DNA of 64,000 nucleotides from Telmatospirillum sp. (GTDB lineage: Bacteria > Pseudomonadota > Alphaproteobacteria > CACIAM-22H2): positions 1 through 64,000 of the forward strand of contig JADCGL010000010.1 of NCBI GenBank assembly GCA_020248985.1, written 5' to 3'. How positions within the stretch are numbered: the stretch's first letter is position 1; each line of letters starts with the position of its first letter. Shown here in pieces: positions 1-64,000 of the stretch. The notes beneath the pieces are model-generated. The model saw only the letters and a list, made by a program, of their open reading frames with translations. It was not told the DNA's origin and ran no database searches. Made by a program: the position numbers and the translations under genes.

Positions 1-1
1 G

Positions 2-832
2 ACCCGCAATCGCCGCGCGGTACATGAACGGCACGGCGTGTATCGCAATCTGAGCGTCTCGGGTGCGATGGGCCTGTTCGTCGGCGCACAGATCGATCTG
101 CGCCTTTTCCTGTCGCAATGGCGGCACGCTTATGCGGTGTTTCCGCGCGATCCGCGCTCGCGCCGCCCGAGCCTTCAGTTCTTCGATGCGGCCGGCCGCG
201 CCGTGCACAAGATCCATGCGACACCCGAGACCGACATGTCGGCATGGCAGGCACTTGCCGACGCGTTCGCGGACAACAACACGGATGCGGATGTCGACTT
301 TTCGCCGCTGCCAATGCGTCAGCCTGTGCGACCCGACGCCGAGATCGACGTGGCCGCTCTGCGTGCGGGCTGGGAATCCCTCAAAGACACACACGACTTT
401 TTCGGCCTGCTCAAGCGGCTCGGCGCGGGGCGCGTACAGGCGATGCGGCTCGTCGGCGAAGATTTGGCGCGTCCCCTCGTCGATGGTGCTGTTCGGCGCG
501 TCCTCGAGGCGGCCGCGACCGGGGCCGTGCCGATCATGGTCTTTGTGGGAAATGCCGGCTGCATCCAGATCCATACCGGTCCCATCGAGCGCCTGAAGGC
601 GACTGGCGAATGGTTCAACGTGTTGGATCCTGCCTTCAATCTCCATTTGCGCGAAAGCGGCATCGCTTCGACATGGCTTGTGCGCAAGCCGACGGCCGAC
701 GGCGTCGTGACATCCATCGAGGCATTCGACGATGCGGGCGAGACGATCGCGATGCTTTTCGGCAAACGCAAACCCGGCGAGAGCGAGCGCGCCGATTGGC
801 GCGCCTTGACCGCCGCTTTGACGGAGGCCTGA
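2..832 (+). CDS. hemS: Heme utilisation/degrading protein HemS (5'-truncated by window edge)
   Basis: This is the C-terminal part of a HemS/HmuS/ChuS-type cytoplasmic heme-binding protein, a family that accepts imported heme and degrades or traffics it. The frame is open to the first bases of the window and reads TRNRRAVHERHGVY before the first possible internal start (GTG at 38). The gene therefore begins outside the window; the visible 276 codons compare with about 345 residues for the family. The region around RLFLSQWRHAYAVF and the C-terminal FNLHLRE segment are typical of the second HemS repeat. The stop lies 3 bases before hmuT, so it is the first visible gene of a hem/hmu operon. Such operons are normally Fur- or Irr-regulated, but the promoter is not visible here. 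Confidence 0.86.
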   Translation, partial: TRNRRAVHERHGVYRNLSVSGAMGLFVGAQIDLRLFLSQWRHAYAVFPRDPRSRRPSLQFFDAAGRAVHKIHATPETDMSAWQALADAFADNNTDADVDFSPLPMRQPVRPDAEIDVAALRAGWESLKDTHDFFGLLKRLGAGRVQAMRLVGEDLARPLVDGAVRRVLEAAATGAVPIMVFVGNAGCIQIHTGPIERLKATGEWFNVLDPAFNLHLRESGIASTWLVRKPTADGVVTSIEAFDDAGETIAMLFGKRKPGESERADWRALTAALTEA

Positions 833-835
833 TCC

Positions 836-1723
836 ATGCGCGGTTTTCTTGTCGGGTTATTCTGCCTGTCGGCGGCGACGATCTGCCTGGCGGGCGAAAC
901 CTCCCAGCGCATCGTCGTTGCCGGCAGCGGCCTCACCGAAATCGTGCATGCGCTCGGGGCCGGCGACAGGCTTGTCGGGGTCGATACGACGAGCCTGTTC
1001 CCGGCGCGCGCAGGTGAGTTGCCGCAGATCGGCTATTTGCGGGCGCTGTCTGCCGAAGGGATCTTGTCGTTGCGGCCCAATTTGCTGCTCGCGACCGAGG
1101 ATGCCGGGCCGCCCGCCGTTCTGCAGCAATTGAGCAGTGCCGGGCTTGAGGTGCTGCGCGCGCGCGAAGGATTCGAGCCCGAGGCCGTTGCGGCGCGTAT
1201 CGAAATGGTCGGCCGCGCACTCGGCAAAGAGAGCGAAGCCGCCGCCCTGCAGGCAACGCTGCTTGCCGACATAGCCCGTGTGCAGGCAGCCCTTCCGGTC
1301 GCAGGACCCAAACCGCGCGTGCTGTTTTTGCTGGCGGCTGGGTCGGCGGTACCGATGGTTTCGGGCCGCGATACGGCGGCTTCGGCGATGATCGTCGCGG
1401 CAGGCGGGGTCAATGCCGTCGATGCCTATCGCGGATACAAGCCGCTGACGCCCGAAGCCATTGCGCTGGCAGCACCGGATTTCGTGCTGACGACCGAGCA
1501 GAGCCTCGTGGCGTTGGGCGGGCGCGAGGCGCTTCTCCGGCTTCCTGCCTTCGCGGTACTTGCACGATCGGGCGGATTGCGGGTTCTGTCCTACGACGCC
1601 GTCTATCTGCTTGGCTTCGGGCCGCGCACAGCCCATGCGTTGCGCGATCTCGCAGCCGCAATCCATCCTGCGCGCCAGCTGCCGGCTTTGCCGCATCGGC
1701 CGTGGCTGGAGGCGCGGTTTTGA
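836..1723 (+). CDS. hmuT: Heme ABC transporter periplasmic binding protein HmuT
   Basis: This is the periplasmic substrate-binding protein of a heme ABC importer (295 aa). The N-terminus has a cleavable Sec signal: MRGF, a hydrophobic stretch to about residue 18, then CLAGE. The mature protein has the helical-backbone binding fold of the BtuF/HmuT family, with an early VVAGSGLTEIVHALGAGDRL block and VGVDTTSLFP, as in other HmuT proteins. It is followed directly by the permease and ATPase genes, which defines the system as heme rather than a generic siderophore together with the upstream HemS. The end overlaps the hmuU start by 22 bases, suggesting translational coupling. Confidence 0.9.
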   Translation: MRGFLVGLFCLSAATICLAGETSQRIVVAGSGLTEIVHALGAGDRLVGVDTTSLFPARAGELPQIGYLRALSAEGILSLRPNLLLATEDAGPPAVLQQLSSAGLEVLRAREGFEPEAVAARIEMVGRALGKESEAAALQATLLADIARVQAALPVAGPKPRVLFLLAAGSAVPMVSGRDTAASAMIVAAGGVNAVDAYRGYKPLTPEAIALAAPDFVLTTEQSLVALGGREALLRLPAFAVLARSGGLRVLSYDAVYLLGFGPRTAHALRDLAAAIHPARQLPALPHRPWLEARF

Positions 1724-2730
1724 GGAGGGCGGCACCGCTCGTCGCCGCCGCCTTGCTTGCGATGGCTCTGGTGGGTGCGCTTGCCCTCGGTCCCTTGCGC
1801 CTGCCGGTCGGCGACGTGCTCGGCGCACTTGGCCAATTGGCGGGGCTGTCGCTGCAGGCGGACCCGCAAGCTTTGGCGGTCGTCGGTTCATTGCGTTTGC
1901 CGCGGGCCCTTTTGGCGGCATTGGCGGGGGCCGTGTTTGGCCTTGCGGGCGCAATGACTCAGGGGCTGTTTCGCAATCCGTTGGCCGACCCAGGCGTGCT
2001 TGGCATTGCCGGCGGCGCTTCGCTGGGTGCGGTGTCGGCGATATTTTTCGGCGTGGCTTCGCTGTCGGTCTGGGCATTGCCCGCCACGGGCTTCGTGGGC
2101 GGCTTGGCGGCGGCTCTGCTTGTGTCGCGTATCGCACGCAGCGACGGCCGAACGCCGGTCGCGACCCTGCTGCTTGCGGGCATTGCCGTCAACGCGTTGG
2201 CGATGTCGCTGACTGGAATACTCGTTTATGCGAGCGACGATCGACAGCTGCGCGATATCTCGCTGTGGCTGATGGGCAGCGTCGGCGGCGCGACGCCGCT
2301 GCGGATCTGGATTCTCGTGCCGTTCGCTGCGCTGCTGCTGGCCGGGCTGCCGTTTTTCGCGCGCGGGCTCGATGCGCTGATGCTCGGCGAACGCGAGGCC
2401 GTCCATCTTGGCATCGGCATCGAGACGCTCAAGGCCGGCGTGATTGGCTGCGTTGCGTTGGCGGTCGGGGCGGTCGTTTCCTGCGTCGGGCCGATCGGCT
2501 TTGTCGGGCTGGTTGTACCGCACATTGCGCGCATGATTCTGGGGCCGGGCCACCGGCTTTTGCTGCCTGTTTCCGCGCTGGCGAGTGCCGCATTGCTTGT
2601 CGCAGCCGACACGTTCGCCCGGCTCGCCGTCGCACCGGCCGAATTGCCCGTGGGCTTGGTGACGGCCGCGATCGGTGCACCTTTTTTCGCCGCGATGGTC
2701 GCCCGCAGCAAAAGGCGCCTTGCGCTATGA
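1702..2730 (+). CDS. hmuU: Heme ABC transporter permease HmuU (FecCD family)
   Basis: This is the inner-membrane permease of the heme importer, BtuC/FecCD family, 342 aa with multiple hydrophobic helices. Family hallmarks visible are LRLPRALLAALAGAVFGLAG near residues 55-75, FRNPLADPGVLGIAGGASLG near 90-110, and the C-terminal FVGLVVPHIARMILGPGHR block. The GTG start at 1702 lies inside hmuT; a TTG at 1720 in the same frame, next to the hmuT stop, is an alternative that removes six residues. The 3' end overlaps hmuV by four bases (ATGA). It should work with HmuT and HmuV in ATP-driven heme import. Confidence 0.9.
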   Translation: MAGGAVLRRAAPLVAAALLAMALVGALALGPLRLPVGDVLGALGQLAGLSLQADPQALAVVGSLRLPRALLAALAGAVFGLAGAMTQGLFRNPLADPGVLGIAGGASLGAVSAIFFGVASLSVWALPATGFVGGLAAALLVSRIARSDGRTPVATLLLAGIAVNALAMSLTGILVYASDDRQLRDISLWLMGSVGGATPLRIWILVPFAALLLAGLPFFARGLDALMLGEREAVHLGIGIETLKAGVIGCVALAVGAVVSCVGPIGFVGLVVPHIARMILGPGHRLLLPVSALASAALLVAADTFARLAVAPAELPVGLVTAAIGAPFFAAMVARSKRRLAL

Positions 2731-3509
2731 TCTCGGCGGTTCAAGTCGGTCTGCGTGTGGGCTCAAAGGGTTTGCTCGACGACGTCAATCTCGAAATCAA
2801 TGCCGGCACGTTCCTGGGGCTCGTGGGCCCAAACGGGGCCGGGAAATCGACGCTGCTTCGGCTGTTAGCGGGCGAGCAGCGCGCGACCCGAGGGGCAGTG
2901 TCGATCGCGGGCCGGAAGCTGGCGCAATGGTCCGGCGCCGAATTGGCGCGTCGCCGCGCGGTCCTGCCGCAGCAAAGTGCCGTGGCATTCGAGATCGCGG
3001 TTCGCGACGTTGTCGAACTCGGCCGATTGCCGCATGAAAGTCTGGTTTCGCGCGCGCAGAATGCGGCGGCCGTCGCGCGTGCTTTGCAGGATGCCGACGT
3101 CGCGCATTTGGAAACGCGCAGCTACGCAACGCTCTCGGGTGGCGAGCAACAGCGCGTTCAATTGGCGCGCGTCCTGGCGCAGATCGACGGCGTTCCTGCA
3201 CCCGCTTTGTTGCTCGACGAACCGACCGCCAGCCTCGATCTTTCGCACCAGCACCGTGTCTTGCAGACGGCGCGCCGCATTGCCGAGGCAGGCGCCGCAG
3301 TCGTCGCGGTCCTGCACGATCTTTTCACGGCATCGCTCTATTGCGATCGCATTGCGGTCATCTCGAAAGGGCGCATCGTTGCCGACGCGACGCCGACCGT
3401 TGCGCTGGACGAGGCGACCGTGAAGTCGGTCTTCGAAATGGATTCGCGATGGGTCGAGGCGGGAACGCGCAGGGCGCTTCTTGCGTTCAAAGGCGACGGC
3501 AGCCCTTGA
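2727..3509 (+). CDS. hmuV: Heme ABC transporter ATP-binding protein HmuV
   Basis: This is the ATPase subunit of the heme importer, 260 aa. It has Walker A GPNGAGKS (residues 34-41), the ABC signature LSGGEQQR, Walker B LLLDEP followed by TASLDL, and the switch histidine in VLHDL. I chose the ATG at 2727 because it overlaps the hmuU stop as ATGA; the reading frame stays open far upstream inside hmuT/hmuU, but that part is out-of-frame noise. It is the last recognised gene of the operon; the next gene begins 59 bases later and is of another type. Confidence 0.92.
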   Translation: MISAVQVGLRVGSKGLLDDVNLEINAGTFLGLVGPNGAGKSTLLRLLAGEQRATRGAVSIAGRKLAQWSGAELARRRAVLPQQSAVAFEIAVRDVVELGRLPHESLVSRAQNAAAVARALQDADVAHLETRSYATLSGGEQQRVQLARVLAQIDGVPAPALLLDEPTASLDLSHQHRVLQTARRIAEAGAAVVAVLHDLFTASLYCDRIAVISKGRIVADATPTVALDEATVKSVFEMDSRWVEAGTRRALLAFKGDGSP

Positions 3510-3568
3510 CGGGCGGGACAGGCGGGCCAACATCCTAACCAACCCTATTTGCGAAAGTGGAAATGCGC

Positions 3569-3952
3569 ATGGCAGATCGTAAAATCACCGTCCGTCCCGT
3601 CACGCGGCGTGCGGTTCTTGCCGTTGCTGCCGCAAGCCTCGTCGGCGCAAAAGCGGCACAGGCACATCACGGCTGGTCGGGTTTCGACAGCGGCCAGGTT
3701 TTGCGCCTCAACGGGCGCATTGCGGCGATGACTTTCGACAATCCGCATGGCGAGCTGCGTTTGACCACGGCCGGGGGCGAATGGTCGATCGAACTTGCAC
3801 CGCCCTCGCGTATGGTGGCGCGCGGTCTGTCGCGCGAGATGCTGGCCGTCGGCACCGAGGCGACGGTCGAGGGCTATCCGCACCGCCAGACGGCGCGGCT
3901 GATGCGCGCCGAGCGCATCGTCGTCGCAGGCCAGACGACCGAACTGCGCTGA
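3569..3952 (+). CDS. DUF6152 family exported protein
   Basis: A small exported protein (127 aa from the ATG at 3569; in-frame GTG 3557 and ATG 3563 would add 4 or 2 residues). The N-terminus reads TRRAVLAVAAASLVGA, a hydrophobic signal preceded by paired arginines that is Tat-like, with cleavage expected near AQA. The mature protein opens with HHGWSGFD, characteristic of DUF6152 proteins, whose function is unknown. It appears to be co-transcribed with the DUF6644 membrane protein 29 bases downstream. No catalytic motif was recognised. The two histidines at the mature N-terminus could bind a metal such as copper; that is inference. Confidence 0.72.
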   Translation: MADRKITVRPVTRRAVLAVAAASLVGAKAAQAHHGWSGFDSGQVLRLNGRIAAMTFDNPHGELRLTTAGGEWSIELAPPSRMVARGLSREMLAVGTEATVEGYPHRQTARLMRAERIVVAGQTTELR

Positions 3953-3981
3953 ACGGCAACGCGTACGCGGGCGGCTTCAGC

Positions 3982-4419
3982 ATGGAATGGCTGCTTGCCC
4001 TGCAGGGCTCGGGGCTGGCGCAAGCCTTGCGCGCCTCGACCTGGGCTTATCCGATCGTTGCGACCTTGCATGCTGTCGGCGCATCGCTCGCCGTCGGAGC
4101 CGTCGTGCTGATGGACCTGCGACTGCTCGGATGGGGAGCGGGCCTCGATCGCGCTTCCGTGCTGCGGTTTGCGCTGCCGGTGGCGCTCGCAGGCGCCGGC
4201 CTTGCGCTCTTTGCCGGTTTGGCGATGTTTTCCACTGGGGCTTCGCATTATGCGCGCAACCCGGCCTTTTTGTTCAAAATGGCGGCATTGGTTTTTGCGC
4301 TGTGGAACGCGCTCGCGTTCCACCGCCTTGCGGCCACAACTGGGCGTGTGCACGCCGCTGCCTCGCTGGTCGCTTGGCTTGGCGTCGTCACGGGCGGCAT
4401 CTTCACGGCGTATTTCTAG
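3982..4419 (+). CDS. DUF6644 family membrane protein
   Basis: A 145-residue membrane protein beginning MEWLLALQGSGLAQALR, with four apparent transmembrane segments. The segments carry histidines (ATLHAVGASLAVG in helix 1 and FHRLAATTG before helix 4). The opening and the VVLMDLRLLG motif are typical of DUF6644. I chose the ATG at 3982 because the conserved N-terminus starts there, although the frame is open further upstream. It follows the DUF6152 gene closely, and the two families are likely functional partners. Function is not known; a role in metal or heme handling would fit the upstream heme operon but is speculation. Its 3' end overlaps the convergent regulator gene by 17 bases. Confidence 0.72.
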   Translation: MEWLLALQGSGLAQALRASTWAYPIVATLHAVGASLAVGAVVLMDLRLLGWGAGLDRASVLRFALPVALAGAGLALFAGLAMFSTGASHYARNPAFLFKMAALVFALWNALAFHRLAATTGRVHAAASLVAWLGVVTGGIFTAYF

Positions 4420-5047
4420 AGTTCGCACCAGCCGCATCGTCGCTGCGGCTGGCCCACTCGACAAGGCGCACGAGAGCGGGCAGCGATTTCGACGCCGATT
4501 TACGCATGATCGCGGCGCGGTGGTTTTCGACCGTACGCTGGCTGATGCCGAGATCGGCGGCGATGTTTTTGTTGGCAACGCCGGCCACGACCATGTCGAG
4601 CACCTGCCGTTGGCGCGCCGTAAGGCTGTTCAGCTTGCGCACCGCGTCGGCGCAGTGGCTGCGTGCCTCTTCGCGCGCCGGCAAGGCGTCGAGGGCTGCG
4701 CGCACGGTCGCAACAAAGCGCGCGCACGAAACCGGCTTTTGCATGAAATCGACGGCGCCTGCTTTCATCGCTTCGACCGCCATCGGCACATTGGCTTGGC
4801 CCGTGAGCATGATCGCGGCGAGATGGTAGTCGGCCGCGTGGAGCTTCTGCACAAGCTCGAGCCCGCTCATGCCGGGTAGCCCCGCATCGACCACAAGGCA
4901 CCCGAATGCGCCCGACGGGTGGGCCGCAACGAAGGCCTCGCCGCTGTCGAATGCCTCGACCGCCAGGCCTTCGTCGGCCAAAACGGTGTGCAGAAGCGTG
5001 CAGACGTCGCGGTCGTCCTCGACGATATAGACGGCGTTGGCAGCCAT
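4403..5047 (-). CDS. FixJ/NarL-type response regulator
   Basis: A two-component response regulator of 214 aa. The N-terminal receiver domain shows YIVEDD (acidic pocket), the phospho-acceptor Asp54 in VVDAGLPG, LTGQ and MQKP (the conserved Thr and Lys). The C-terminal LuxR/FixJ-type helix-turn-helix is LTARQRQVLDMVV followed by NKNIAADLGISQRTVENHR. The start at 5047 is supported by GGAG about five bases upstream on this strand; a GTG two codons earlier is also possible. No sensor kinase is adjacent, so its partner and targets are unknown. It is transcribed convergently with the DUF6644 gene. Confidence 0.88.
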   Translation of the reverse strand: MAANAVYIVEDDRDVCTLLHTVLADEGLAVEAFDSGEAFVAAHPSGAFGCLVVDAGLPGMSGLELVQKLHAADYHLAAIMLTGQANVPMAVEAMKAGAVDFMQKPVSCARFVATVRAALDALPAREEARSHCADAVRKLNSLTARQRQVLDMVVAGVANKNIAADLGISQRTVENHRAAIMRKSASKSLPALVRLVEWASRSDDAAGANSRNTP

Positions 5048-5274
5048 GAGCACTCCGATCTGCCGGTTGTTCCAGCTATGTCGGAACAGGATACCGCCAA
5101 CCGTACGTATCTGCCTTGATGTGGCGCAAAGCGGTCGTGGCGTCCGCAAGGCCTTGCTGCGATTGCAGGTTTTCGCCTGCACTTTCGCGCATGGGTAGAT
5201 TCCGGCCCTTTTTTTCGCGGCGAATTTTGCGTGATCTTGCCGATGCGCCCGATTTTCCGAACCGGAGGAAAGCC

Positions 5275-5544
5275 ATGACCGACCCGAATCGCAGCGCGCA
5301 ATCTGACGACACGCAATTCGCCAATGACCAATTTGAACGCCAATCATTGCAGAGCGGCAACGATGCGCGCGACGCGGTGGCTGATCGCAACGCGACCGTG
5401 GCCCGGTTGCGCGCGCGGGCTGCGCGCTGCGCAGACCTTGCCGCCCAGGCGACCTCGCTTGGACTTGCAAACGAGTTCGATCTGCTCGCACGCGACTATG
5501 AGGCCGATGCTGCGTCGTTGGAAACAGCGGCGTTGCGGCGCTAG
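5275..5544 (+). CDS. Small hydrophilic protein of unknown function
   Basis: An 89-residue acidic-N-terminus, helix-rich protein. The ATG at 5275 is preceded by a strong GGAGGA ribosome-binding site six bases upstream, which decides the start within a longer open frame. The N-terminal half is polar and probably disordered. The C-terminal half (RLRARAARCADLAAQA to YEADAASLE) looks like a short coiled-coil or helical hairpin of a kind often seen in uncharacterised alphaproteobacterial proteins. It is read divergently from the response regulator at 4403-5047, separated by 227 bases that could hold both promoters. I do not recognise a function. Confidence 0.6.
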   Translation: MTDPNRSAQSDDTQFANDQFERQSLQSGNDARDAVADRNATVARLRARAARCADLAAQATSLGLANEFDLLARDYEADAASLETAALRR

Positions 5545-5588
5545 CTCGCCTTGACGCGATCGCCAGCAGCTTCGCTGTCATTCGGCCA

Positions 5589-6824
5589 ATGAGCACGAGC
5601 CTGCTGCTTGCCTTCATTCTTGCGGCTCTGCTGCTGCAACTCGGCATTGGCTTCGGCTTTGGCCTGCGGCGCCGACTTCGATTCATGCGCGCGACGGTAC
5701 CGCTGACCGCCGGTTTTGCGCCTCACGAACCGCGCGGCGCCTGGGTGGGCTTGCGCCGCTTTCGCGTGGTGCGACGCGTTTTCGAAGATCCCGCCCAGTC
5801 GCAATGTTCGTTCCGTCTGGCACCCGTCGACGGGGCGGATTTGGTGCCGTCCGCACCGGGTCAATATCTTACGCTGGCGCTGAAGCTTACTGGGGCTTCA
5901 GCAAGCGATGCAGGGCGCACGATACTGCGCTGCTATTCGATCTCGGCGGCGCCCTCGGCAGCCGAGTTCCGCATCACGGTCAAACGGGCCGAGCGGCCGG
6001 CGGGCAAACCCAACCTGCCGCCGGGGGTTGCCACGACAATGCTCCTCGACCGCATTGCCGATGGCGACATGCTCGACGTCGAAGCGCCGGCCGGGCGGTT
6101 TATCTTCGATGCCGATGCCGCGTTGAGCAGCGTGTTCATTGCCGGCGGCATTGGGATCGCACCGATCCTGTGCATGCTTGAAGCGGCATTGGCTGCACCG
6201 TCAACATCGCACGCATTGCATCTCTATTACGGTGTTGCAAACGGTGCCGACCACGCGTTCAAAACGCGGCTCGGCGAATTGGCGGCGGCACATGAAGGAT
6301 TTCGCCAGACCGTTTGCTACGCCGCACCGCGCGTGGAAGAAAAAATCGGCATCGATTTCGACCATGCCGGCTTCATCGACATCGCCTTGCTGCGCGCCAC
6401 GCTGCCGGCCGGGCGCCATCTTTTCTACCTCTGCGGACCGCCCGGCATGATGGCGAGCCTGGTGCCGGCCTTGCGCGCCTGGGGCGTCGGCGAGGGCGAC
6501 ATCCGCACGGAATCGTTCGGGCCCTCGGCGCGCGGCGTCGAAGTGCCGGTGGCGGCGCGACCGTCTGTTTCGTTCGATGTGCAGTTCGGCATTGCCGGCC
6601 GCACGATCGCGTGGGACGGCCGCGATGCCAATCTGCTCGATTTTGCCGACCGGCATGGTGTGGCGCTGGGGTCCGGCTGCCGGACAGGGGCGTGCGGCGC
6701 TTGCGAGACGCGGCTCGTGTCGGGCCGTGTCGCCTACGCGCATGCGCCCGACCATGCGGTGGCGGCCGGCATGTGCTTGCTGTGCGTGGCGGTGCCGCTG
6801 TGCGACCTGCGGCTCGAGGGCTAG
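5589..6824 (+). CDS. Membrane-anchored NAD(P)H-type flavin/2Fe-2S ferredoxin reductase
   Basis: A three-domain electron-transfer flavoprotein of 411 aa. Residues 1-25 are a hydrophobic anchor. An FAD-binding FNR-type barrel follows, with RCYSISAAP, then a nucleotide-binding domain with GGIGIAPILCML and FYLCGPPGMM. The C-terminal plant-type 2Fe-2S ferredoxin domain has GCRTGACGACE and a final cysteine in MCLLCVAVP. The layout matches the phenol hydroxylase/CDP-deoxyglucose reductase (BenC-like) superfamily with a C-terminal ferredoxin. It probably takes electrons from NAD(P)H and passes them to the membrane protein three bases downstream and then to the octaheme cytochrome. The donor, acceptor and direction of flow are inferred. 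Confidence 0.8.
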   Translation: MSTSLLLAFILAALLLQLGIGFGFGLRRRLRFMRATVPLTAGFAPHEPRGAWVGLRRFRVVRRVFEDPAQSQCSFRLAPVDGADLVPSAPGQYLTLALKLTGASASDAGRTILRCYSISAAPSAAEFRITVKRAERPAGKPNLPPGVATTMLLDRIADGDMLDVEAPAGRFIFDADAALSSVFIAGGIGIAPILCMLEAALAAPSTSHALHLYYGVANGADHAFKTRLGELAAAHEGFRQTVCYAAPRVEEKIGIDFDHAGFIDIALLRATLPAGRHLFYLCGPPGMMASLVPALRAWGVGEGDIRTESFGPSARGVEVPVAARPSVSFDVQFGIAGRTIAWDGRDANLLDFADRHGVALGSGCRTGACGACETRLVSGRVAYAHAPDHAVAAGMCLLCVAVPLCDLRLEG

Positions 6825-6827
6825 GCG

Positions 6828-7403
6828 ATGCGTTTCGACCTCTTGCGCCACGAGGTCGTGCCGTTCTTCGGCGCGTTTGCCGCGCTCGTTGGGGCGGCGC
6901 TGTTGGCCGATGCGGTTTTGCATCTGGCCGATGCCGTGTGGGTCGGGCGCTATCTCGGGATTCTCGGCACGCTGCTGATCTTGGGATCGTTCGGCTATTC
7001 GCTGCGCAAACGCGGGTTCATTGCGGGCGCGCCCACACGATTGTTGCGCGTGCATGAATGGATGGCATGGGCAGGGTCCTGGCTGATCCTCGTTCATGCC
7101 GGCATCCATTTCGACGCGATTCTGGCTTGGCTTGCCGTCGCGGCGATGCTCGTCAACATCGCAAGCGGCCTTACCGGAAAATTCCTGCTGCGCCGCGCGC
7201 GAGTACGCCTCGAGGCGACGATCGGCCGTCTCGACGCGCTCGGATTGCCTGTGGCCGAGCGCGAAGCGCGGCTCCATTGGGATGCGTTTACGTTCGACAT
7301 TGTTCGCCAATGGCGCGCCGTGCACTACCCGATCACGCTTGCTTTCGCAACGCTCGCGGCCGGGCACATCGCCGCGATCTTCGTGTTCTGGGGCTGGCGA
7401 TGA
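6828..7403 (+). CDS. Predicted b-type cytochrome-like membrane protein
   Basis: A 191-residue membrane protein with about five hydrophobic segments. Histidines sit in or at the ends of several helices: VHEWMAWAG, LILVHAGIHF, AVHYPIT and AAGHIAAIF. The arrangement resembles four-helix b-type cytochromes or ferric-reductase-like domains, so two heme b groups are plausible, although no diagnostic family motif was recognised. It lies 3 bases after the reductase and overlaps the cytochrome gene by four bases (ATGA), so the three products should be made together. Likely role: a membrane relay between cytoplasmic reductase and periplasmic cytochrome. Confidence 0.65.
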   Translation: MRFDLLRHEVVPFFGAFAALVGAALLADAVLHLADAVWVGRYLGILGTLLILGSFGYSLRKRGFIAGAPTRLLRVHEWMAWAGSWLILVHAGIHFDAILAWLAVAAMLVNIASGLTGKFLLRRARVRLEATIGRLDALGLPVAEREARLHWDAFTFDIVRQWRAVHYPITLAFATLAAGHIAAIFVFWGWR

Positions 7404-8131
7404 AGCGGCATTGGGTGCTTGCCCTGATCGTCGTGAACCTCGCCGCCCTCGCGGTGTTGGCCGTTGCCTTGCCGCGCCAGATGCTGAGCCCAGGCGCTCT
7501 CGGCGAAGGCCATGCGGCCCTCGCGGAGGATTGTTTTGCCTGCCATGTGCCGTGGCACGGGAGTGCAGCCGACAAATGCATTTCCTGCCATGCGGTGGCG
7601 ACGATCGGCCTGCGCACGGCCAAAGGCCTGCCGCTCGCGCAAACGCCGCGCAAGCCGCCGTTCCATCAAGCGCTCGCTTCACCCGATTGTCTGGGCTGCC
7701 ACAGCGAACATGCCGTGCCGCGCCTGGCACCCGTCGCGCAATTCACCTTCGTGCATGCGCTGCTGAACCAAGGCACGTCGGCCAATTGTGCGGGCTGCCA
7801 CACGGCACCCGTCGGCGATTTCCATCGCAGTGCGGGTACCGCTTGTGCGCAATGCCACGTGCAGACCCACTGGAAGCCCGCGACCTTCGACCATGCGCGC
7901 TACTTTCCGCTCGCGGGCGAACACAATGCGCCGTGCGCCACCTGCCATGTCGGCAGCGTGACGTCGTCCTACACGTGTTACGGGTGCCACGAACATCAGC
8001 CCGCCGCGATCCTCGCCAAACATCGCCGCGAAGGCATTGCCAAGATCGACAATTGCGTCGCCTGCCATCGCGGCGCGCATAACGAGCGCGAAGGCGGGCG
8101 CGAACGGGGCCGGACACGCGACCGCGACTGA
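7400..8131 (+). CDS. Octaheme c-type cytochrome, membrane-anchored
   Basis: A 243-residue multiheme cytochrome c. Residues 5-24 form an uncleaved-looking hydrophobic anchor or signal. Eight CxxCH heme-binding motifs are visible: CFACH, CISCH, CLGCH, CAGCH, CAQCH, CATCH, CYGCH and CVACH. Extra histidines such as FDHARY and HEH can serve as distal ligands. Short spacing and repeats recall class III/cytochrome c7-like domains arranged in series. The ATG at 7400 overlaps the preceding stop. The C-terminal tail after the last heme is Arg/Glu-rich and probably disordered. It is the probable periplasmic electron exit or entry point of the trio; the partner beyond it is unknown. Confidence 0.85.
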   Translation: MKRHWVLALIVVNLAALAVLAVALPRQMLSPGALGEGHAALAEDCFACHVPWHGSAADKCISCHAVATIGLRTAKGLPLAQTPRKPPFHQALASPDCLGCHSEHAVPRLAPVAQFTFVHALLNQGTSANCAGCHTAPVGDFHRSAGTACAQCHVQTHWKPATFDHARYFPLAGEHNAPCATCHVGSVTSSYTCYGCHEHQPAAILAKHRREGIAKIDNCVACHRGAHNEREGGRERGRTRDRD

Positions 8132-8294
8132 CTGCGGCTTTGCTGCGGCTGCAAAATCGCTTCACGATGCGGAATCGCGCGAAAAACGTGGCTCGAGCGG
8201 TCCTTAGGCACCGTCAGAATTCGAAATAATGTTGCGCTGCAGTAAATTAACTTGTATCGAGTTAAAACATATTTTTATGTTTATTATCATATGT

Positions 8295-8322
8295 TTGAAT
8301 ATCAGATAGGGTTGCATATATC
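8295..8322 (+). promoter_or_regulatory. Candidate promoter of the pdh operon
   Basis: The 250-base gap before pdhA is mostly GC-rich but contains a clearly AT-rich island from about 8220 to 8325. Within it TTGAAT and TATATC are separated by 16 bases, a fair match to a housekeeping promoter, about 60 bases upstream of the pdhA start. This is a motif match by eye only. Confidence 0.4.
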
Positions 8323-8381
8323 GTGTGCTGGTGGTTTCCTACGGGCAAATCCAAATGCACTGCCCAAACGAGGAAAACGCC

Positions 8382-9392
8382 ATGGCCCCGTTGCCGCCGA
8401 AAAAGAAAGCCAAATCCGAAGAGAACGTGCCTTCGGCCGAAGCGCTGATCAAATATTATCGCGACATGCTTCTGATCCGCCGCTTCGAAGAGAAGGCGGG
8501 CCAGATGTACGGCATGGGGCTCATCGGCGGCTTCTGCCATTTGTATATTGGGCAGGAAGCCGTCGTCGTCGGCATGCAATCGACGATCACGCCGGACGAC
8601 GCCGTCATCACGAGCTATCGCGACCACGGCCACATGCTCGCCTGCGGCATGGAGCCGGGCGGGGTGATGGCCGAACTCACCGGGCGCATCGGCGGCTACT
8701 CGAAGGGCAAGGGCGGCTCGATGCACATGTTCTCGAAAGAGAAGAACTTCTACGGCGGCCACGGCATCGTGGGCGCCCAGGTGCCGCTCGGCACGGGCAT
8801 CGCGTTCGCGTCCAAATATCGCGGCAAGACCAACGTATCGCTGACCTACATGGGCGACGGGGCCGTGAACCAGGGCCAGGTCTATGAGAGCTTCAACATG
8901 GCGCAGCTCTGGAAGCTGCCCGTGATCTTCATCATCGAGAACAACAAATACGGCATGGGCACGTCGATCGAGCGCGCCTCGTCGACGACCGATTTCTACC
9001 ATCGCGGTGCCGCGCACGGCATTCCGGGCGAAGCGGTCGACGGCATGAACGTGCTGTCGGTGCGCGCGGCGGGCCTGCGCGCGGTCGAGCATGCGCGCAC
9101 GAAGGGGCCGTACATTCTCGAGATGCAGACCTACCGCTATCGCGGCCACTCGATGTCGGACCCCGCCAAATACCGGCAGAAGGAGGAGGTCGACAAGATG
9201 CGCAGCCAGCACGACCCCATCGAAAGCCACGCCAAATTCCTGCTCGAAGGCGGCTTTGCCGACGAAGCAGCCCTCAAAGCCATCGACCGCGAAGTGAAGG
9301 ATATCTCGAGCAAAGCGGCCGAGTTCGCCCAGAACAGCCCCGAGCCGCCGGTGAGCGAACTTTTCACCGACGTGCTGATCGAAACGAACTGA
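8382..9392 (+). CDS. pdhA: Pyruvate dehydrogenase E1 alpha subunit
   Basis: The alpha subunit of the thiamine-diphosphate-dependent E1 component, which decarboxylates pyruvate and acetylates lipoyl groups. It is 336 aa from the ATG at 8382, preceded by AGGAAAA; an in-frame upstream TTG/ATG region encodes non-conserved residues. The ThDP-binding motif GDGAVNQGQ followed by ENNKYGMGT is present. The phosphorylatable-type loop [15 protein letters not shown] and the N-terminal [12 protein letters not shown] block are also typical. It is the first gene of the pdhA-pdhB-pdhC-lpdA cluster, ending 29 bases before pdhB. Confidence 0.96.
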
Positions 9393-9421
9393 GCGCTGGC
9401 TTTCGAAGAAGGAAACGACCT

Positions 9422-9665
9422 ATGCCGACCAATGTTCTGATGCCCGCTCTGTCGCCGACCATGACCGAAGGCAAAATCGCGCGCTGGCTCAAGGCCGAAG
9501 GCGATTCGGTCAAGTCCGGCCAGGTGCTGTGCGAAATCGAAACCGACAAAGCGACGATGGAAGTCGAAGCGGTCGACGAAGGCACGCTTGCCAAGATCGT
9601 GGTGCCCGGCGGCACCGAGAACGTCAAAGTCAACGACGTGATCGCGATCATCGCGGCCGAAGGCG
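9422..9665 (+). repeat. Lipoyl-domain coding repeat, copy 1 (partner at 10809-11052)
   Basis: The first 244 bases of pdhB and of pdhC are near-identical direct repeats encoding the lipoyl domain. One stretch of 47 bases centred on the lipoyl-lysine codon is the same in both. Copies lie about 1.4 kb apart in the same orientation. Confidence 0.85.
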
Positions 9666-10783
9666 AAAGCGTTTCGGCGGCTGCGACGGCATCGTCTGCG
9701 GCCCCGCTCGCAGCCCCCGCGATCGTTGCGGCAGCTGCCCCGCAAGCAGCGGCCGCCGTTGCCGCGGCCCCTGCCGCCAACGAACCCGACATGGGCGAGA
9801 CGAAGGTCATCACCGTGCGCGAAGCTTTGCGCGACGGCATGGCCGAGGAAATGCGCCGCGACGAAAACGTGTTCCTGATGGGCGAGGAAGTCGCCGAGTA
9901 CCAAGGGGCCTACAAGATCAGCCAAGGCCTGCTGCAGGAATTCGGGCCGCGCCGCGTAGTCGACACGCCGATCACCGAGCAGGGCTTTGCCGGCCTCGCT
10001 GTGGGGGCGGGCTTCATGGGCTTGCGCCCGATCGTCGAGTTCATGACCTGGAACTTCTCGATGCAGGCGATCGACCAGATCATCAATTCGGCCGCCAAGA
10101 CGCTCTACATGTCCGGCGGCCAGATGGGCTGTCCGATCGTGTTCCGCGGCCCCAACGGGGCGGCGAGCCGTGTAGGCGCCCAGCACTCGCAATGCTATGC
10201 CTCGTGGTACGCGCATTGCCCGGGCCTCAAAGTGATCGCACCCGCTTCGGCCGCCGACGCCAAGGGCCTGATGAAGGCCGCGATCCGCGATCCCAATCCC
10301 GTGCTGATCCTCGAGAACGAAATTCTCTACGGCACGTCGGGACCGGTGCCCGTGTCCGCCGACTATGTGGTGCCGATCGGCAAGGCCAAAATCGTGCGCG
10401 CGGGCAAGGACGTGACGATCACGGCCTTCTCGATCATGGTTGGTAAGGCGCTGGCAGCGGCCGAAGCGCTCGCCAAAATCGGCATCGATGCTGAAGTCAT
10501 CGATCTGCGCTCGATCCGCCCGCTCGATACCGAAACGATCGTGCGCTCGGTCCAGAAGACCAATCGCCTCGTCTCTTGCGAAGAGGGCTGGCCGTTTGCG
10601 GGTATCGGCGCCGAACTCGGCATGCAGATGATGGAACAGTGCTTCGACTGGCTCGACGCGCCCGTCAAGCGCGTGCACGGGCTCGACATTCCGCTGCCCT
10701 ACGCCGCCAATCTCGAAAAGCTTGCGCTGCCGCAGGCCGACCACATCGTCGAAGCCGCCAAGTCCGTCCTCTACAAGAACTGA
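9422..10783 (+). CDS. pdhB: Pyruvate dehydrogenase E1 beta subunit with N-terminal lipoyl domain
   Basis: E1 beta subunit of 453 aa. Residues 1-80 are a complete biotinyl-lipoyl domain with the lipoyl-lysine motif [10 protein letters not shown]. An Ala/Pro-rich linker (about 83-125) follows, then the transketolase-like pyrimidine-binding and C-terminal domains ([19 protein letters not shown] onward). Plain E1 beta proteins are about 330 aa and lack the lipoyl domain; the fusion is known from rhizobia and other alphaproteobacteria. The lipoyl domain is almost the same as that of pdhC, including at nucleotide level. It partners PdhA in an alpha2-beta2 E1. Confidence 0.96.
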
Positions 10784-10808
10784 CGCCGCGCGCGAGGGAG
10801 ATCCGAAC

Positions 10809-11052
10809 ATGCCCACCAATGTGCTGATGCCCGCTTTGTCGCCGACCATGACGGAAGGCAAGATCGCGCGCTGGCTGAAAGCCGAAGGCGATACGGTCAA
10901 GTCTGGCCAAGTGCTGTGCGAAATCGAAACCGACAAAGCGACGATGGAAGTCGAAGCAGTCGACGAGGGCGTGCTCGCCAAGATCGTCGTGCCCGGCGGT
11001 ACCGACGGCGTGAAGGTCAACGACGTGATCGCCGTGATCGCGGGCGAAGGCG
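10809..11052 (+). repeat. Lipoyl-domain coding repeat, copy 2 (partner at 9422-9665)
   Basis: Second copy of the near-identical lipoyl-domain sequence shared with pdhB. Third-position differences are few compared with what separate long-term evolution would give, which suggests gene conversion or recent duplication. Confidence 0.85.
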
Positions 11053-12110
11053 AAGACGCCAAAGCCGTCGCCGCCAAGGGTGCCGCACCCGCGGCAGCAC
11101 CGGCCGCTGCCGCACCTGTTGCCGCTGCACCCACCGCCGCAGCCGCACCGGCGCCTGTCGCGGCTGCCGCTGCAGCACCGCAGGGTGCGCGCGTTTTTGC
11201 CTCGCCCCTTGCACGCCGCATTGCCGAGCAGAGCAATCTCGATCTTGGCAAGATCGCGGGCTCGGGCCCCGGCGGGCGCATCGTCAAACACGACGTGGAA
11301 GCCGCCATGGCGGGCGGCGGTGCGAAGAAATCGGCGGCACCGGCGCCGACTGCTGCTGCTGCGTCCGCACCCGCACCCGTCGCGGTTTCGTCGGCGGCGT
11401 TGGCCGCGATCGGCCCGCACAAACTCGTCCCGCTCTCGACGATGCGCAAGGTGATCGCGCGCCGCCTGACCGAGAGCAAGCAGCAAGTACCGCACTTCTA
11501 TCTGACGGTCGATTGCGACATCGACAAGCTGCTGGCCGGCCGTGCGGCTTTGAACGCCAAGAGCCCCGAAAAGGGCCCGGGTGCATTCAAGCTGTCGGTC
11601 AACGACTTCATCATCAAGTCGGTTGCGGCGGCTTTGCGCCAAGTGCCCAACGCGAACGCCTCGTTCTCGGACGACGGCATGCTGCTGTGGGAGAACGTGG
11701 ATATTTCGGTCGCGGTTGCCATCGACGGCGGCCTCATCACGCCGATCATCCGCGACGCCGACAAGAAGGGCCTCGTCGAAATCTCGAACACGATGAAGGA
11801 TCTCGCCGCACGCGCCAAATCGGGCAAACTCAAGCCCGAAGAATTCCAGGGTGGCACGTTCTCGATCTCCAATCTCGGCATGTTCGGCATCAAGGATTTC
11901 GCGGCCGTCATCAACCCGCCGCAGGGCTGCATCCTCGCGGTCGGGGCGGGCGAACAGCGCCCGGTCGTGAAGAACGGCGCACTCGCCATCGCCACGATGA
12001 TGAGCGTGACGCTCTCGGTCGACCATCGTGTGGTCGATGGCTCGGTCGGTGCCGAGTTCCTCGCCGCCTTCAAAAAGATCGTCGAAGACCCGCTGGCGAT
12101 GCTGCTGTAG
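10809..12110 (+). CDS. pdhC: Dihydrolipoyllysine acetyltransferase (PDH E2)
   Basis: E2 core of the pyruvate dehydrogenase complex, 433 aa, which transfers acetyl groups from lipoate to CoA. Domains in order: one lipoyl domain (residues 1-80, [10 protein letters not shown]), an Ala/Pro linker, the peripheral subunit-binding domain (VFASPLARRIAEQSNLDLGK and GSGPGGRIVKHD), a second linker, and the catalytic domain from about residue 205. The catalytic motif DHRVVDGSVG and the FSISNLGMFG block are present. The start is the ATG at 10809, matching the conserved MPTNVLMP opening; the frame is open upstream into pdhB. Confidence 0.96.
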   Translation: MPTNVLMPALSPTMTEGKIARWLKAEGDTVKSGQVLCEIETDKATMEVEAVDEGVLAKIVVPGGTDGVKVNDVIAVIAGEGEDAKAVAAKGAAPAAAPAAAAPVAAAPTAAAAPAPVAAAAAAPQGARVFASPLARRIAEQSNLDLGKIAGSGPGGRIVKHDVEAAMAGGGAKKSAAPAPTAAAASAPAPVAVSSAALAAIGPHKLVPLSTMRKVIARRLTESKQQVPHFYLTVDCDIDKLLAGRAALNAKSPEKGPGAFKLSVNDFIIKSVAAALRQVPNANASFSDDGMLLWENVDISVAVAIDGGLITPIIRDADKKGLVEISNTMKDLAARAKSGKLKPEEFQGGTFSISNLGMFGIKDFAAVINPPQGCILAVGAGEQRPVVKNGALAIATMMSVTLSVDHRVVDGSVGAEFLAAFKKIVEDPLAMLL

Positions 12111-12141
12111 GCAACGCTGATCTGAAAATGGGGACAAGAGA

Positions 12142-13557
12142 ATGCCCGACCAAAGTTTCGATCTGATCGTCGTCGGCGGAGGGCCGGGGGGCTATGTTGC
12201 GGCCATCCGTGCGGCCCAGCTCAAGATGAACGTGGCGCTTGTCGAAGCGCAGCATCTGGGCGGCATCTGCCTCAATTGGGGCTGCATCCCGACCAAGGCG
12301 CTGCTGCGCTCGTCGGAGATCTATGCGCTGATGCATCATCTCGATGCGTTCGGCCTGTCGGCCGACAATGTTCGCTTCGACGTCGCCAAGGTCGTCGCAC
12401 GTTCGCGCAAAGTGGCAAGCCAGCTCTCCGGCGGCGTCAAGCATCTGCTCAAGAAAAACAAAGTCACCGTCTTCGACGGGTTCGGCAAACTCAACGGCGT
12501 TGCGGCCGGCGGTTTGCGCAAAATCGCGGTCGCCAAAGACGGAAAACCGGTGGCCGATCTCGTGGCGAAAAACGTGATCCTGGCGACGGGTGCACGCGCG
12601 CGCGTGGTTCCGGGCCTCGAGCCCGACGGCAAGATCGTGTGGACCTACAAGGAAGCGATGGTGCCGCCGTCGATGCCGAAATCTTTGGTCGTCGTCGGCT
12701 CGGGTGCGATCGGCATCGAGTTCGCGTCGTTCTATCGCGCGATGGGTGCGGACGTGACGGTCGTCGAAATGATGGACCGCGTGCTGCCCGTGGAAGACGA
12801 AGAGATCAGCGCCTTCGCGCGCAAAGCCTTCGAAAAGCAGGGCATGAAGATTCTGACGTCGGCAACCGTCAAGGGCGTGAAGAAGGCAGCCGACAGCGCC
12901 ACCGTCACGGTCGAGGTCGCGGGCAAGACGCAGGAGATCACGGTCGAGCGCGTGATCTCGGCCGTCGGCATTGTCGGAAATGTCGAAAATCTCGGGCTCG
13001 AGGGCACGAAGGTGAAAGTCGATCGCACGCATGTGGTGATCGACCCCTATTGCGCTACGGGCGAGCCGGGTGTTTACGCGATCGGCGATCTTGCGGGTGC
13101 CCCTTGGCTTGCGCACAAGGCGAGCCACGAGGGCGTGCTCTGCGTCGAGAAGATCGCCGGCATCAAGGGCGTGCATCCGCTCGACGTCACCAACATTCCG
13201 GGCTGCACCTACTGCACGCCGCAGGTGGCGTCGGTGGGCTTGACCGAGAAGAAGGCCAAGGAACTTGGCCACACGGTGAAGGTCGGGCGTTTCCCCTTCA
13301 TCGGCAACGGCAAGGCAATCGCGTTGGGCGAGCCCGAGGGCATGGTCAAGACCGTGTTCGACGCCAAGACCGGCGAGTTGCTGGGGGCGCACATGATCGG
13401 CGCTGAAGTGACCGAGCTCATCCAGGGCTACGGCATTGCCAAGACGCTCGAAACGACCGAGGCCGACCTCATGCACACGGTCTTCCCGCATCCGACCCTG
13501 TCGGAAATGATGCACGAGAGCGTGCTTGACGCCTATGGTCGCGCGGTCCATTTCTAG
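12142..13557 (+). CDS. lpdA: Dihydrolipoyl dehydrogenase (PDH E3)
   Basis: Flavoprotein disulfide reductase of 471 aa that reoxidises dihydrolipoyl groups with NAD+. It has the FAD-binding VVGGGPGGYVAA near the N-terminus. The redox-active pair Cys43/Cys48 lies in GGICLNWGCIPTKA. The NAD-binding GSGAIGIEFASFY and the FAD-binding YAIGDLAG are visible, as is the C-terminal active-site HPHPTLSE-type region, here FPHPTLSEMMHE. It completes the pdh operon, 31 bases after pdhC. The note CLNWGC rather than CLNVGC is usual for one lpd subgroup. Confidence 0.96.
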   Translation: MPDQSFDLIVVGGGPGGYVAAIRAAQLKMNVALVEAQHLGGICLNWGCIPTKALLRSSEIYALMHHLDAFGLSADNVRFDVAKVVARSRKVASQLSGGVKHLLKKNKVTVFDGFGKLNGVAAGGLRKIAVAKDGKPVADLVAKNVILATGARARVVPGLEPDGKIVWTYKEAMVPPSMPKSLVVVGSGAIGIEFASFYRAMGADVTVVEMMDRVLPVEDEEISAFARKAFEKQGMKILTSATVKGVKKAADSATVTVEVAGKTQEITVERVISAVGIVGNVENLGLEGTKVKVDRTHVVIDPYCATGEPGVYAIGDLAGAPWLAHKASHEGVLCVEKIAGIKGVHPLDVTNIPGCTYCTPQVASVGLTEKKAKELGHTVKVGRFPFIGNGKAIALGEPEGMVKTVFDAKTGELLGAHMIGAEVTELIQGYGIAKTLETTEADLMHTVFPHPTLSEMMHESVLDAYGRAVHF

Positions 13558-13561
13558 GGGT

Positions 13562-14005
13562 ATGGAATTGCGTTGGCCAGTAAAGATAATTTCCTACCTC
13601 GGCCCAGTATTTGGGCCGATCTGCTCGGTGTGGATTTCGTATGAACGAGGCTGGGAATTGCTTGGTGTTTTATGGATGTATGCCTATATAATCCCTTTCT
13701 CTATTGTATGTTTTTTTCAAATTTATTTGCCTAGCTCATTTGGTAAAGCCCTCATTAACTCGATTTCATTGCCATTGTCAGCGTCTTCTAGCGCATTAGT
13801 TTCGACTTATTGGCGGCTTGGAGAAAACTCTCAATACAGTGAAGTAATTTCTCTTTTGTATTTGATCCTGGCGATCCACCTAGCATTGTGGATTCTTGGC
13901 GCATTGTTTGCCGTTATCTTTTTCGTGATTGATTCTGATACGAATGGAAAAAAACGTGCCTGGATTGGCGCCTTTAATGAATATTTTGGAAAAGAAAGGG
14001 TTTGA
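13562..14005 (+). CDS. AT-rich orphan membrane protein of unknown function
   Basis: A 147-residue predicted membrane protein with about four hydrophobic segments (near residues 8-25, 35-55, 65-85 and 100-125). I recognise no family. The ATG at 13562 starts four bases after the lpdA stop, with only a weak GGGG upstream. Codon use is strikingly different from everything around it: many AT-ending codons (ATA, TTA, TTT) and runs of T, in a region otherwise full of GCC/CGC/CTG. The low-GC segment begins right after lpdA and continues into the first codons of lipA. This points to recent insertion of foreign DNA; the gene may be a passenger or the remains of a mobile unit. Confidence 0.55.
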
Positions 14006-14006
14006 A

Positions 14007-14954
14007 TTGTCTGATAGAGCTACCGTGCGCCATCCCGAGAAGGCCCATCGCCCGGACAATCCGGTGCGCGTGGGCAAGCCCGAATGGATCCGCGTCAAAG
14101 CGCCGACCTCGCCCGAATACGCGGAGACCAAGCGCATCGTGCGCGAGCGCGGGCTTGTGACCGTGTGCGAAGAGGCTGCCTGCCCGAATATCGGCGAGTG
14201 CTGGAAGAAAAAGCACGCGACGATGATGATCCTGGGCGCTGTGTGCACGCGCGCCTGCAGCTTTTGCAACGTCGCGACCGGCATGCCCGACAAGCTCGAT
14301 CCGCACGAGCCCGAGAAGGTGGCGGATGCCGCGGCCGCGATGGGCCTCCAGCATGTCGTGATCACCTCGGTCGACCGCGACGATCTCGACGATGGCGGGG
14401 CCGAACATTTCGCGCGCGTGATCCGCGCTTTGCGCGAACGCTGCCCGGGCACGACCATCGAAGTGCTCACGCCGGATTTTCTGCGCAAAGAGGGTGCGCT
14501 TGAAATCGTCGTGGCGGCCAAGCCCGACGTGTTCAACCACAATCTCGAAACCGTCCCGCGCCTCTACCCGACGATCCGGCCCGGGGCGCGCTATTTCCAT
14601 TCGCTGCGCCTTCTGCAGCGCGTGAAGGAACTCGACCCGACTTTGTTCACCAAGTCGGGCCTGATGGTGGGGTTGGGCGAAAACCGGCTTGAGATCATGC
14701 AGGTGATGGACGACATGCGCTCGGCCGATATCGATTTTCTCACCATCGGCCAGTATTTGCAGCCGAGCCCCAAACACGCGGCTCTCGACCGGTTCGTGAC
14801 CCCCGACGAATTCGGCGAATATGCGGCGACGGCCAAATCGAAGGGCTTCCTGCTGGTCTCGTCGAGCCCGCTCACGCGCTCGTCCTACCATGCGGACCGC
14901 GATTTTGCGGCCCTGCGCGCGGCCCGCGAAGCCAAGCTCGCAGCCGCACGCTGA
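14007..14954 (+). CDS. lipA: Lipoyl synthase
   Basis: Radical-SAM enzyme that inserts two sulfurs into protein-bound octanoyl groups to make lipoyl cofactor, used by the E2/E1-beta lipoyl domains encoded upstream. It has the auxiliary-cluster cysteines in [13 protein letters not shown] and the radical-SAM CTRACSFC. Conserved LipA text begins at [13 protein letters not shown] chose TTG 14007 because GAAAGGG lies six bases upstream and it gives a normal length of 315 aa. ATG 13977 (ten residues longer, no ribosome site) is the alternative. The first five or so codons are AT-rich like the preceding orphan gene, so the native 5' end seems to have been replaced. Confidence 0.93.
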
Positions 14955-14976
14955 GCCCACTTCGCCGCCGCCGCAC

Positions 14977-15444
14977 ATGCCCACACACGCCGAAAAACGC
15001 GCGATGCCCTACACGCCCGAACAATTGTTCGAGCTTGTGCAGCGCGTCGATCGCTATCCCGAATTCCTGCCCTGGTGCATCGCGGCACGCCTCAAAGGCC
15101 AGGAGAGCAACGTCGCGATCTGGGATCTCGTGATCGGCTTCAAGATGATCCGCGAGCGTTTCACGAGCCGCGTCACCTTGCAGCCGCCGGCCCCGGACCT
15201 GCATCCGCGCATCGACGTGTCCTACGCCGACGGGCCGTTCCGCTATCTCAACAACCATTGGATTTTCGAGCGCCAGGCGGACGGCACCACCGTGATCGAC
15301 TTCTTCGTCGATTTCGAGTTCCGTTCGAAGCTGCTGCAGTCCATCATGGGCGTGCTGTTCAACGAGGCGGTCAAGCGCATGGTCGCGGCTTTCGAGACGC
15401 GCGCGCGTGCGCTCTACGCCCCCAACGCGCCGGAGGCGAAATGA
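14977..15444 (+). CDS. COQ10/RatA-like START-domain ubiquinone-binding protein
   Basis: A 155-residue protein of the COQ10/SRPBCC superfamily, which binds ubiquinone or related lipids and supports respiratory electron transport. The opening MPTHAEKRAMPYTPEQLFEL, then RYPEFLPWC and FRSKLLQSIMGVLF, match this family well. The ATG at 14977 sits 22 bases after the lipA stop. The end overlaps the pirin gene as ATGA. Position directly after lipA is common in alphaproteobacteria. RatA-type toxin function has been proposed for an E. coli homologue, but the metabolic context here favours the COQ10 role. Confidence 0.85.
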   Translation: MPTHAEKRAMPYTPEQLFELVQRVDRYPEFLPWCIAARLKGQESNVAIWDLVIGFKMIRERFTSRVTLQPPAPDLHPRIDVSYADGPFRYLNNHWIFERQADGTTVIDFFVDFEFRSKLLQSIMGVLFNEAVKRMVAAFETRARALYAPNAPEAK

Positions 15445-16310
15445 GTGGAGCGATCGAACTTCTGCTGACCACCAGTCCGCACGACATCGGCGCTTTCGAA
15501 GTGCGCCGTGCGCTTCCCAAGCGCGAGCGCCGGCATATCGGGCCGTTCGTGTTCTTCGACCATCTGGGGCCGGCGACGCTCGCACCCGGTGCGGGCATGG
15601 ATGTGCGCCCGCATCCGCATATCGGGCTGGCGACCGTCACGTATCTGTTCGACGGCGAAATCATGCACCGCGATTCGCTGGGCTATGTGCAGGCGATCCA
15701 ACCGGGCGCGCTCAATTGGATGGTCGCAGGTCGCGGCATCGTGCATTCCGAGCGCACGGCCGCTGACAAGCGCGACGGCAGCCTCACCATGCACGGCATC
15801 CAGACATGGGTCGCGTTGCCGCCCGCTTTGGAAGAATGCGAACCGAGCTTCGCGCACCACCCGGCCGCCACCCTGCCGACGACGACGCAGGACGGCGTCT
15901 GGCTCAAATGCATTCTAGGCGAGGCGTACGGCCTCAAAGCACCGGTCGCCGATCCGTGGCCGATCTTCTATCTGCATGCCGAGTTCCCGGCAGGCTCGGC
16001 TTTGGCGCTACCGGCCAACTATGCCGAACGCGGCGCTTATGTCGTTTCGGGCGCTTTGGAAGTGGACGGGACCACGACCGAACCCGGCACGCTCGCCGTG
16101 TTCAAAGAGGGCACGCACGTGACCCTGCGCGCTGCGACGCCCACACGCGCGATGCTGCTGGGCGGGGCGACCCTGCCCGGCGAACGCACGATCTGGTGGA
16201 ATTTCGTATCGTCCGACAAAGACCGCCTGGCCAAAGCCAAGGCCGACTGGAAAGCCGGCAACTTCCCGAAAGTCCCCGGCGAAACCGAATTCATCCCGCT
16301 GCCGGAGTAA
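15441..16310 (+). CDS. Pirin family protein
   Basis: A cupin-fold pirin of 289 aa. Metal-ligand motifs are visible: HPHIGLATVTYLF and GRGIVHSER, with MHGIQTWVALP typical of the family. The C-terminal extension (PGERTIWWNFVSS) is also conserved in bacterial pirins. Start ATG 15441 overlaps the previous stop and has GGAGG upstream; earlier sequence in this frame is noise. Pirins range from quercetinases to regulators; in some bacteria a pirin modulates pyruvate dehydrogenase activity. Location just downstream of the pdh-lip genes makes that worth noting, but it is inference. Confidence 0.88.
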   Translation: MSGAIELLLTTSPHDIGAFEVRRALPKRERRHIGPFVFFDHLGPATLAPGAGMDVRPHPHIGLATVTYLFDGEIMHRDSLGYVQAIQPGALNWMVAGRGIVHSERTAADKRDGSLTMHGIQTWVALPPALEECEPSFAHHPAATLPTTTQDGVWLKCILGEAYGLKAPVADPWPIFYLHAEFPAGSALALPANYAERGAYVVSGALEVDGTTTEPGTLAVFKEGTHVTLRAATPTRAMLLGGATLPGERTIWWNFVSSDKDRLAKAKADWKAGNFPKVPGETEFIPLPE

Positions 16311-16313
16311 GTG

Positions 16314-16330
16314 CGAAGCCTAAGGCTTCG
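16314..16330. terminator. Hairpin between convergent pirin and cinA genes
   Basis: CGAAGCC and GGCTTCG are separated by TAA, a perfect seven-base stem, placed exactly between two convergent genes and overlapping the cinA stop region. There is no T tract, so if it terminates it does so weakly or with help. Confidence 0.4.
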
Positions 16331-16814
16331 TGGCACCGTCGAGCAGCAGCTCGAGCGCGAATTCGACGGCTTGCGTGCGCACCATCGCGCGGTCGCCGCC
16401 GAAGATGCGGTGCGTGGTTTGTGTGGCGCGGGCTTTGCGCGCGAGGCCGAAATGCACGAGGCCGACGGGCTTTTCGAGCGAGCCGCCGCCGGGCCCGGCA
16501 ATGCCGGTGATCGACACGGCCATGTCGGCATGGCTGCGGTTGAGGGCACCCTCGGCCATCGCGCGCGCGACGGGCTCGCTCACGGCCCCGAACGCAAGCA
16601 GCAAAGCGGGCGAGACGGCGAGCATCTCTTCTTTGGCTTCGTTCGAGTAGGTCACGAAGCCGCGCTCGACGATTTCGGACGAGCCCGGCACTTCGGTCAA
16701 AGCGGCCGCGACGAGACCGCCCGTGCAGGATTCGGCCGTCGCGACCTTGAGCTTTGCGCGTCTGCAGGCCGCCAGCACGTCGAACGCAGCACCGATGACG
16801 GCTTGTTTATCCAA
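16320..16814 (-). CDS. cinA: CinA C-terminal domain protein (NMN amidohydrolase family)
   Basis: A 164-residue stand-alone CinA C-terminal domain, as in E. coli PncC, which deamidates nicotinamide mononucleotide in pyridine nucleotide recycling. The family motifs ATAESCTGGLVAAALTEVPG, RGFVTYSNEAK and SITGIAGPGGG are all present. There is no N-terminal MoaB-like domain, which is normal for this short form. The gene overlaps pgpA by eight bases and is the last gene of the minus-strand ispDF-pgpA-cinA unit. Confidence 0.93.
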   Translation of the reverse strand: MDKQAVIGAAFDVLAACRRAKLKVATAESCTGGLVAAALTEVPGSSEIVERGFVTYSNEAKEEMLAVSPALLLAFGAVSEPVARAMAEGALNRSHADMAVSITGIAGPGGGSLEKPVGLVHFGLARKARATQTTHRIFGGDRAMVRTQAVEFALELLLDGATKP

Positions 16815-17307
16815 TCCAAACTCCCAGCACCCATACCGCCGCTGCCGACCACAGGGCAGCGAGCAAATCGTCGAGCATCACGCCCAAGCCGCCGCCGACA
16901 TTGCGGTCGGCCCAATTGGCCGGATAGGGCTTCACGATATCGGCAATCCGAAATAGCACGAAGGCAGCAAGCCAGCCCAGTGGCGAGAAGGGGGCTGCCA
17001 GCAATGTGAGCCACATGCCCGCCACTTCGTCGATCACGATGAAGCCGGGGTCCTGGACATTCGTGTTTGCGACGACGCGTTCGCTTGCCCATATGCCCAA
17101 GGCCGATACGGCGACCGTGCCCGCCGCGAGGGCCATCCAGCCGCCGAGCAGCCATATGCCGTAGGCGAAGGGCAGGGCGGCGAGGCTGCCCCAGGTACCC
17201 GACGCAAACGGGATCAGGCCCGAGCCGAACCAGGTCGCGGCCAAGGTCGCGGGATCGCGCAAGGTAAGGCCCGTCGGCAGGCGCCCGTAGGTGAATTGCA
17301 GTTTCAT
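16807..17307 (-). CDS. pgpA: Phosphatidylglycerophosphatase A
   Basis: A membrane enzyme of 166 aa that dephosphorylates phosphatidylglycerol phosphate in phospholipid synthesis. Visible family motifs are FASGTWGSLAALPF (residues about 34-47), FIVIDEVAGMW and KPYPANWADR, and the C-terminal GGLGVMLDDLLA. The start is the ATG at 17307, the beginning of the conserved protein; the longer open frame upstream is antisense noise in ispDF. It overlaps ispDF by four bases and cinA by eight, consistent with a translationally coupled operon. Confidence 0.93.
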   Translation of the reverse strand: MKLQFTYGRLPTGLTLRDPATLAATWFGSGLIPFASGTWGSLAALPFAYGIWLLGGWMALAAGTVAVSALGIWASERVVANTNVQDPGFIVIDEVAGMWLTLLAAPFSPLGWLAAFVLFRIADIVKPYPANWADRNVGGGLGVMLDDLLAALWSAAAVWVLGVWIG

Positions 17308-18491
17308 ACGAAAGACGATTCGAAGGGCAGGGCGATCGTGGCGGCAGCTTGGACGGCAACGCCTTCGCCGCGTCCGGTGAAGCCGAGCTTTTCGGTCGTC
17401 GTGGCTTTGACCGATACGCGCGTTTCGGGCACGCCCAGCAGCTGCGCAAGGCTCGCGCGCAATGCGGCGCGGTGCGGGCCGATCTTCGGGAGTTCGCACA
17501 CGATCGTCACATCGACATGGCGGATCACGCCGCCGCGTGCCGCCACGCGACCCACCGCATGGCGCAGGAACTGGCTCGAGGCCGCGCCCTTCCAGCGCAC
17601 GTCGCTTGGCGGGAAATGCGATCCGATATCGCCGTCGCCAAGTGCCCCCAGGATCGCATCGACGAGGGCGTGGATCGCCACGTCGGCGTCCGAATGGCCG
17701 ATGAACGATTGGTCGAAAGGCAGCTTGATGCCGCACAGCCACAAGCCGTCGCCGGGGCCAAAACGGTGCACGTCGAACCCCGTCCCCACGCGCAGATCGG
17801 CGTTCGCCAAAAAGCGCTGCGCTTGTGCGCGCGTCAAATCGGTCTCCGTCGTGATTTTGAAATTGGCCTCGGCCGCCTCGACGACGGCAACCATGCCGCC
17901 GGCCGCGCGCAGCACGGCGGCATCGTCGGTCAGCGCCCGGCCTGCGACCTTGCGGTGGGCGGCGAGAATGTCGGCGTAGCGAAAAGCCTGCGGCGTTTGC
18001 GCGCGCCAGAGCCCGTCGCGCGGCACCAGTTCTTCGAGCGCACCGTCGGCGGCCCGCCACAACGTATCGACAACGGGCACTGCCGCGATCGCACCGGGGG
18101 CTTGGTCGAGGGCGGCGATCAAGCGGTCGATGAGATCGGCTGCGGCAAAGGGGCGGGCGGCATCGTGGATCAGCACGGCGGCGGGCTGTTGCGCCTCGAG
18201 GCTCTCGAGCCCGTTCAGCACGGAGGCTTGGCGCGTGGCCCCGCCCACGACAGGCGGCAATAGGGCGAGCCCGGCTGTGGCTGCATTGTAGTGGGCGTCG
18301 TCGTCTGCACCGGTCACCACGCGGATCGCGTCGATGCGCGGATGGGCGACGAAGAGTTCGAGCGTCCGGCGCAGCACCGGTGCGCCGCCCAGATCGCGAT
18401 ATTGTTTGGGTACGGGCCCGCCGAGGCGCGTGCCGCGTCCGGCGGCGACGATGAGGGCGATGCAGGCGGGTTCGGTGGTCGGATTGGCCAT
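17304..18491 (-). CDS. ispDF: Bifunctional IspD/IspF isoprenoid enzyme
   Basis: A 395-residue fusion of two MEP-pathway enzymes. Residues 8 to about 230 are IspD, the MEP cytidylyltransferase, with LIVAAGRGTRLGGPVPKQY and IHDAARPF. Residues about 235-395 are IspF, the MECDP synthase, with metal ligands in GFDVHRF and IGHSDADV, and the KATTTEKLGFTGRGEG end. The fusion is typical of alphaproteobacteria. I chose the ATG at 18491 (MANPTTEP); a longer frame adds 21 non-conserved residues. It makes isoprenoid precursors for quinone and undecaprenyl lipids and heads the ispDF-pgpA-cinA operon. Confidence 0.95.
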   Translation of the reverse strand: MANPTTEPACIALIVAAGRGTRLGGPVPKQYRDLGGAPVLRRTLELFVAHPRIDAIRVVTGADDDAHYNAATAGLALLPPVVGGATRQASVLNGLESLEAQQPAAVLIHDAARPFAAADLIDRLIAALDQAPGAIAAVPVVDTLWRAADGALEELVPRDGLWRAQTPQAFRYADILAAHRKVAGRALTDDAAVLRAAGGMVAVVEAAEANFKITTETDLTRAQAQRFLANADLRVGTGFDVHRFGPGDGLWLCGIKLPFDQSFIGHSDADVAIHALVDAILGALGDGDIGSHFPPSDVRWKGAASSQFLRHAVGRVAARGGVIRHVDVTIVCELPKIGPHRAALRASLAQLLGVPETRVSVKATTTEKLGFTGRGEGVAVQAAATIALPFESSFV

Positions 18492-18559
18492 TGTGCGCTT
18501 TGTCGAAGTCCCTATGCTGTCGCGCAATCTAGCAGCCCGCACGCCAAGAGGCACGTCCC

Positions 18560-18850
18560 ATGCCCGCCTATGTGATCGCCGACATTGAAGTTTCCGACCC
18601 CGCTAAATACGAAGGCTATCGTGCCCTGTCGCCGGGCGCCATTGCCGCCTATGGCGGGCGCTTTCTGTCGCGCGGCGGCAATATGAAGGTGCTCGAAGGC
18701 GACTGGGCACCGTCGCGCGTGGTGATCGTCGAGTTTCCGACGGCAGCACAGGCGCAAAAATTCTACGACTCGCCGGAGTATCGGGCGGCACGCCAGGCGC
18801 GCGCGGGGGCAGCAAACCATTTCAACATGATTGTGGTCGAAGGCGTCTAG
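18560..18850 (+). CDS. DUF1330 family protein
   Basis: A 96-residue protein with the dimeric ferredoxin-like alpha/beta fold of DUF1330: MPAYVIADIEVSDPAKYEGY at the start, GGRFLSRGG in the middle and FYDSPEYRAAR near the end are typical. The biochemical role of the family is unknown. It is divergent from ispDF with 68 bases between starts, and 24 bases precede the following CcsA-like gene, so the two may be co-transcribed. Confidence 0.85.
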   Translation: MPAYVIADIEVSDPAKYEGYRALSPGAIAAYGGRFLSRGGNMKVLEGDWAPSRVVIVEFPTAAQAQKFYDSPEYRAARQARAGAANHFNMIVVEGV

Positions 18851-18874
18851 TCGGCGCTAGACTCAGCCCTCACG

Positions 18875-19672
18875 ATGGATACGCAGTTCCTCCTCTCTTT
18901 GGCGGCGATGGCGGCCTTGTTGCCGGTCGGGCTCGTGCGCCACGACGACGACGCGCCTTCCTTGCCGTTTTGGCTGGCGCTGGCGGTCGGCATTGCGGGG
19001 CCGGGCGTGTGGATCGCCGACAATATCGGCGACGGCTGGCGCACAGGTCTCGCTGCGACTTTGTGGGTCGCGGTGTTCGCCAGCATGCTGCTGTTTGCAG
19101 GTCTCGTGCGGCTCGAGCGCACTGCCATGCGCCTGACCGCGCTTTTGGTCCCGTATCTGCTGTCGCTCGCAACTCTCGCGACGATTTGGCAGCACGCACC
19201 GGCGCGTCCCTTGCTCGGCAACGAGCCCGAAGCGTGGCTGATCTCGCATATTCTGATGGCGGTCGCGGCGTATGGTTTGCTGACCTTGGCGGCCGTGGCG
19301 GGGCTCGGCGTCTATCTGCAGGAGCGCGCCTTGCGCCTCAAGCGCCCGACCGAATTCACGCGCCGTCTGCCGTCGGTTGCCGCCGGCGAGGGACTGCTTG
19401 TGCGGCTCTTGATTGCGAGCGGCATGGTGCTGGCCTTTGCCCTTGTCTCGGGCGTCACGGTTTCGTGGCTCACGCAAGGCCGGCTGATCGTGCCCGACCA
19501 CAAAACCCTATTGTCGCTGGCGACCTTTTTGGCGATCGCGGTTTTGGTCGTGGTGCATTATCGCGGCGGATTGTCGGGTCGACGGGCTGCGCGATACGTG
19601 CTTTTTGCCTATTTGTTGCTCACACTTGCATACCCGGGTGTGAAATTTGTGACCGATGTCTTGATTGGCTGA
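18875..19672 (+). CDS. CcsA/YpjD-like cytochrome c assembly family membrane protein
   Basis: An integral membrane protein of 265 aa with seven to eight hydrophobic segments. The central part (AWLISHILMAVAAYGLLTLA, then LYLQERALRLKR-like GVYLQERALR) and the late VSWLTQGRL and HKTLLSL segments fit the CcsA/HemX/YpjD family. Members handle heme in the membrane or, for YpjD, affect transport. Histidines in ISHILMA, PDHKTL and VVHYRGG are candidate heme ligands. No ccm genes are nearby, so a direct role in cytochrome maturation is not certain. Confidence 0.75.
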   Translation: MDTQFLLSLAAMAALLPVGLVRHDDDAPSLPFWLALAVGIAGPGVWIADNIGDGWRTGLAATLWVAVFASMLLFAGLVRLERTAMRLTALLVPYLLSLATLATIWQHAPARPLLGNEPEAWLISHILMAVAAYGLLTLAAVAGLGVYLQERALRLKRPTEFTRRLPSVAAGEGLLVRLLIASGMVLAFALVSGVTVSWLTQGRLIVPDHKTLLSLATFLAIAVLVVVHYRGGLSGRRAARYVLFAYLLLTLAYPGVKFVTDVLIG

Positions 19673-19836
19673 TTTTGTTATTGCACTGCAATAGATTCCC
19701 ACAATGCACCCCTGGATACCGATGCATAAGCGCTGTTGCGACGCAGCGAATCGCGATTGAAGATCGGCTCTTGCCAGCGGCAGGCACGTGCGGTAAAACG
19801 ACCATTCCTTAGCCACAGCCGCGAGAAGCCTATTTA

Positions 19837-20868
19837 ATGAGCATTTCGATTGGGCCCATTCTCCTCGAGGCGCCGGTGGTTTTGGCACCGTTGAGCGGTA
19901 TCTCCGATTTGCCGTTTCGGCGCCTGGTCAAGCGCCACGGGGCAGGGCTGGTGGTTTCGGAGATGATCGCAAGCCAAGCGATGATCCGCGAAAACCGCCA
20001 ATCGCTGCTGATGACGCGCTCGGTGCCCGAAGAATTCCCGATGGCGGTGCAGCTGGCGGGTTGCGAGCCTTCCGTGATGGCCGAGGCCGCCAAGCTTAAC
20101 GAAGATCGTGGTGCCGCGATTATCGATATCAATTTCGGCTGCCCGGTCAAAAAGGTCGTGAACGGCCATGCGGGCTCGGCCTTGATGCGCGACGAAATCC
20201 AGGCCGCACGCATTCTCGAAGCGACGGTCAAGGCCGTCAAAGTGCCGGTCACGCTGAAGATGCGCCTGGGCTGGGACGCCAATTCGAAGAACGCGCCGCA
20301 GCTCGCCAAAATCGCCGAGAATTGCGGCATAAAGTCGCTCGCTATCCACGGCCGCACGCGCCAGCAATTCTACGAAGGCAAAGCCGATTGGGCGTGGATC
20401 CGCAACGTGAAGCAGGCCGTGTCGATCCCGGTCTTCGCGAACGGCGACATCGTGCGCTACGACGATGCGGCCGCAGCCCTGGCACAGTCGGGGGCCGACG
20501 GTGTGATGATCGGGCGCGGGGCCTGCGGGCGGCCGTGGTTCCCGGCCAATGTGATCCATTTTCTCGCCACGGGCGAGCGCCTGCCCGACCCCTCGGTCGA
20601 AACGCAGATGGCGACCGTGCTGGCGCACTACGAAGACATGCTCGCGCATTACGGCGCGGAGACCGGCATGCGCATGGCGCGCAAGCATCTGGGCTGGTAC
20701 GCGCGCGGCTTTCCGGGGGCAGCCGAATTCCGCGGCAAGGTCATGACGCTCGCGTCGCCCGACGCCGTCAAAGATTTGGTCCGCAGCGTGTGGGGCCGCG
20801 CCATCGAGGCGGGTTATGTGCCGCCGCTTGACGGCGGGGCGGCAAGCGATCTCAAGGAGGCGGCATAG
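19837..20868 (+). CDS. dusB: tRNA-dihydrouridine synthase (DusB/NifR3)
   Basis: An FMN enzyme of 343 aa that reduces uridines in tRNA. Family motifs visible are [40 protein letters not shown] with the catalytic Cys, KMRLGWD, the [11 protein letters not shown] block, and [12 protein letters not shown]. It directly precedes ntrB with no gap (the stop abuts the ntrB ATG), the classical nifR3-ntrBC arrangement of alphaproteobacteria. A 164-base gap with no recognised gene lies upstream and probably carries the operon promoter; I did not find a convincing -35/-10 there. Confidence 0.95.
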
Positions 20869-22041
20869 ATGGCGCGTCCGTTTTCCAAAAGCGAACGCCT
20901 CGCGGCGCGCGGGGCAATGCATGTCGGCATCGGCGATTTGGGGGCCGTGCTCGGCGCCATCACGGACGTGATCGCCGTGCTCGACGCCGACCGCGTGCTG
21001 CGCTACGTGAACCCGGCGGCCGAGAATTTCTTCGAGCTCGGGGCCGGCATGATGCTCGGCCGCCGCCTCTCCGATTTTCTGCCCGACGACAGCCCGATTT
21101 TCGGCACGATCGACCAGGCGCGCCAATACGGTGCGAGCGTCTCGGACGAAGAAGTGTTGATCGACACGCCGCGCATCGGCAAGCATTTGGTGTCGGTGCG
21201 CGCGGCCTCGATGTCGGACGGCGATGTCGAAGGGCTCGTGGTGCTGACGATCCAGCTGCGCACCATCGCGCGCAAGATCGGCCGCCAGCTCGTGCATCGC
21301 AACGCCGCCCGCTCGGTGGGCGCCATGGCGGCCATGCTCGCGCACGAGGTCAAGAACCCGCTCTCCGGCATTCGTGGGGCGGCCCAGCTGCTCGAACAGA
21401 CCGCGCAGCCGCAGGATCGCGAACTCACCCGCCTCATCTGCGACGAGGCGGATCGCATTCGCGCCCTCGTCGACCGGATGGAGATTTTCAGCGACGGCCT
21501 GCCGCTCGATCTGATGCCGGTCAATATCCACCGCGTGTTGGGCCATGTGCGCATGCTGGCGCAGAACGGCTTCGGCCGGCATGTGCGATTCGTCGAGACT
21601 TACGATCCGTCGCTGCCGCCGGTGCTGGGCGACCATGGCCAGCTCATCCAGATATTCCTGAACCTCGTCAAAAACGCCGTCGAGGCCTGCCCGCGTCAGG
21701 GCGGCGAGGTCACTTTGTCAACCGCGTTCCAGCAGGGCGTGCGTTTTGCCGTGCCCGGCGTGGGGCAGCGCGTGCCGCTGCCGCTTGTCGTGACCGTCCA
21801 GGACAATGGCGACGGCATCCCCGACGAGATCCGCCCGCATCTGTTCGAACCCTTCATCACGACCAAAAAGAACGGAACTGGCCTGGGACTTGCTTTGGTT
21901 GCCAAAATCGTTGGCGACCATGGCTGCGTCATCGAATTCGACAGCCAGCCGCGACGAACCTCGTTTCGCGTCCGGCTGTCGGTCGCGAGCGGCGAGCAGG
22001 CGCTCGGCGATCAGTTCCACGACGCGGGTGCGGAGAGGTAA
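20869..22041 (+). CDS. ntrB: Nitrogen regulation sensor kinase NtrB
   Basis: A cytoplasmic histidine kinase of 390 aa without transmembrane segments. The order is a PAS domain (about residues 25-130), the dimerisation/phosphoacceptor domain with His159 in MLAHEVKNPLSGIRGA, then the ATPase domain with VQDNGDGIP and TGLGLALVAKI. It phosphorylates NtrC according to nitrogen status signalled by PII protein (family knowledge). Its ATG follows the dusB stop immediately, and ntrC starts nine bases later, so dusB-ntrB-ntrC form one transcription unit. Confidence 0.95.
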   Translation: MARPFSKSERLAARGAMHVGIGDLGAVLGAITDVIAVLDADRVLRYVNPAAENFFELGAGMMLGRRLSDFLPDDSPIFGTIDQARQYGASVSDEEVLIDTPRIGKHLVSVRAASMSDGDVEGLVVLTIQLRTIARKIGRQLVHRNAARSVGAMAAMLAHEVKNPLSGIRGAAQLLEQTAQPQDRELTRLICDEADRIRALVDRMEIFSDGLPLDLMPVNIHRVLGHVRMLAQNGFGRHVRFVETYDPSLPPVLGDHGQLIQIFLNLVKNAVEACPRQGGEVTLSTAFQQGVRFAVPGVGQRVPLPLVVTVQDNGDGIPDEIRPHLFEPFITTKKNGTGLGLALVAKIVGDHGCVIEFDSQPRRTSFRVRLSVASGEQALGDQFHDAGAER

Positions 22042-22050
22042 AAGGTCCCT

Positions 22051-23496
22051 ATGGCTCAAGCCACCATTCTGGTCGCCGACGACGACAAGGCGATTCGGAC
22101 TGTGCTGAACCAGGCGCTTGGGCGGCTGGGCTACGATGTGCGGCTGACCGGCCATGCGGCGCAGCTTTGGAAGTGGGTCGCGGATGGCGACGGCGATCTC
22201 GTGATCACCGACGTGGTGATGCCCGACGAAAACGGCCTCGATCTGGTGCCGCGAATCCGCAAGGTGCGCCCCGATCTGCGCGTGATCGTGATGAGCGCGC
22301 AGAACACGCTGCTGACGGCGATCAAAGCGACCGAGCGCGGCGCTTTCGAATATCTGCCGAAGCCTTTCGACCTCAAGGAACTCGTCTCGGTCGTCGAGCG
22401 CGCGCTGACAGCACCCAAAGCGCCTGTCGTGTACGATGGCGATCCCGACGAGCCCGACGAAAAGCTGCCGCTGATCGGCCGCTCTGCGGCGATGCAGGAA
22501 ATCTACCGCGTGCTTGCTCGCCTGATGGCGACCGACTTGACCGTTATGATCAACGGCGAGTCCGGCACCGGCAAGGAACTCGTCGCGCGCGCGCTGCACG
22601 ACTACGGCAAACGGCGCAACGGGCCGTTCGTGGCGCTGAACATGGCCGCGATCCCGCGCGAGCTTATCGAAAGCGAATTGTTCGGCCACGAGAAGGGGGC
22701 TTTTACCGGGGCCACGTCGCGCTATGCCGGCCGCTTCGAGCAGAGCCAGGGCGGCACGCTGTTCCTCGACGAAATCGGCGACATGCCGCTCGAAGCGCAG
22801 ACGCGCCTGCTGCGCGTGCTGCAGGAGGGCGAATACACGACCGTCGGCGGTCGCACGCGCATCCGCGCCGACGTGCGCATCGTGGCGGCCACGCACCGCG
22901 ACTTGCGCCTGCTCGTGCGCCAGGGTCTGTTCCGAGAAGATCTCTATTACCGTCTCAACGTCGTGCCGATCCGGCTGCCGCCTTTGCGCGAACGGGCGGA
23001 CGACGTGCCGCTGCTCGTGCGCCATTTTCTGCAGACCACTGCGACCGAAGGCCTGCCGGTCAAGACGATCGATGCGACCGCGATGGAGCGCCTGAAGCAG
23101 CATCGCTGGCCCGGCAACGTGCGTGAACTCGAGAACCTCATTCGCCGCCTCACGGCCCTCTATTCGCAGGAAGTGATCGGCATCGACATTGTCGAAAGCG
23201 AGCTTGCCGAGGCGGGTCCCGCACCGGTCGCCGAAACGGTTGCGAGCGACGAATCGCTGGGGACTGCCGTCGATCGCCATCTCAAGGCTTATTTTGCCGC
23301 GCACAAAGACGGGCTGCCGCCGATCGGCGTCTACGACCGCATCGTGCGGGAGGTCGAGCGCCCGCTTTTGTCGCTGACCTTGATCGCCACGCGCGGCAAC
23401 CAGATCAAGGCCGCCCAGCTCCTGGGGCTCAACCGCAATACGCTGCGCAAGAAAATCCGCGAATTGGACATCCAAGTCGTCCGCGGCCTAAAATAA
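22051..23496 (+). CDS. ntrC: Nitrogen regulator NtrC, sigma-54 activator
   Basis: A 481-residue three-domain enhancer-binding protein. The receiver has LVADDD and phospho-acceptor Asp54 (ITDVVMPD). The AAA+ domain has Walker A GESGTGKE, the sigma-54 contact loop GAFTGA in [13 protein letters not shown], and Walker B LFLDEIGD. The C-terminal Fis-type helix-turn-helix is [20 protein letters not shown]. All activation residues are intact, so it should drive sigma-54 promoters of nitrogen genes once phosphorylated by NtrB. Confidence 0.96.
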
Positions 23497-23565
23497 CCGC
23501 CAACGCGCAACGGCAAGGCGCCGCATCCTCGGCCGTCGGCCTTGGTCCTCTTTTTCGGCGTGGTT

Positions 23566-25857
23566 ATGGCTGAATCCAGATCCCACGAAAAGTCGGCTCC
23601 CGAAACGCTGGGAATTTCCGACCCGCCGCTGCAGCGTCTGCTGAGCTGGGCGGTGCGCGTCGGGCTCACGCGCAAATTCGCCTTCCTGCTCGTCGCCCTC
23701 TCGGTTCTGGCCGGCGTGCTCACCTATCTCGTGATCACCGGCGCCGAAGGGCCTGATCCGCGCACGCTCGTGTGGCTGCTGCTCGCCAATCTGGTGCTGT
23801 TGCTGGCTCTTTCCACGGTTATCGCGCGCGAGATCGTGCGGCTGTGGCTGCAGCGCCGGCGCGGCGAGGCGGGCGCGCGCCTGCATGTGCAGTTGGTCGT
23901 GCTTTTCGCAGCCCTTGCCGGCGCACCGGCCGCGATCATGGCGGTGGCGACCGTGTTGTTCTTCAATCTCGGCGTCCAGGCCTGGTTCGCCGATCCGGTG
24001 CGCGACGCGCTTGGCCAATCGCTCGCCGTCGTCGAGGCCTATCTCGAAGAACATCGCAACAATATCCGCGGCGATATTCTGGGCATGGGCAACGACCTGT
24101 CGCGCGCCGGCTCGCTCGTGCTGGCCGAGCCCGACGAAATCCAGGCGCTGCTCGATGCCCAGACGCAGGTGCGTGCTCTCAGCGAATCGGTCGTGTTCGA
24201 CGGCCGCGGCCGTGTCTATGCGCGCAACGGCTTCACGCTGCAACTCGCCGTACCTTTCTGGGGCCTCGACCGCGCGCGGAGCGGCGAGGTCGTGGTGTTC
24301 GCGCCCGAGGAAAACGCCGAAAATGCCAGCCGCAGCGACCGCGTGCGGGCACTCACCCGTCTCGACGGGTTCGACGACACGTTTCTGCTCGTCGGGCGCT
24401 TCGTCGATCCCAGCGTGGTGGCACATGTCGACAGCACGCGCGCCGCCGTGCAGATCTACCAGTCGCTCGAAGCCAAGCGCTCGGGCTTCCAGATTACATT
24501 CGCGGTGATCTTCGTCGTTGTGGCGCTGCTGCTGCTGCTCGCTGCGATCTGGATGGGGATCGCGATTGCCAATCGCCTGGCGCGGCCCGTCGGCGCCTTG
24601 ATCGGTGCCACCCAGCGCGTGCGCGACGGCGATCTGTCGGTGCGCGTCGAAGAGGGGGCGCGCGACGACGATCTCGGCACGCTGTCGCGTGCTTTCAACC
24701 GCATGACCGCCCAGCTTGGCGCCCAGCGCGCCGAACTCGTCGATGCCAACCGCCAGATCGAGTATCGCCGCCGCTTCACCGAGGCCGTGCTTGCGAGCGT
24801 TTCGGCGGGCGTGGTGGCCCTTGATGCGCGCGGCCAGATCGATTTGCCGAACCGCTCGGCCTCGCAACTGCTCGACGCCGATCTTGATGCCGCGATCGGC
24901 ACGTCGCTTGCGATGCAGGTGCCGGAGTTTGCCGGCCTGCTCGAGGCGGCGATCGCCAATCCCGAACGGCCGGCGCAAGGAACCGTGCAGCTTGTGCGCG
25001 GCGGACGCAAACGCACCTTCGTGGTGCGTGTGGCGCGCGCGCAGCTCGACGACGGGGCCGCCGGTCTCGTTGCGACCTTCGACGATGTAAGCGAACTCGA
25101 GACCGCTCAACGCACCGCGGCCTGGGCGGATGTGGCGCGGCGCATTGCGCACGAGATCAAGAACCCGCTGACGCCGATCCAGCTTTCGGCCGAGCGGCTG
25201 CAGCGCAAATATCTTGCCGAAATCAAGAGCGACCCCACGACATTCAAATTGTGCATCGAGACGATCGTGCGCCAGGTCGAAGATATCGGGCGCATGGTCG
25301 ATGAGTTCGCGTCGTTCGCGCGCATGCCGGCTCCGCGCATGCGCAGCGAAGACCTCAACGAGCTCGTGCGCCGCACGGTGCTGCTCCAGTCGTCCGCGCA
25401 TAGCGAAGCCGTGTTCGACGTCGAGCTGCCGCCGGGCCGTCTGGCCCTCAAGCTCGATGCGGGCCTGATCGGCCAGGCGTTGACGAACCTGCTGCAGAAC
25501 GCGCTCGACGCGATCGCCGGGCGCGAGGGCAACGATCTGCCCGCACCGCATGTGGCGGTGCGCGTGGTGCGCGACGCGCAAGGTCGTTTCTGCCTGTCGG
25601 TTGCCGACAACGGCAAGGGCTTGCCGACGGCCGACCGCCATCGCCTGACCGAGCCCTACATGACCACGCGCGCGAAGGGCACGGGCCTCGGGCTCGCGAT
25701 CGTCAAGAAGGTCATGGAAGACCATGGCGGCACGTTGATCCTGGGCGACCGGCCGGGCGGCGGAGCGGTCGTAACGCTGGTATTCCCCTCCGCAGCGCAG
25801 ACGGATAGTATTGCGACCGCAGACTCGCCCGAAGCCTCGAAGACGGCGGTTTCTTAG
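23566..25857 (+). CDS. ntrY: Transmembrane sensor kinase NtrY
   Basis: A membrane histidine kinase of 763 aa. There are hydrophobic helices near residues 45-130 and a periplasmic segment. Another helix ends near residue 340 (LLLLLAAIWMGIAIANRLAR), then come a HAMP linker and a PAS-like domain. The kinase core has its histidine in ARRIAHEIKNPLTPIQLSAE, then VADNGKGLP and GTGLGLAIVKKV. The start is uncertain: ATG 23566 is used; TTG 23542 would add eight residues. It pairs with NtrX 43 bases downstream; the NtrYX pair is linked to nitrogen metabolism and, in some species, redox or envelope control. Confidence 0.94.
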   Translation: MAESRSHEKSAPETLGISDPPLQRLLSWAVRVGLTRKFAFLLVALSVLAGVLTYLVITGAEGPDPRTLVWLLLANLVLLLALSTVIAREIVRLWLQRRRGEAGARLHVQLVVLFAALAGAPAAIMAVATVLFFNLGVQAWFADPVRDALGQSLAVVEAYLEEHRNNIRGDILGMGNDLSRAGSLVLAEPDEIQALLDAQTQVRALSESVVFDGRGRVYARNGFTLQLAVPFWGLDRARSGEVVVFAPEENAENASRSDRVRALTRLDGFDDTFLLVGRFVDPSVVAHVDSTRAAVQIYQSLEAKRSGFQITFAVIFVVVALLLLLAAIWMGIAIANRLARPVGALIGATQRVRDGDLSVRVEEGARDDDLGTLSRAFNRMTAQLGAQRAELVDANRQIEYRRRFTEAVLASVSAGVVALDARGQIDLPNRSASQLLDADLDAAIGTSLAMQVPEFAGLLEAAIANPERPAQGTVQLVRGGRKRTFVVRVARAQLDDGAAGLVATFDDVSELETAQRTAAWADVARRIAHEIKNPLTPIQLSAERLQRKYLAEIKSDPTTFKLCIETIVRQVEDIGRMVDEFASFARMPAPRMRSEDLNELVRRTVLLQSSAHSEAVFDVELPPGRLALKLDAGLIGQALTNLLQNALDAIAGREGNDLPAPHVAVRVVRDAQGRFCLSVADNGKGLPTADRHRLTEPYMTTRAKGTGLGLAIVKKVMEDHGGTLILGDRPGGGAVVTLVFPSAAQTDSIATADSPEASKTAVS

Positions 25858-25900
25858 GTTCAACGAAGGATAGCGGCCCCGACCAAGGGTCCCCCCGACA

Positions 25901-27322
25901 ATGGCGCACGATATTCTCATCGTCGACGACGAAGCCGACATTCGGATGCTGATCGCGGGCATTCTCGAAGACGACGGCCATCAGACGCGCAATGCGGCCA
26001 ACAGCACGGCCGCCCTCGAAGCCATGCGCGCGCGTCGGCCGAGTCTCGTGATCCTCGATGTATGGCTGCAGGGCAGCGCGCTCGACGGGCTCGAAGTGCT
26101 CGACGTGGTGAAGCGCGAGCATCCGGACGTGCCGGTCGTCATCATTAGTGGCCACGGCAATATCGAGATGGCGATCGGCGCCATCCGACGCGGGGCCTAC
26201 GACTTCATCGAAAAGCCGTTCAAGGCCGACCGGCTGCTGCTCATTGTGCAGCGCGCGCTCGAAAGTGCGAGCCTGCGGCGCGAGAACGAAGAGCTCAAGC
26301 TGCGTGCGGGCGACCCTGCGGCGATCGTCGGCCGTTCGACTGCGATCAACCAAGTGCGCACGCAGCTCGAGCGCGTCGCACCCACGGGCAGCCGCGTGCT
26401 GCTGCAGGGCCCGGCCGGGGCCGGCAAGGAGTCGGCAGCACGGCTCGTCCATGCGCTGTCCAAGCGCGCCGACGGGCCGTTCGTTGCGGTCAATTGCGCA
26501 AGCCTGCGACCCAATGCCATGGAAATCGAGATGTTCGGCATCGAGCCGGGCTCGGCCGTCGATGCGGCGGATGCGCCCTTGCCGAAGATCGGCCTGTTCG
26601 AAAAGGCACACAACGGCACGCTTTATCTGGATGAAGTCGCCGACATGCCGCTCGAGACGCAAGGCAAGATCGTTCGCATGCTGCAGGAGCAGAGCTTCGA
26701 GCGCGTCGGCGGGCGCGCGCGCGTGCAGGTCGATGTGCGCGTGATTGCCTCGTCGAGCCGCGATTTGATGCGTGAGATCCAGGAAGGACGCTTCCGCGAG
26801 GATTTGTTCTACCGCCTCAACGTTGTGCCGATCCGCATTCCGGCCCTCAAGGAGCGGCGCGAAGATATTCCGGACCTCGTGCTGCATTTCATGGCGCGCG
26901 CGGCGGCCGCCACGGGCATGAACCCGCGCGCCGTGGCCGACGACGCGATCGCCACGCTGCAGACGCACGAATGGCCCGGCAATATCCGCCAGCTGCGCAA
27001 TGTCGTGGAGTGGCTGCTGATCATGTCGCCGGGCGACGCGTCGCAGCCGATCCGCTCGGAGAATCTGCCGCCAGATCTGGGGGCTGCCGTGCCGAGCGCT
27101 TTGCGCGGCGAGAGCGGGGCCGAAATCATGGGGCTGCCGCTGCGCGAGGCGCGCGAATTGTTCGAGCGCCAGTACCTGATTGCCCAGGTCACGCGCTTCG
27201 GCGGCAATATCTCGCGCACCGCGAATTTCGTCGGCATGGAACGCTCGGCGCTGCACCGCAAGCTCAAGGTGCTGGGCGTGCACGGCGTGGACCGCGACCG
27301 CGGGCCGTCGCTGGACTCCTGA
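25901..27322 (+). CDS. ntrX: Response regulator NtrX
   Basis: A 473-residue NtrC-family regulator. The receiver has Asp53 in VILDVWLQG. The AAA+ domain has a Walker A-type GPAGAGKES and Walker B TLYLDEVAD. The C-terminal Fis-type helix-turn-helix is RTANFVGMERSALHRKLK. The GAFTGA loop needed to contact sigma-54 is absent: the position reads MFGIEPGSAVDAADAPLPKI instead. This absence is a known trait of alphaproteobacterial NtrX, which therefore probably acts at sigma-70 promoters. It ends 19 bases before the aminotransferase gene. Confidence 0.95.
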   Translation: MAHDILIVDDEADIRMLIAGILEDDGHQTRNAANSTAALEAMRARRPSLVILDVWLQGSALDGLEVLDVVKREHPDVPVVIISGHGNIEMAIGAIRRGAYDFIEKPFKADRLLLIVQRALESASLRRENEELKLRAGDPAAIVGRSTAINQVRTQLERVAPTGSRVLLQGPAGAGKESAARLVHALSKRADGPFVAVNCASLRPNAMEIEMFGIEPGSAVDAADAPLPKIGLFEKAHNGTLYLDEVADMPLETQGKIVRMLQEQSFERVGGRARVQVDVRVIASSSRDLMREIQEGRFREDLFYRLNVVPIRIPALKERREDIPDLVLHFMARAAAATGMNPRAVADDAIATLQTHEWPGNIRQLRNVVEWLLIMSPGDASQPIRSENLPPDLGAAVPSALRGESGAEIMGLPLREARELFERQYLIAQVTRFGGNISRTANFVGMERSALHRKLKVLGVHGVDRDRGPSLDS

Positions 27323-27341
27323 AAAGATCGAGAGGGTTTCG

Positions 27342-28205
27342 ATGTCGCGCATCGCCTACGTGAATGGCCGCTACGTTCCGCATGCGCAGGCGCGCGTGCA
27401 TATCGACGACCGCGGCTACCAATTCGGCGATGGCATCTACGAAGTCTGCGCCGTGCGCGGCGGGCACATGATCGACAACGGGCCGCATCTCGACCGGCTA
27501 GAGCGCTCCTTGCGCGAAATGGCGATGGCGATGCCAATGTCGCGCGCAGCGTTGGAATGCGTGATGCGCGAGACGATCCGGCGCAATCTCGTGCGCGACG
27601 GCATCGTGTATCTGCAGATGACGCGCGGCGTTGCCCCGCGCGACCACGCGTTCCCGAAGCATCCCAAGACGCAGATCGTCGTGACCGCGCGCAACGCCAA
27701 GCCGCACGCGGCCGCGATGGTCGAGGACGGCGTCAAAGCCATCGTGCAGCCCGACATTCGCTGGGGGCGCTGCGACATCAAGACGATCTCTTTGCTGCCC
27801 AACTGCATAGCAAAGCAGGCGGCGCGCGTCGCGGGCGCTTACGAGGCCATCCTCGTCGACGAAAACGGCGTGGTGACAGAGGGCAGCTCGTCCAATGCCT
27901 GGATCGTCACGCAAGACGGCAAGCTCGTCACGCGTCCGCCGTCCAACGACATTCTGAACGGCATCACGCGCCTCGAGATCATCAGGATTGCCAAAGCGCT
28001 CGGCCTTGCTTTCGAGGAGCGCGCCTTCACGCTCGATGAGATGCGACGGGCGCGCGAGGCGTTCGTGACGTCGGCCTCGTCCTTCGCGATGCCGGTCACG
28101 CAGCTCGACGAAGCACCCATCGCCAACGGCAAGCCCGGCACATTGGCACTGCGGCTGCGCGCGGCATATCTGGCGCATATGGACCAGCAGGCTGGCGCTG
28201 CATGA
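27342..28205 (+). CDS. dat: D-amino-acid (D-alanine) aminotransferase, PLP class IV
   Basis: A fold-type IV PLP enzyme of 287 aa. The PLP-binding lysine is Lys147 in GRCDIKTISLLPN, and the family motifs DRGYQFGDGIYEV, MTRGVAPRDH and ITRLEIIRIA are present. Sequence RGVAPRDHAFP and the substrate-loop residues favour D-alanine aminotransferase over branched-chain aminotransferase or 4-amino-4-deoxychorismate lyase, though specificity cannot be proven from sequence. The ATG at 27342 lies 19 bases after ntrX and has AGAGGG upstream. It overlaps the HAD gene by ATGA. Position between ntrX and hfq is common in this class. Confidence 0.87.
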   Translation: MSRIAYVNGRYVPHAQARVHIDDRGYQFGDGIYEVCAVRGGHMIDNGPHLDRLERSLREMAMAMPMSRAALECVMRETIRRNLVRDGIVYLQMTRGVAPRDHAFPKHPKTQIVVTARNAKPHAAAMVEDGVKAIVQPDIRWGRCDIKTISLLPNCIAKQAARVAGAYEAILVDENGVVTEGSSSNAWIVTQDGKLVTRPPSNDILNGITRLEIIRIAKALGLAFEERAFTLDEMRRAREAFVTSASSFAMPVTQLDEAPIANGKPGTLALRLRAAYLAHMDQQAGAA

Positions 28206-28906
28206 GCGCTGGCCTTGCTCGGCCGCGCGCGGTTCTGTTCGATTGGGACAACACGCTCGTCGACAGCTGGGAAACGCTGCGCGTGGCGATCAACGCGGCT
28301 CTGGTTGCGTTCGGCCAAGCGCCGTGGACGATTGCCGAGACCCGCCAGCGCGTGCGCCGCTCGCTTCGCGATTCGTTTCCCGAGCTTTTTGGCGACGATT
28401 GGCAGCGGGCGCGCGACGTCTTCTACCAAACCTTCGAAGCCGAGCATCTCAAGACGGTCACGGCACTGCCGGGTGCCGCCGCCTTGGTCGCCGAACTTGC
28501 CGCCGAAGTGCCGCTCGGCGTGGTCTCAAACAAACACGGCAATCTCTTGCGGCGCGAGGCAGCACATCTCGGCTGGTCCAGCTATTTCCGCAGCCTCGTG
28601 GGGGCGACGGACGCGCCGCGCGACAAGCCCGACCGCGCCCCCGTCGATCAAGCGCTGGCAGCCTTGGCAGTGAATGGTATCCAAGCACCGCAAAGCCAAG
28701 ATGTTTGGTTTGTCGGCGATACGGCGCTTGATATGCAGACCGCGCATGCGGCAGGCTGTATCCCAGTCCTTTTTGGCGCAGGCCACGGCGAGGACGCGGC
28801 TTTGGCCGCCTATCCGCCGCGTTTTCGCGTCGAAACCTTGGACGATTTGGGGCAAATCTGGCGGGGGCTGCAATTGCCCCGGGATCGCCCTAAATCACTT
28901 CCATGA
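28202..28906 (+). CDS. HAD-family hydrolase (phosphoglycolate phosphatase-like)
   Basis: A HAD-superfamily phosphatase of 234 aa. Motif I is DWDNTLVDS with the nucleophile Asp near residue 16, motif II is GVVSNK, and motif IV is FVGDTALDM. The helical cap inserted after motif I resembles phosphoglycolate phosphatase/Gph-like enzymes; the exact substrate is unknown. The ATG overlaps the preceding aminotransferase stop. About 100 bases without a gene follow before hfq. Confidence 0.88.
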
Positions 28907-28959
28907 TGGCGACCCGCACCGGGATCTAGGTGTTGGTTTTTGGTCCATCTTCGCACCGG

Positions 28960-28981
28960 CCGCTGTCGCCAAAGGCAGCGG
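28960..28981 (+). other. Hairpin in the hfq leader
   Basis: CCGCTG and CAGCGG can pair across a ten-base loop containing AAAGG, followed by TCGCAAAAACAG, 25 bases before the hfq start. It may end transcripts from upstream or belong to the hfq leader, where Hfq is known to bind its own message in other bacteria. Function is inferred only. Confidence 0.35.
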
Positions 28982-29006
28982 TCGCAAAAACAGAAGGGCA
29001 CCGACC

Positions 29007-29258
29007 ATGTCCGCCGAAAAATCGCAGAACGTCCAAGACGTTTTTCTGAACCACATCCGCAAGAACAAGACCTCCGTCACGATCTTCCTTGTCAACGGCG
29101 TTAAGCTGCAGGGGATCGTGACCTGGTTTGACAATTTCTCGGTGCTGCTGCGCCGCGACGGCCACAGCCAGCTCGTCTACAAGCACGCGATCTCGACCGT
29201 GATGCCGACGGGCCCGATCGCGCTGTTCGACGGCGACAAAGACGGGGGCGAAGGCTAA
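29007..29258 (+). CDS. hfq: RNA chaperone Hfq
   Basis: The hexameric Sm-like RNA chaperone that assists small regulatory RNAs, 83 aa. Sm1 appears as [20 protein letters not shown] and Sm2 as the [10 protein letters not shown] segment, the usual YKHAIST hallmark. The start is the ATG at 29007, preceded by AGAAGGGC; the frame upstream is non-conserved. The short acidic tail DGDKDGGEG resembles other alphaproteobacterial Hfq proteins. It is followed four bases later by hflX, the usual neighbour. Confidence 0.97.
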
Positions 29259-29262
29259 CGCC

Positions 29263-30639
29263 TTGTCGCGCAAACCCACCGAACCGTCCGTCGACCTGAA
29301 GGCGCAGAAAGCCGAAGCCGAAGAAAAGGCGCTCGTCGAGTTTGCCGCGCGCAAAACCGAGGGGAAGTGCCTCGTCGTGCATCCGGCGCACAAGGGCAAA
29401 TCCCGCTCGCCGCTTGAGCGTTCGCCCGAAGCCAAGCTCGAAGAGGCGGTAGGGCTTGCGCGCGCGATCGATCTCAACGTCGCGGCGCGCGAGGTCGTGC
29501 GCCTCAATGCGTTCCGTCCTTCGACGCTGCTGGGCCAGGGGACGGTCGCGCGCCTCAAGGAGTTGATCCGCGAAGCGGGCATCGCTGTCGTCGTGATGGA
29601 CGCCACGCTGGGGCCTGTGCAGCAGCGCAATCTCGAAAAGGAATGGGCGGTCAAGGTGCTCGACCGCACCGGCCTTATCCTCGAGATTTTCGGCGCCCGC
29701 GCACGCACGGCCGAAGGGCGGCTGCAGGTCGAGCTTGCGCAATTGAGCTACCAGAAGAGCCGCCTCGTGCGAACCTGGACGCACTTGGAGCGCCAGCGCG
29801 GCGGTTTCGGCTTCTTGGCCGGTCCCGGCGAAAGCCAGCTCGAAAGCGACCGCCGCATGATCGGCGACAAGATCATCCGTTTGAAGCGCGATCTCGAAGA
29901 GGTCAAGCGCACGCGCGCCTTGCATCGCCGCTCGCGCGAGCGGGTCCCCTATCCGGTTGTCGCCCTCGTGGGCTACACAAACGCGGGCAAATCGACCTTG
30001 TTCAACCGCCTTGTGCATGCGCGCGTGCTGGCGGCCGACATGCTGTTCGCAACGCTCGATCCCACGATGCGCGCCCTCGAATTGCCGTCGGGCCGCAAGA
30101 TCATCCTATCCGACACGGTCGGTTTTGTTGCCGACCTGCCGCACGATCTGGTCGCGGCGTTTCGCGCAACGCTCGAAGAGGTGCTGGCGGCCGACCTCGT
30201 GCTGCATGTGCACGACGTCGCCCATCCCGAGACGGACGCGCAGGCGAGCGACGTGCGCGCGGTGCTGGCCGAGCTGGGCCGCAGCCCGGCCGCCGACAAT
30301 CCCTTCATCGACGTGCTGAACAAGGCCGATCTGCTCGCCCCCGAAGCGCACGCAGCCTTGCTCGAGCGGGCCGCACGCGAGCCGGATACGGCAGTGGTGT
30401 CCGCCGTTACGGGCGACGGCTGCACCGATCTGCTCGAACGCATCGAACGGCGACTCGCCGCGATTCGCGAGACGGTCGAATACGATCTCGATTTTGCCGA
30501 CGGTGCCGATCTCGCCTGGCTTCATTCGCACGGCCGCGTGCTTGAAAGCCGCAGCGAAGAGGGGCGCCTGCACGTGGTTGTCGCGCTCGATCCGGCCGAC
30601 CGCAAGCGCTTCGAACATCGCCGCGCGGCCGCGTCGTGA
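29263..30639 (+). CDS. hflX: Ribosome-associated GTPase HflX
   Basis: A GTPase of 458 aa that binds the large ribosomal subunit and helps split stalled ribosomes. G1 is GYTNAGKSTLFNRL, G3 is DTVGFVADLPH, and G4 is NKADLL. The N-terminal domain with NAFRPSTLLGQG and the HflX-specific GPGESQLESDRR are present. The gene starts with TTG at 29263, four bases after hfq, with the GGGGGCGAAGG of the hfq end as ribosome-binding site. Translational coupling to hfq is likely. It overlaps the next gene by four bases. Confidence 0.94.
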   Translation: MSRKPTEPSVDLKAQKAEAEEKALVEFAARKTEGKCLVVHPAHKGKSRSPLERSPEAKLEEAVGLARAIDLNVAAREVVRLNAFRPSTLLGQGTVARLKELIREAGIAVVVMDATLGPVQQRNLEKEWAVKVLDRTGLILEIFGARARTAEGRLQVELAQLSYQKSRLVRTWTHLERQRGGFGFLAGPGESQLESDRRMIGDKIIRLKRDLEEVKRTRALHRRSRERVPYPVVALVGYTNAGKSTLFNRLVHARVLAADMLFATLDPTMRALELPSGRKIILSDTVGFVADLPHDLVAAFRATLEEVLAADLVLHVHDVAHPETDAQASDVRAVLAELGRSPAADNPFIDVLNKADLLAPEAHAALLERAAREPDTAVVSAVTGDGCTDLLERIERRLAAIRETVEYDLDFADGADLAWLHSHGRVLESRSEEGRLHVVVALDPADRKRFEHRRAAAS

Positions 30640-31595
30640 CTTCCGCTGCACTGCCCGAATTGCCGCCGATCGAAGTGCTGCCGCGCGACCTTTCGGCCTG
30701 GGAAGCGGGCAATACCGGCACGCCGTTTGTGCATCGCTTCGAAAGCGGCGTTGCAGGGCCGACGGCGCTGGTCGTCGGTCTCACGCACGGCAACGAATTC
30801 TGCGGTGCTGAAACTTTGCACTGGGCCTTGTCGCAAGGTCTGCGGCCGCGTAAGGGCACGCTCGTGCTGGCCTTCGCCAACATCGCGGCCTATCGCAGCT
30901 TCGATGCGACAAAGCCGCTTGACAGCCGTTTCGTCGATCGCGACATGAACCGCGTCTGGCGCAACGACTGGCTCGAAAACGAACGCACCGTCGAGGCCGC
31001 GCGCGCGCGCGCATTGCGTCCCTTCGTCGATGCGGCCGATTTCGTGCTCGACATCCATTCGACGACGTTCGACGTTCGGCCGTTTTTTGTCGGTGCGCGG
31101 GTGCCACGCGCGCGCGCTTTGGCGACGCGCATCGGCTATCCGCGCACGATCCTGCTCGAAGACAGCGTGTTCGAAGGCCGCACGATGATCGAGTACGCGC
31201 CCTTTGCCGCCAAAGACGGCGACAAGGCGGCTCTTGTCGTCGAGTGCGGCGCGCACTTCCTGGCGCGCTCGGTCGATGTCGCCAAGGCGACCTTCCTCGA
31301 TTTTCTCGGTTGTCTCGAAATGCTCGACCCGGCGTTCGTGAAGCAGCACCGCCCGACGGTGGCGCCCGCACCGGCGGGCATCTACGACGTGTCGGTCGTG
31401 CATGTCGCCAAGTCCGACACGCCGCATTTTGTGCGGCCCTTCGTCGGGTTCGAGGAGGTGGACGAGGGCACGCTTATCGCACGCGACGGTGATCTCGAAA
31501 TCCGTGCGCCCTATCCGCGCTGTACCGTGCTGTTCCCGAAGGCGATTCCGGCCAAAGGGCGGGAGCTGGTTACGCTCGGCCGCCGGGTCGATTGA
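30636..31595 (+). CDS. Aspartoacylase/succinylglutamate desuccinylase family enzyme
   Basis: A zinc carboxypeptidase-like deacylase of 319 aa, AstE/AspA superfamily. Zinc-ligand motifs are visible: LTHGNEFCGAE (His and Glu) and VLDIHSTTF (second His), with the substrate-binding DRDMNRVWR. The catalytic Glu region is probably VVECGAH. It starts at GTG 30636, overlapping the hflX stop as GTGA. Exact acyl substrate is unknown; no arginine succinyltransferase genes are adjacent. Confidence 0.85.
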   Translation: MTSAALPELPPIEVLPRDLSAWEAGNTGTPFVHRFESGVAGPTALVVGLTHGNEFCGAETLHWALSQGLRPRKGTLVLAFANIAAYRSFDATKPLDSRFVDRDMNRVWRNDWLENERTVEAARARALRPFVDAADFVLDIHSTTFDVRPFFVGARVPRARALATRIGYPRTILLEDSVFEGRTMIEYAPFAAKDGDKAALVVECGAHFLARSVDVAKATFLDFLGCLEMLDPAFVKQHRPTVAPAPAGIYDVSVVHVAKSDTPHFVRPFVGFEEVDEGTLIARDGDLEIRAPYPRCTVLFPKAIPAKGRELVTLGRRVD

Positions 31596-31637
31596 GAACT
31601 TCTCCTAACTTTATGAAAATATTAATTTTCTATTCGT

Positions 31638-31666
31638 TTGACTTCGCCCGGGCCGAGGCCTAGAAC
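31638..31666 (+). promoter_or_regulatory. groESL promoter
   Basis: TTGACT and TAGAAC lie 17 bases apart, a good housekeeping-type promoter, ending three bases before the CIRCE operator. Transcription should start inside the operator. The sequence just upstream (about 31600-31640) is AT-rich. Confidence 0.65.
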
Positions 31667-31668
31667 GC

Positions 31669-31695
31669 TTGGCACTCGTTGGGGGAGACTGCTAA
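31669..31695 (+). promoter_or_regulatory. CIRCE operator (HrcA binding site) of groESL
   Basis: TTGGCACTC-N9-GACTGCTAA differs from the CIRCE consensus TTAGCACTC-N9-GAGTGCTAA at one base in each arm. It overlaps the expected transcription start of groES, so HrcA repression with release at high temperature is expected. The hrcA gene is not in this window. Confidence 0.85.
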
Positions 31696-31747
31696 CAGGC
31701 ATCTCCGCCCGGCGTTTTCGAAGAACCCTCCCGGAGGAGATTGCACG

Positions 31748-32035
31748 ATGAAATTCCGGCCGTTGAACGACCGAGTCCTGGTCGAAGCCCTCGACCAAGA
31801 AACCAAGACCAAGGGCGGGATCATCATTCCCGATACCGCCAAGGAAAAGCCGCAGCAGGGCAAGGTCATTGCCGCCGGTCCCGGTGCGCGCACCGAAGAC
31901 GGCAAGCTGCAGCCGATGGGCGTGAAGTCCGGCGACAAGATCCTGTTCGGCAAGTGGTCGGGCACGGAAGTGAAGATCGACGGCAAGGACCTTCTGATCA
32001 TGAAGGAATCCGACATTCTCGGCGTGATCGAATAA
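31748..32035 (+). CDS. groES: Co-chaperonin GroES
   Basis: The heptameric lid of the GroEL chaperonin, 95 aa: [18 protein letters not shown] at the start, the mobile-loop [20 protein letters not shown], and a typical end [14 protein letters not shown]. The ATG at 31748 has a strong GGAGGA upstream. groEL follows 45 bases later in the same operon, under the CIRCE-controlled promoter. Confidence 0.98.
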
Positions 32036-33736
<1,701 letters not shown>

Positions 33737-33766
33737 GTCCTATTCGCCTATATTTCTCGGCATTGG

Positions 33767-33801
33767 ACGGGGCGGAAGGGTAACCTTCCGCCCCGTTTTT
33801 T
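33767..33801 (+). terminator. Rho-independent terminator of groESL
   Basis: ACGGGGCGGAAGG pairs perfectly with CCTTCCGCCCCGT across a GTAA loop, followed by six T. It ends the groESL transcript. Confidence 0.92.
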
Positions 33802-33822
33802 CGACAAACGCGAGATGCCAAG

Positions 33823-34047
33823 ATGGCTAGCAAGATCGGCGAATTAGTGAGCCTTGTGCGTCGGATCGGCGACCCGGCGAATGCACAAGACGACCAGTGG
33901 GAACATGACGCGCGCAAGCTCGGCGCGTCCGACGAGTTTATCCAAGCCTGCCGTCAGGTCCGCGGCTGCGTCGATTCGGGCATGTCGAACGACACCCTAA
34001 CCGCCGCGATCGACCGCGCGACCAACATCCTCCTCTATTTCCTGTAG
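33823..34047 (+). CDS. Small protein of unknown function
   Basis: A 74-residue protein between the groESL terminator and the convergent chemoreceptor gene. Sequence is helix-prone with a Cys pair (ACRQVRGC) and a hydrophobic end (NILLYFL). Codon use matches the rest of the window, and the ATG at 33823 is clear, with GAGATGCC upstream as a weak ribosome site. I recognise no family. Its stop lies 12 bases from the chemoreceptor stop. Confidence 0.5.
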   Translation: MASKIGELVSLVRRIGDPANAQDDQWEHDARKLGASDEFIQACRQVRGCVDSGMSNDTLTAAIDRATNILLYFL

Positions 34048-34059
34048 GCGCCGAGCCGC

Positions 34060-36366
34060 TTACGCGGCGCGGACGCTCTGCAGGAAGCGATCGACCTCTT
34101 GGCGCAGGCGTGCCGATTCGGCCGACAGGTCTGCCGAAGCGGTGCTCATCTGCTTGGCCGAGACGCCGGCATCCTGGGCAGCCAGCGTGACGCTGCTGAT
34201 CGTTTGCGAAACTTCCTGCGTGCCCTGGGCGGCCTGCTGGACGTTGCGCGCGATTTCGGCCGTCGAAGCCCCTTGCTCCTCGACCGCGGCGGCGATGGCG
34301 GCAGCAATCGTATCGATGCGCTCGATCGTCTCGCGGATCGTGCGGATAGCACCCACCGTCTCGCCGGTCGCCGACTGTATCTCGGAGATCTGGCTGCCGA
34401 TTTCGTCGGTGGCGCGCGCGGTCTGGCTGGCGAGGTTCTTGACCTCGGAGGCGACGACCGCGAAGCCCTTGCCCGCATCGCCCGCGCGTGCGGCTTCGAT
34501 GGTGGCGTTGAGAGCCAGCAGATTGGTCTGCGACGCGATGCTGCTGATCAGCTTCACGACCTCGCCGATCTTTTCGGCCGACGAGGAGAGTTTGTCGACC
34601 TGCTGCGAGGTGCGCTTGGCATCTTCGACCGCATTGCGCGCGATCGCGGCCGATTCCGACACCTGGCGGCTGATCTCGTGGATCGACGCGGTGAGTTCCT
34701 CGGCGGCCGAGGCGACCGTCTGGACGTTTGCCGAGGCCTGCTCGGACGCCGTCGCGACGATCGTGGACTGGCGCATCGTCTCGTCGGCCGAAACGCCCAT
34801 GGCGGCCGAGCCCGTCTTCATCTGTGCGGCCGAGCTGGCGACCTGATCGACGACGCTCTTGACGTTCTTCTCGAAATCGTCGGCAAGCATCGTCTGGCGG
34901 GTGACGACGTTCCACACGAGCATCGGCCCGACATAGACCCCGGCCTTGTCGCGGATCGCCGAGGCGCGCACGTCGAAGATCTCCTTGCCGATATGCAGCG
35001 TGGCGCGGCGCGGCAGAGCGGCGGCGTCGGCGAGCGCTGCGGGCTGCAGCACCGAGTCCCGATGCAGGGCGCCGAGCTCGGTGCCGACCAGCGCATCGGG
35101 CGCGCACGGCAGATGCTCGGCGACGCTGCGCAAGGCTTCGACCGCGGCCCGGTTGGCGAAGCCGATGCGGAAGCCGTTCTTGGGATCGGCCGTCATCACC
35201 GGCGTGGGCATTTCCTCGACCATCTGGCGCAGGCGGAAGGACTGGCCGACGGTCTCGCACAGGGCGCGCATGGCATTGAGGAGTGCGCCGAGTTCGTCCT
35301 TGCGCGTGCTGGCATCGACCGCGACGTCGTCGCGGCCGTTCGCGAGCTTGTTCGCGACGTCGACGACGACCGCAAGCGGACGCTTGAGGCTGGCCACGAA
35401 CGCCACGGCGATAAGCAGCGCGAGCATAAGCGCCAACGCGCCCCCGATCGTCATCAGCCACTCGCGCAGTCTCACAGCTGCTTCGGCTTCTGCAACAGCG
35501 ACCGCGGCGCGGGCCTCGAGCGACTTGCGGAGCTCGTCGGTCAGAGCCGACAGGGCATTGCCCTGGGCGCGAAACACAGCGCGGACGGCTTCGAGGTCCT
35601 TGATCGTTTGCTGGATCTTGAGATTTTCGTCGCGATAGGCCGTGATGGCCGTGATCGATGCGTCGATGCGGGCAGCGAAGGCGCCGGGTGCGCCACGTCG
35701 GGCTTCGTTCCCTGCCGCGATCGCCTCGTTCAGCGTGCGCACGGCGCTTTCCATGTCGGCGTCGGCTTGGCTGGTGCGGTAGCGCATCGCGGGCAGGCGG
35801 CCGCGCATGTAATGTTCGGTCGCCATGTTGAGGGAACTCGCCGTCGTCGATTGGCCCGATGCGGTAGCCTCGTCGCGCAGACGCTGCAGGTTCGCGAGCA
35901 CCGTCGGCCCGACGCTGTCGAGTTCGCCGCCCAACCTTGCGCGTGCGGCGAAGTGCCCTTGGATGGTGGCCCAGCTTTCGTCCCGATATTTGCTGAGCGT
36001 GGTTTTGTAGGCAGCGACGTTCGACTTTTCGGCATCGTTGATCTTGGCGTTTTCCAGATCTTTTACGGCTGCATCGAGGCGTCCGAACGTGGCGCCGACG
36101 GCGTCTGCCTGCGCTTGGGTCGGCGCTTGCAGCCAGATATTGATTGCGTTTCGGGTTTGCGTCATTCGCAGTTCGACGAGCTGGGCGAAGTCGTAGATTG
36201 TGCTGATTTCAGCGGCACTGGTTGATTCGGCAGCGGTCCGTTTGAATCCGAGGACGCCGTAGGCCGATGCGGCCGCCAGCAGCAGGCCAAGCAAGCCGAA
36301 TGCGGCATAAACTTGGCCGACAAGGGAAAACCGACCGAAAGGATTGAGCGATGCGAATGCGGACAT
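34060..36366 (-). CDS. Methyl-accepting chemotaxis protein
   Basis: A chemoreceptor of 768 aa. A transmembrane helix lies near residues 17-40, a long helical periplasmic sensor region (about 45-300) follows, and a second membrane helix sits near 308-330. Next come HAMP ([16 protein letters not shown]), a PAS-like segment around residues 375-480 ([20 protein letters not shown]), and the signalling domain. The hairpin tip [19 protein letters not shown] is intact. The extended helical sensor could be an HBM-type ligand-binding domain; the ligand is unknown. The tail SVRAA lacks a CheR-binding pentapeptide. A degraded copy of its 3' end sits upstream, and a CtrA-type site precedes the start. Confidence 0.94.
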
Positions 36367-36410
36367 GGGGGGCCTCCGTTTTGAATTTCCGGCAAGTTAT
36401 TCGGAAAGAT

Positions 36411-36426
36411 TTAAACGGTGATTAAC
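36411..36426 (-). promoter_or_regulatory. Candidate CtrA binding site upstream of the chemoreceptor gene
   Basis: TTAA-N7-TTAAC matches the full CtrA recognition sequence of alphaproteobacteria without mismatch. It lies 45 bases upstream of the chemoreceptor start, in an AT-rich promoter-like region. CtrA controls motility genes widely in this class, and a SciP-type CtrA modulator is encoded in this window. The half-sites are symmetric, so orientation is assigned from the gene it precedes. Confidence 0.5.
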
Positions 36427-36744
36427 AGAACCCAGGAAAGCAGAAAAAATGTTTACGCCATCAATGGTTTAACATGAAGATGGTGTGAATATTTATGTAG
36501 TCACTGTATTGTTTGATCTCTCTATAGAATTTTAGTTTCTGGCAGAAAGAAGTTGCGATCAGACAAACCTCAGACCGCCTTCCCGTCAAGAAATGTAAAT
36601 TCCGCGCAGGCACAGCGAACAGTATCAATTGTATGCCTGACGCATTCATGCCTTTCGGCAAGTGCCGACATGTCGCGCCAAACAATCCTTTTTACGACGA
36701 TGCCGAGACGCCCCTCTATTGCTCTCGCCTCTTGCGCTCCGCGC
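36427..36744. other. Non-coding AT-rich spacer
   Basis: Between the chemoreceptor promoter and the chemoreceptor remnant there are about 320 bases of unusually AT-rich sequence up to about 36600, then mixed composition. A 74-codon minus-strand frame here (36461-36685) has no ribosome-binding site and no recognisable protein. I see no further gene, tRNA or terminator. Confidence 0.5.
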
Positions 36745-36862
36745 ACGCGGCGCGGACGCTCCGCAGGAGGCGATAGACCTCTTGGCGCAGGCGCGCGATT
36801 TCGGCCGTCGAAGCCCCTTGCTCCTCCACCGCGGCGGCGATTGCGGCCGCTGCCGCCGGCGC
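36745..36862 (-). pseudogene. Remnant of a chemoreceptor gene 3' end with internal deletion
   Basis: Read on the minus strand, this encodes [17 protein letters not shown] joined directly to LRQEVYRLLRSVRAA. Both parts match the intact chemoreceptor (34060-36366) closely, but about 45 residues between them are missing. The deletion joint falls at a short repeated Ala-Arg (GCGCG) sequence. The stop codon position is changed from TAA to TGC, and there is no upstream coding part. It is a clear relic of a second chemoreceptor copy, lying immediately beyond the fliK-like stop. Confidence 0.85.
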
Positions 36863-36866
36863 AAAG

Positions 36867-38516
36867 CTAAGCGACGACCCCTTGCGTCTGCTGGGCGATT
36901 TCTTCGATCGGGTTGACCGGAAACCGTTCGCCGGCCTGAAAATAGATGCGCCCGGCGAGGCCCGCCAATGTGCAGCCTTCGAGAAAAACGACTTCGATTT
37001 CGTCGCGCAAGTCGGGCGGAATCTGGCGATGTGTGCGCAGCATCAACTCGAGCTTGGGCTTGCGCATCAGACCATCGATTTGCACGTCGCCGAGTTCGGA
37101 GAATGCGACTTCGACGACGAAACGCTTCGAATCGCGGTCTTTTTTGTCTTTGCTTTGCTCACGGCGCGAGAAGATGCGCAGCTGCCGCAATTCGCCGCCG
37201 TCCTGGAACGGCACATAGGCCACGCGCCAGTCCGTCGGTACGGCCGCTTGGCGCTGCATTTCTTTGAGATCGCCGTCGAGGCGCTGCAGAATGTCGCTGC
37301 GCCCCGACCGCTCCAGGGCGGTGGCAACCGTTTCGCCCAACAGGCTGCGCGCATCCGTACGGTCGGCGGCCAGATACGACATGATTTGGATCGCGAGTTT
37401 GGGGCCGGGCCGCGGAATCGCCTCGTCGAGCACGCGGCGCGCAAGGGCCGGGCTCGCGTCGGCAAGGCTTTTGAAAGCCTCCTTGAGGGCCGGCCATTCG
37501 CGCGCGAGCGGCACATTCGATTTGAGCGCATCGGCGCCGGCGGTGTTGCCGGCTGGCGGCCGTGCGGTTGGCACCTCGAGCGCCAGTTTTGCCCCCTCGG
37601 CCGGGCGCGGCAAACCCGGTGGCCAGACCGCCGCAAGACGCCCGATCGGCGTGTCGAGCAGCGTCTGGCCGCCGGGCAGTTGCGCCAGGACGCGCACTTC
37701 CATGCGCTGCGGCGCTTGGGGGGCAGCAGCGGTCGCGGCAGCGGGCGGCGGTTGTGCGGCGGCTTGCGTATTTGCAGCAGGCGCAGGAAGGGCTACGGCA
37801 GTCGCTGGGTTGGTTTGCGGCGCCAAGGTGGTTGCCGCAGGGGGCGTCGTCGGAGCGGGCACGCGCAACTGTACGGTTGCACCTGCGGCAAGGGCGGGCT
37901 GGTTGGCGCCGGGCTGTGCCGGAGCAGCCACGATCACCGTCGCCGTGAGCAAAGGTGCTGGCCGCGTCTGAACGGCTTGCGCAATCTGGGCGACAGGCGC
38001 CTCCGGCACGGGCGGGCGCGCAATCTGCGGCGGCGGTGCTGTCTGGCTGGGCGGCGGCGCCAACTGGACGAGTTGCGCCAGGATGGCTTTTGGCGTTCCT
38101 GAGAGCAGCAATGTTGCCGTCGATCCTTGCGGCAAGACGATGGCTGGCGGCAGCTTGACGACCACCATGCCGGCGTCCGTTTTCACGACCGTGTGGCCGG
38201 TCGGGTCTTTGCCGAGAATCTGACCCAGGATTTTCCCGTCGTTGGCGAGCGCAGTTGCGAATGTCGTGCTTTGGGCTGCAGCCGCAAGAAACTGGTTGCG
38301 CAGCTGCGCCACAAATTCGGCAGCAGCGGTTGCTGCCGCTGCGGACGGCGGGTTTGGCGCGGGCGGCGATGGCGCGGCAGGCGTCGAGGCGACAGCGGCT
38401 GCAGTCGTGTCCGACGGTGTTGCTGCAGGGGCAGGTGGCGACGCGGATGCAGGCGCGGCCGGGCTCGGCGACGGCGCGCCGCTGGGCGGGAGGCTCGTGG
38501 GGAGCGATCCGCTCAC
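36867..38516 (-). CDS. FliK-like (Flg_hook C-terminal domain) protein, second copy
   Basis: A 549-residue protein with a very long Ala/Pro/Thr-rich, low-complexity N-terminal half. The folded C-terminal region (about residues 380-549) resembles hook-length control FliK C-domains: FVVEVAFSELGDVQIDGLMR and LELMLRTHRQIPPDLRDEIE. A bona fide FliK lies at 48907-50508, so this is a divergent paralogue or a related family. The start is GTG 38516, overlapping the fleN-like stop as GTGA; the longer frame upstream is antisense. As the last gene of the fliF-flhF operon it may link export gating to flagellar placement, which is inference. Confidence 0.65.
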   Translation of the reverse strand: MSGSLPTSLPPSGAPSPSPAAPASASPPAPAATPSDTTAAAVASTPAAPSPPAPNPPSAAAATAAAEFVAQLRNQFLAAAAQSTTFATALANDGKILGQILGKDPTGHTVVKTDAGMVVVKLPPAIVLPQGSTATLLLSGTPKAILAQLVQLAPPPSQTAPPPQIARPPVPEAPVAQIAQAVQTRPAPLLTATVIVAAPAQPGANQPALAAGATVQLRVPAPTTPPAATTLAPQTNPATAVALPAPAANTQAAAQPPPAAATAAAPQAPQRMEVRVLAQLPGGQTLLDTPIGRLAAVWPPGLPRPAEGAKLALEVPTARPPAGNTAGADALKSNVPLAREWPALKEAFKSLADASPALARRVLDEAIPRPGPKLAIQIMSYLAADRTDARSLLGETVATALERSGRSDILQRLDGDLKEMQRQAAVPTDWRVAYVPFQDGGELRQLRIFSRREQSKDKKDRDSKRFVVEVAFSELGDVQIDGLMRKPKLELMLRTHRQIPPDLRDEIEVVFLEGCTLAGLAGRIYFQAGERFPVNPIEEIAQQTQGVVA

Positions 38517-39340
38517 AAACGCTCGAGCAGCCGAGCTGCGATCGCATCCACGTCCATTGCCGCGTGCGCGGTCGGGTGACGCACGGGCAGCGGCGTCTGG
38601 GCGTGGATCGTGTCGCGCACGCGTCCGTCGCGGCGCACGACACCCAGCAGCGGCGGCTCGAAGCGCAGGAATTCGCGGCACGCCTTGGTCAGCGTTTCGT
38701 GGATGCGCTGGCCTTGCGTGGGATTGGCAGCACTGTTGATCACGATGCGCAGATCGGTGCGCTGGCGCTGCTGGGTGAGCACTTTGATGAATGCGTACGC
38801 GTCGGTCAGCGCCGTCGGCTCGTCGTTGGTCACGACCACGCAGGTGCGCGACAAGGCGGCAAGTCCGCGCGTGTGCGCTTCGATGCCGGCACCCAGATCG
38901 ATCACGGTCGCTTCGTAGTCGGCCGAAAGTTCGTAGAGATCGCGCACAAGCTGGGCAAAGCGCGGCTGCGGCAGCGAGGCGAGATTGCCGGAGCCCGAGC
39001 GCCCGGCCAGAATTTCGAAGCCGCCCGTCGGATAGTAGGTCGTGCATTCGCTGAGCGCATGTGCGCCCGCAAAGTAATGGCCGAGATCGCGCTTGGGAAA
39101 GAGGCCCAGCTGGATATCGACATTGGCAAGGCCGAGATCGCCGTCGAACAGCAGCGTCTTGAGGCCGCGTTTGGCAAGGCACGTTGCGAGCGTGACCGAG
39201 AACCAAGTCTTGCCCACACCGCCTTTGCCGGACGCAACCGCAATGATGCCCAGCGACCGGCTCGGTCGCGCATCCTGGCCGGTCTCGACGACCGCCCGCG
39301 TATGGGCTTCGGCGTAGGGCAGGGTGTGGATCTGGCTCAC
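38513..39340 (-). CDS. flhG: FlhG/FleN-like MinD-type ATPase
   Basis: A ParA/MinD-family ATPase of 275 aa. It has the deviant Walker A ASGKGGVGKTWFS (residues about 36-48), then LLFDGDLGLANVDIQLGL (the Walker A' region typical of FlhG/FleN), and ATVIDLGAGIE as Walker B. The N-terminal extension of about 30 residues resembles the FlhF-activating peptide region of FlhG. It overlaps flhF by four bases. With FlhF it sets flagellar number and position at the pole (family knowledge). Confidence 0.9.
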   Translation of the reverse strand: MSQIHTLPYAEAHTRAVVETGQDARPSRSLGIIAVASGKGGVGKTWFSVTLATCLAKRGLKTLLFDGDLGLANVDIQLGLFPKRDLGHYFAGAHALSECTTYYPTGGFEILAGRSGSGNLASLPQPRFAQLVRDLYELSADYEATVIDLGAGIEAHTRGLAALSRTCVVVTNDEPTALTDAYAFIKVLTQQRQRTDLRIVINSAANPTQGQRIHETLTKACREFLRFEPPLLGVVRRDGRVRDTIHAQTPLPVRHPTAHAAMDVDAIAARLLERL

Positions 39341-40380
39341 GATACGGCCTCCGGGTTGCGGGCCGCGCGCGCTTGGGTTGCGGCGGCCACGAGAATGCGG
39401 GCAAAACGCTGGGCATCGACGGCCTCGAGACCGTCGGCAGGGCTGGGCGAAACGGATATCTCGGCAAAGGCGTAGGTGCCGTCGGCGGCGGCGGCAAGCA
39501 AGCCGCCCATGCGGCGCGCAATGTCGAGCCGCGTGGCGATAAGGCGCGTGCAGCCGATGCGCGCGAATGCTTCAGCCGTCTCGGCACTCTCGGACACGTC
39601 GAGCCCGGCGGGCAGTGTGAGCACAGGCTCGCCGCCAGTGGCGACCACAAGGCGCGCAAGCCCTGCAAGCTCGGCCGGGTTGTAGGGATTGACGGAAGCC
39701 GTATCGATCAGCAGCGGTGTCGTATCGCGCGCGGCATAGGCAAAACGCTGCAGATCTTCCGGGCCGTCGGCAATGTCGAATGGCACGTCGAGGATTTGCG
39801 CAAACGCGGCAAGCGCTGGCACGCCGCCCGCCGAGTTGCGGTCGGTCGAAACGATACGCACGCGCTTGCCTTCGAGAATCGCTTGCGCGGCAAGCTTGGC
39901 AGTTGCCAGCGTCTTGCCCGAGCCCGGCGGGCCCACGAGCAGCAGCGGTGCTGTCGAGCGTGCGGCGGCAAGCGGGGCAAAGCGACAGAGGCTAGCCAGG
40001 CGCTGGGCGAGGGCAGCACCCACGGCGGCGTCGCTGCCGCTTCGCCCGAGCTTTGATCCGTCTTCGAAGCGGGCCGCGAGCATCGCGGGCACGCCGTGGA
40101 AGGCGAGGATGCGCGCAAGCGCGCTTTGTTCGGGCGGCGGGGCGCCGCGCCCGAAGCGCGGGCCCTCGTCGCGCGCAGGTGCAATTTCGGGATCGTCTTC
40201 GACCGCATGCAGCGCAAAGCCCGCTTCGGGCGCATCGGGTTCTTCTTCGACCGCCACCATGACCCGCACGCCCGACGCGTCGCTCTCGGTAGAGACGACG
40301 AGCGCGTCGTCGCCGAGCTGGCTTTGCACCAGTCGGATCGCGTCCTCGGCCGTCGCGGCATGGAAGGCTTTTAGGCGCAT
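39337..40380 (-). CDS. flhF: Flagellar placement SRP-type GTPase FlhF
   Basis: A 347-residue FlhF. The opening MRLKAFHAATAEDAIRLVQS is typical, followed by a basic/acidic linker and the NG domains. G1 is GPPGSGKTLATAKLAA, the next loop is VSTDRNSAGGVPAL, and G4 is TRLD. The usual G3 motif DTAG reads LIDTASVNPYN, with Ser in place of Gly. FlhF recruits the first flagellar parts to the pole. It follows flhA with 3 bases between and overlaps flhG. Confidence 0.92.
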   Translation of the reverse strand: MRLKAFHAATAEDAIRLVQSQLGDDALVVSTESDASGVRVMVAVEEEPDAPEAGFALHAVEDDPEIAPARDEGPRFGRGAPPPEQSALARILAFHGVPAMLAARFEDGSKLGRSGSDAAVGAALAQRLASLCRFAPLAAARSTAPLLLVGPPGSGKTLATAKLAAQAILEGKRVRIVSTDRNSAGGVPALAAFAQILDVPFDIADGPEDLQRFAYAARDTTPLLIDTASVNPYNPAELAGLARLVVATGGEPVLTLPAGLDVSESAETAEAFARIGCTRLIATRLDIARRMGGLLAAAADGTYAFAEISVSPSPADGLEAVDAQRFARILVAAATQARAARNPEAVS

Positions 40381-40383
40381 GGC

Positions 40384-42543
40384 TTAGATCGTCCCCACGG
40401 TCTTGATGCGCGCTTTGGGGTGGATTTCGTTCTGCGACATCACGGTCGTTGCCGGGCGGAAACGCTCGACGATCGAGCGCACGAAGGGCCGTGCGAGCGG
40501 GCTCGTCAGCAGCACCGGGTTTTCGCCCATCATCGAATGGTGTTCAAAGACCGAGCGGACCGTCTGAATGAATTCCTGCAGGCGCGAGGGCTGCATCGAA
40601 AGCTGGCGCTCTTCGCCCTGGCCCACGATCGATTCGGCGAAGCTCTGCTCCCATTCGGGCCCGAGTGTCACGAGCGGCACCACGCCGCCGTCGGCCGCAC
40701 TCTGTTCGCACAACTGGCGGGCAAGCCGCGTGCGCACATGTTCGGTGATCGCCGTGATGTTGCGCGTGTGGCTGGTGGCTTCCGATACGCCCTCGAGGAT
40801 CGCGGGCAGATCGCGGATCGACACGCGCTCGGCGAGCAGGTTCTGCAGCACGCGCTGCAGGCCGCCGACCGTGATCTGGCTCGGCACGATCTCTTCGACG
40901 AGCTTCTTGTGTTCCTTGCCGAGTTCGTCGAGCAGCTTTTGCGTCTCGGTGTAGGACAAGAGCTCGGCCATGTTGTCTTTGATGATCTCGGTCAGATGCG
41001 TGGTGATCACGGTCTGCGGATCAACCACGGTCATGCCCTTGAACAAGGCTTCTTCGCGCAGGCCTTCGTCCACCCACATGGCCGGCAGGCCGAAGGTCGG
41101 CTCCTTCGTGGCTTCGCCCTGCATCGCGATGGCTTCGCCGCGCGGATCCATGACCAGCAGTTGGCCCGGGCGCAGATCGCCGCGGCCGGCGATGATTTCC
41201 TTTATGCGCATCGCGTATTCGGTGGCGGGCAGCTGCATGTTGTCCTGGATGCGCACCGACGGCATCACGAATCCCATGTCGGATGCGAGCTGGCGGCGCA
41301 GCGCTTTGATCTGGTCGGTGAGACGCTGGCCGCGGTCGGCGTTGATCAGCGGCAGCAGCCCGTAGCCGAGTTCGAGGCGGATGAGATCGATATGCAGCGA
41401 CGACTGGATCGTTTCTTCGGGCGGCGGCGGCGGCGCATCCGCGATCGCCTTGCGCGCGACCTCTTCCTGCTCGAGCTTCTTCTGCTGGCTGAACATCTCG
41501 TAGGCCGCATAGCCGCTGATGCCAGCGAGCACGGCGAACGGCACGAAGGGCAGACCCGGGACGAGGGCAAGGCCACCGGTCAGTACGGCGCACAGCACGA
41601 GTGCTTTGGGATAGCCGCCGAGCTGGCCGAACATCGCCTTGTCGGCCGAGCCGCGGATGCCGGCCTTGGTCACGAGCAAGCCCGAGGCGACCGAGGTGAT
41701 GAGAGCGGGCACCTGGCTCACGAGACCGTCGCCGACGGTCAGCAGCGTGTAGTTCTGGGCCGCCTGCGCGATGGTGAGGCCGTGGCTCGTGGTGCCGATG
41801 ATGATGCCGGCGATCACGTTGATGAAGGTGATCAGCAGGCCCGCGATCGCGTCGCCGCGCACGAACTTCGCGGCACCGTCCATCGAGCCGAAGAAGGTGC
41901 TTTCGTCTTCGAGTTCCTGGCGGCGCTTGCGCGCGGCTGCTTCGTCGATGAGGCCTGCCGAAAGGTCCGCGTCGATCGCCATCTGCTTGCCGGGCATGGC
42001 GTCGAGGTTGAAGCGCGCCGACACTTCGGCGATGCGGCCCGAACCTTTGGTGATGACGACGAAATTGACGATGATCAGAATCGCGAAAATGATCACGCCG
42101 ATCACGAAATTGCCGCCCATCAGCAACCCGCCGAACGCGCGGATAACCTCGCCCGCCGCACTGACGCCTTCGTGCCCGTGCGACAGGATGAGGCGCGTGG
42201 TCGCCAAATTGAGCGCCAGCCGCAACAAGGTTGCGATCAGCAGAATGGTCGGAAACGAACTGAAATCCAGCGGGCGCTGGATGAACAGCGAAACGAGCAG
42301 GATCAGCACCGAGAACGTGATCGACAGCGCGAGCAGAATGTCGACGAGCCAGGTCGGCAACGGCACCAGCAGCACGACCAGAATCGCGAACACGCCCAAT
42401 GCGAGCATGACGTCGCCCTGGCGGCCGAGCTGGCGCAGGCTCGCGATCGGATCGAATCCGAGATTGAAGCCGCCGCCGCCGGTACCGCCCGATGCAGGTG
42501 CGGCCGGCGCCTCGAGCATTGGCTGGGCGTTCGGTTCAGCCAT
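40384..42543 (-). CDS. flhA: Flagellar export gate protein FlhA
   Basis: The large inner-membrane component of the flagellar type III export gate, 719 aa. About eight transmembrane helices span residues 42-345, then a long cytoplasmic domain that binds chaperone-substrate complexes. The FHIPEP signature region is visible as RLALNLATTRLILSHGHEG and GSGRIAEVSARFNLDAMPGK. Length is normal for the family. Located between flbD and flhF in the same operon. Confidence 0.96.
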   Translation of the reverse strand: MAEPNAQPMLEAPAAPASGGTGGGGFNLGFDPIASLRQLGRQGDVMLALGVFAILVVLLVPLPTWLVDILLALSITFSVLILLVSLFIQRPLDFSSFPTILLIATLLRLALNLATTRLILSHGHEGVSAAGEVIRAFGGLLMGGNFVIGVIIFAILIIVNFVVITKGSGRIAEVSARFNLDAMPGKQMAIDADLSAGLIDEAAARKRRQELEDESTFFGSMDGAAKFVRGDAIAGLLITFINVIAGIIIGTTSHGLTIAQAAQNYTLLTVGDGLVSQVPALITSVASGLLVTKAGIRGSADKAMFGQLGGYPKALVLCAVLTGGLALVPGLPFVPFAVLAGISGYAAYEMFSQQKKLEQEEVARKAIADAPPPPPEETIQSSLHIDLIRLELGYGLLPLINADRGQRLTDQIKALRRQLASDMGFVMPSVRIQDNMQLPATEYAMRIKEIIAGRGDLRPGQLLVMDPRGEAIAMQGEATKEPTFGLPAMWVDEGLREEALFKGMTVVDPQTVITTHLTEIIKDNMAELLSYTETQKLLDELGKEHKKLVEEIVPSQITVGGLQRVLQNLLAERVSIRDLPAILEGVSEATSHTRNITAITEHVRTRLARQLCEQSAADGGVVPLVTLGPEWEQSFAESIVGQGEERQLSMQPSRLQEFIQTVRSVFEHHSMMGENPVLLTSPLARPFVRSIVERFRPATTVMSQNEIHPKARIKTVGTI

Positions 42544-42561
42544 GGATACGAGCTCGGGTCA

Positions 42562-43935
42562 TCAATAGGCTGCGCGCGGTTCGTTGCCGGCAGGCGGCGG
42601 TGGCGAAAAGCCTTGGTCGTTGTAGATCTTGAGCTTGTTGCGCAGCGTGCGGATCGAAATGCCGAGGATGTTGGCCGCATGCGTGCGGTTGCCGAGGCAA
42701 TGGTTCAGCGTATCGAGAATGAGCTCGCGTTCCACGTCGTCGACCGTGCGGCCCACGAGCCCTGCGCGCGGCACGCCGGCCTCGCCGCCGGACGAGCCTT
42801 GCGGCGCACCGGCACTCGGCCTGTCTTCGGCGCGCGTTGCGCCCTGCAACACGATCGCTTCGGGCCCGATCGTCGGCCCTTTGGCGAGCAGCACGGCGCG
42901 ATGCATCGTGTTCTCAAGTTCGCGCACGTTGCCGCGCCAGGTATGGGCGCGCAGCATGGCCATGGCTTCGGGCGAGATCGCGCGCGCATCCGTGCCGTTG
43001 GCTTCGGCGTATTTGCGCATGAAATGTTCGGCCAGCACGTCGATGTCGAGCGGGCGCGCGCGCAGCGGCGGCAGGCGCACGGTCACGACGTTGAGGCGGA
43101 AATAGAGATCTTCGCGGAAGCGGCCGGCGCGCACTTCGGCTTCGAGATCGCGGTTGGTCGAGGCGAGAATGCGAATGTCGATCTTGATGGGCGTGGTTCC
43201 GCCCACGCGGTCGATCACGCGTTCTTGGATGGCGCGCAGCAGCTTGGCCTGCAGGCGCATATCCATTTCGCCGAGTTCGTCCAAGAACAGCGTGCCGCCG
43301 TTGGCTTCTTCGAACTTGCCGATGCGGCGCGCAACCGCACCCGTGAAGGCGCCCTTTTCGTGGCCGAACAACTCGCTTTCGAGCAGATTGTCGGGGATTG
43401 CCGCGCAGTTCACGCAAATGACAGGCGCTTGCGCGCGTTTGCTTTTGACGTGGATGTAGCGTGCCATCAATTCCTTGCCGGTTCCGGACTCGCCCGTGAT
43501 CAGGATCGAGGCGTCCGAAGCGGCGATGCGGTCGGCGAGGCGCAGCGTGTCGCCCATCGCCGGATCTTTGAAGACGATGGCCGCACTTTCTTCCGTGACG
43601 GCCGCGAGGACGGCCGCAATCAGTTCGGGCTCGGGCGGGAGCGGGATGTATTCTTTGGCACCCGCTTTGATCGCGCGCACGGCGGCGGCCGAATCGGCCC
43701 CGATGCCGCAGGCAACGACCGGTATGTGGATGCGTTCGTTGCGCAAGGCATCGACCAGGCCGCCGATATCGAGACCCACGTCGATCATCACGAGGTCCGC
43801 ACCTTTGCCGCCGCGCAAGGCTTCGAGCCCGCGCGCCACATCGTCGGCTTGGCTTACTTTGGCGCCGCGCGCGATCGCGATTTTGGCGGCCGTCGAAACC
43901 TGACCGCTCAGCGTGCCGATAATCAGAAGACGCAT
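42562..43935 (-). CDS. flbD: FlbD, sigma-54 activator of late flagellar genes
   Basis: An NtrC-family enhancer-binding protein of 457 aa. The receiver is atypical: it keeps Asp52 in MIDVGLD but starts LLIIGTLSGQ, with no acidic pair at the usual pocket position. The AAA+ domain is complete: [22 protein letters not shown] with the sigma-54 contact loop, and LFLDELGEMD. The Fis-type helix-turn-helix is THAANILGISIRTLRNKLK. This matches Caulobacter FlbD, which has a degenerate receiver and is controlled by FliX; no fliX was recognised here. Sigma-54 sites before flgK and perhaps fliK are its probable targets. Confidence 0.9.
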   Translation of the reverse strand: MRLLIIGTLSGQVSTAAKIAIARGAKVSQADDVARGLEALRGGKGADLVMIDVGLDIGGLVDALRNERIHIPVVACGIGADSAAAVRAIKAGAKEYIPLPPEPELIAAVLAAVTEESAAIVFKDPAMGDTLRLADRIAASDASILITGESGTGKELMARYIHVKSKRAQAPVICVNCAAIPDNLLESELFGHEKGAFTGAVARRIGKFEEANGGTLFLDELGEMDMRLQAKLLRAIQERVIDRVGGTTPIKIDIRILASTNRDLEAEVRAGRFREDLYFRLNVVTVRLPPLRARPLDIDVLAEHFMRKYAEANGTDARAISPEAMAMLRAHTWRGNVRELENTMHRAVLLAKGPTIGPEAIVLQGATRAEDRPSAGAPQGSSGGEAGVPRAGLVGRTVDDVERELILDTLNHCLGNRTHAANILGISIRTLRNKLKIYNDQGFSPPPPAGNEPRAAY

Positions 43936-43967
43936 GCCCTACGCACTCCCACTCGCCGTTTTTATCG

Positions 43968-44351
<384 letters not shown>

Positions 44352-44371
44352 TTTATGTTCCTTTCCTGAAG

Positions 44372-45040
44372 TCAGTTGGCGCCCGAAGCACCGGGCTGCA
44401 TGGCAAGATAGCGTTCGATCGCGTCTTCGATTTCTTTCCAGATGTCGGCAACGTTGCGCTCGACACCGCCGTTGGCCCATTCGATGCGCGCATCCGTCTC
44501 GGGCGAGGCGGGGTCCGGCAGCACGACGATGCGGCCCGCAAAGCCGAGCGTTTCGGCCATCGCTTCGATGCGCGCCTGCACGATTTGCTGCGTAGCCGGA
44601 TTGACCTTGACGACAAAACGCGGCTGCTCGATCAGCCGTTCGATGCTTTCGCGCGCGAGCGCTTCGATTTCGTCGACGCCGTGTGCGGCGGCCAAAGCCG
44701 GCAGCAATTTGCGCGCGATGGCGCCCATCGCGGTGACGGCCCCCGCATCGGCTTCGGCACGTGCGTGTTCGGCGACGGCGAGTGCGTGCGGCAGCGTTTC
44801 CTGCAGCGAGGCGATGGCTTGGGCGGCGAGATGCTCGGCCGAGGCCAGCGTTTCGTCGCGGCCGGTTTCGTAGCCTGCCTGGCGGCCTTCTTCGAAGGCT
44901 GCCTGCTTGGCCATCTCGAGTTCGACTTCCGAGTAATGTTTGGGCTTGCGGCGCAGCACGACTGGCATCGGCGCGCCGTCGGGGCCAACGCCGGGCTCGA
45001 CGAACTCTTCGGCAAACAGAAACTTGCTGATGGCGGGCAT
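44372..45040 (-). CDS. fliH: Flagellar export regulator FliH
   Basis: A 222-residue FliH-like protein, the elongated dimer that binds FliI ATPase and links it to the switch. A helical region rich in Ala/Glu (about residues 40-120, EGRQAGYETGRDE) is followed by a C-terminal domain with VKVNPATQQIV and a late DARIEWANGGVERNV block typical of FliH/YscL. The start is the ATG at 45040. It lies between the short fliG-like gene and fliN, its usual position. fliI is not in this window. Confidence 0.85.
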   Translation of the reverse strand: MPAISKFLFAEEFVEPGVGPDGAPMPVVLRRKPKHYSEVELEMAKQAAFEEGRQAGYETGRDETLASAEHLAAQAIASLQETLPHALAVAEHARAEADAGAVTAMGAIARKLLPALAAAHGVDEIEALARESIERLIEQPRFVVKVNPATQQIVQARIEAMAETLGFAGRIVVLPDPASPETDARIEWANGGVERNVADIWKEIEDAIERYLAMQPGASGAN

Positions 45041-45059
45041 GGCGGCGGGGCTCTTTGTG

Positions 45060-45338
45060 TCAGGCGGCCAAAGACAGGGAGACGTGGGTCGCGAATTCGT
45101 CGATCAGTTTTTCGACCTCGCTGGCATCGAGGCGGCCGAGGTCGGCAAACCCGATCGCAAGGTTGGTGATGTCGCGGTCGCTGAGTTCGGCGCAAAGTTT
45201 GGCGGCGGCATGCTCGCCCAATGCAAGCAGCAGGATAGCAGCTTTGCGCCGCCCGTCCGAGAGCGGCGCATCGGCAGGCGCAAGGGACGCGGCCGGCTGG
45301 GGCCGGGAGGCGGACGGGGGCTGGGCGCGTGTGGCCAT
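45060..45338 (-). CDS. FliG N-terminal-domain-only protein
   Basis: A 92-residue protein occupying the slot where fliG is expected, between fliF and fliH. Residues about 27-85 match only the FliG N-terminal domain, which binds the FliF C-terminus: SDGRRKAAILLLALGEHAAA and LAIGFADLGRLDASEVEKLI. The middle and C-terminal domains of normal FliG (about 330-340 aa), which bind FliM and the stator MotA, are absent. There is no frameshift or leftover coding sequence: the TGA is followed by 19 bases and then fliH. It could cap FliF while a full-length FliG is encoded elsewhere, or be a regulator. See findings. Confidence 0.75.
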   Translation of the reverse strand: MATRAQPPSASRPQPAASLAPADAPLSDGRRKAAILLLALGEHAAAKLCAELSDRDITNLAIGFADLGRLDASEVEKLIDEFATHVSLSLAA

Positions 45339-45368
45339 GGAAGTGTCTGCCTTTCTTTGCGAAAACGC

Positions 45369-47021
45369 TTATGTTTCCTGGTACATCCAGGTGCGCAGGA
45401 TCGCGACGGCCTCTTCGGGGTGCTTCTCGACGATTTCGCCGATCTTCTTGATCGAAGATGCGCGCACGCGGCCTTCGACCTGGGCGATGTCGATCATCTG
45501 TTCGATTTCGCTGGGACCTTCTTCGCCGGGCGAAGGGCCGCCGGGCAGCGCCAAACCGCCGGGCCCGCCCGACATCAGCTGGGCCTGCTGGGCAGCCTGT
45601 TCGGCGGCCGCACGATCCTGCTCGCGCTTTTCCTGCGAGGCGCGCAGCACGTGGTTGATGATCGGGCGCGCGACCAGAAGGATCACGAGCAAAGCGACGA
45701 TCGCCATCACGAGCACTTCGGCCAAACGCAGCAGGTCGGCACGCGTGAAGTCGAACAGTCCCGGCTCCTTGGTGTCGACCTCGATCTCTTCGGGCGCGTA
45801 GAAGCGCATATTCACGACTTCGAGCGTGTCGCCGCGGCGCTGGTCGAAGCCGATCGCCGAGCGCACGAGCGTCGTCAGGCGCTGCATTTCTTCGTCGGTG
45901 CGCGGCTGGTACTGCTTGTCCGCACCTGCAACCGTGCCGTCGACGAGGACTGCCACCGACAGGCGGCGAATGACGCCGGATTCGCGCGTGTGCTGGCGGA
46001 TCGTTTTCGAGATTTCGAAATTCGTCGTTTCCTCCGAGCGGTTGCCGCGATTGGTCGTGCGCGGGCCGCCGCCGTCCTGGCCTGCGTCGGGCAGGTTGTT
46101 CTGCACCGTCACCTGCGCGGCCGCTTCGGCGGACTCGTTCGTTTCGGTCACGGTCTGGGTCGAACGCACGACCTGCCCGTCGGGATCGAACGATTCCTGA
46201 TTCGTGACGATACGGTCGAAATCGAGATCGACCGCCACTTCGGCGCGCACTTTGCCGGGGCCGATCGTGCGCTCGATGATGCCTTCGACCGTGCGCGCGA
46301 GGCGCTGTTCGTAGGCCCGGCGCAGTTCTTCGGCCGAGGAGTTCAGCGCCGACGGATCGTCGCTTTCGGCCTGGCCCTTGGCGAGCAGATTGCCGCGGTC
46401 GTCGACGATCGAAACGCGCACCGGCCGCATGCCGGGAACCGCGGCCGCGACCAGCGACTGGATCGCCTGCACCTGCTGGCGCGGCAGGCGGTTGTTGGGA
46501 TCGCGCATGCGCACGATGACCGATGCGGTCGGTTCTTGGCGCTCGCGGTTGAAGAGGTCGCGGCGCGGGATCACAAGATGCACGCGGGCCGCCGCCACGG
46601 GCTGCAAGGCGCTGATCGTGCGTGCCAATTCACCCTCGAGGGCGCGCGCCTGATTGAGCTGTTGCATGAAATTCGTCTGGCCGAGCACGTCGCCCTTGTC
46701 GAAAATTTCGTAGCCGATCGATCCGCCGCGCGGAATGCCGGCCTCGGCAAAGCTCAAGCGCAGCCGCAGCACCCGGTCTTCGGGCACATTGATTGTCGCG
46801 CCGCCATTGGCGAGCGAATAGGGGATCTGCTGCTGCTCAAGGCGCGTCGTGATCTGGGCCGCGTCCTGCGGCGACAATTCGCTGTAGAGCAGCGCCATCG
46901 GCGGCTGCGACAGGCGGGTCGTAAAGAAGAAGAAAAAGCCGAGCAGGCCGACAGCCACGGCACCCAGCAGACCGAGGCGCAAAGGCCCCAACTGGCGTAA
47001 AGTATCCATGAAACTATTCAC
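45369..47021 (-). CDS. fliF: Flagellar MS-ring protein FliF
   Basis: The MS-ring protein, 550 aa, base of the flagellar motor. A transmembrane helix lies near residues 17-35 (LGLLGAVAVGLLGFFFFFTT). Ring-building motifs follow (ALLYSELSPQDAAQI), and a second transmembrane helix lies near 440-460 (LVMAIVALLVILLVARPI). The C-terminal FliG-binding tail, VRASSIKKIGEIVEKHPEEA and ILRTWMYQ, is intact. Start GTG 47021 (then in-frame ATG 47009) is preceded by GGGGAAGG. It heads the fliF-to-fliK-like operon. Confidence 0.95.
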   Translation of the reverse strand: MNSFMDTLRQLGPLRLGLLGAVAVGLLGFFFFFTTRLSQPPMALLYSELSPQDAAQITTRLEQQQIPYSLANGGATINVPEDRVLRLRLSFAEAGIPRGGSIGYEIFDKGDVLGQTNFMQQLNQARALEGELARTISALQPVAAARVHLVIPRRDLFNRERQEPTASVIVRMRDPNNRLPRQQVQAIQSLVAAAVPGMRPVRVSIVDDRGNLLAKGQAESDDPSALNSSAEELRRAYEQRLARTVEGIIERTIGPGKVRAEVAVDLDFDRIVTNQESFDPDGQVVRSTQTVTETNESAEAAAQVTVQNNLPDAGQDGGGPRTTNRGNRSEETTNFEISKTIRQHTRESGVIRRLSVAVLVDGTVAGADKQYQPRTDEEMQRLTTLVRSAIGFDQRRGDTLEVVNMRFYAPEEIEVDTKEPGLFDFTRADLLRLAEVLVMAIVALLVILLVARPIINHVLRASQEKREQDRAAAEQAAQQAQLMSGGPGGLALPGGPSPGEEGPSEIEQMIDIAQVEGRVRASSIKKIGEIVEKHPEEAVAILRTWMYQET

Positions 47022-47141
47022 CCAGACCTTCCCCTGGGGCTAGGGCCCCAGTCCTCGGAATATCGCTCAGTTTCGATTCAAATCACGCCTCAATTTGCGC
47101 AATTTTATCCAAAACTTGAGCAGTATCGTAGAGAAGATCGA

Positions 47142-47156
47142 TGAATGAAGTGTTAA
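47142..47156 (-). promoter_or_regulatory. Candidate CtrA-like site upstream of fliF
   Basis: On the minus strand TTAA-N7-TTCA is found about 120 bases before fliF, one mismatch from the CtrA consensus TTAA-N7-TTAA. It overlaps the perfect palindrome GTGTTAACAC. The match alone is weak; the setting before a class II flagellar operon gives it interest. Confidence 0.3.
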
Positions 47157-47160
47157 CACC

Positions 47161-47196
47161 CGGCACTTTTTTCCCGGTACCCGGAAAAAAGTGCCG
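47161..47196. repeat. Near-perfect 36-bp palindrome between sciP and fliF
   Basis: CGGCACTTTTTTCC and GGAAAAAAGTGCCG are perfect complementary arms flanking CGGTACCC, which itself pairs except for one C/C mismatch pair. It sits between the sciP stop and the fliF start. It could be a bidirectional terminator with an internal T/A tract, or a dimeric-protein operator. Confidence 0.75.
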
Positions 47197-47239
47197 ACTC
47201 ACATATAGTTTTCTCGAATTTTTCGAGTCGAATCTGAGC

Positions 47240-47521
47240 TTAGGCGCTTTTTCGGTCTGCTTCGGCAGTGCGATACTCCTGTAGCCGGGTCGCACGCAGG
47301 CCGCGCGGTCCATGTCGGTCGATAAGCCTTTGCCAGGAATTGAATTCTTCGGGCGAGAGCGTGTAGGTGCGGCAGGCTTCGTCGAGTGTGATCCGACCTT
47401 GGCGCACGGCCGAGACCACCGCCTGTTTGCGCCGAACGACCCAGCGTGTCGTTCCCGGCGGCGGCAAATCCGGAAGATTGCCGGGTGCGGTGCGGTCGAG
47501 CGGGGCGTTGTTCTTGTGCAT
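47240..47521 (-). CDS. sciP: SciP-like DUF1153 regulator (CtrA inhibitor)
   Basis: A 93-residue protein of the DUF1153 family. The central region is DLPPPGTTRWVVRRKQAVV, then GRITLDEACRTYTLSPEEF and RHGPRGLRATRLQEYR, a compact helix-turn-helix. In Caulobacter the homologue SciP binds CtrA and blocks its activation of flagellar and cell-cycle promoters (family knowledge). The ATG at 47521 has AAGGG upstream. It is the last gene of the minus-strand fliK-flgD-unknown-sciP unit, and lies just upstream of the fliF operon. Confidence 0.85.
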   Translation of the reverse strand: MHKNNAPLDRTAPGNLPDLPPPGTTRWVVRRKQAVVSAVRQGRITLDEACRTYTLSPEEFNSWQRLIDRHGPRGLRATRLQEYRTAEADRKSA

Positions 47522-47544
47522 GGTGTGCTTTTCCCTTGGGGGCT

Positions 47545-48171
47545 TCAAAATGGGGTGGCGCGCGTCAAACAGTCGCGGCGGCATAGAACGAGCTGGGGTG
47601 CCGCCGGTGTGCCCGCCAGCGGATAGCGCAGGCAGCGCCCGCAGCTTGCCGACCAGGTGCTGGCAGTCGCGGCGGCGATCGGTTCGAGCAATTGGTTGGC
47701 GCGGCCGCGTTTCGCGCCTTTGTCGTCGGCGAGGGCCCATTGCCCGTCGTTGTTTTTCGTCCAGGCAAACTCGAAGCGCGCTTTGAGGCCGTCGCCGTCG
47801 AACGCGGCAAGGCCGGTCGCAATCTTGCCGGACGCGGCAATGTCGGCCGACGGCACCAAGGCTCGGCGCCATGCAGGTTCGAAATGCGCGTCGCAAACCG
47901 GCACGATCGCGGCCATCGGCGTGCGCTGCAGGGCGCGAGGTCGCCAGGCGAGCAGATGCAACTCGGCGTTCGGCGCCACGAAGATTTGGATCAGCCCCGG
48001 CGCGGCCGATAGGGCGGGCGAAGCTGCTGCGTTGCAGGTTTTCTGCGTTGTGCACGCCAGCAAATTGGCAAAGCCGGCAGCCGCCGCCGGCGAATTGCCG
48101 TGCACCAGCACCACGGCGCGCGCGTCGCAGGCGACGGGTGCGTGCGGGCTATCCGCAGTCGACGAAGCCAT
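47545..48171 (-). CDS. Cysteine-rich protein of unknown function in the flgD operon
   Basis: A 208-residue protein that I do not recognise. It starts at the ATG overlapping the flgD stop (ATGA), so it is translationally coupled to flgD, and ends 23 bases before sciP. It contains several cysteines, including ASCGRCLRY and VLCRRDC, and a hydrophobic FANLLACTT segment, but no clear transmembrane helix or signal. Composition and codon use match the neighbours, so it is native. Conservation of the position in related genomes would tell whether it serves flagellar assembly. Confidence 0.6.
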   Translation of the reverse strand: MASSTADSPHAPVACDARAVVLVHGNSPAAAAGFANLLACTTQKTCNAAASPALSAAPGLIQIFVAPNAELHLLAWRPRALQRTPMAAIVPVCDAHFEPAWRRALVPSADIAASGKIATGLAAFDGDGLKARFEFAWTKNNDGQWALADDKGAKRGRANQLLEPIAAATASTWSASCGRCLRYPLAGTPAAPQLVLCRRDCLTRATPF

Positions 48172-48869
48172 CAGATCGACGCGGTGCCGTAGACGGTTGC
48201 GAGCTGCGACAGCGGCAATTTGGTGCCATTGACGGTGAGCATCACGTTGTTGCCTGTGTAGTCGACGGCTGTGACCGTGCCCGAGATCTTCTTATCGACC
48301 GTAAGGGCCGCGCCGGCCGTATTCTGCGCCGAGATTTCGACGCGATAGTCGCCGTCGGGAAGCTGCGCGCCGGTGTCCGAGCGTCCGTTCCATTTGACGA
48401 CATGGCTGCCCGCACCGGTATCGCCTTCGAGCCGTGCGGCGAGCTTGCCGCTGGAATCGAAGATGTTGATCAGCACGCGGCCGGCCGTTTCCGGCAGGCT
48501 GTAGGTGACCTTGCCTTCGCCGGCGACGAGGCCCACGCGTTCGCCCGACATGTCGACCGACTTGCCGATATATCCCACCGCATTGGCCGACTGCGTGCTG
48601 CTCTGCATTGCGATTAGCTTCTCGAGATTCTCGTTCTGCTTGATCGCCTGTTCGACCGACGAGTACTGCACGAGCTGCGAGGTGAACTGCGTCGAATCCA
48701 TCGGCGACAGCGGATTCTGGTTCTGCAGCTGCGAGGTGAGCAGTTTGAGGAACGTGTCGTAGTTGTCGCCGAACGTGGCCCGGCTCGCGGCGGCCGTACC
48801 TTTGGCGGCGGTGCTGCTCGTGGCGGTGGCACTCGAGGCGGACTGGGCGGATGCAAGGGAGGTCGACAT
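48171..48869 (-). CDS. flgD: Flagellar hook capping protein FlgD
   Basis: The scaffold for hook polymerisation, 232 aa. The N-terminal motif FGDNYDTFLKLLTSQLQNQN, then MDSTQFTSQLVQYSSVEQAI, is diagnostic. The C-terminal Ig-like/tudor domain follows, with GSHVVKWNGRSDTGAQLPDG. It lies 37 bases after fliK in the same unit, the usual fliK-flgD arrangement. Confidence 0.95.
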   Translation of the reverse strand: MSTSLASAQSASSATATSSTAAKGTAAASRATFGDNYDTFLKLLTSQLQNQNPLSPMDSTQFTSQLVQYSSVEQAIKQNENLEKLIAMQSSTQSANAVGYIGKSVDMSGERVGLVAGEGKVTYSLPETAGRVLINIFDSSGKLAARLEGDTGAGSHVVKWNGRSDTGAQLPDGDYRVEISAQNTAGAALTVDKKISGTVTAVDYTGNNVMLTVNGTKLPLSQLATVYGTASI

Positions 48870-48906
48870 TGGATGTCTCCGTCAAAGGGAGCGAAGGAAT
48901 TCGCGA

Positions 48907-50508
48907 TCAGGCGTTGAGATCGATGCGGCCGGGGCCGGCATTGCGGCGGGCGTAGGATCCGGCCGCGAGCGGGGCTGGCGCCTCGTTCGCGGCCGGGTCG
49001 TCGGCGCGGTTGCGTGCGAATTCTTCGCCGAGTTGACGGAAAGCCTGTGCGTTCTCGCGATTGTCGCCGCGCAAGGAGAAGTTGAGACCGCCTGCGTCGG
49101 TGCTGAGGCCCGCTTCGCTCAAAGCCTGTTCGAGCTGGCGGCTGTCGCCTTTGAGAAGATCGAGCGTCATCTGCTTGTCGGCGGCGAAGGCGGCGCGCAG
49201 GCTGCCGTCGTTGCCGACTTCGATCTTTACGTCGATCCGGCCAAGCTCGGCCGGATTGAGGCGGATGGTGATCTGGTCGAGCCCTTCGGCCACGGCCTTG
49301 CGCACATGCACGGCGACCTGCTCGTGCGCCGGCGGGGCCGACGGTCGGGCCGGTGCCCGCGTTTCTTCGGCCGCGCGCACGTCGCGCGACGGGTCGAGAT
49401 GCTGGGCAAATTGCGCCGTGCCTTCGGCGGTTTTGGCGGCCGGTTTGGCGTCGCCGTCGTCGGCGGCAACGGCTTGCGTCTTGGGCGCGTTGGCATCGAT
49501 CGCGTTCGCGGCTTCCGCATCGGCGGCGGCCTGCACGGCAAGTGCTGTGGTCGGTGCGACCGGGGCGGTTGCCATCGCCGAAGGGGCGATGGTCACCGTC
49601 CAGGCGGTTTCCTTGGCCTTGGGATCGGCTTTGGCGACGTCTTTTTCGGTTGCGGCGACGGCGGGCGTGGCCGCGAGATTGCGCAGCATGAAATCGGCAT
49701 AGTCTTCGCCGGAATTGGCGTCGGCCGAAGCCTGCTGCTCGGCCAATGTCGATGTCGGCTTCGCGATTTCCTGGGCTCCAGCAGCGGCCGCCGCTTCAAG
49801 CTTCTTGGCGTCGCCGGCAACGGGTGCCGCAATGACCGGCAGTGCCGCCGATGCGGACGCTTCGGCCGTACCCGGCTTGGAGACATTTTGCGTTTCGAGC
49901 TGCGGGGCAACAACGACCGCAACCGCGACGGGCTGCGGCGTGTCGGTCGTTTGCGCGACTGGTAGCGCCGCAACGGGCAGGGCGGTTTCGGTCAAACTCG
50001 GATCGGTTGCGACGGGCGCTGCAGCAGCGGCGGCGGCATCGGCGGCCGCACGTGCGGCTGCCTGCGCGTCGGCATCGGCATTGGAATCAGCGCCCGTGTC
50101 GTCGGGGGCGGTATCGGTTGCGCTGTTGGCGTCTTGTTTGGCGGCGGGTTCTTTGACGTTGTCGGCGTTGGCCACTTGGCGCTTGGATTCAGGCGCGGCC
50201 GGGCGTTCGGCCTTGTCGGCCGCGTGCGCTTTATCGTCCCGCGCGGCGCGCTCTTTGGGGGCCGGGCGATCTTTTGCGTCCGCGCGTGCCGGCTTTTCCG
50301 GCGCATCGTCGGAATCGCTTTTGCGCGTCTTCATGCTGGGGCCGTTGGCCGGCTTGGCGCTCGCCGCGTTGCGTTCGACACGCGGGCGCTCGTTGCGGGC
50401 GTCGAGCAAGCTCGAAAACGGATTGTTGCCCTGGTCGTTCGCACGACGTGTGTTCGCAGCAGCCGTCGGCTCCGAGCGGATCAGCTGATCGAGCGTGGTG
50501 ACTTCCAT
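48907..50508 (-). CDS. fliK: Flagellar hook-length control protein FliK
   Basis: Hook-length ruler and export switch protein, 533 aa. A long Ala/Asp/Lys-rich disordered N-terminal part is followed by the compact Flg_hook domain near residues 395-480: VAEGLDQITIRLNPAELGRI, KIEVGNDGSLRAAFAADKQM and LLKGDSRQLEQAL. The ATG at 50508 is favoured by GAGGA nine bases upstream; the ATG at 50517 would leave that site directly adjoining the start. It is the first gene of the unit fliK-flgD-unknown-sciP. A second, more divergent FliK-like gene is at 36867-38516. Confidence 0.92.
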   Translation of the reverse strand: MEVTTLDQLIRSEPTAAANTRRANDQGNNPFSSLLDARNERPRVERNAASAKPANGPSMKTRKSDSDDAPEKPARADAKDRPAPKERAARDDKAHAADKAERPAAPESKRQVANADNVKEPAAKQDANSATDTAPDDTGADSNADADAQAAARAAADAAAAAAAPVATDPSLTETALPVAALPVAQTTDTPQPVAVAVVVAPQLETQNVSKPGTAEASASAALPVIAAPVAGDAKKLEAAAAAGAQEIAKPTSTLAEQQASADANSGEDYADFMLRNLAATPAVAATEKDVAKADPKAKETAWTVTIAPSAMATAPVAPTTALAVQAAADAEAANAIDANAPKTQAVAADDGDAKPAAKTAEGTAQFAQHLDPSRDVRAAEETRAPARPSAPPAHEQVAVHVRKAVAEGLDQITIRLNPAELGRIDVKIEVGNDGSLRAAFAADKQMTLDLLKGDSRQLEQALSEAGLSTDAGGLNFSLRGDNRENAQAFRQLGEEFARNRADDPAANEAPAPLAAGSYARRNAGPGRIDLNA

Positions 50509-50547
50509 GGGCGGCATTCCTCAAGCGAGTTGCGACCCACCCTGCTC

Positions 50548-50563
50548 AGCAAGTCGGGGGCCA
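50548..50563 (-). promoter_or_regulatory. Candidate sigma-54 promoter of the fliK operon
   Basis: On the minus strand TGGCCCCCGACTTGCT keeps the essential GG and GC dinucleotides with ten bases between, and has a perfect TTGCT -12 element. The -24 box departs from the consensus at three less critical positions. It lies 40 bases before the chosen fliK start. Confidence 0.45.
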
Positions 50564-50634
50564 ACTGCCAAACCTTTGAAATCATGAAGAAAGAGTGCCG
50601 AACGGCCACTGCGTGAAGTGCCTGGCGGCAGAAA

Positions 50635-52761
50635 TCACCCGGCAGAAAATGCCTGTTGCCACGCGGTTTCGAGCGTGCGCGCGAGGGCGGTCGCATCGCC
50701 GAGTTTCGAACCTGTCAACTCCGCACGCAGCGTCTGGCGCGCTTTGGCGCGCGTGCCGACGTCAAGCGCCAGTGCGACTGCTTGGGCGATGTAGGAGGCC
50801 TTGCCGTCGCATGCCCAGTGCGGGCGGCCGATGCGCGCCACGAACGCGGCCGCAACGCGGCCCGCAGGCGTGTTGCCGCGCAGGGCAATGACCGGCACGC
50901 CCATCGCCAGCGCCTCGCATGTCGTCGTCGTGCCGTTGTACGGAAAAGGATCAAGCGCGATGTCGATATGGCCGTAAAGCGCCAGATGGCCGCGCGGATC
51001 CTCGACGCGGCCGCGACACAAGATGCGTGCCGGATCGATGCCGTGGGCTGCAAATGCCGCGCGTGCCGCCGCCGCCGTTGCTTCGTCGGCCATCGCTTTA
51101 TTCTTGAAGAGGAGTGTCGCCTGCGGAACGCGGCGCAGGATCTGCGCCCAGGTCTCGATGCATTCAGGCGAGTGTTTGGGCCAGTTGTTGAACGAGCCGA
51201 ACACCGGTCCCGCACCGTCGGGCCGCAGCGCGACGTCGGGGGCACCCGGGGGCAGCGCATAGACGTGCGCGCCCGTCGCAAGGCGCCAGGGGCGTTCGGC
51301 CCCCGGCATGTCGCCAGGATCGATATCTGCATCACTCAGGCGCCAATCGATGGCGCGCAAACCCGTCGGTCCTGGATAGCCGAGCCAGCTCATCTGCGCG
51401 CGCGCGGGGCGCTGGGCGAACACAGCGAGCCGGTTGCCGGCCGTGTGGCCGGCAAGATCGATAAGCACGTCGATGCCGCGCGCGCGGATTGTGGCTGCAA
51501 GTGCGTCGTCGTCCATGCCGACGGTTTTTGTCCAGCTCGCGAAATTGGGTTTGAGGCGCTGCGAAATCGCGTCCTCCTGGGCAAGTTCGCTGAACGCATG
51601 CAGCTCGAACTTCGTTTTGTCGATCTGCGGCAGCACGGGCAGCAGGAACCACGCGACCGAGTGCGAGCGCAGGTCTGGCGAGACGAACCCGATTCGCAGC
51701 CGACCGTCCGGCAGCTTCGCTGCCGTAGACGGGCGGGGCGGCAGCGTCGGCCAGGTTTCGTCGGCCCATTGGCGGGCTTGGGCCAGCAAGTTCGCTTCGT
51801 CGATACCGGCGGCGAAATTGGCCGCGTAAAGCGCGTTGGTGCGCGCCATGCGCGTGCCGCAGGCAAGCCATAGCGCGCGTGCTTCATCGACCGCACCGCG
51901 ATCGAAGAGGGCTGCAGCCAGATTGATTTGGGCCGCCGCGTTGCCGGGTTCGGCGGCAAGGGCGGCTTGGCCGGCTGCGACGGCGTCGGCAAGCGCCCCC
52001 TGTTCGGCCAGCACTGCACATAGATTGGCAAGCGTGGTTGCGTTGGCGGGTTCAAGGTCGCGGGCTTTGGAAAGCGCTGCGGCCGCACCCGCAAGATCGC
52101 CCTCGGCGCGGCGCGCATTGCCGAGATTGGCCCAGAGCGGGCCCCAGGGCGGCGCATCGAGCGCGGCCTGCTCGAGCACAGCGCGCGCCTGGCCGCTGTC
52201 GCCGGTGTCGAGCAAAGCCGCACCGAGGCCGTTGCGCAAGCCCATATCGCCGGGAGCCAATTGCAGCGCGATACGATAGGCGGGCAGGGCTTGTACGGCG
52301 TCGCCGCCCGCATGCAGTGCGAGCGCAAGCCCTGCCCACGCCGAGGCATCGTTCGAATTTTGATCGACGCAGCCCCGAAAGGCTTCTGCCGCCGCCGCAT
52401 AGGCGCCTAAGCGCAGGCACAGGCGCGCCTGCTGGTCGCGCAAGCCATCGATCAAGCTCGGATCGAGCGACGTGGCCTGTTCGAGGGCAGCGAGGGCGGC
52501 CGCATCCTGGCCAAGCGCCGTCAACACGGCGGCGCGATTGGCATGGACCGGGGCCACGTCCGGTGCAAGCGCCAAAGCGCGGTCGATCAGCGGCAATCCC
52601 TCTTCGTTACGGCCCTGCTGATGGCGCAGCACCCCCAGCAGATGCAACGCGGCGGCATCGTGCGGATGCTCGGAAAGCCACGCCAAATAGCCTGAAGCGG
52701 CTGCATCCAATGCACCGGCGCGATGGGACTCCAAGGCTTGTTCGAGCGTCTGTTTGGACAT
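50635..52761 (-). CDS. TPR-GT41 glycosyltransferase (FlmG/OGT-like), first copy
   Basis: A 708-residue protein with an N-terminal array of tetratricopeptide repeats (about residues 5-310, starting LEQALESHRAGALDAAASGY). The C-terminal GT41/OGT-type GT-B catalytic domain is marked by RIGFVSPDLRSHSVAWFLLP, IDLAGHTAGNRL, WLGYPGPTG, FGSFNNWPK and DPFPYNGTTTTCEALAMGVP. In Caulobacter, FlmG has this same layout and glycosylates flagellins, with the TPR part binding substrate. Placement next to fliK and flaF suggests the same job here. The sugar donor is unknown; no nonulosonic acid synthesis genes are visible. Confidence 0.85.
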   Translation of the reverse strand: MSKQTLEQALESHRAGALDAAASGYLAWLSEHPHDAAALHLLGVLRHQQGRNEEGLPLIDRALALAPDVAPVHANRAAVLTALGQDAAALAALEQATSLDPSLIDGLRDQQARLCLRLGAYAAAAEAFRGCVDQNSNDASAWAGLALALHAGGDAVQALPAYRIALQLAPGDMGLRNGLGAALLDTGDSGQARAVLEQAALDAPPWGPLWANLGNARRAEGDLAGAAAALSKARDLEPANATTLANLCAVLAEQGALADAVAAGQAALAAEPGNAAAQINLAAALFDRGAVDEARALWLACGTRMARTNALYAANFAAGIDEANLLAQARQWADETWPTLPPRPSTAAKLPDGRLRIGFVSPDLRSHSVAWFLLPVLPQIDKTKFELHAFSELAQEDAISQRLKPNFASWTKTVGMDDDALAATIRARGIDVLIDLAGHTAGNRLAVFAQRPARAQMSWLGYPGPTGLRAIDWRLSDADIDPGDMPGAERPWRLATGAHVYALPPGAPDVALRPDGAGPVFGSFNNWPKHSPECIETWAQILRRVPQATLLFKNKAMADEATAAAARAAFAAHGIDPARILCRGRVEDPRGHLALYGHIDIALDPFPYNGTTTTCEALAMGVPVIALRGNTPAGRVAAAFVARIGRPHWACDGKASYIAQAVALALDVGTRAKARQTLRAELTGSKLGDATALARTLETAWQQAFSAG

Positions 52762-52822
52762 TTACCCTCGCGAGCAGGGGTATTGAAATCATTAACGTCG
52801 TGCATCGCCCGACCGACTCGGG

Positions 52823-52837
52823 TTAAACTATTGGTAA
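52823..52837. promoter_or_regulatory. Candidate CtrA-like site between glycosyltransferase and flaF
   Basis: TTAA-N7-GTAA, one mismatch from the CtrA consensus, lies about 60 bases before flaF in the divergent intergenic region. Weak by itself. Confidence 0.28.
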
Positions 52838-52897
52838 TGATTCGCGCCGTATAGTCACGCGATGTCGACGTTCGGCCGATTCTGCGGAGATCGATAA

Positions 52898-53323
52898 ATG
52901 AGTGGGTACCAGGCCTATGGCCGCGCACAGAACATTGTCGAGAACCCGCGCTCGACGGAGTATCGCCTGCTCGCACAGGTTTGCGGTGCGTTGACGCGCG
53001 CGCGCGACAGCAAGCGCGGCACGTCCGAGTTCATCGATGCGCTGTTGTGGAACAAGAAGGTGTGGGACGCCTTCATCATCGATCTGTCGAGCGACGGCAA
53101 TCGTTTGCCGATCGAACTGCGCGCCCAGATTATCGGCATCGGCCTGTGGGTCGGACGCGAGACCATTCAGGTGCTCGACGGGACCGGCGACATTGACGCA
53201 TTGTTGAACGTCAACAAGACGATTATGGAAGGCCTCGCCCCGCAGCCGACCCAGATGGCCGCCAAGCCCGCCACGCCGCCGCCGGGCCGCCCGGTGGGTG
53301 CCGGATTGTCTGTCTCGAGCTAA
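52898..53323 (+). CDS. flaF: Flagellar regulator FlaF
   Basis: A 141-residue FlaF: SGYQAYGRAQNIVENPRSTE at the start, then LLWNKKVWDAFIIDLSSDGN and LPIELRAQIIGIGLWVGRET are diagnostic. In Caulobacter FlaF is needed for flagellin synthesis and secretion and works opposite FlbT, which is encoded at 60850-61329. The C-terminal Pro/Ala-rich tail of about 25 residues is variable. It appears monocistronic: a strong terminator follows and flgK has its own promoter. Confidence 0.93.
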   Translation: MSGYQAYGRAQNIVENPRSTEYRLLAQVCGALTRARDSKRGTSEFIDALLWNKKVWDAFIIDLSSDGNRLPIELRAQIIGIGLWVGRETIQVLDGTGDIDALLNVNKTIMEGLAPQPTQMAAKPATPPPGRPVGAGLSVSS

Positions 53324-53349
53324 GTGTTTTTGCCGCGTTTGCGGCCGAA

Positions 53350-53383
53350 GCCGCCCCGACCGCTTGGTCCGGGCGGCTTTTTT
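53350..53383 (+). terminator. Rho-independent terminator after flaF
   Basis: GCCGCCC pairs with GGGCGGC, with an inner GACC/GGTC stem and a GCTT tetraloop, followed by six T. A C/C mismatch separates the two stems. Strong and well placed, 27 bases after the flaF stop. Confidence 0.92.
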
Positions 53384-53523
53384 GCGCGCATCGATCCGCC
53401 TGCGTAGACCGGCAAAACCTGCCGGGTCGAAGCTGCCGAGAGCGGCCTGAGCAGGCGTGTTCTGCCGGGTCGAGTCGCATCGAGAATTGTTTAACTTCAG
53501 ATACTTGAGTCGAATTTCGACGC

Positions 53524-53539
53524 TGGCACGGCGGTTGCG
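53524..53539 (+). promoter_or_regulatory. Sigma-54 (-24/-12) promoter of flgK-flgL
   Basis: TGGCACG-N4-TTGCG matches the sigma-54 consensus TGGCACG-N4-TTGC(A/T) almost completely, with correct GG-N10-GC spacing. It lies 56 bases before the flgK start, giving a normal leader. The activator is presumably FlbD (42562-43935). Confidence 0.85.
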
Positions 53540-53594
53540 AATGTCGCTGCGATCGCGGGGCCGAATGTTCGGCTTCGCAACCGGAGCAAAGTCG

Positions 53595-55589
53595 ATGTCG
53601 CTGTCCGCCGCCCTCAATTCTTCGCTGAGTTCGCTGCTCGCCTTGCAGCAGCAGACGCGCGTCGCGTCGGGCAACGTCGCCAATGCCCAGACCCCCGACT
53701 ACACGCGCAAGAACGTCAACCTCACGACGCCTGCGACGCAAGGGCTGCCTTCGGGCGTGTCGATCGTTTCGATCACGCGCACCGTCAACACGGCGTTGCA
53801 GAACGACCTTATCGCACGCACGGCCGAACAGTCAGCCGAAGCCGTGCGCGCCCGCTATATCGGCGATATCGGGGCATTGCTCGACGTCAAGAGCGGCGAG
53901 CCCGCCATCACCAAGCAACTGCAGACTTTCCAGCAGGCCTGGACCGATTTCGAAGCGAGCCCTGAAAATCCGAACCTCGCGCGCACGATCGCGACCCAAG
54001 GCCAGCAGGTCGCAACTTCGCTGAACCGTCTTGCGGCCGAGCCTTCGCGCATCGATTCGCGCATCGCCTCCGACATCAACACGGCGGTGGGCGAACTCAA
54101 CACGCTCGTGAACAACGCCTATGCGCTCAACACGCAGATCGTCACGCAAGCCTCGACCGGCCAGCCGGTCGGCGAGTTGCAGGACAAGATGGATACGATC
54201 ATCCGTCAGATATCGAGCTACACGAAAGTGCAGATCTTGCCGACGGGCACGGGCGCCATCCAGGTGCTGACCACGGGCGGGCAGAGCCTCGTTTCCGCGG
54301 CAACGCCGCCGATCTTCAGCTTCGACTCGCTCAACAACCAGGTCCGCGTGACCATCGGCTCGACCACCAGCAACGTGCAGTCGACCGCTTTCCAGTCCGG
54401 CCAGATCGACGCGCTCTTGCGCATGCGCGCAGGCTATGTCGACACGACGACGACCTCGCAGGCGATCATGATTTCGTCGTCGCCGACAGACGGAACGCTG
54501 CGCAAATTCGTGAACCAGATCGACACGATGGCCAACCAGCTCGCCGCCGTCGTTAACACCGCCTACAACAAGGCGAATTCGTTCGGCACCGAACTTGCGG
54601 CGAACTTCTTCACCTTCTCGACGCTTGTCGACCCGCCGTCGACGACGGTGGCGACCGACATCGTGCAGGGCAATGTCACGACGAGTTCGGCCGGCGGCAG
54701 CCTTACAGACACCGCCACAGCCTTCGGCGCCTATGCGCCCACGCCGACGCTCTTCCACCGCGTCACGATCGTTTCGGGCCAGGGTGCGGGCTCGTCCGCC
54801 ATCATCACGGCCAGTGCCGGCAACACGATTACGGCTCCGGGCCTTGCGGCGACGGATGCGACCAGCATCTATCAGATCCAGTCGGTGACCGGCCCGCTGC
54901 TTTCGGGCACCACGACCGCGACATCGACGACCACCATCACCGACACGAACAATTCCTGGAACGCCAACCAGTTCGCCCCCACGGCCAGCGGCATCGTCTA
55001 CCAAGTCCGCATCACGTCGGGCACCGGCGCGGGCCAAGTTGGGCGCATCGTCAGCAACACCGGCACGGACCTTACGGTCAATCCGCCGCTGTCGACCACG
55101 CCGGGCGTCGGGGCCACCTACGTGATCGAGCCGGCCTTGCGCAACGTGCCTTCGGTTGCCTCGATGTTGCAGGTCAACCCCACGCTGGTCGGCGGTACCA
55201 CGACCGTTTCCAAGACCTCGGCCGCTGCCGTCAAGCAGGCGCTGTCGACCGGTACGGCCGCGGTATTCGATCCCGTGCCGATTGCTGCGGCCTCGCTCGC
55301 CTCGCTCGGCAACAGCGGCATCATCCAAGGCCAGCTCACGACCGCCAACGTCTTCGCGTCGGTGATTTCGTATACGTCGCAGTCGATCGCCACGGTCGAG
55401 AAGGCCGAGACGGACGCCGAGACGCTGCGCCACCAGACGGACCAAAGCTACCGCAACAAGGTCGGCGTTTCGGTCGATACCGAAATGTCGAACCTCATCG
55501 TGCTCCAGAACACGTACCAAGCCTCCGCGCAGGTGCTGCAGACGGTCCGCACGATGTTCGACACGCTCATCAATCTGGGAAGGAACTAA
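53595..55589 (+). CDS. flgK: Flagellar hook-associated protein 1 FlgK
   Basis: The first hook-filament junction protein, 664 aa. The N-terminal helix (MSLSAALNSSLSSLLALQQQ, then GNVANAQTPDYTRKNV) and C-terminal helix (LIVLQNTYQASAQVLQTVRT) are characteristic. The middle, about residues 365-512, contains two related segments of 65-75 residues, each with a SG-GAG motif and a closing Y-I; see findings. The ATG at 53595 has CCGGAG upstream. It is exported by the flagellar type III system and ends 3 bases before flgL. Confidence 0.93.
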   Translation: MSLSAALNSSLSSLLALQQQTRVASGNVANAQTPDYTRKNVNLTTPATQGLPSGVSIVSITRTVNTALQNDLIARTAEQSAEAVRARYIGDIGALLDVKSGEPAITKQLQTFQQAWTDFEASPENPNLARTIATQGQQVATSLNRLAAEPSRIDSRIASDINTAVGELNTLVNNAYALNTQIVTQASTGQPVGELQDKMDTIIRQISSYTKVQILPTGTGAIQVLTTGGQSLVSAATPPIFSFDSLNNQVRVTIGSTTSNVQSTAFQSGQIDALLRMRAGYVDTTTTSQAIMISSSPTDGTLRKFVNQIDTMANQLAAVVNTAYNKANSFGTELAANFFTFSTLVDPPSTTVATDIVQGNVTTSSAGGSLTDTATAFGAYAPTPTLFHRVTIVSGQGAGSSAIITASAGNTITAPGLAATDATSIYQIQSVTGPLLSGTTTATSTTTITDTNNSWNANQFAPTASGIVYQVRITSGTGAGQVGRIVSNTGTDLTVNPPLSTTPGVGATYVIEPALRNVPSVASMLQVNPTLVGGTTTVSKTSAAAVKQALSTGTAAVFDPVPIAAASLASLGNSGIIQGQLTTANVFASVISYTSQSIATVEKAETDAETLRHQTDQSYRNKVGVSVDTEMSNLIVLQNTYQASAQVLQTVRTMFDTLINLGRN

Positions 55590-55592
55590 GCC

Positions 55593-56789
55593 ATGGCCAG
55601 CGGTCTCGGCGGCGTCACCAACTATGCGCAGCTGCTGGACATCCAGCGGTCGCTCTCCAACCAGAACGAGGAACTGTCGGGTCTTCAGAAGGAACTCGGC
55701 GGCACGCGTCGCGACGGCTTTGTGGGCCTCGCGCGCGCCTCGCTGAACGGCGAGGGTTTCGGCTCGGATACGGTCCGCATCCAGCAATTTCGCCAGACGA
55801 CGGCCGAATCGACGATCTACATTCGCGCGATCGATTCCGCCGACTATCGGACGGACCTCTATTCAAAGTCGCTCGACGGCCTCAATTCGATCGCCAAGGA
55901 CATCAAGGCCGAAATCATCAAGACGCAGAGCCTGGGCCCCGCCGCTTATTCCGCCCAGCTCGGCATCGTGACGGGCGCTTTGACTCGCATCCAGTCGATC
56001 CTCAACCAGACCGACGGGCAGCGTTATCTGTTCGGCGGTTCGTCCTACAATACGCCGCCCGTGCAAGCGCTCAATTCGCTCGATCCGTCGCCGCCCTCGG
56101 CGATGCCGGTCTACGCGACTTACACAGGCCAGCCCGGCGAAGGCCCGCCGCGTGACGTGGGCCAAACTTACGCCAATGCAGTCCAGACCAGCTCCACGCT
56201 GCCGGCTGCCGCCATCTTCCGCAGCGACAGTGCCACGTCCCAGACCACGGACGTCGCCCCCGGCTACATCACGCCCGCACTGCGCGGCCAGATCATCAAT
56301 ACCTCCGGCGAATCGATCGCGAACAAGCCGAGCGTCTATATCGACGACCAGCTGAACATGCAGTACGGCATCACTGCATCCGAGGCCGGGTTCCAGAATC
56401 TGATCAACGGCCTGCGCAACTACAAGATAGCGCTGGGAACCGCGATCAACGCCAACGCCGCGGTGGTCCCGCCGGCCCAGCCGCAGGACATCGCCGCGAT
56501 TCCGGCAGCCGTACCGTTCCTTGCGCAGGCGACCGTGCAGGTCAATCGCGCGCTGCTCGACATCTCCTCGCTCGAGGGTGTCAACGGCGGCAACCAGGCG
56601 CAGCTCAAACAGATCCGCGCCAAGCACGAAAGCCTCGTCGATGCCTCCAAGGAAGGTGCGAGCGCGATCGAGGCGGTCGACACGGGCGACGTTTCGACGC
56701 GCATCAAAGCGATCCAGACCTCGCTCGAAGCGAGCTACGTGACGACCCGCCAGATCCTCGACCTCTCCCTCGTCAAATTCCTCCGGTAA
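55593..56789 (+). CDS. flgL: Flagellar hook-associated protein 3 FlgL
   Basis: The second hook-filament junction protein, 398 aa. The N-terminus (VTNYAQLLDIQRSLSNQNEE) and the IQSILNQTDGQRYLFGGSSY segment are typical flagellin-like D0/D1 features. The C-terminal helix ends in IQTSLEASYVTTRQILDLSL. The flagellin-like middle carries a Pro-rich insert near residues 160-200. It starts 3 bases after flgK and should be co-transcribed from the sigma-54 promoter. Confidence 0.92.
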   Translation: MASGLGGVTNYAQLLDIQRSLSNQNEELSGLQKELGGTRRDGFVGLARASLNGEGFGSDTVRIQQFRQTTAESTIYIRAIDSADYRTDLYSKSLDGLNSIAKDIKAEIIKTQSLGPAAYSAQLGIVTGALTRIQSILNQTDGQRYLFGGSSYNTPPVQALNSLDPSPPSAMPVYATYTGQPGEGPPRDVGQTYANAVQTSSTLPAAAIFRSDSATSQTTDVAPGYITPALRGQIINTSGESIANKPSVYIDDQLNMQYGITASEAGFQNLINGLRNYKIALGTAINANAAVVPPAQPQDIAAIPAAVPFLAQATVQVNRALLDISSLEGVNGGNQAQLKQIRAKHESLVDASKEGASAIEAVDTGDVSTRIKAIQTSLEASYVTTRQILDLSLVKFLR

Positions 56790-56836
56790 CCCAGCTCAAT
56801 CATAAAAAATAGCGCCAGATAGAAGGAACCAAAGCC

Positions 56837-58276
56837 ATGACAACCGTCGCAATGAACTCTGCCATCAGCGGCCTGAATTCGTTCCAGACCCAGCTCAACT
56901 ACATCTCCGACAACGTCGCCAACTCGCAGTCGATCGGCTTCAAGCGCATCGACGCGAATTTCTCGAGCTACGTGTCGAGCTCGAGCGAACGCCTGTTCAA
57001 TTCCGGCGGCGTCACGGTGCGCCCGTCCTTCATCAACGACAAGCAGGGCGCGCTCGTCCAGAGCGAGTCGAACACCTCGGTCGCCATCTCGGGCTCGGGC
57101 TGGATGCCGGTGCAGGAAGGCACGTCGTCCGCAAGCGGCCTTACGGGCAACAACGAAACGCTCTACACGCGCCGCGGCGACTTCTCGCTCGACGAAAACG
57201 CGTTCCTCAAGAACGGCGCAAACAAGTTCCTGTTCGCGCGTTCGGTTCCGGCCCCGACGGCGGCCGTGCCGAACCCGCAGCCCAACCAAGGCACGCTGGT
57301 GCCGGTGCGCATCAACCAGGCCGCTTTGCCGGCCCTGCAGACCGCGACCGCCTTCTATGCCGCGAACCTGCCCTCGAACGCGCCGGCCGGCACCGTCTAC
57401 AATGGCGGCACCGTTACCATGACGGACGCCACAGGTGCAGCCCGCGCCTTCTCGGTCACTTGGTACAATCGCGACAGCACGGGCGACTTGCCGGCCATCA
57501 ACGCCAGCACCGCGACCGGCACGGCGACGATCCCGGCCCCGGGTGTGGCGACCGTGCCGCAATGGCGCGCCGTGATCACGGCCCCCACGAGCTCGGCCAA
57601 CGGCAACGAAAGCCTCGTGGTCGACTTCACGTTCGGCACGCAGGTCGGCGTCGACGCGGGTTTGCCGACCGGTTTCACGATCCAGTCGACCGACAACACC
57701 ACGCTCGACGCGACCACGACCGGCACCGACGGGCGTCTTTCCATCGTCTACAGCGCGCCGGGCCTTACGGCCACGCCGACGCAGGCAATCAACCTCGAAT
57801 TCGGTGCGCCCAACGCCGTTGCGACGACGGCCTCCTCGCTTACGCAGTCGGGCGGCGTCACGAGCTTCGGCGGATCGTCGATCTCGCTGTCGCGCATCAC
57901 GGCGGACGGCTATCCGTCGGGCAGCTACAACGGCGTCGGCATCGACAGTGCGGGCAACGTCTACTCGACCTACACCAACGGGCAGCGCCGCACGCAGTAC
58001 CAGATCGCGCTTGCGACCTTCAACAATGCCAATGGCCTCGTACGCACGGACGGCGAATCGTTCCGCGACGATCCGGCGGCTGGCTTCATCGGCCTCAACC
58101 AGTCGCTGCAGGGCGGCACGGGTTCGATCAACCCGAACTCGATCGAGAACTCGAACGTCGATATCGGCTCGGAGTTCACGAAGATGATTGTCGCCCAGCG
58201 CTCCTATTCGGCCAATGCCCGCCTGATCACCACGGCGGACGAAATGCTGCAGGAAGTCGTCAACCTCAAGCGCTGA
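56837..58276 (+). CDS. flgE: Flagellar hook protein FlgE
   Basis: The hook subunit, 479 aa. The N-terminal flagellar rod/hook motif is MNSAISGLNSFQTQLNYISD then NVANSQSIGFKRIDANFSSY. The C-terminal helix is FTKMIVAQRSYSANARLITT, then ADEMLQEVVNLKR. The central region with Thr/Ser/Gly-rich repeats corresponds to the surface domains. The ATG at 56837 has AGAAGGAA upstream. It lies 47 bases after flgL, and a terminator follows. Confidence 0.92.
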   Translation: MTTVAMNSAISGLNSFQTQLNYISDNVANSQSIGFKRIDANFSSYVSSSSERLFNSGGVTVRPSFINDKQGALVQSESNTSVAISGSGWMPVQEGTSSASGLTGNNETLYTRRGDFSLDENAFLKNGANKFLFARSVPAPTAAVPNPQPNQGTLVPVRINQAALPALQTATAFYAANLPSNAPAGTVYNGGTVTMTDATGAARAFSVTWYNRDSTGDLPAINASTATGTATIPAPGVATVPQWRAVITAPTSSANGNESLVVDFTFGTQVGVDAGLPTGFTIQSTDNTTLDATTTGTDGRLSIVYSAPGLTATPTQAINLEFGAPNAVATTASSLTQSGGVTSFGGSSISLSRITADGYPSGSYNGVGIDSAGNVYSTYTNGQRRTQYQIALATFNNANGLVRTDGESFRDDPAAGFIGLNQSLQGGTGSINPNSIENSNVDIGSEFTKMIVAQRSYSANARLITTADEMLQEVVNLKR

Positions 58277-58311
58277 GGTCCGCACTTTCCTTCACTGGCT
58301 GGCAGACTTGC

Positions 58312-58345
58312 GGCCGTCGGCGACCAGCCGACGGCCTCTTTTTTT
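58312..58345 (+). terminator. Rho-independent terminator after flgE
   Basis: GGCCGTCGG pairs with CCGACGGCC across a seven-base loop, followed by TCTTTTTTT. It ends the flgKLE transcript; the convergent GNAT gene ends on it, so it may serve only one direction well. Confidence 0.92.
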
Positions 58346-59081
58346 AGGGAGCGACGCGGTAGTGGTAGCCATAGAGCGGGACAAATCCGAGGGCCGCATA
58401 GAGGGCGATGGCCGGCGCATTGTCGGCGGCGACCTGCAGATAGGCGGTATGCGCATCGCGCGCAAAACCCCACGCCATTGCGTGCGCAACCGTGCGGTGC
58501 CCGAACCCTTGGCGGCGCGCATGGGCCGCGCTCAGCACTTCGAAGATCCCGACATAGCCGTCTTCGGCGACGGCCATCGCAAACGCGGCGGGCCGTTTTT
58601 CGGCATCCGGCATCCGCACGAACAAAGCCGGCGGTGCCACGCAGCGCAGCAATGCCGTGAGTTTGGCGGCCGTCGCCGGGGCCGCTTCGGTCGCCGCAAC
58701 GAACGCGTCGAACCAGCCCGTCCACGGATCGGCGGCATCGACGGCCTGCGGGTCGTGCCGATGGCGGCCGGGGCGCGCGATCATCACGAGGCTTGGATCG
58801 ATGTGCGCATAGCCGCGCGCTTCAAGCGCGCGGTCGATCGCTGGATCGGCAAGCGGGCTCAGGCGGAAGATCGTCGGCAGCGTGCGCGCCCGATAGTGCG
58901 CTTCGATGCGCGCGATCTGAAGATCGACGGACGCTCGCGCCGGTGCGATCGCGTTGGCCGAGTTGGCGCGCTTGGTGTAGCCATTGGCCGCGCGCAGAGC
59001 CCAACCGTCCACTGCGAACGTTTCCAAAGCGGGCCATGCCGCCAAAGCGCGAAGCTCGAGCGTGCGGATCGTTTCGTCCAT
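58344..59081 (-). CDS. GNAT-family N-acetyltransferase
   Basis: A 245-residue GNAT acetyltransferase. The C-terminal acetyl-CoA-binding motif A is seen as VLSAAHARRQGFGHRTVAHA, followed by YLQVAADNAPAIALYAALGF, typical for the family. An N-terminal half (residues 1-120) resembles a second, degenerate GNAT fold, as in twin-domain members. It sits between flgE and a glycosyltransferase gene, so it could make an acetylated sugar precursor or modify flagellar protein, but this is inferred from position only. The ATG at 59081 is about 70 bases from the divergent glycosyltransferase start. Confidence 0.8.
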   Translation of the reverse strand: MDETIRTLELRALAAWPALETFAVDGWALRAANGYTKRANSANAIAPARASVDLQIARIEAHYRARTLPTIFRLSPLADPAIDRALEARGYAHIDPSLVMIARPGRHRHDPQAVDAADPWTGWFDAFVAATEAAPATAAKLTALLRCVAPPALFVRMPDAEKRPAAFAMAVAEDGYVGIFEVLSAAHARRQGFGHRTVAHAMAWGFARDAHTAYLQVAADNAPAIALYAALGFVPLYGYHYRVAP

Positions 59082-59150
59082 GTTTTGAGTCTCGCTGGCA
59101 GGCTAGACTTGCGTCAAGCTGCAATCAAATCTGCGTCGTGAGCTGTTGCG

Positions 59151-60812
59151 ATGACCGCCGAAGCCGAGCGCCATTTTGCCGAAGCTGCAAGCCTGGTTCA
59201 GCGGCGCGATTTTGCCGCGGCCGTCGCCGCCTATGATCGCGCGATCGCGGCCGATCCGTCTTTGCCGGGCCCGTGGATCAACCGCGTATCGGCCTTGTCG
59301 GCGGCGGGCGATTTGGCGGGGGCGTGGGCTGCCGCGCAAGAAGCGGTGCGGCGTTTTGCCGATCTCGCCGCAGCCCATAGTGTGATGGGCGACGTTGCCT
59401 TTGCGGGCGGCATGGCATCGGCAGCCGAGGCGGCTTTTGCCAAGGCCGTGGCGCTTGCCCCGGACGTTCCAAGCTTGCGCAACAATCTTGCCTTGGCGCT
59501 GCAGGGGCAGGGGCGCGTGGCGCAAGCGCGCGCGGTTTTTGCCGAAGCGCAAAGCGTGGCGCCGGGCGACCGGCAGCTTGCGTCCAATGCGCTGATGGCA
59601 AGCCAGTACGATCCGCCGGCCGACAATCTGCGCGCCGAGGCCCAGGCATGGCCGGGGGCCGACCGAGTATTCCCGCGCCCGGCACCGGCCGCTCCTTTGG
59701 CAGGCAGGCGTTTGCGCATCGGCTACGTATCGCCGGATTTCTGCAGCCATTCCTGCAGCTATTTTCTGGTGCCGCTTTTGGCAGGCCATGACCGTGCGGC
59801 GGTCGAGCTCTTTGCCTATAGCGACGTCGCCAGCCCCGATGGCGTGACGGCGGCGTTTCGCAATCTCGTGCCAAACTGGCGCGAGACCTTCGGGCGCGAC
59901 GATGCCGCCTTTTGCGCGTCCGTGCAAAGCGACGGCATCGACGTTCTCGTCGATTGTGCCGGCCACACGCGCGGAAATCGGTTGGGCGCCTTTCTGCAGC
60001 GCCCCGCCCCGGTGCAGTTCACCTGGCTCGGCTATCCCGACACGACCGGCTTGTCCTGTTTCGATGCGCGTCTCGTCGATGCCGTCAGCGATCCGCCTGG
60101 CGACAGCGATGCCGCGGCAAGCGAGCCGTTGGCGCGGCTCGATGGCGGGTTTCTCGCGTATATGCCGCCGCCCTTTGCACCGCCGGTTTCGCCGCCGCCG
60201 TGCGCGACATTGGGCGTGCCGACCTTCGGCTCTTTCAACAATCTGCCGAAAATCTCCGACGCATCCGTCGCGCTCTGGGTTTCCGTGCTGCGCGCGGTCC
60301 CCGAAGCGCGGCTAGCCGTGAAGGCGCTCGGGCTCGGCGAGGCGTCGGCGCAGGCGCGGCTTGTGGCGCGTTTTGCCGAGGCGGGCATTGCGCCGACGCG
60401 CATCGTGCCGATCCCGTTCGATCCAGCGGTGCAGAACCATATCGCGCGCTACAGCGGCATCGACATTGCCCTCGACACGACCCCCTACAACGGCACGACC
60501 ACGACCTGCGAAGCGCTGTGGATGGGCGTACCGGTCGTGACGCTGGCCGGGCGGCGCCATGCCGCCCGCGTCGGGGCTTCGCTCCTGACGCAGATCGGTG
60601 CCGGCGACTGGATTGCCGAAGATGCCGATGCTTTCGTGCGCATCGCAGCCGCCCTTGCTCGGGATCGGCGCGGGTTGGCGTCTATTCGCCAAGATCTGCG
60701 GCGGCGCATGCTGGCCTCGCCGCTTTGCGACGGGGTGCGTTTGGCGCGCCAAATCGAGGCCCTGTGTATGGAAATCTGGTCGCGCGTTGTAAGTCCTGCG
60801 CGAATGGTATAA
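59151..60812 (+). CDS. TPR-GT41 glycosyltransferase (FlmG/OGT-like), second copy
   Basis: A 553-residue protein with about three TPR repeats (residues 1-150) and a GT41-type catalytic region from about residue 180: RIGYVSPDFCSHSCSYFLVP, VDCAGHTRGNRLG, WLGYPDTTG, FGSFNNLPK and DTTPYNGTTTTCEALWMGVP. It is a paralogue of the 50635-52761 protein with a shorter repeat array, so the two may act on different flagellins or residues. It precedes flbT by 37 bases. The donor sugar is not known. Confidence 0.85.
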   Translation: MTAEAERHFAEAASLVQRRDFAAAVAAYDRAIAADPSLPGPWINRVSALSAAGDLAGAWAAAQEAVRRFADLAAAHSVMGDVAFAGGMASAAEAAFAKAVALAPDVPSLRNNLALALQGQGRVAQARAVFAEAQSVAPGDRQLASNALMASQYDPPADNLRAEAQAWPGADRVFPRPAPAAPLAGRRLRIGYVSPDFCSHSCSYFLVPLLAGHDRAAVELFAYSDVASPDGVTAAFRNLVPNWRETFGRDDAAFCASVQSDGIDVLVDCAGHTRGNRLGAFLQRPAPVQFTWLGYPDTTGLSCFDARLVDAVSDPPGDSDAAASEPLARLDGGFLAYMPPPFAPPVSPPPCATLGVPTFGSFNNLPKISDASVALWVSVLRAVPEARLAVKALGLGEASAQARLVARFAEAGIAPTRIVPIPFDPAVQNHIARYSGIDIALDTTPYNGTTTTCEALWMGVPVVTLAGRRHAARVGASLLTQIGAGDWIAEDADAFVRIAAALARDRRGLASIRQDLRRRMLASPLCDGVRLARQIEALCMEIWSRVVSPARMV

Positions 60813-60849
60813 TCGCGCTATAGTTTGGCTGTTCTTCCAAGGATTCGTC

Positions 60850-61329
60850 ATGCCTCTCGTTTTGCGTCTGAACCCCGGCGAAAAGATCATCATCAACGGG
60901 GTGGTTATCGAAAATACCGGGGGGCTTGCGATGTTTGCCGTGCGCAATCGCGGCAACATCCTGCGCCAGAAAGACATCCTGCAGCTGGAAGAGGCTGCAA
61001 CCCCCGCCATGCGGGTCTATTACACACTCCAGTGCATCTACCTTTTTCCAGACGAGGCAAAGGTTTACACGGATGCGTGCATCCAGTTTTTGAATGATTT
61101 CGAGACCGCTGCCCCGACCTCCAAGCCGATCATCGACACGCTGCGCCAGCGCATCGAAAAGGGCGAGCTTTACCCGGCAATGAAAGACGCCAAACGCCTG
61201 ATCAAATTCGAGTGGGAATTGCTCGGCAAGACCACCGAACGCGCGCGCCAATTGTTGGCCGGCGGCGACGGGGCAAAGGGGCGCAAGTCCGCCCCGCAAA
61301 TGGCCGATACGGCGGGCGTCGAGGAGTAG
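60850..61329 (+). CDS. flbT: Flagellar biosynthesis regulator FlbT
   Basis: A 159-residue FlbT: MPLVLRLNPGEKIIINGVVI, then GNILRQKDILQLEEA, YYTLQCIYLFPDEAKVYTDA and FNDFETAAPTS-like sequence (LNDFETAAPTSKPIIDTLRQ) are diagnostic. In Caulobacter FlbT promotes degradation of flagellin mRNA until the hook is complete; FlaF, encoded at 52898-53323, acts with it. The start is the ATG at 60850 with GGA upstream. A TATAAT element at 60808-60813, overlapping the preceding stop, could serve as its own promoter, but no good -35 is seen. Confidence 0.94.
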   Translation: MPLVLRLNPGEKIIINGVVIENTGGLAMFAVRNRGNILRQKDILQLEEAATPAMRVYYTLQCIYLFPDEAKVYTDACIQFLNDFETAAPTSKPIIDTLRQRIEKGELYPAMKDAKRLIKFEWELLGKTTERARQLLAGGDGAKGRKSAPQMADTAGVEE

Positions 61330-61352
61330 GGCGAGAAAAAATATAAATTTAA

Positions 61353-61371
61353 GGAAATTTTAGTAATTTCC
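61353..61371. repeat. Inverted repeat and CtrA-like site in the DUF1217 gene leader
   Basis: GGAAATT and AATTTCC are perfect arms around TTAGT, in an AT-rich leader about 80-100 bases before the DUF1217 gene. The adjoining TTAA-N7-TTAG (61349-61363) is one mismatch from a CtrA site. Likely an operator or promoter element. Confidence 0.4.
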
Positions 61372-61452
61372 AAGTTATATTGAGTTTTGGGGTGTTTTGT
61401 GCGATAACGATGCGTGTTCCCCCTGCCGAGAACGGCGCTCAGGAGACGGAAA

Positions 61453-62262
61453 ATGTCGGGATCGATTTCAAGCGGCTTGCCGGCTTTGGTTGCTTGGCGC
61501 CAGCTCGAAAAAAATGGCGACGCGCAGCAGGCGCGTTTTTCCAAGCAAGCGACAGTGCAGCAGAAGGTCGCGGCTGCCGAAAACGCCGTGAAGAACGCCA
61601 AAACTGTCGACGAACTGCTGAACAACCGGCGCTTCATGGAATTCGCACTGTCGGCCTACGGGCTCGAAAGCGAAATCGACAAGAAGGGCCTGCTCGCGCG
61701 CGTGCTCAAGTCCAATTTGCTCGACGACCAGTCGCTCGCCAATCGCATGAACGACGAGCGCTATCGCGATATGGCAAAGGCGCTGCAGTTCCAGGCCCTC
61801 GGCATCACCAACGTCAAGACGCCGGCCGTGTTCGAATCGCTGAAGGCCCGCTACCTCAAGAACGAATTCGAAAAGGCGCAAGGCCAGCAGAGCCCGGGCC
61901 TGCGTGAGGCGCTGTATTTCCGCGAGAACATCAAGAATGCGAAGAACCCCTATGCGATCTTGGGCGACCGGACTTTGCGCGAAGTGGTGACCAAAACGCT
62001 GGATATCCCGCGCGAGGTCGCCATCCAGAGCGTGGAATCGCAGGCGGGTCTGCTCACGCGCAAGGTCGACATCGCGAAGTTCCAGGACAAGGGCTTCGTC
62101 GACAAGTTCATCCAGCGCTATTTGAACAAGATCGACCAGGAAACGTCGAAGAGCAGCGGTGCGACGTCGCTCTACAGCGGACTGCTGCAGGGAGCCTCGA
62201 GCGGCTATGGCGTCGATCTGACCGGCATTCTCGAAGTGCTGCAGGGCAGCGCGCGGCGCTAG
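61453..62262 (+). CDS. DUF1217 flagellar-associated protein
   Basis: A 269-residue protein of the DUF1217 family, found almost only within alphaproteobacterial flagellar clusters. Its function is undefined; some members resemble flagellin-type helical proteins. Helices dominate: LVAWRQLEKNGDAQQARFSK, then ALSAYGLESEIDKKGLLARV and LREALYFRENIKNAKNPYAI. No signal peptide is visible, so if exported it would use the flagellar system. The ATG at 61453 has CAGGAGACGG upstream. It follows flbT by 123 AT-rich bases with its own promoter-like elements. Confidence 0.8.
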   Translation: MSGSISSGLPALVAWRQLEKNGDAQQARFSKQATVQQKVAAAENAVKNAKTVDELLNNRRFMEFALSAYGLESEIDKKGLLARVLKSNLLDDQSLANRMNDERYRDMAKALQFQALGITNVKTPAVFESLKARYLKNEFEKAQGQQSPGLREALYFRENIKNAKNPYAILGDRTLREVVTKTLDIPREVAIQSVESQAGLLTRKVDIAKFQDKGFVDKFIQRYLNKIDQETSKSSGATSLYSGLLQGASSGYGVDLTGILEVLQGSARR

Positions 62263-62396
62263 CCTGCGACGCTCGGCATGGGGCGTGCTTTCGCCGCGCG
62301 GGGCATGGCGTGATATAGTCGTCATCAGCTTTTGACCGATTCGCAAGGAACCGTCGGCCCGGCGCCGACGAAAAAAGAGCAACGGAGCAGCACGTC

Positions 62397-62630
62397 ATGT
62401 CGAGCGATGCATTCCAGACCGACCCGACCGACCAAGAGCGTCTGGCGGCCATGCGCGTGATCGCGGACGCGATGGAAGAGGGCATGCGCCAGGGCCTGCA
62501 TCGCGATTCGCTGACCGTGGGCTGCTTCAGCGTGATCCTGCAGATGATGGTGGAGCTTTACGGCCGCGACGCGGTGCGCACGATGGTTGCCGGCATCGAA
62601 CCGCGCATCGTTGCCGGCGATTTCGGCTGA
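62397..62630 (+). CDS. Small protein of unknown function
   Basis: A 77-residue acidic helical protein. It contains VIADAMEEGMRQGLHRDSLT and a hydrophobic CFSVILQMMVELYGRDAV. I recognise no family. Codon use is native. The ATG at 62397 is preceded by ACGGAGCAGCACGTC, a fair ribosome-binding site. The 134-base gap upstream holds a hairpin (CGTCGGC / GCCGACG, 62352-62370) followed by an A-rich stretch, and a TATAGT element, so it probably has its own promoter. Position beside flagellar genes may be accidental. Confidence 0.55.
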   Translation: MSSDAFQTDPTDQERLAAMRVIADAMEEGMRQGLHRDSLTVGCFSVILQMMVELYGRDAVRTMVAGIEPRIVAGDFG

Positions 62631-62642
62631 CGCGTCGTCCGT

Positions 62643-63980
62643 CTAGTTGAGTTTTGCGGCGACCAGATAGCCCGGCTGGTCGTAGCCGCCTTCGCGACGA
62701 AACACTTCGGATGCAAAGGTTTCAAGCGCAAAGCCTGCGGCGGCTAGCGCTTGCTCGGCATGCGCGCGCATATGCACGTAGCGCCCCGAGGGGCCTACGC
62801 CCCAGCCTTGGGCCGCACGCGCGTCGCCCGGATCCATCGCCTCGAGCGTGAAAATGAGTCGTCCCTGGCGACGCAGGCATGCGGCGGCTGCCGCGCACAA
62901 GGGTGCCAGATCGCCGAAATACACGAACACGTCTGCCGCCACGGCGAGGTCGTACTGGCCGCGATGGGCGTTCATGTCCGCCATCGCTTCGCCGACGCGC
63001 AGATCCGCGTAGAGGCCGCGCGCTTGGGCACGGGCGAGCATGGCCGGCGACAGATCGACGCCGTCCAAGCGGCTGGCGTAGGGGCGCAGATGCGGGGCGG
63101 CGAGGCCCGTCCCGCAGCCGACATCGAGGATCGACAATTGCGCGTTCGGCGCTCCGTACATGGCGGCAAGATAGGCGCCGATCGCCTGTGGCGCGCGGTA
63201 GCCGAGATCGGCCAGAGTTTCTTCGAAGGCGGGAGCGAACATGTCGAACGCGTTGCGCAGATACTCGTCGCCCGCGCGTGTCGGCGCATCGCTTTGGGTG
63301 AGGGCGGCGAACCAATGGCGCGCCATCGGATTGTCGGGATGGGCTCGGCGCCAGGCGCGCACGCGCGCATCGGCGTCGCGCGCACCGGCCGCATCGCGGC
63401 GGGCAAGGGCATAGAGCGCGGTGCCGTAGTTCGAATGCACCTGGATGCTCGCGGGTGCGAGGGCCAGCGCGCGTTCGTAGTGGCCGAGCGCCGCCTCGAG
63501 ATTTCCGCGCCGCTGTTCGAGATTGCCGAGATTGTTGAGCGGATCTGGATTGGCGGGATTGATCTCGCTTGCCGTGCGGTAGGCGGCGGCGGCCGCATCG
63601 GTCTGTCCGAGGGCCGACAAAGCGGCCCCGCGCGCGGCATGCGCCATCGCCGAGCGCGCATTGAAGCCGATTGCCTGGTCGGATGCCGAAAGTGCGCCCG
63701 CCGCGTCGCCGGACGCGAGCCGAACGGCGGAAAGATTGGCGAGCATTTCGGGGTTGTTCGGCAATAGCGCGATGGCCGCACCAATGCGGGCGAGGGCCGT
63801 CGCATGGTCGCCGCGCGCGTGCGCCACAAGGCCGCTCAGATGCAGCGCATCGACGTTTTTGGGGGCAACCGCCAGGACCTCGCTATAGCAGGCCAGCGCG
63901 CCGTCGAGATCGCCCTGCTGGTGGCGCAGAAACCCGGCCGACAGTTTGGCGTGCAAGCTGGCTGCATCGGGGGCGGGCAT
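62643..63980 (-). CDS. TPR-containing SAM-dependent methyltransferase
   Basis: A 445-residue protein joining TPR repeats (about residues 5-185, from LHAKLSAGFLRHQQGDLDGA to YERALALAPASIQVHSNYGT) to a class I methyltransferase domain (about 235-445). The SAM-binding motif I is LSILDVGCGTGLAAPHLRPY, with DGVDLSPAMLARAQ next. The same TPR-plus-enzyme design occurs in both glycosyltransferases nearby, suggesting that the TPR part binds a shared protein substrate. Flagellin methylation is therefore an attractive but unproven guess. The gene is complete, starting at the ATG at 63980. Confidence 0.82.
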   Translation of the reverse strand: MPAPDAASLHAKLSAGFLRHQQGDLDGALACYSEVLAVAPKNVDALHLSGLVAHARGDHATALARIGAAIALLPNNPEMLANLSAVRLASGDAAGALSASDQAIGFNARSAMAHAARGAALSALGQTDAAAAAYRTASEINPANPDPLNNLGNLEQRRGNLEAALGHYERALALAPASIQVHSNYGTALYALARRDAAGARDADARVRAWRRAHPDNPMARHWFAALTQSDAPTRAGDEYLRNAFDMFAPAFEETLADLGYRAPQAIGAYLAAMYGAPNAQLSILDVGCGTGLAAPHLRPYASRLDGVDLSPAMLARAQARGLYADLRVGEAMADMNAHRGQYDLAVAADVFVYFGDLAPLCAAAAACLRRQGRLIFTLEAMDPGDARAAQGWGVGPSGRYVHMRAHAEQALAAAGFALETFASEVFRREGGYDQPGYLVAAKLN

Positions 63981-64000
63981 TAGACCCTGCGCGCGGCCGG

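Follow-up and report, generated by a model that had tools for sequence, protein, structure and literature searches.

How might electrons cross from cytoplasmic NAD(P)H to the periplasm by way of three neighbouring genes? The question is raised by an operon in a stretch of 64,000 nucleotides from Telmatospirillum sp. (contig JADCGL010000010.1, positions 1 to 64,000; here called the window), whose products are a membrane-anchored NAD(P)H reductase of 411 aa (5589-6824, + strand), a five-helix membrane protein of 191 aa predicted to hold two b hemes (6828-7403, +) and an octaheme cytochrome c of 243 aa (7400-8131, +). A recheck of the sequence placed the three open reading frames, exactly to the base, where an initial annotation had put them, with a 3-base gap between the first two (6825-6827) and a 4-base ATGA overlap between the last two (7400-7403). 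That annotation had seen in them a redox relay. Our preferred reading, held with moderate confidence, is that the three products form a conduit that takes electrons across the membrane from NAD(P)H to the periplasm at low oxygen, with the membrane protein and the cytochrome (the b-c pair) as its core and the reductase as a co-inherited plug-in.

The reductase starts with a single hydrophobic helix followed by RRRLRFMR, and by the positive-inside rule this positive stretch suggests that the catalytic domains lie in the cytoplasm. Those domains are an FAD, an NAD and a C-terminal 2Fe-2S module, all over the Pfam cut-offs (FAD_binding_6, E 1.1e-4; NAD_binding_1, E 1.9e-18; Fer2, E 1e-9), with the flavin motif RCYS at 114 and GGIGIAP at 186. 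The 2Fe-2S ligands are C364-x4-C369-x2-C372 and C399, and all four cysteines are invariant among 14 relatives. By its three domains and cysteine ligands the protein is thus an anchored FAD/NAD/2Fe-2S reductase, as first annotated; its best PDB relatives are flavohemoproteins. The flavin-NAD-2Fe-2S domain order and the cysteine ligands recall the oxygenase-type reductases, such as phthalate dioxygenase reductase and PaaE, but the window enzyme has an N-terminal membrane anchor, and whereas the partner of the oxygenase-type enzymes is an oxygenase, the partner proposed here is a membrane cytochrome b.

The membrane protein reached no Pfam, NCBIfam or PDB sequence family at threshold, and a PDB profile search gave no match. 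Its AlphaFold model (pLDDT 87) consists of five long helical stretches, and an alignment of 42 relatives revealed four invariant histidines forming two HX13H pairs, H76/H90 on helix 3 and H166/H180 on helix 5, which gives a precise shape to the histidines noticed earlier in several helices. Distant homologues (275-312 aa), found in other families and in Emticicia (Bacteroidota), keep all four without exception. Helix 4 bears an SGxxG motif (S113-G114-x-x-G117). Positive residues average 4.5 and 9 in the loops on the H76/H166 side and are nearly absent from the loops on the H90/H180 side; loop charges and histidine positions together predict one heme b near each membrane face, and with them a complete path across the membrane.

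This architecture matches that described for the five-helix inner membrane proteins from PCC3 and PCC4 clusters, in which helix 4 has SGxxG and helices 3 and 5 each contain WX3HX13H, a predicted diheme-b signature whose HX13H pairs are also quoted for NOX/FRD (He et al. 2017, PMC5566968). All of it is present in the window protein apart from one tryptophan: W162-x3-H166 is there, but residue 72, ahead of H76, is not W, so that the first WX3H motif is missing. The short porin-less relatives in PMC5566968 are described by HX13H only, not WX3H. The conserved predicted diheme-b signature argues against a non-heme family, an assignment with which the relay idea would have failed.

Cytochrome b561 was considered as a family and rejected. 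The membrane protein scores 17.2 bits against PF01292 (cut-off 30.1), while a distant relative (L057) just passes at 30.8 bits; fold searches were weak, with cytochrome b561 as the top Foldseek hit at E 0.48 and, in a second fold comparison, at Z 5.2 amid unrelated helical bundles. Since a profile comparison with four true b561 proteins gave 0.3%, these faint Pfam and Foldseek signals do not make the protein a b561. Although it shares the HX13H pattern with the ferric reductase/NOX domain PF01794, the protein did not match that domain even with E values up to 1 allowed.

In the cytochrome, eight CxxCH motifs occur within 243 aa, where 5000 shuffles of its own residues gave two at most, and all eight are invariant among 43 relatives; the original count therefore stands. 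The N-terminal anchor looks uncleaved. Pfam matches over cut-off are Cytochrom_CIII, Cytochrome_C7 and Cytochrom_c3_2, and the protein falls in class III / c7 with 38.5 and 32 bits against cut-offs of 22.9 and 24.8. Its 30 residues per heme would fit a wire rather than an enzyme, wire-like cytochromes having 22-39 (PMC5566968). Furthermore, nine additional histidines are invariant, and each of the eight hemes could thus be ligated by a pair of histidines, in which case none would have an open site. With 243 aa and CxxCH motifs only, the protein is distinct from the octaheme oxidoreductases HAO, ONR and OTR. PDB searches returned weak partial matches only, to multiheme cytochromes and pentaheme nitrite reductases, and the AlphaFold model (pLDDT 61) was too poor for a fold search. 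Relatives differ in heme number (8, 10 or 12) through in-frame two-heme insertions (L026, L036, L042, L107, L114 and L117, among others).

No named system with exactly this set had been recognised at the outset. The exact trio still appears as a variant, but as far as the cluster descriptions in PMC5566968 go, the kind of membrane protein is already placed there beside multiheme cytochromes, its porin versions bearing the names PCC3 and PCC4. He et al. 2017 (PMC5566968) also describe shorter proteins with two HX13H whose neighbours are multiheme cytochromes without a porin, in clusters that usually include a further redox protein, and report mostly no significant sequence homology between short and long proteins. 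In a profile comparison with separate sequence sets on the two sides, the window family matched five long PCC3-like proteins at 98.1% (E 7.3e-14, 104 columns), and the short-protein profile, when run against genomes, found long proteins directly. Moreover, the locus L067 has the PCC3 layout: a membrane protein, a 24-heme cytochrome, a 27-heme cytochrome and an ORF with a porin-like C-terminal end, recognised by its last residues only. The profile match, the direct reach to the long proteins and the L067 layout place the window pair close to PCC3, as a compact relative without the porin.

What the window set has in common with the clusters that He et al. describe (PCC3, PCC4 and the porin-less 'other MHC') is a five-helix SGxxG/two-HX13H protein encoded beside a multiheme cytochrome densely packed with hemes, often accompanied by a further redox protein. 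The differences from the PCC3 type are clear: the window membrane protein has 191 aa against about 300 and is without the first-motif tryptophan, the cytochrome has 8 hemes against about 21, and the anchored FAD/2Fe-2S reductase is added as a third part. The outer membrane porin and extracellular multiheme cytochrome that mark a PCC3 complex are missing; no porin gene was recognised in the neighbourhood of the operon, and an ORF scan found one multiheme ORF in the window. Judged against the predictions set out in that paper, the system is an uncharacterised variant of the kind predicted in 2017 and not wholly new. The PCC3-like loci themselves, L067 (8194-15598), L069, L070 and L129, come from alphaproteobacteria and others and combine a membrane protein of about 300 aa with a 21-24-heme and a second multiheme cytochrome; L067, L069 and L070 adjoin ccm (cytochrome maturation) genes, and L067 and L070 are also near a 4Fe-4S/pyridine-nucleotide reductase gene.

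Whether the three genes belong together was addressed in related loci gathered via the cytochrome and via the membrane protein in whole genomes, the reductase never being a selection criterion. The three core genes were counted from profile or BLAST matches, and other neighbours were called by a simple codon-composition script, so that some are possibly misread. The b and c genes are adjacent in 70/70 loci (67 by strict limits, three by inspection); many loci were selected by the cytochrome, and the adjacency is therefore strongest for those found via the membrane protein. The reductase lies upstream in 32 of the 70 (28 by strict limits, plus four that are fragmented or diverged) and is absent from 38, where another donor must exist. 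Roughly half of the loci have the b-c pair either by itself or behind a cytochrome b561, which in five sphingomonad loci sits directly upstream, in the reductase's place. Among culturable relatives, Falsiroseomonas selenitidurans has the full trio, and Sphingopyxis granuli has the b-c pair together with a b561. The pair thus appears as the core and the reductase as not obligatory: the idea of a relay survives the tests of co-occurrence and heme family, and what has to be given up is the trio as its indivisible unit.

Where it is present, the reductase is nevertheless inherited with its neighbours. When presence of the reductase is mapped onto a maximum-likelihood tree built from the membrane protein, 9 changes are needed against a shuffled mean of 23.2 (0/500 shuffles as low; at least 5 changes are forced), and distances among the three proteins correlate at 0.86-0.94, values to which the shared ancestry of the hosts contributes. 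Within a sample of 398 genomes, 10/10 reductase matches starting at model position 1, anchor included, were immediately upstream of the membrane-protein gene, and nearly all unanchored relatives were located elsewhere. In two deep alphaproteobacterial loci a 30%-identical membrane-anchored reductase goes with a membrane protein that has the four histidines and with a cytochrome of 6 hemes. In Emticicia, the gene between those for the membrane protein and the cytochrome encodes an unrelated 4Fe-4S/pyridine-nucleotide oxidoreductase, and similar reductases are found beside the cytochrome-maturation genes adjoining PCC3-like loci. We read in these arrangements a modular theme, in which a reductant module may be joined to a diheme b and a multiheme c protein.

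The neighbourhoods of related loci yielded neither a universal fourth gene (the initial annotation had suggested looking for a recurring one) nor a recurrent terminal partner, and plasmid records held no membrane-protein homologue and one distant cytochrome only (Emticicia). A gene of the VIT family (Fe/Mn transporters) is directly beside the set in several loci, downstream in L005, L009, L010 and L013 and upstream in L018 and L065, assigned by Pfam in L005 and by sequence similarity in the other five; P-type cation ATPases, universal stress proteins and MgtC-like genes also recur nearby. On plasmid pEMTOL02 of Emticicia oligotrophica (L058, 599-7659), a 4-histidine membrane protein is accompanied by a 4Fe-4S/NAD(P) flavoprotein and cytochromes with 23 and 40 CxxCH. 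L068 (reverse strand, a whole contig of 4178 bases) carries a cyclic-nucleotide-binding/4Fe-4S/pyridine-nucleotide fusion beside a membrane-protein relative that passes PF01292, together with a four-CxxCH protein whose N-terminal part is FHA-like by eye.

In the conduit that we propose, the anchored cytoplasmic reductase would oxidise NAD(P)H at its FAD, and its 2Fe-2S cluster would pass single electrons to the cytoplasmic-side heme b (ligands H76/H166). The heme b on the periplasmic side (H90/H180) would take them next and pass them to the anchored octaheme cytochrome, from which they would reach a periplasmic acceptor; heme b binding, this outward direction, the partner protein and independence of quinones are what we infer. 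The b-c pair would be able to accept electrons from other donors, the reductase linking it to NAD(P)H, and the likely purpose would be to get rid of reducing power, or to route it elsewhere, when oxygen is low. A narrower version can be put forward only tentatively: a quinone-independent NAD(P)H:periplasmic-cytochrome oxidoreductase, on at low oxygen, that skips the quinone pool and bc1 via two b hemes to a multiheme cytochrome. If true, it would be a class of respiratory NAD(P)H dehydrogenase and a compact route, simple in its genetics, by which electrons from NAD(P)H could reach the periplasm without need of quinones; it would help explain how aerobic proteobacteria cope with oxygen loss, and would offer a small tractable model for the PCC3/PCC4 membrane proteins of extracellular electron transfer.

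The b-c pair could also be a quinol dehydrogenase that feeds periplasmic acceptors, with the reductase as a side branch, reducing quinone for example. CbcL/Cbc and NapC/CymA use b- and/or c-type hemes to carry electrons from inner membrane quinol to the periplasm, and the window proteins resemble them in that path; however, they are encoded by separate b and c genes, do not belong to the NapC/NirT family and adjoin an NAD(P)H-type input module. Loci without reductase are as common as those with it, the five sphingomonad loci have a b561 in its stead, and quinone exchange has been proposed for related membrane proteins (He et al., PMC5566968). Against this, the anchored form of the reductase occurs only beside the b gene in the 398-genome sample and is co-inherited with it, which fits direct contact better than an indirect one, and we consider the quinol dehydrogenase rather unlikely.

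A dedicated periplasmic reductase of metal (iron or manganese) or of an oxidant, serving for instance metal uptake or detoxification, is favoured by the VIT-family neighbours and by the heme-uptake genes that lie some 2 kb before the operon in the window, as they do in two relatives. Yet the VIT neighbours concern 6/70 loci, a minority, and the nine extra histidines of the cytochrome could fill all eight hemes, so that this function is very unlikely. Least probable of the readings that we weighed is electron uptake from the periplasm to NAD(P)+ or quinone. An inward direction has been hypothesised for PCC3 in iron oxidisers (PMC5566968), and distant homologues of the window proteins do occur in PCC3-like clusters, but there is no porin or second multiheme cytochrome nearby and no MtrB/PioB porin passed the search thresholds in the genome. 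FAD/NAD/2Fe-2S reductases, moreover, normally run outward from NAD(P)H, as established for the oxygenase reductases, and the low-oxygen box of the family suggests use under excess reductant.

Fre-MsrQ-MsrP and the NOX/ferric reductases lead electrons from a cytoplasmic flavin reductase through transmembrane b hemes to the outside of the cytoplasm. The proposed feeding of transmembrane b hemes by a flavin reductase is the same, and HX13H pairs are shared with NOX/FRD; their outputs are a molybdoenzyme, oxygen or iron, whereas here the output is a multiheme c, and PF01794 is not matched. DUF4405 and FezC membrane proteins, which also have conserved histidines, bind heme b, the former associated with flavinylation and the latter with ferrosomes (PMC11334425). 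The window family differs in being tied to multiheme cytochromes, and neither the window protein nor its relatives had a significant DUF4405 match.

The link to low oxygen comes from the family. A TTGAYN4RTCAA box (at most 1 mismatch) lies within 160 bases upstream in 16/58 dereplicated loci against 15/332 control upstream regions (p 4e-7, an optimistic value because the loci are related by descent), and these FNR/FixK-type boxes lie 37-108 bases from the start codon. The window itself has no strong FNR box close upstream of the operon. A candidate FNR/FixK-type box from the motif scan, TTGATGTGGCGCAA (5116-5129, +), has two mismatches to the FNR consensus and is weak on its own; its outer bases are kept in genome G003. 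The cytochrome b561 gene cybB of Sphingopyxis granuli TFA has an Fnr box (PMC7713065), and in the sphingomonad loci a b561, possibly the same gene, precedes the b-c pair. The Telmatospirillum sp. genome encodes a cbb3 oxidase, and searches of it for an MtrB/PioB porin, NapC or CCP/MauG had no hit at the thresholds used, so that cbb3 or a soluble cytochrome may be the end partner.

The candidate box is located between a small ORF and a divergent regulator gene. The ORF (5275-5544, +; 89 aa) has a strong ribosome-binding site, is conserved in an alignment with two same-genus relatives and ends 44 bases ahead of the reductase gene; its translation, read from a few bases inside the ORF start, had no Pfam match. 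It is probably the first gene of the operon in this genus. The regulator (4403-5041, -) is FixJ-like, with a receiver and a LuxR-type HTH (Response_reg, E 4.6e-26; GerE, E 2e-17), scores 200 bits against the NCBIfam FixJ cut-off of 255, and is a possible candidate for control of the operon. Farther upstream, heme-uptake genes (38-3506, +) encode a HemS/HmuS-like protein, a periplasmic binding protein, a FecCD permease and an ABC ATPase. This neighbourhood is conserved in two same-genus genomes (L063 and L066), and the genes may provide the heme that a complex with ten hemes needs, or their presence may be a coincidence. Positions 3557-4419 (+) encode a DUF6152 protein and then a small multi-helix membrane protein without Pfam match, both conserved in same-genus relatives.
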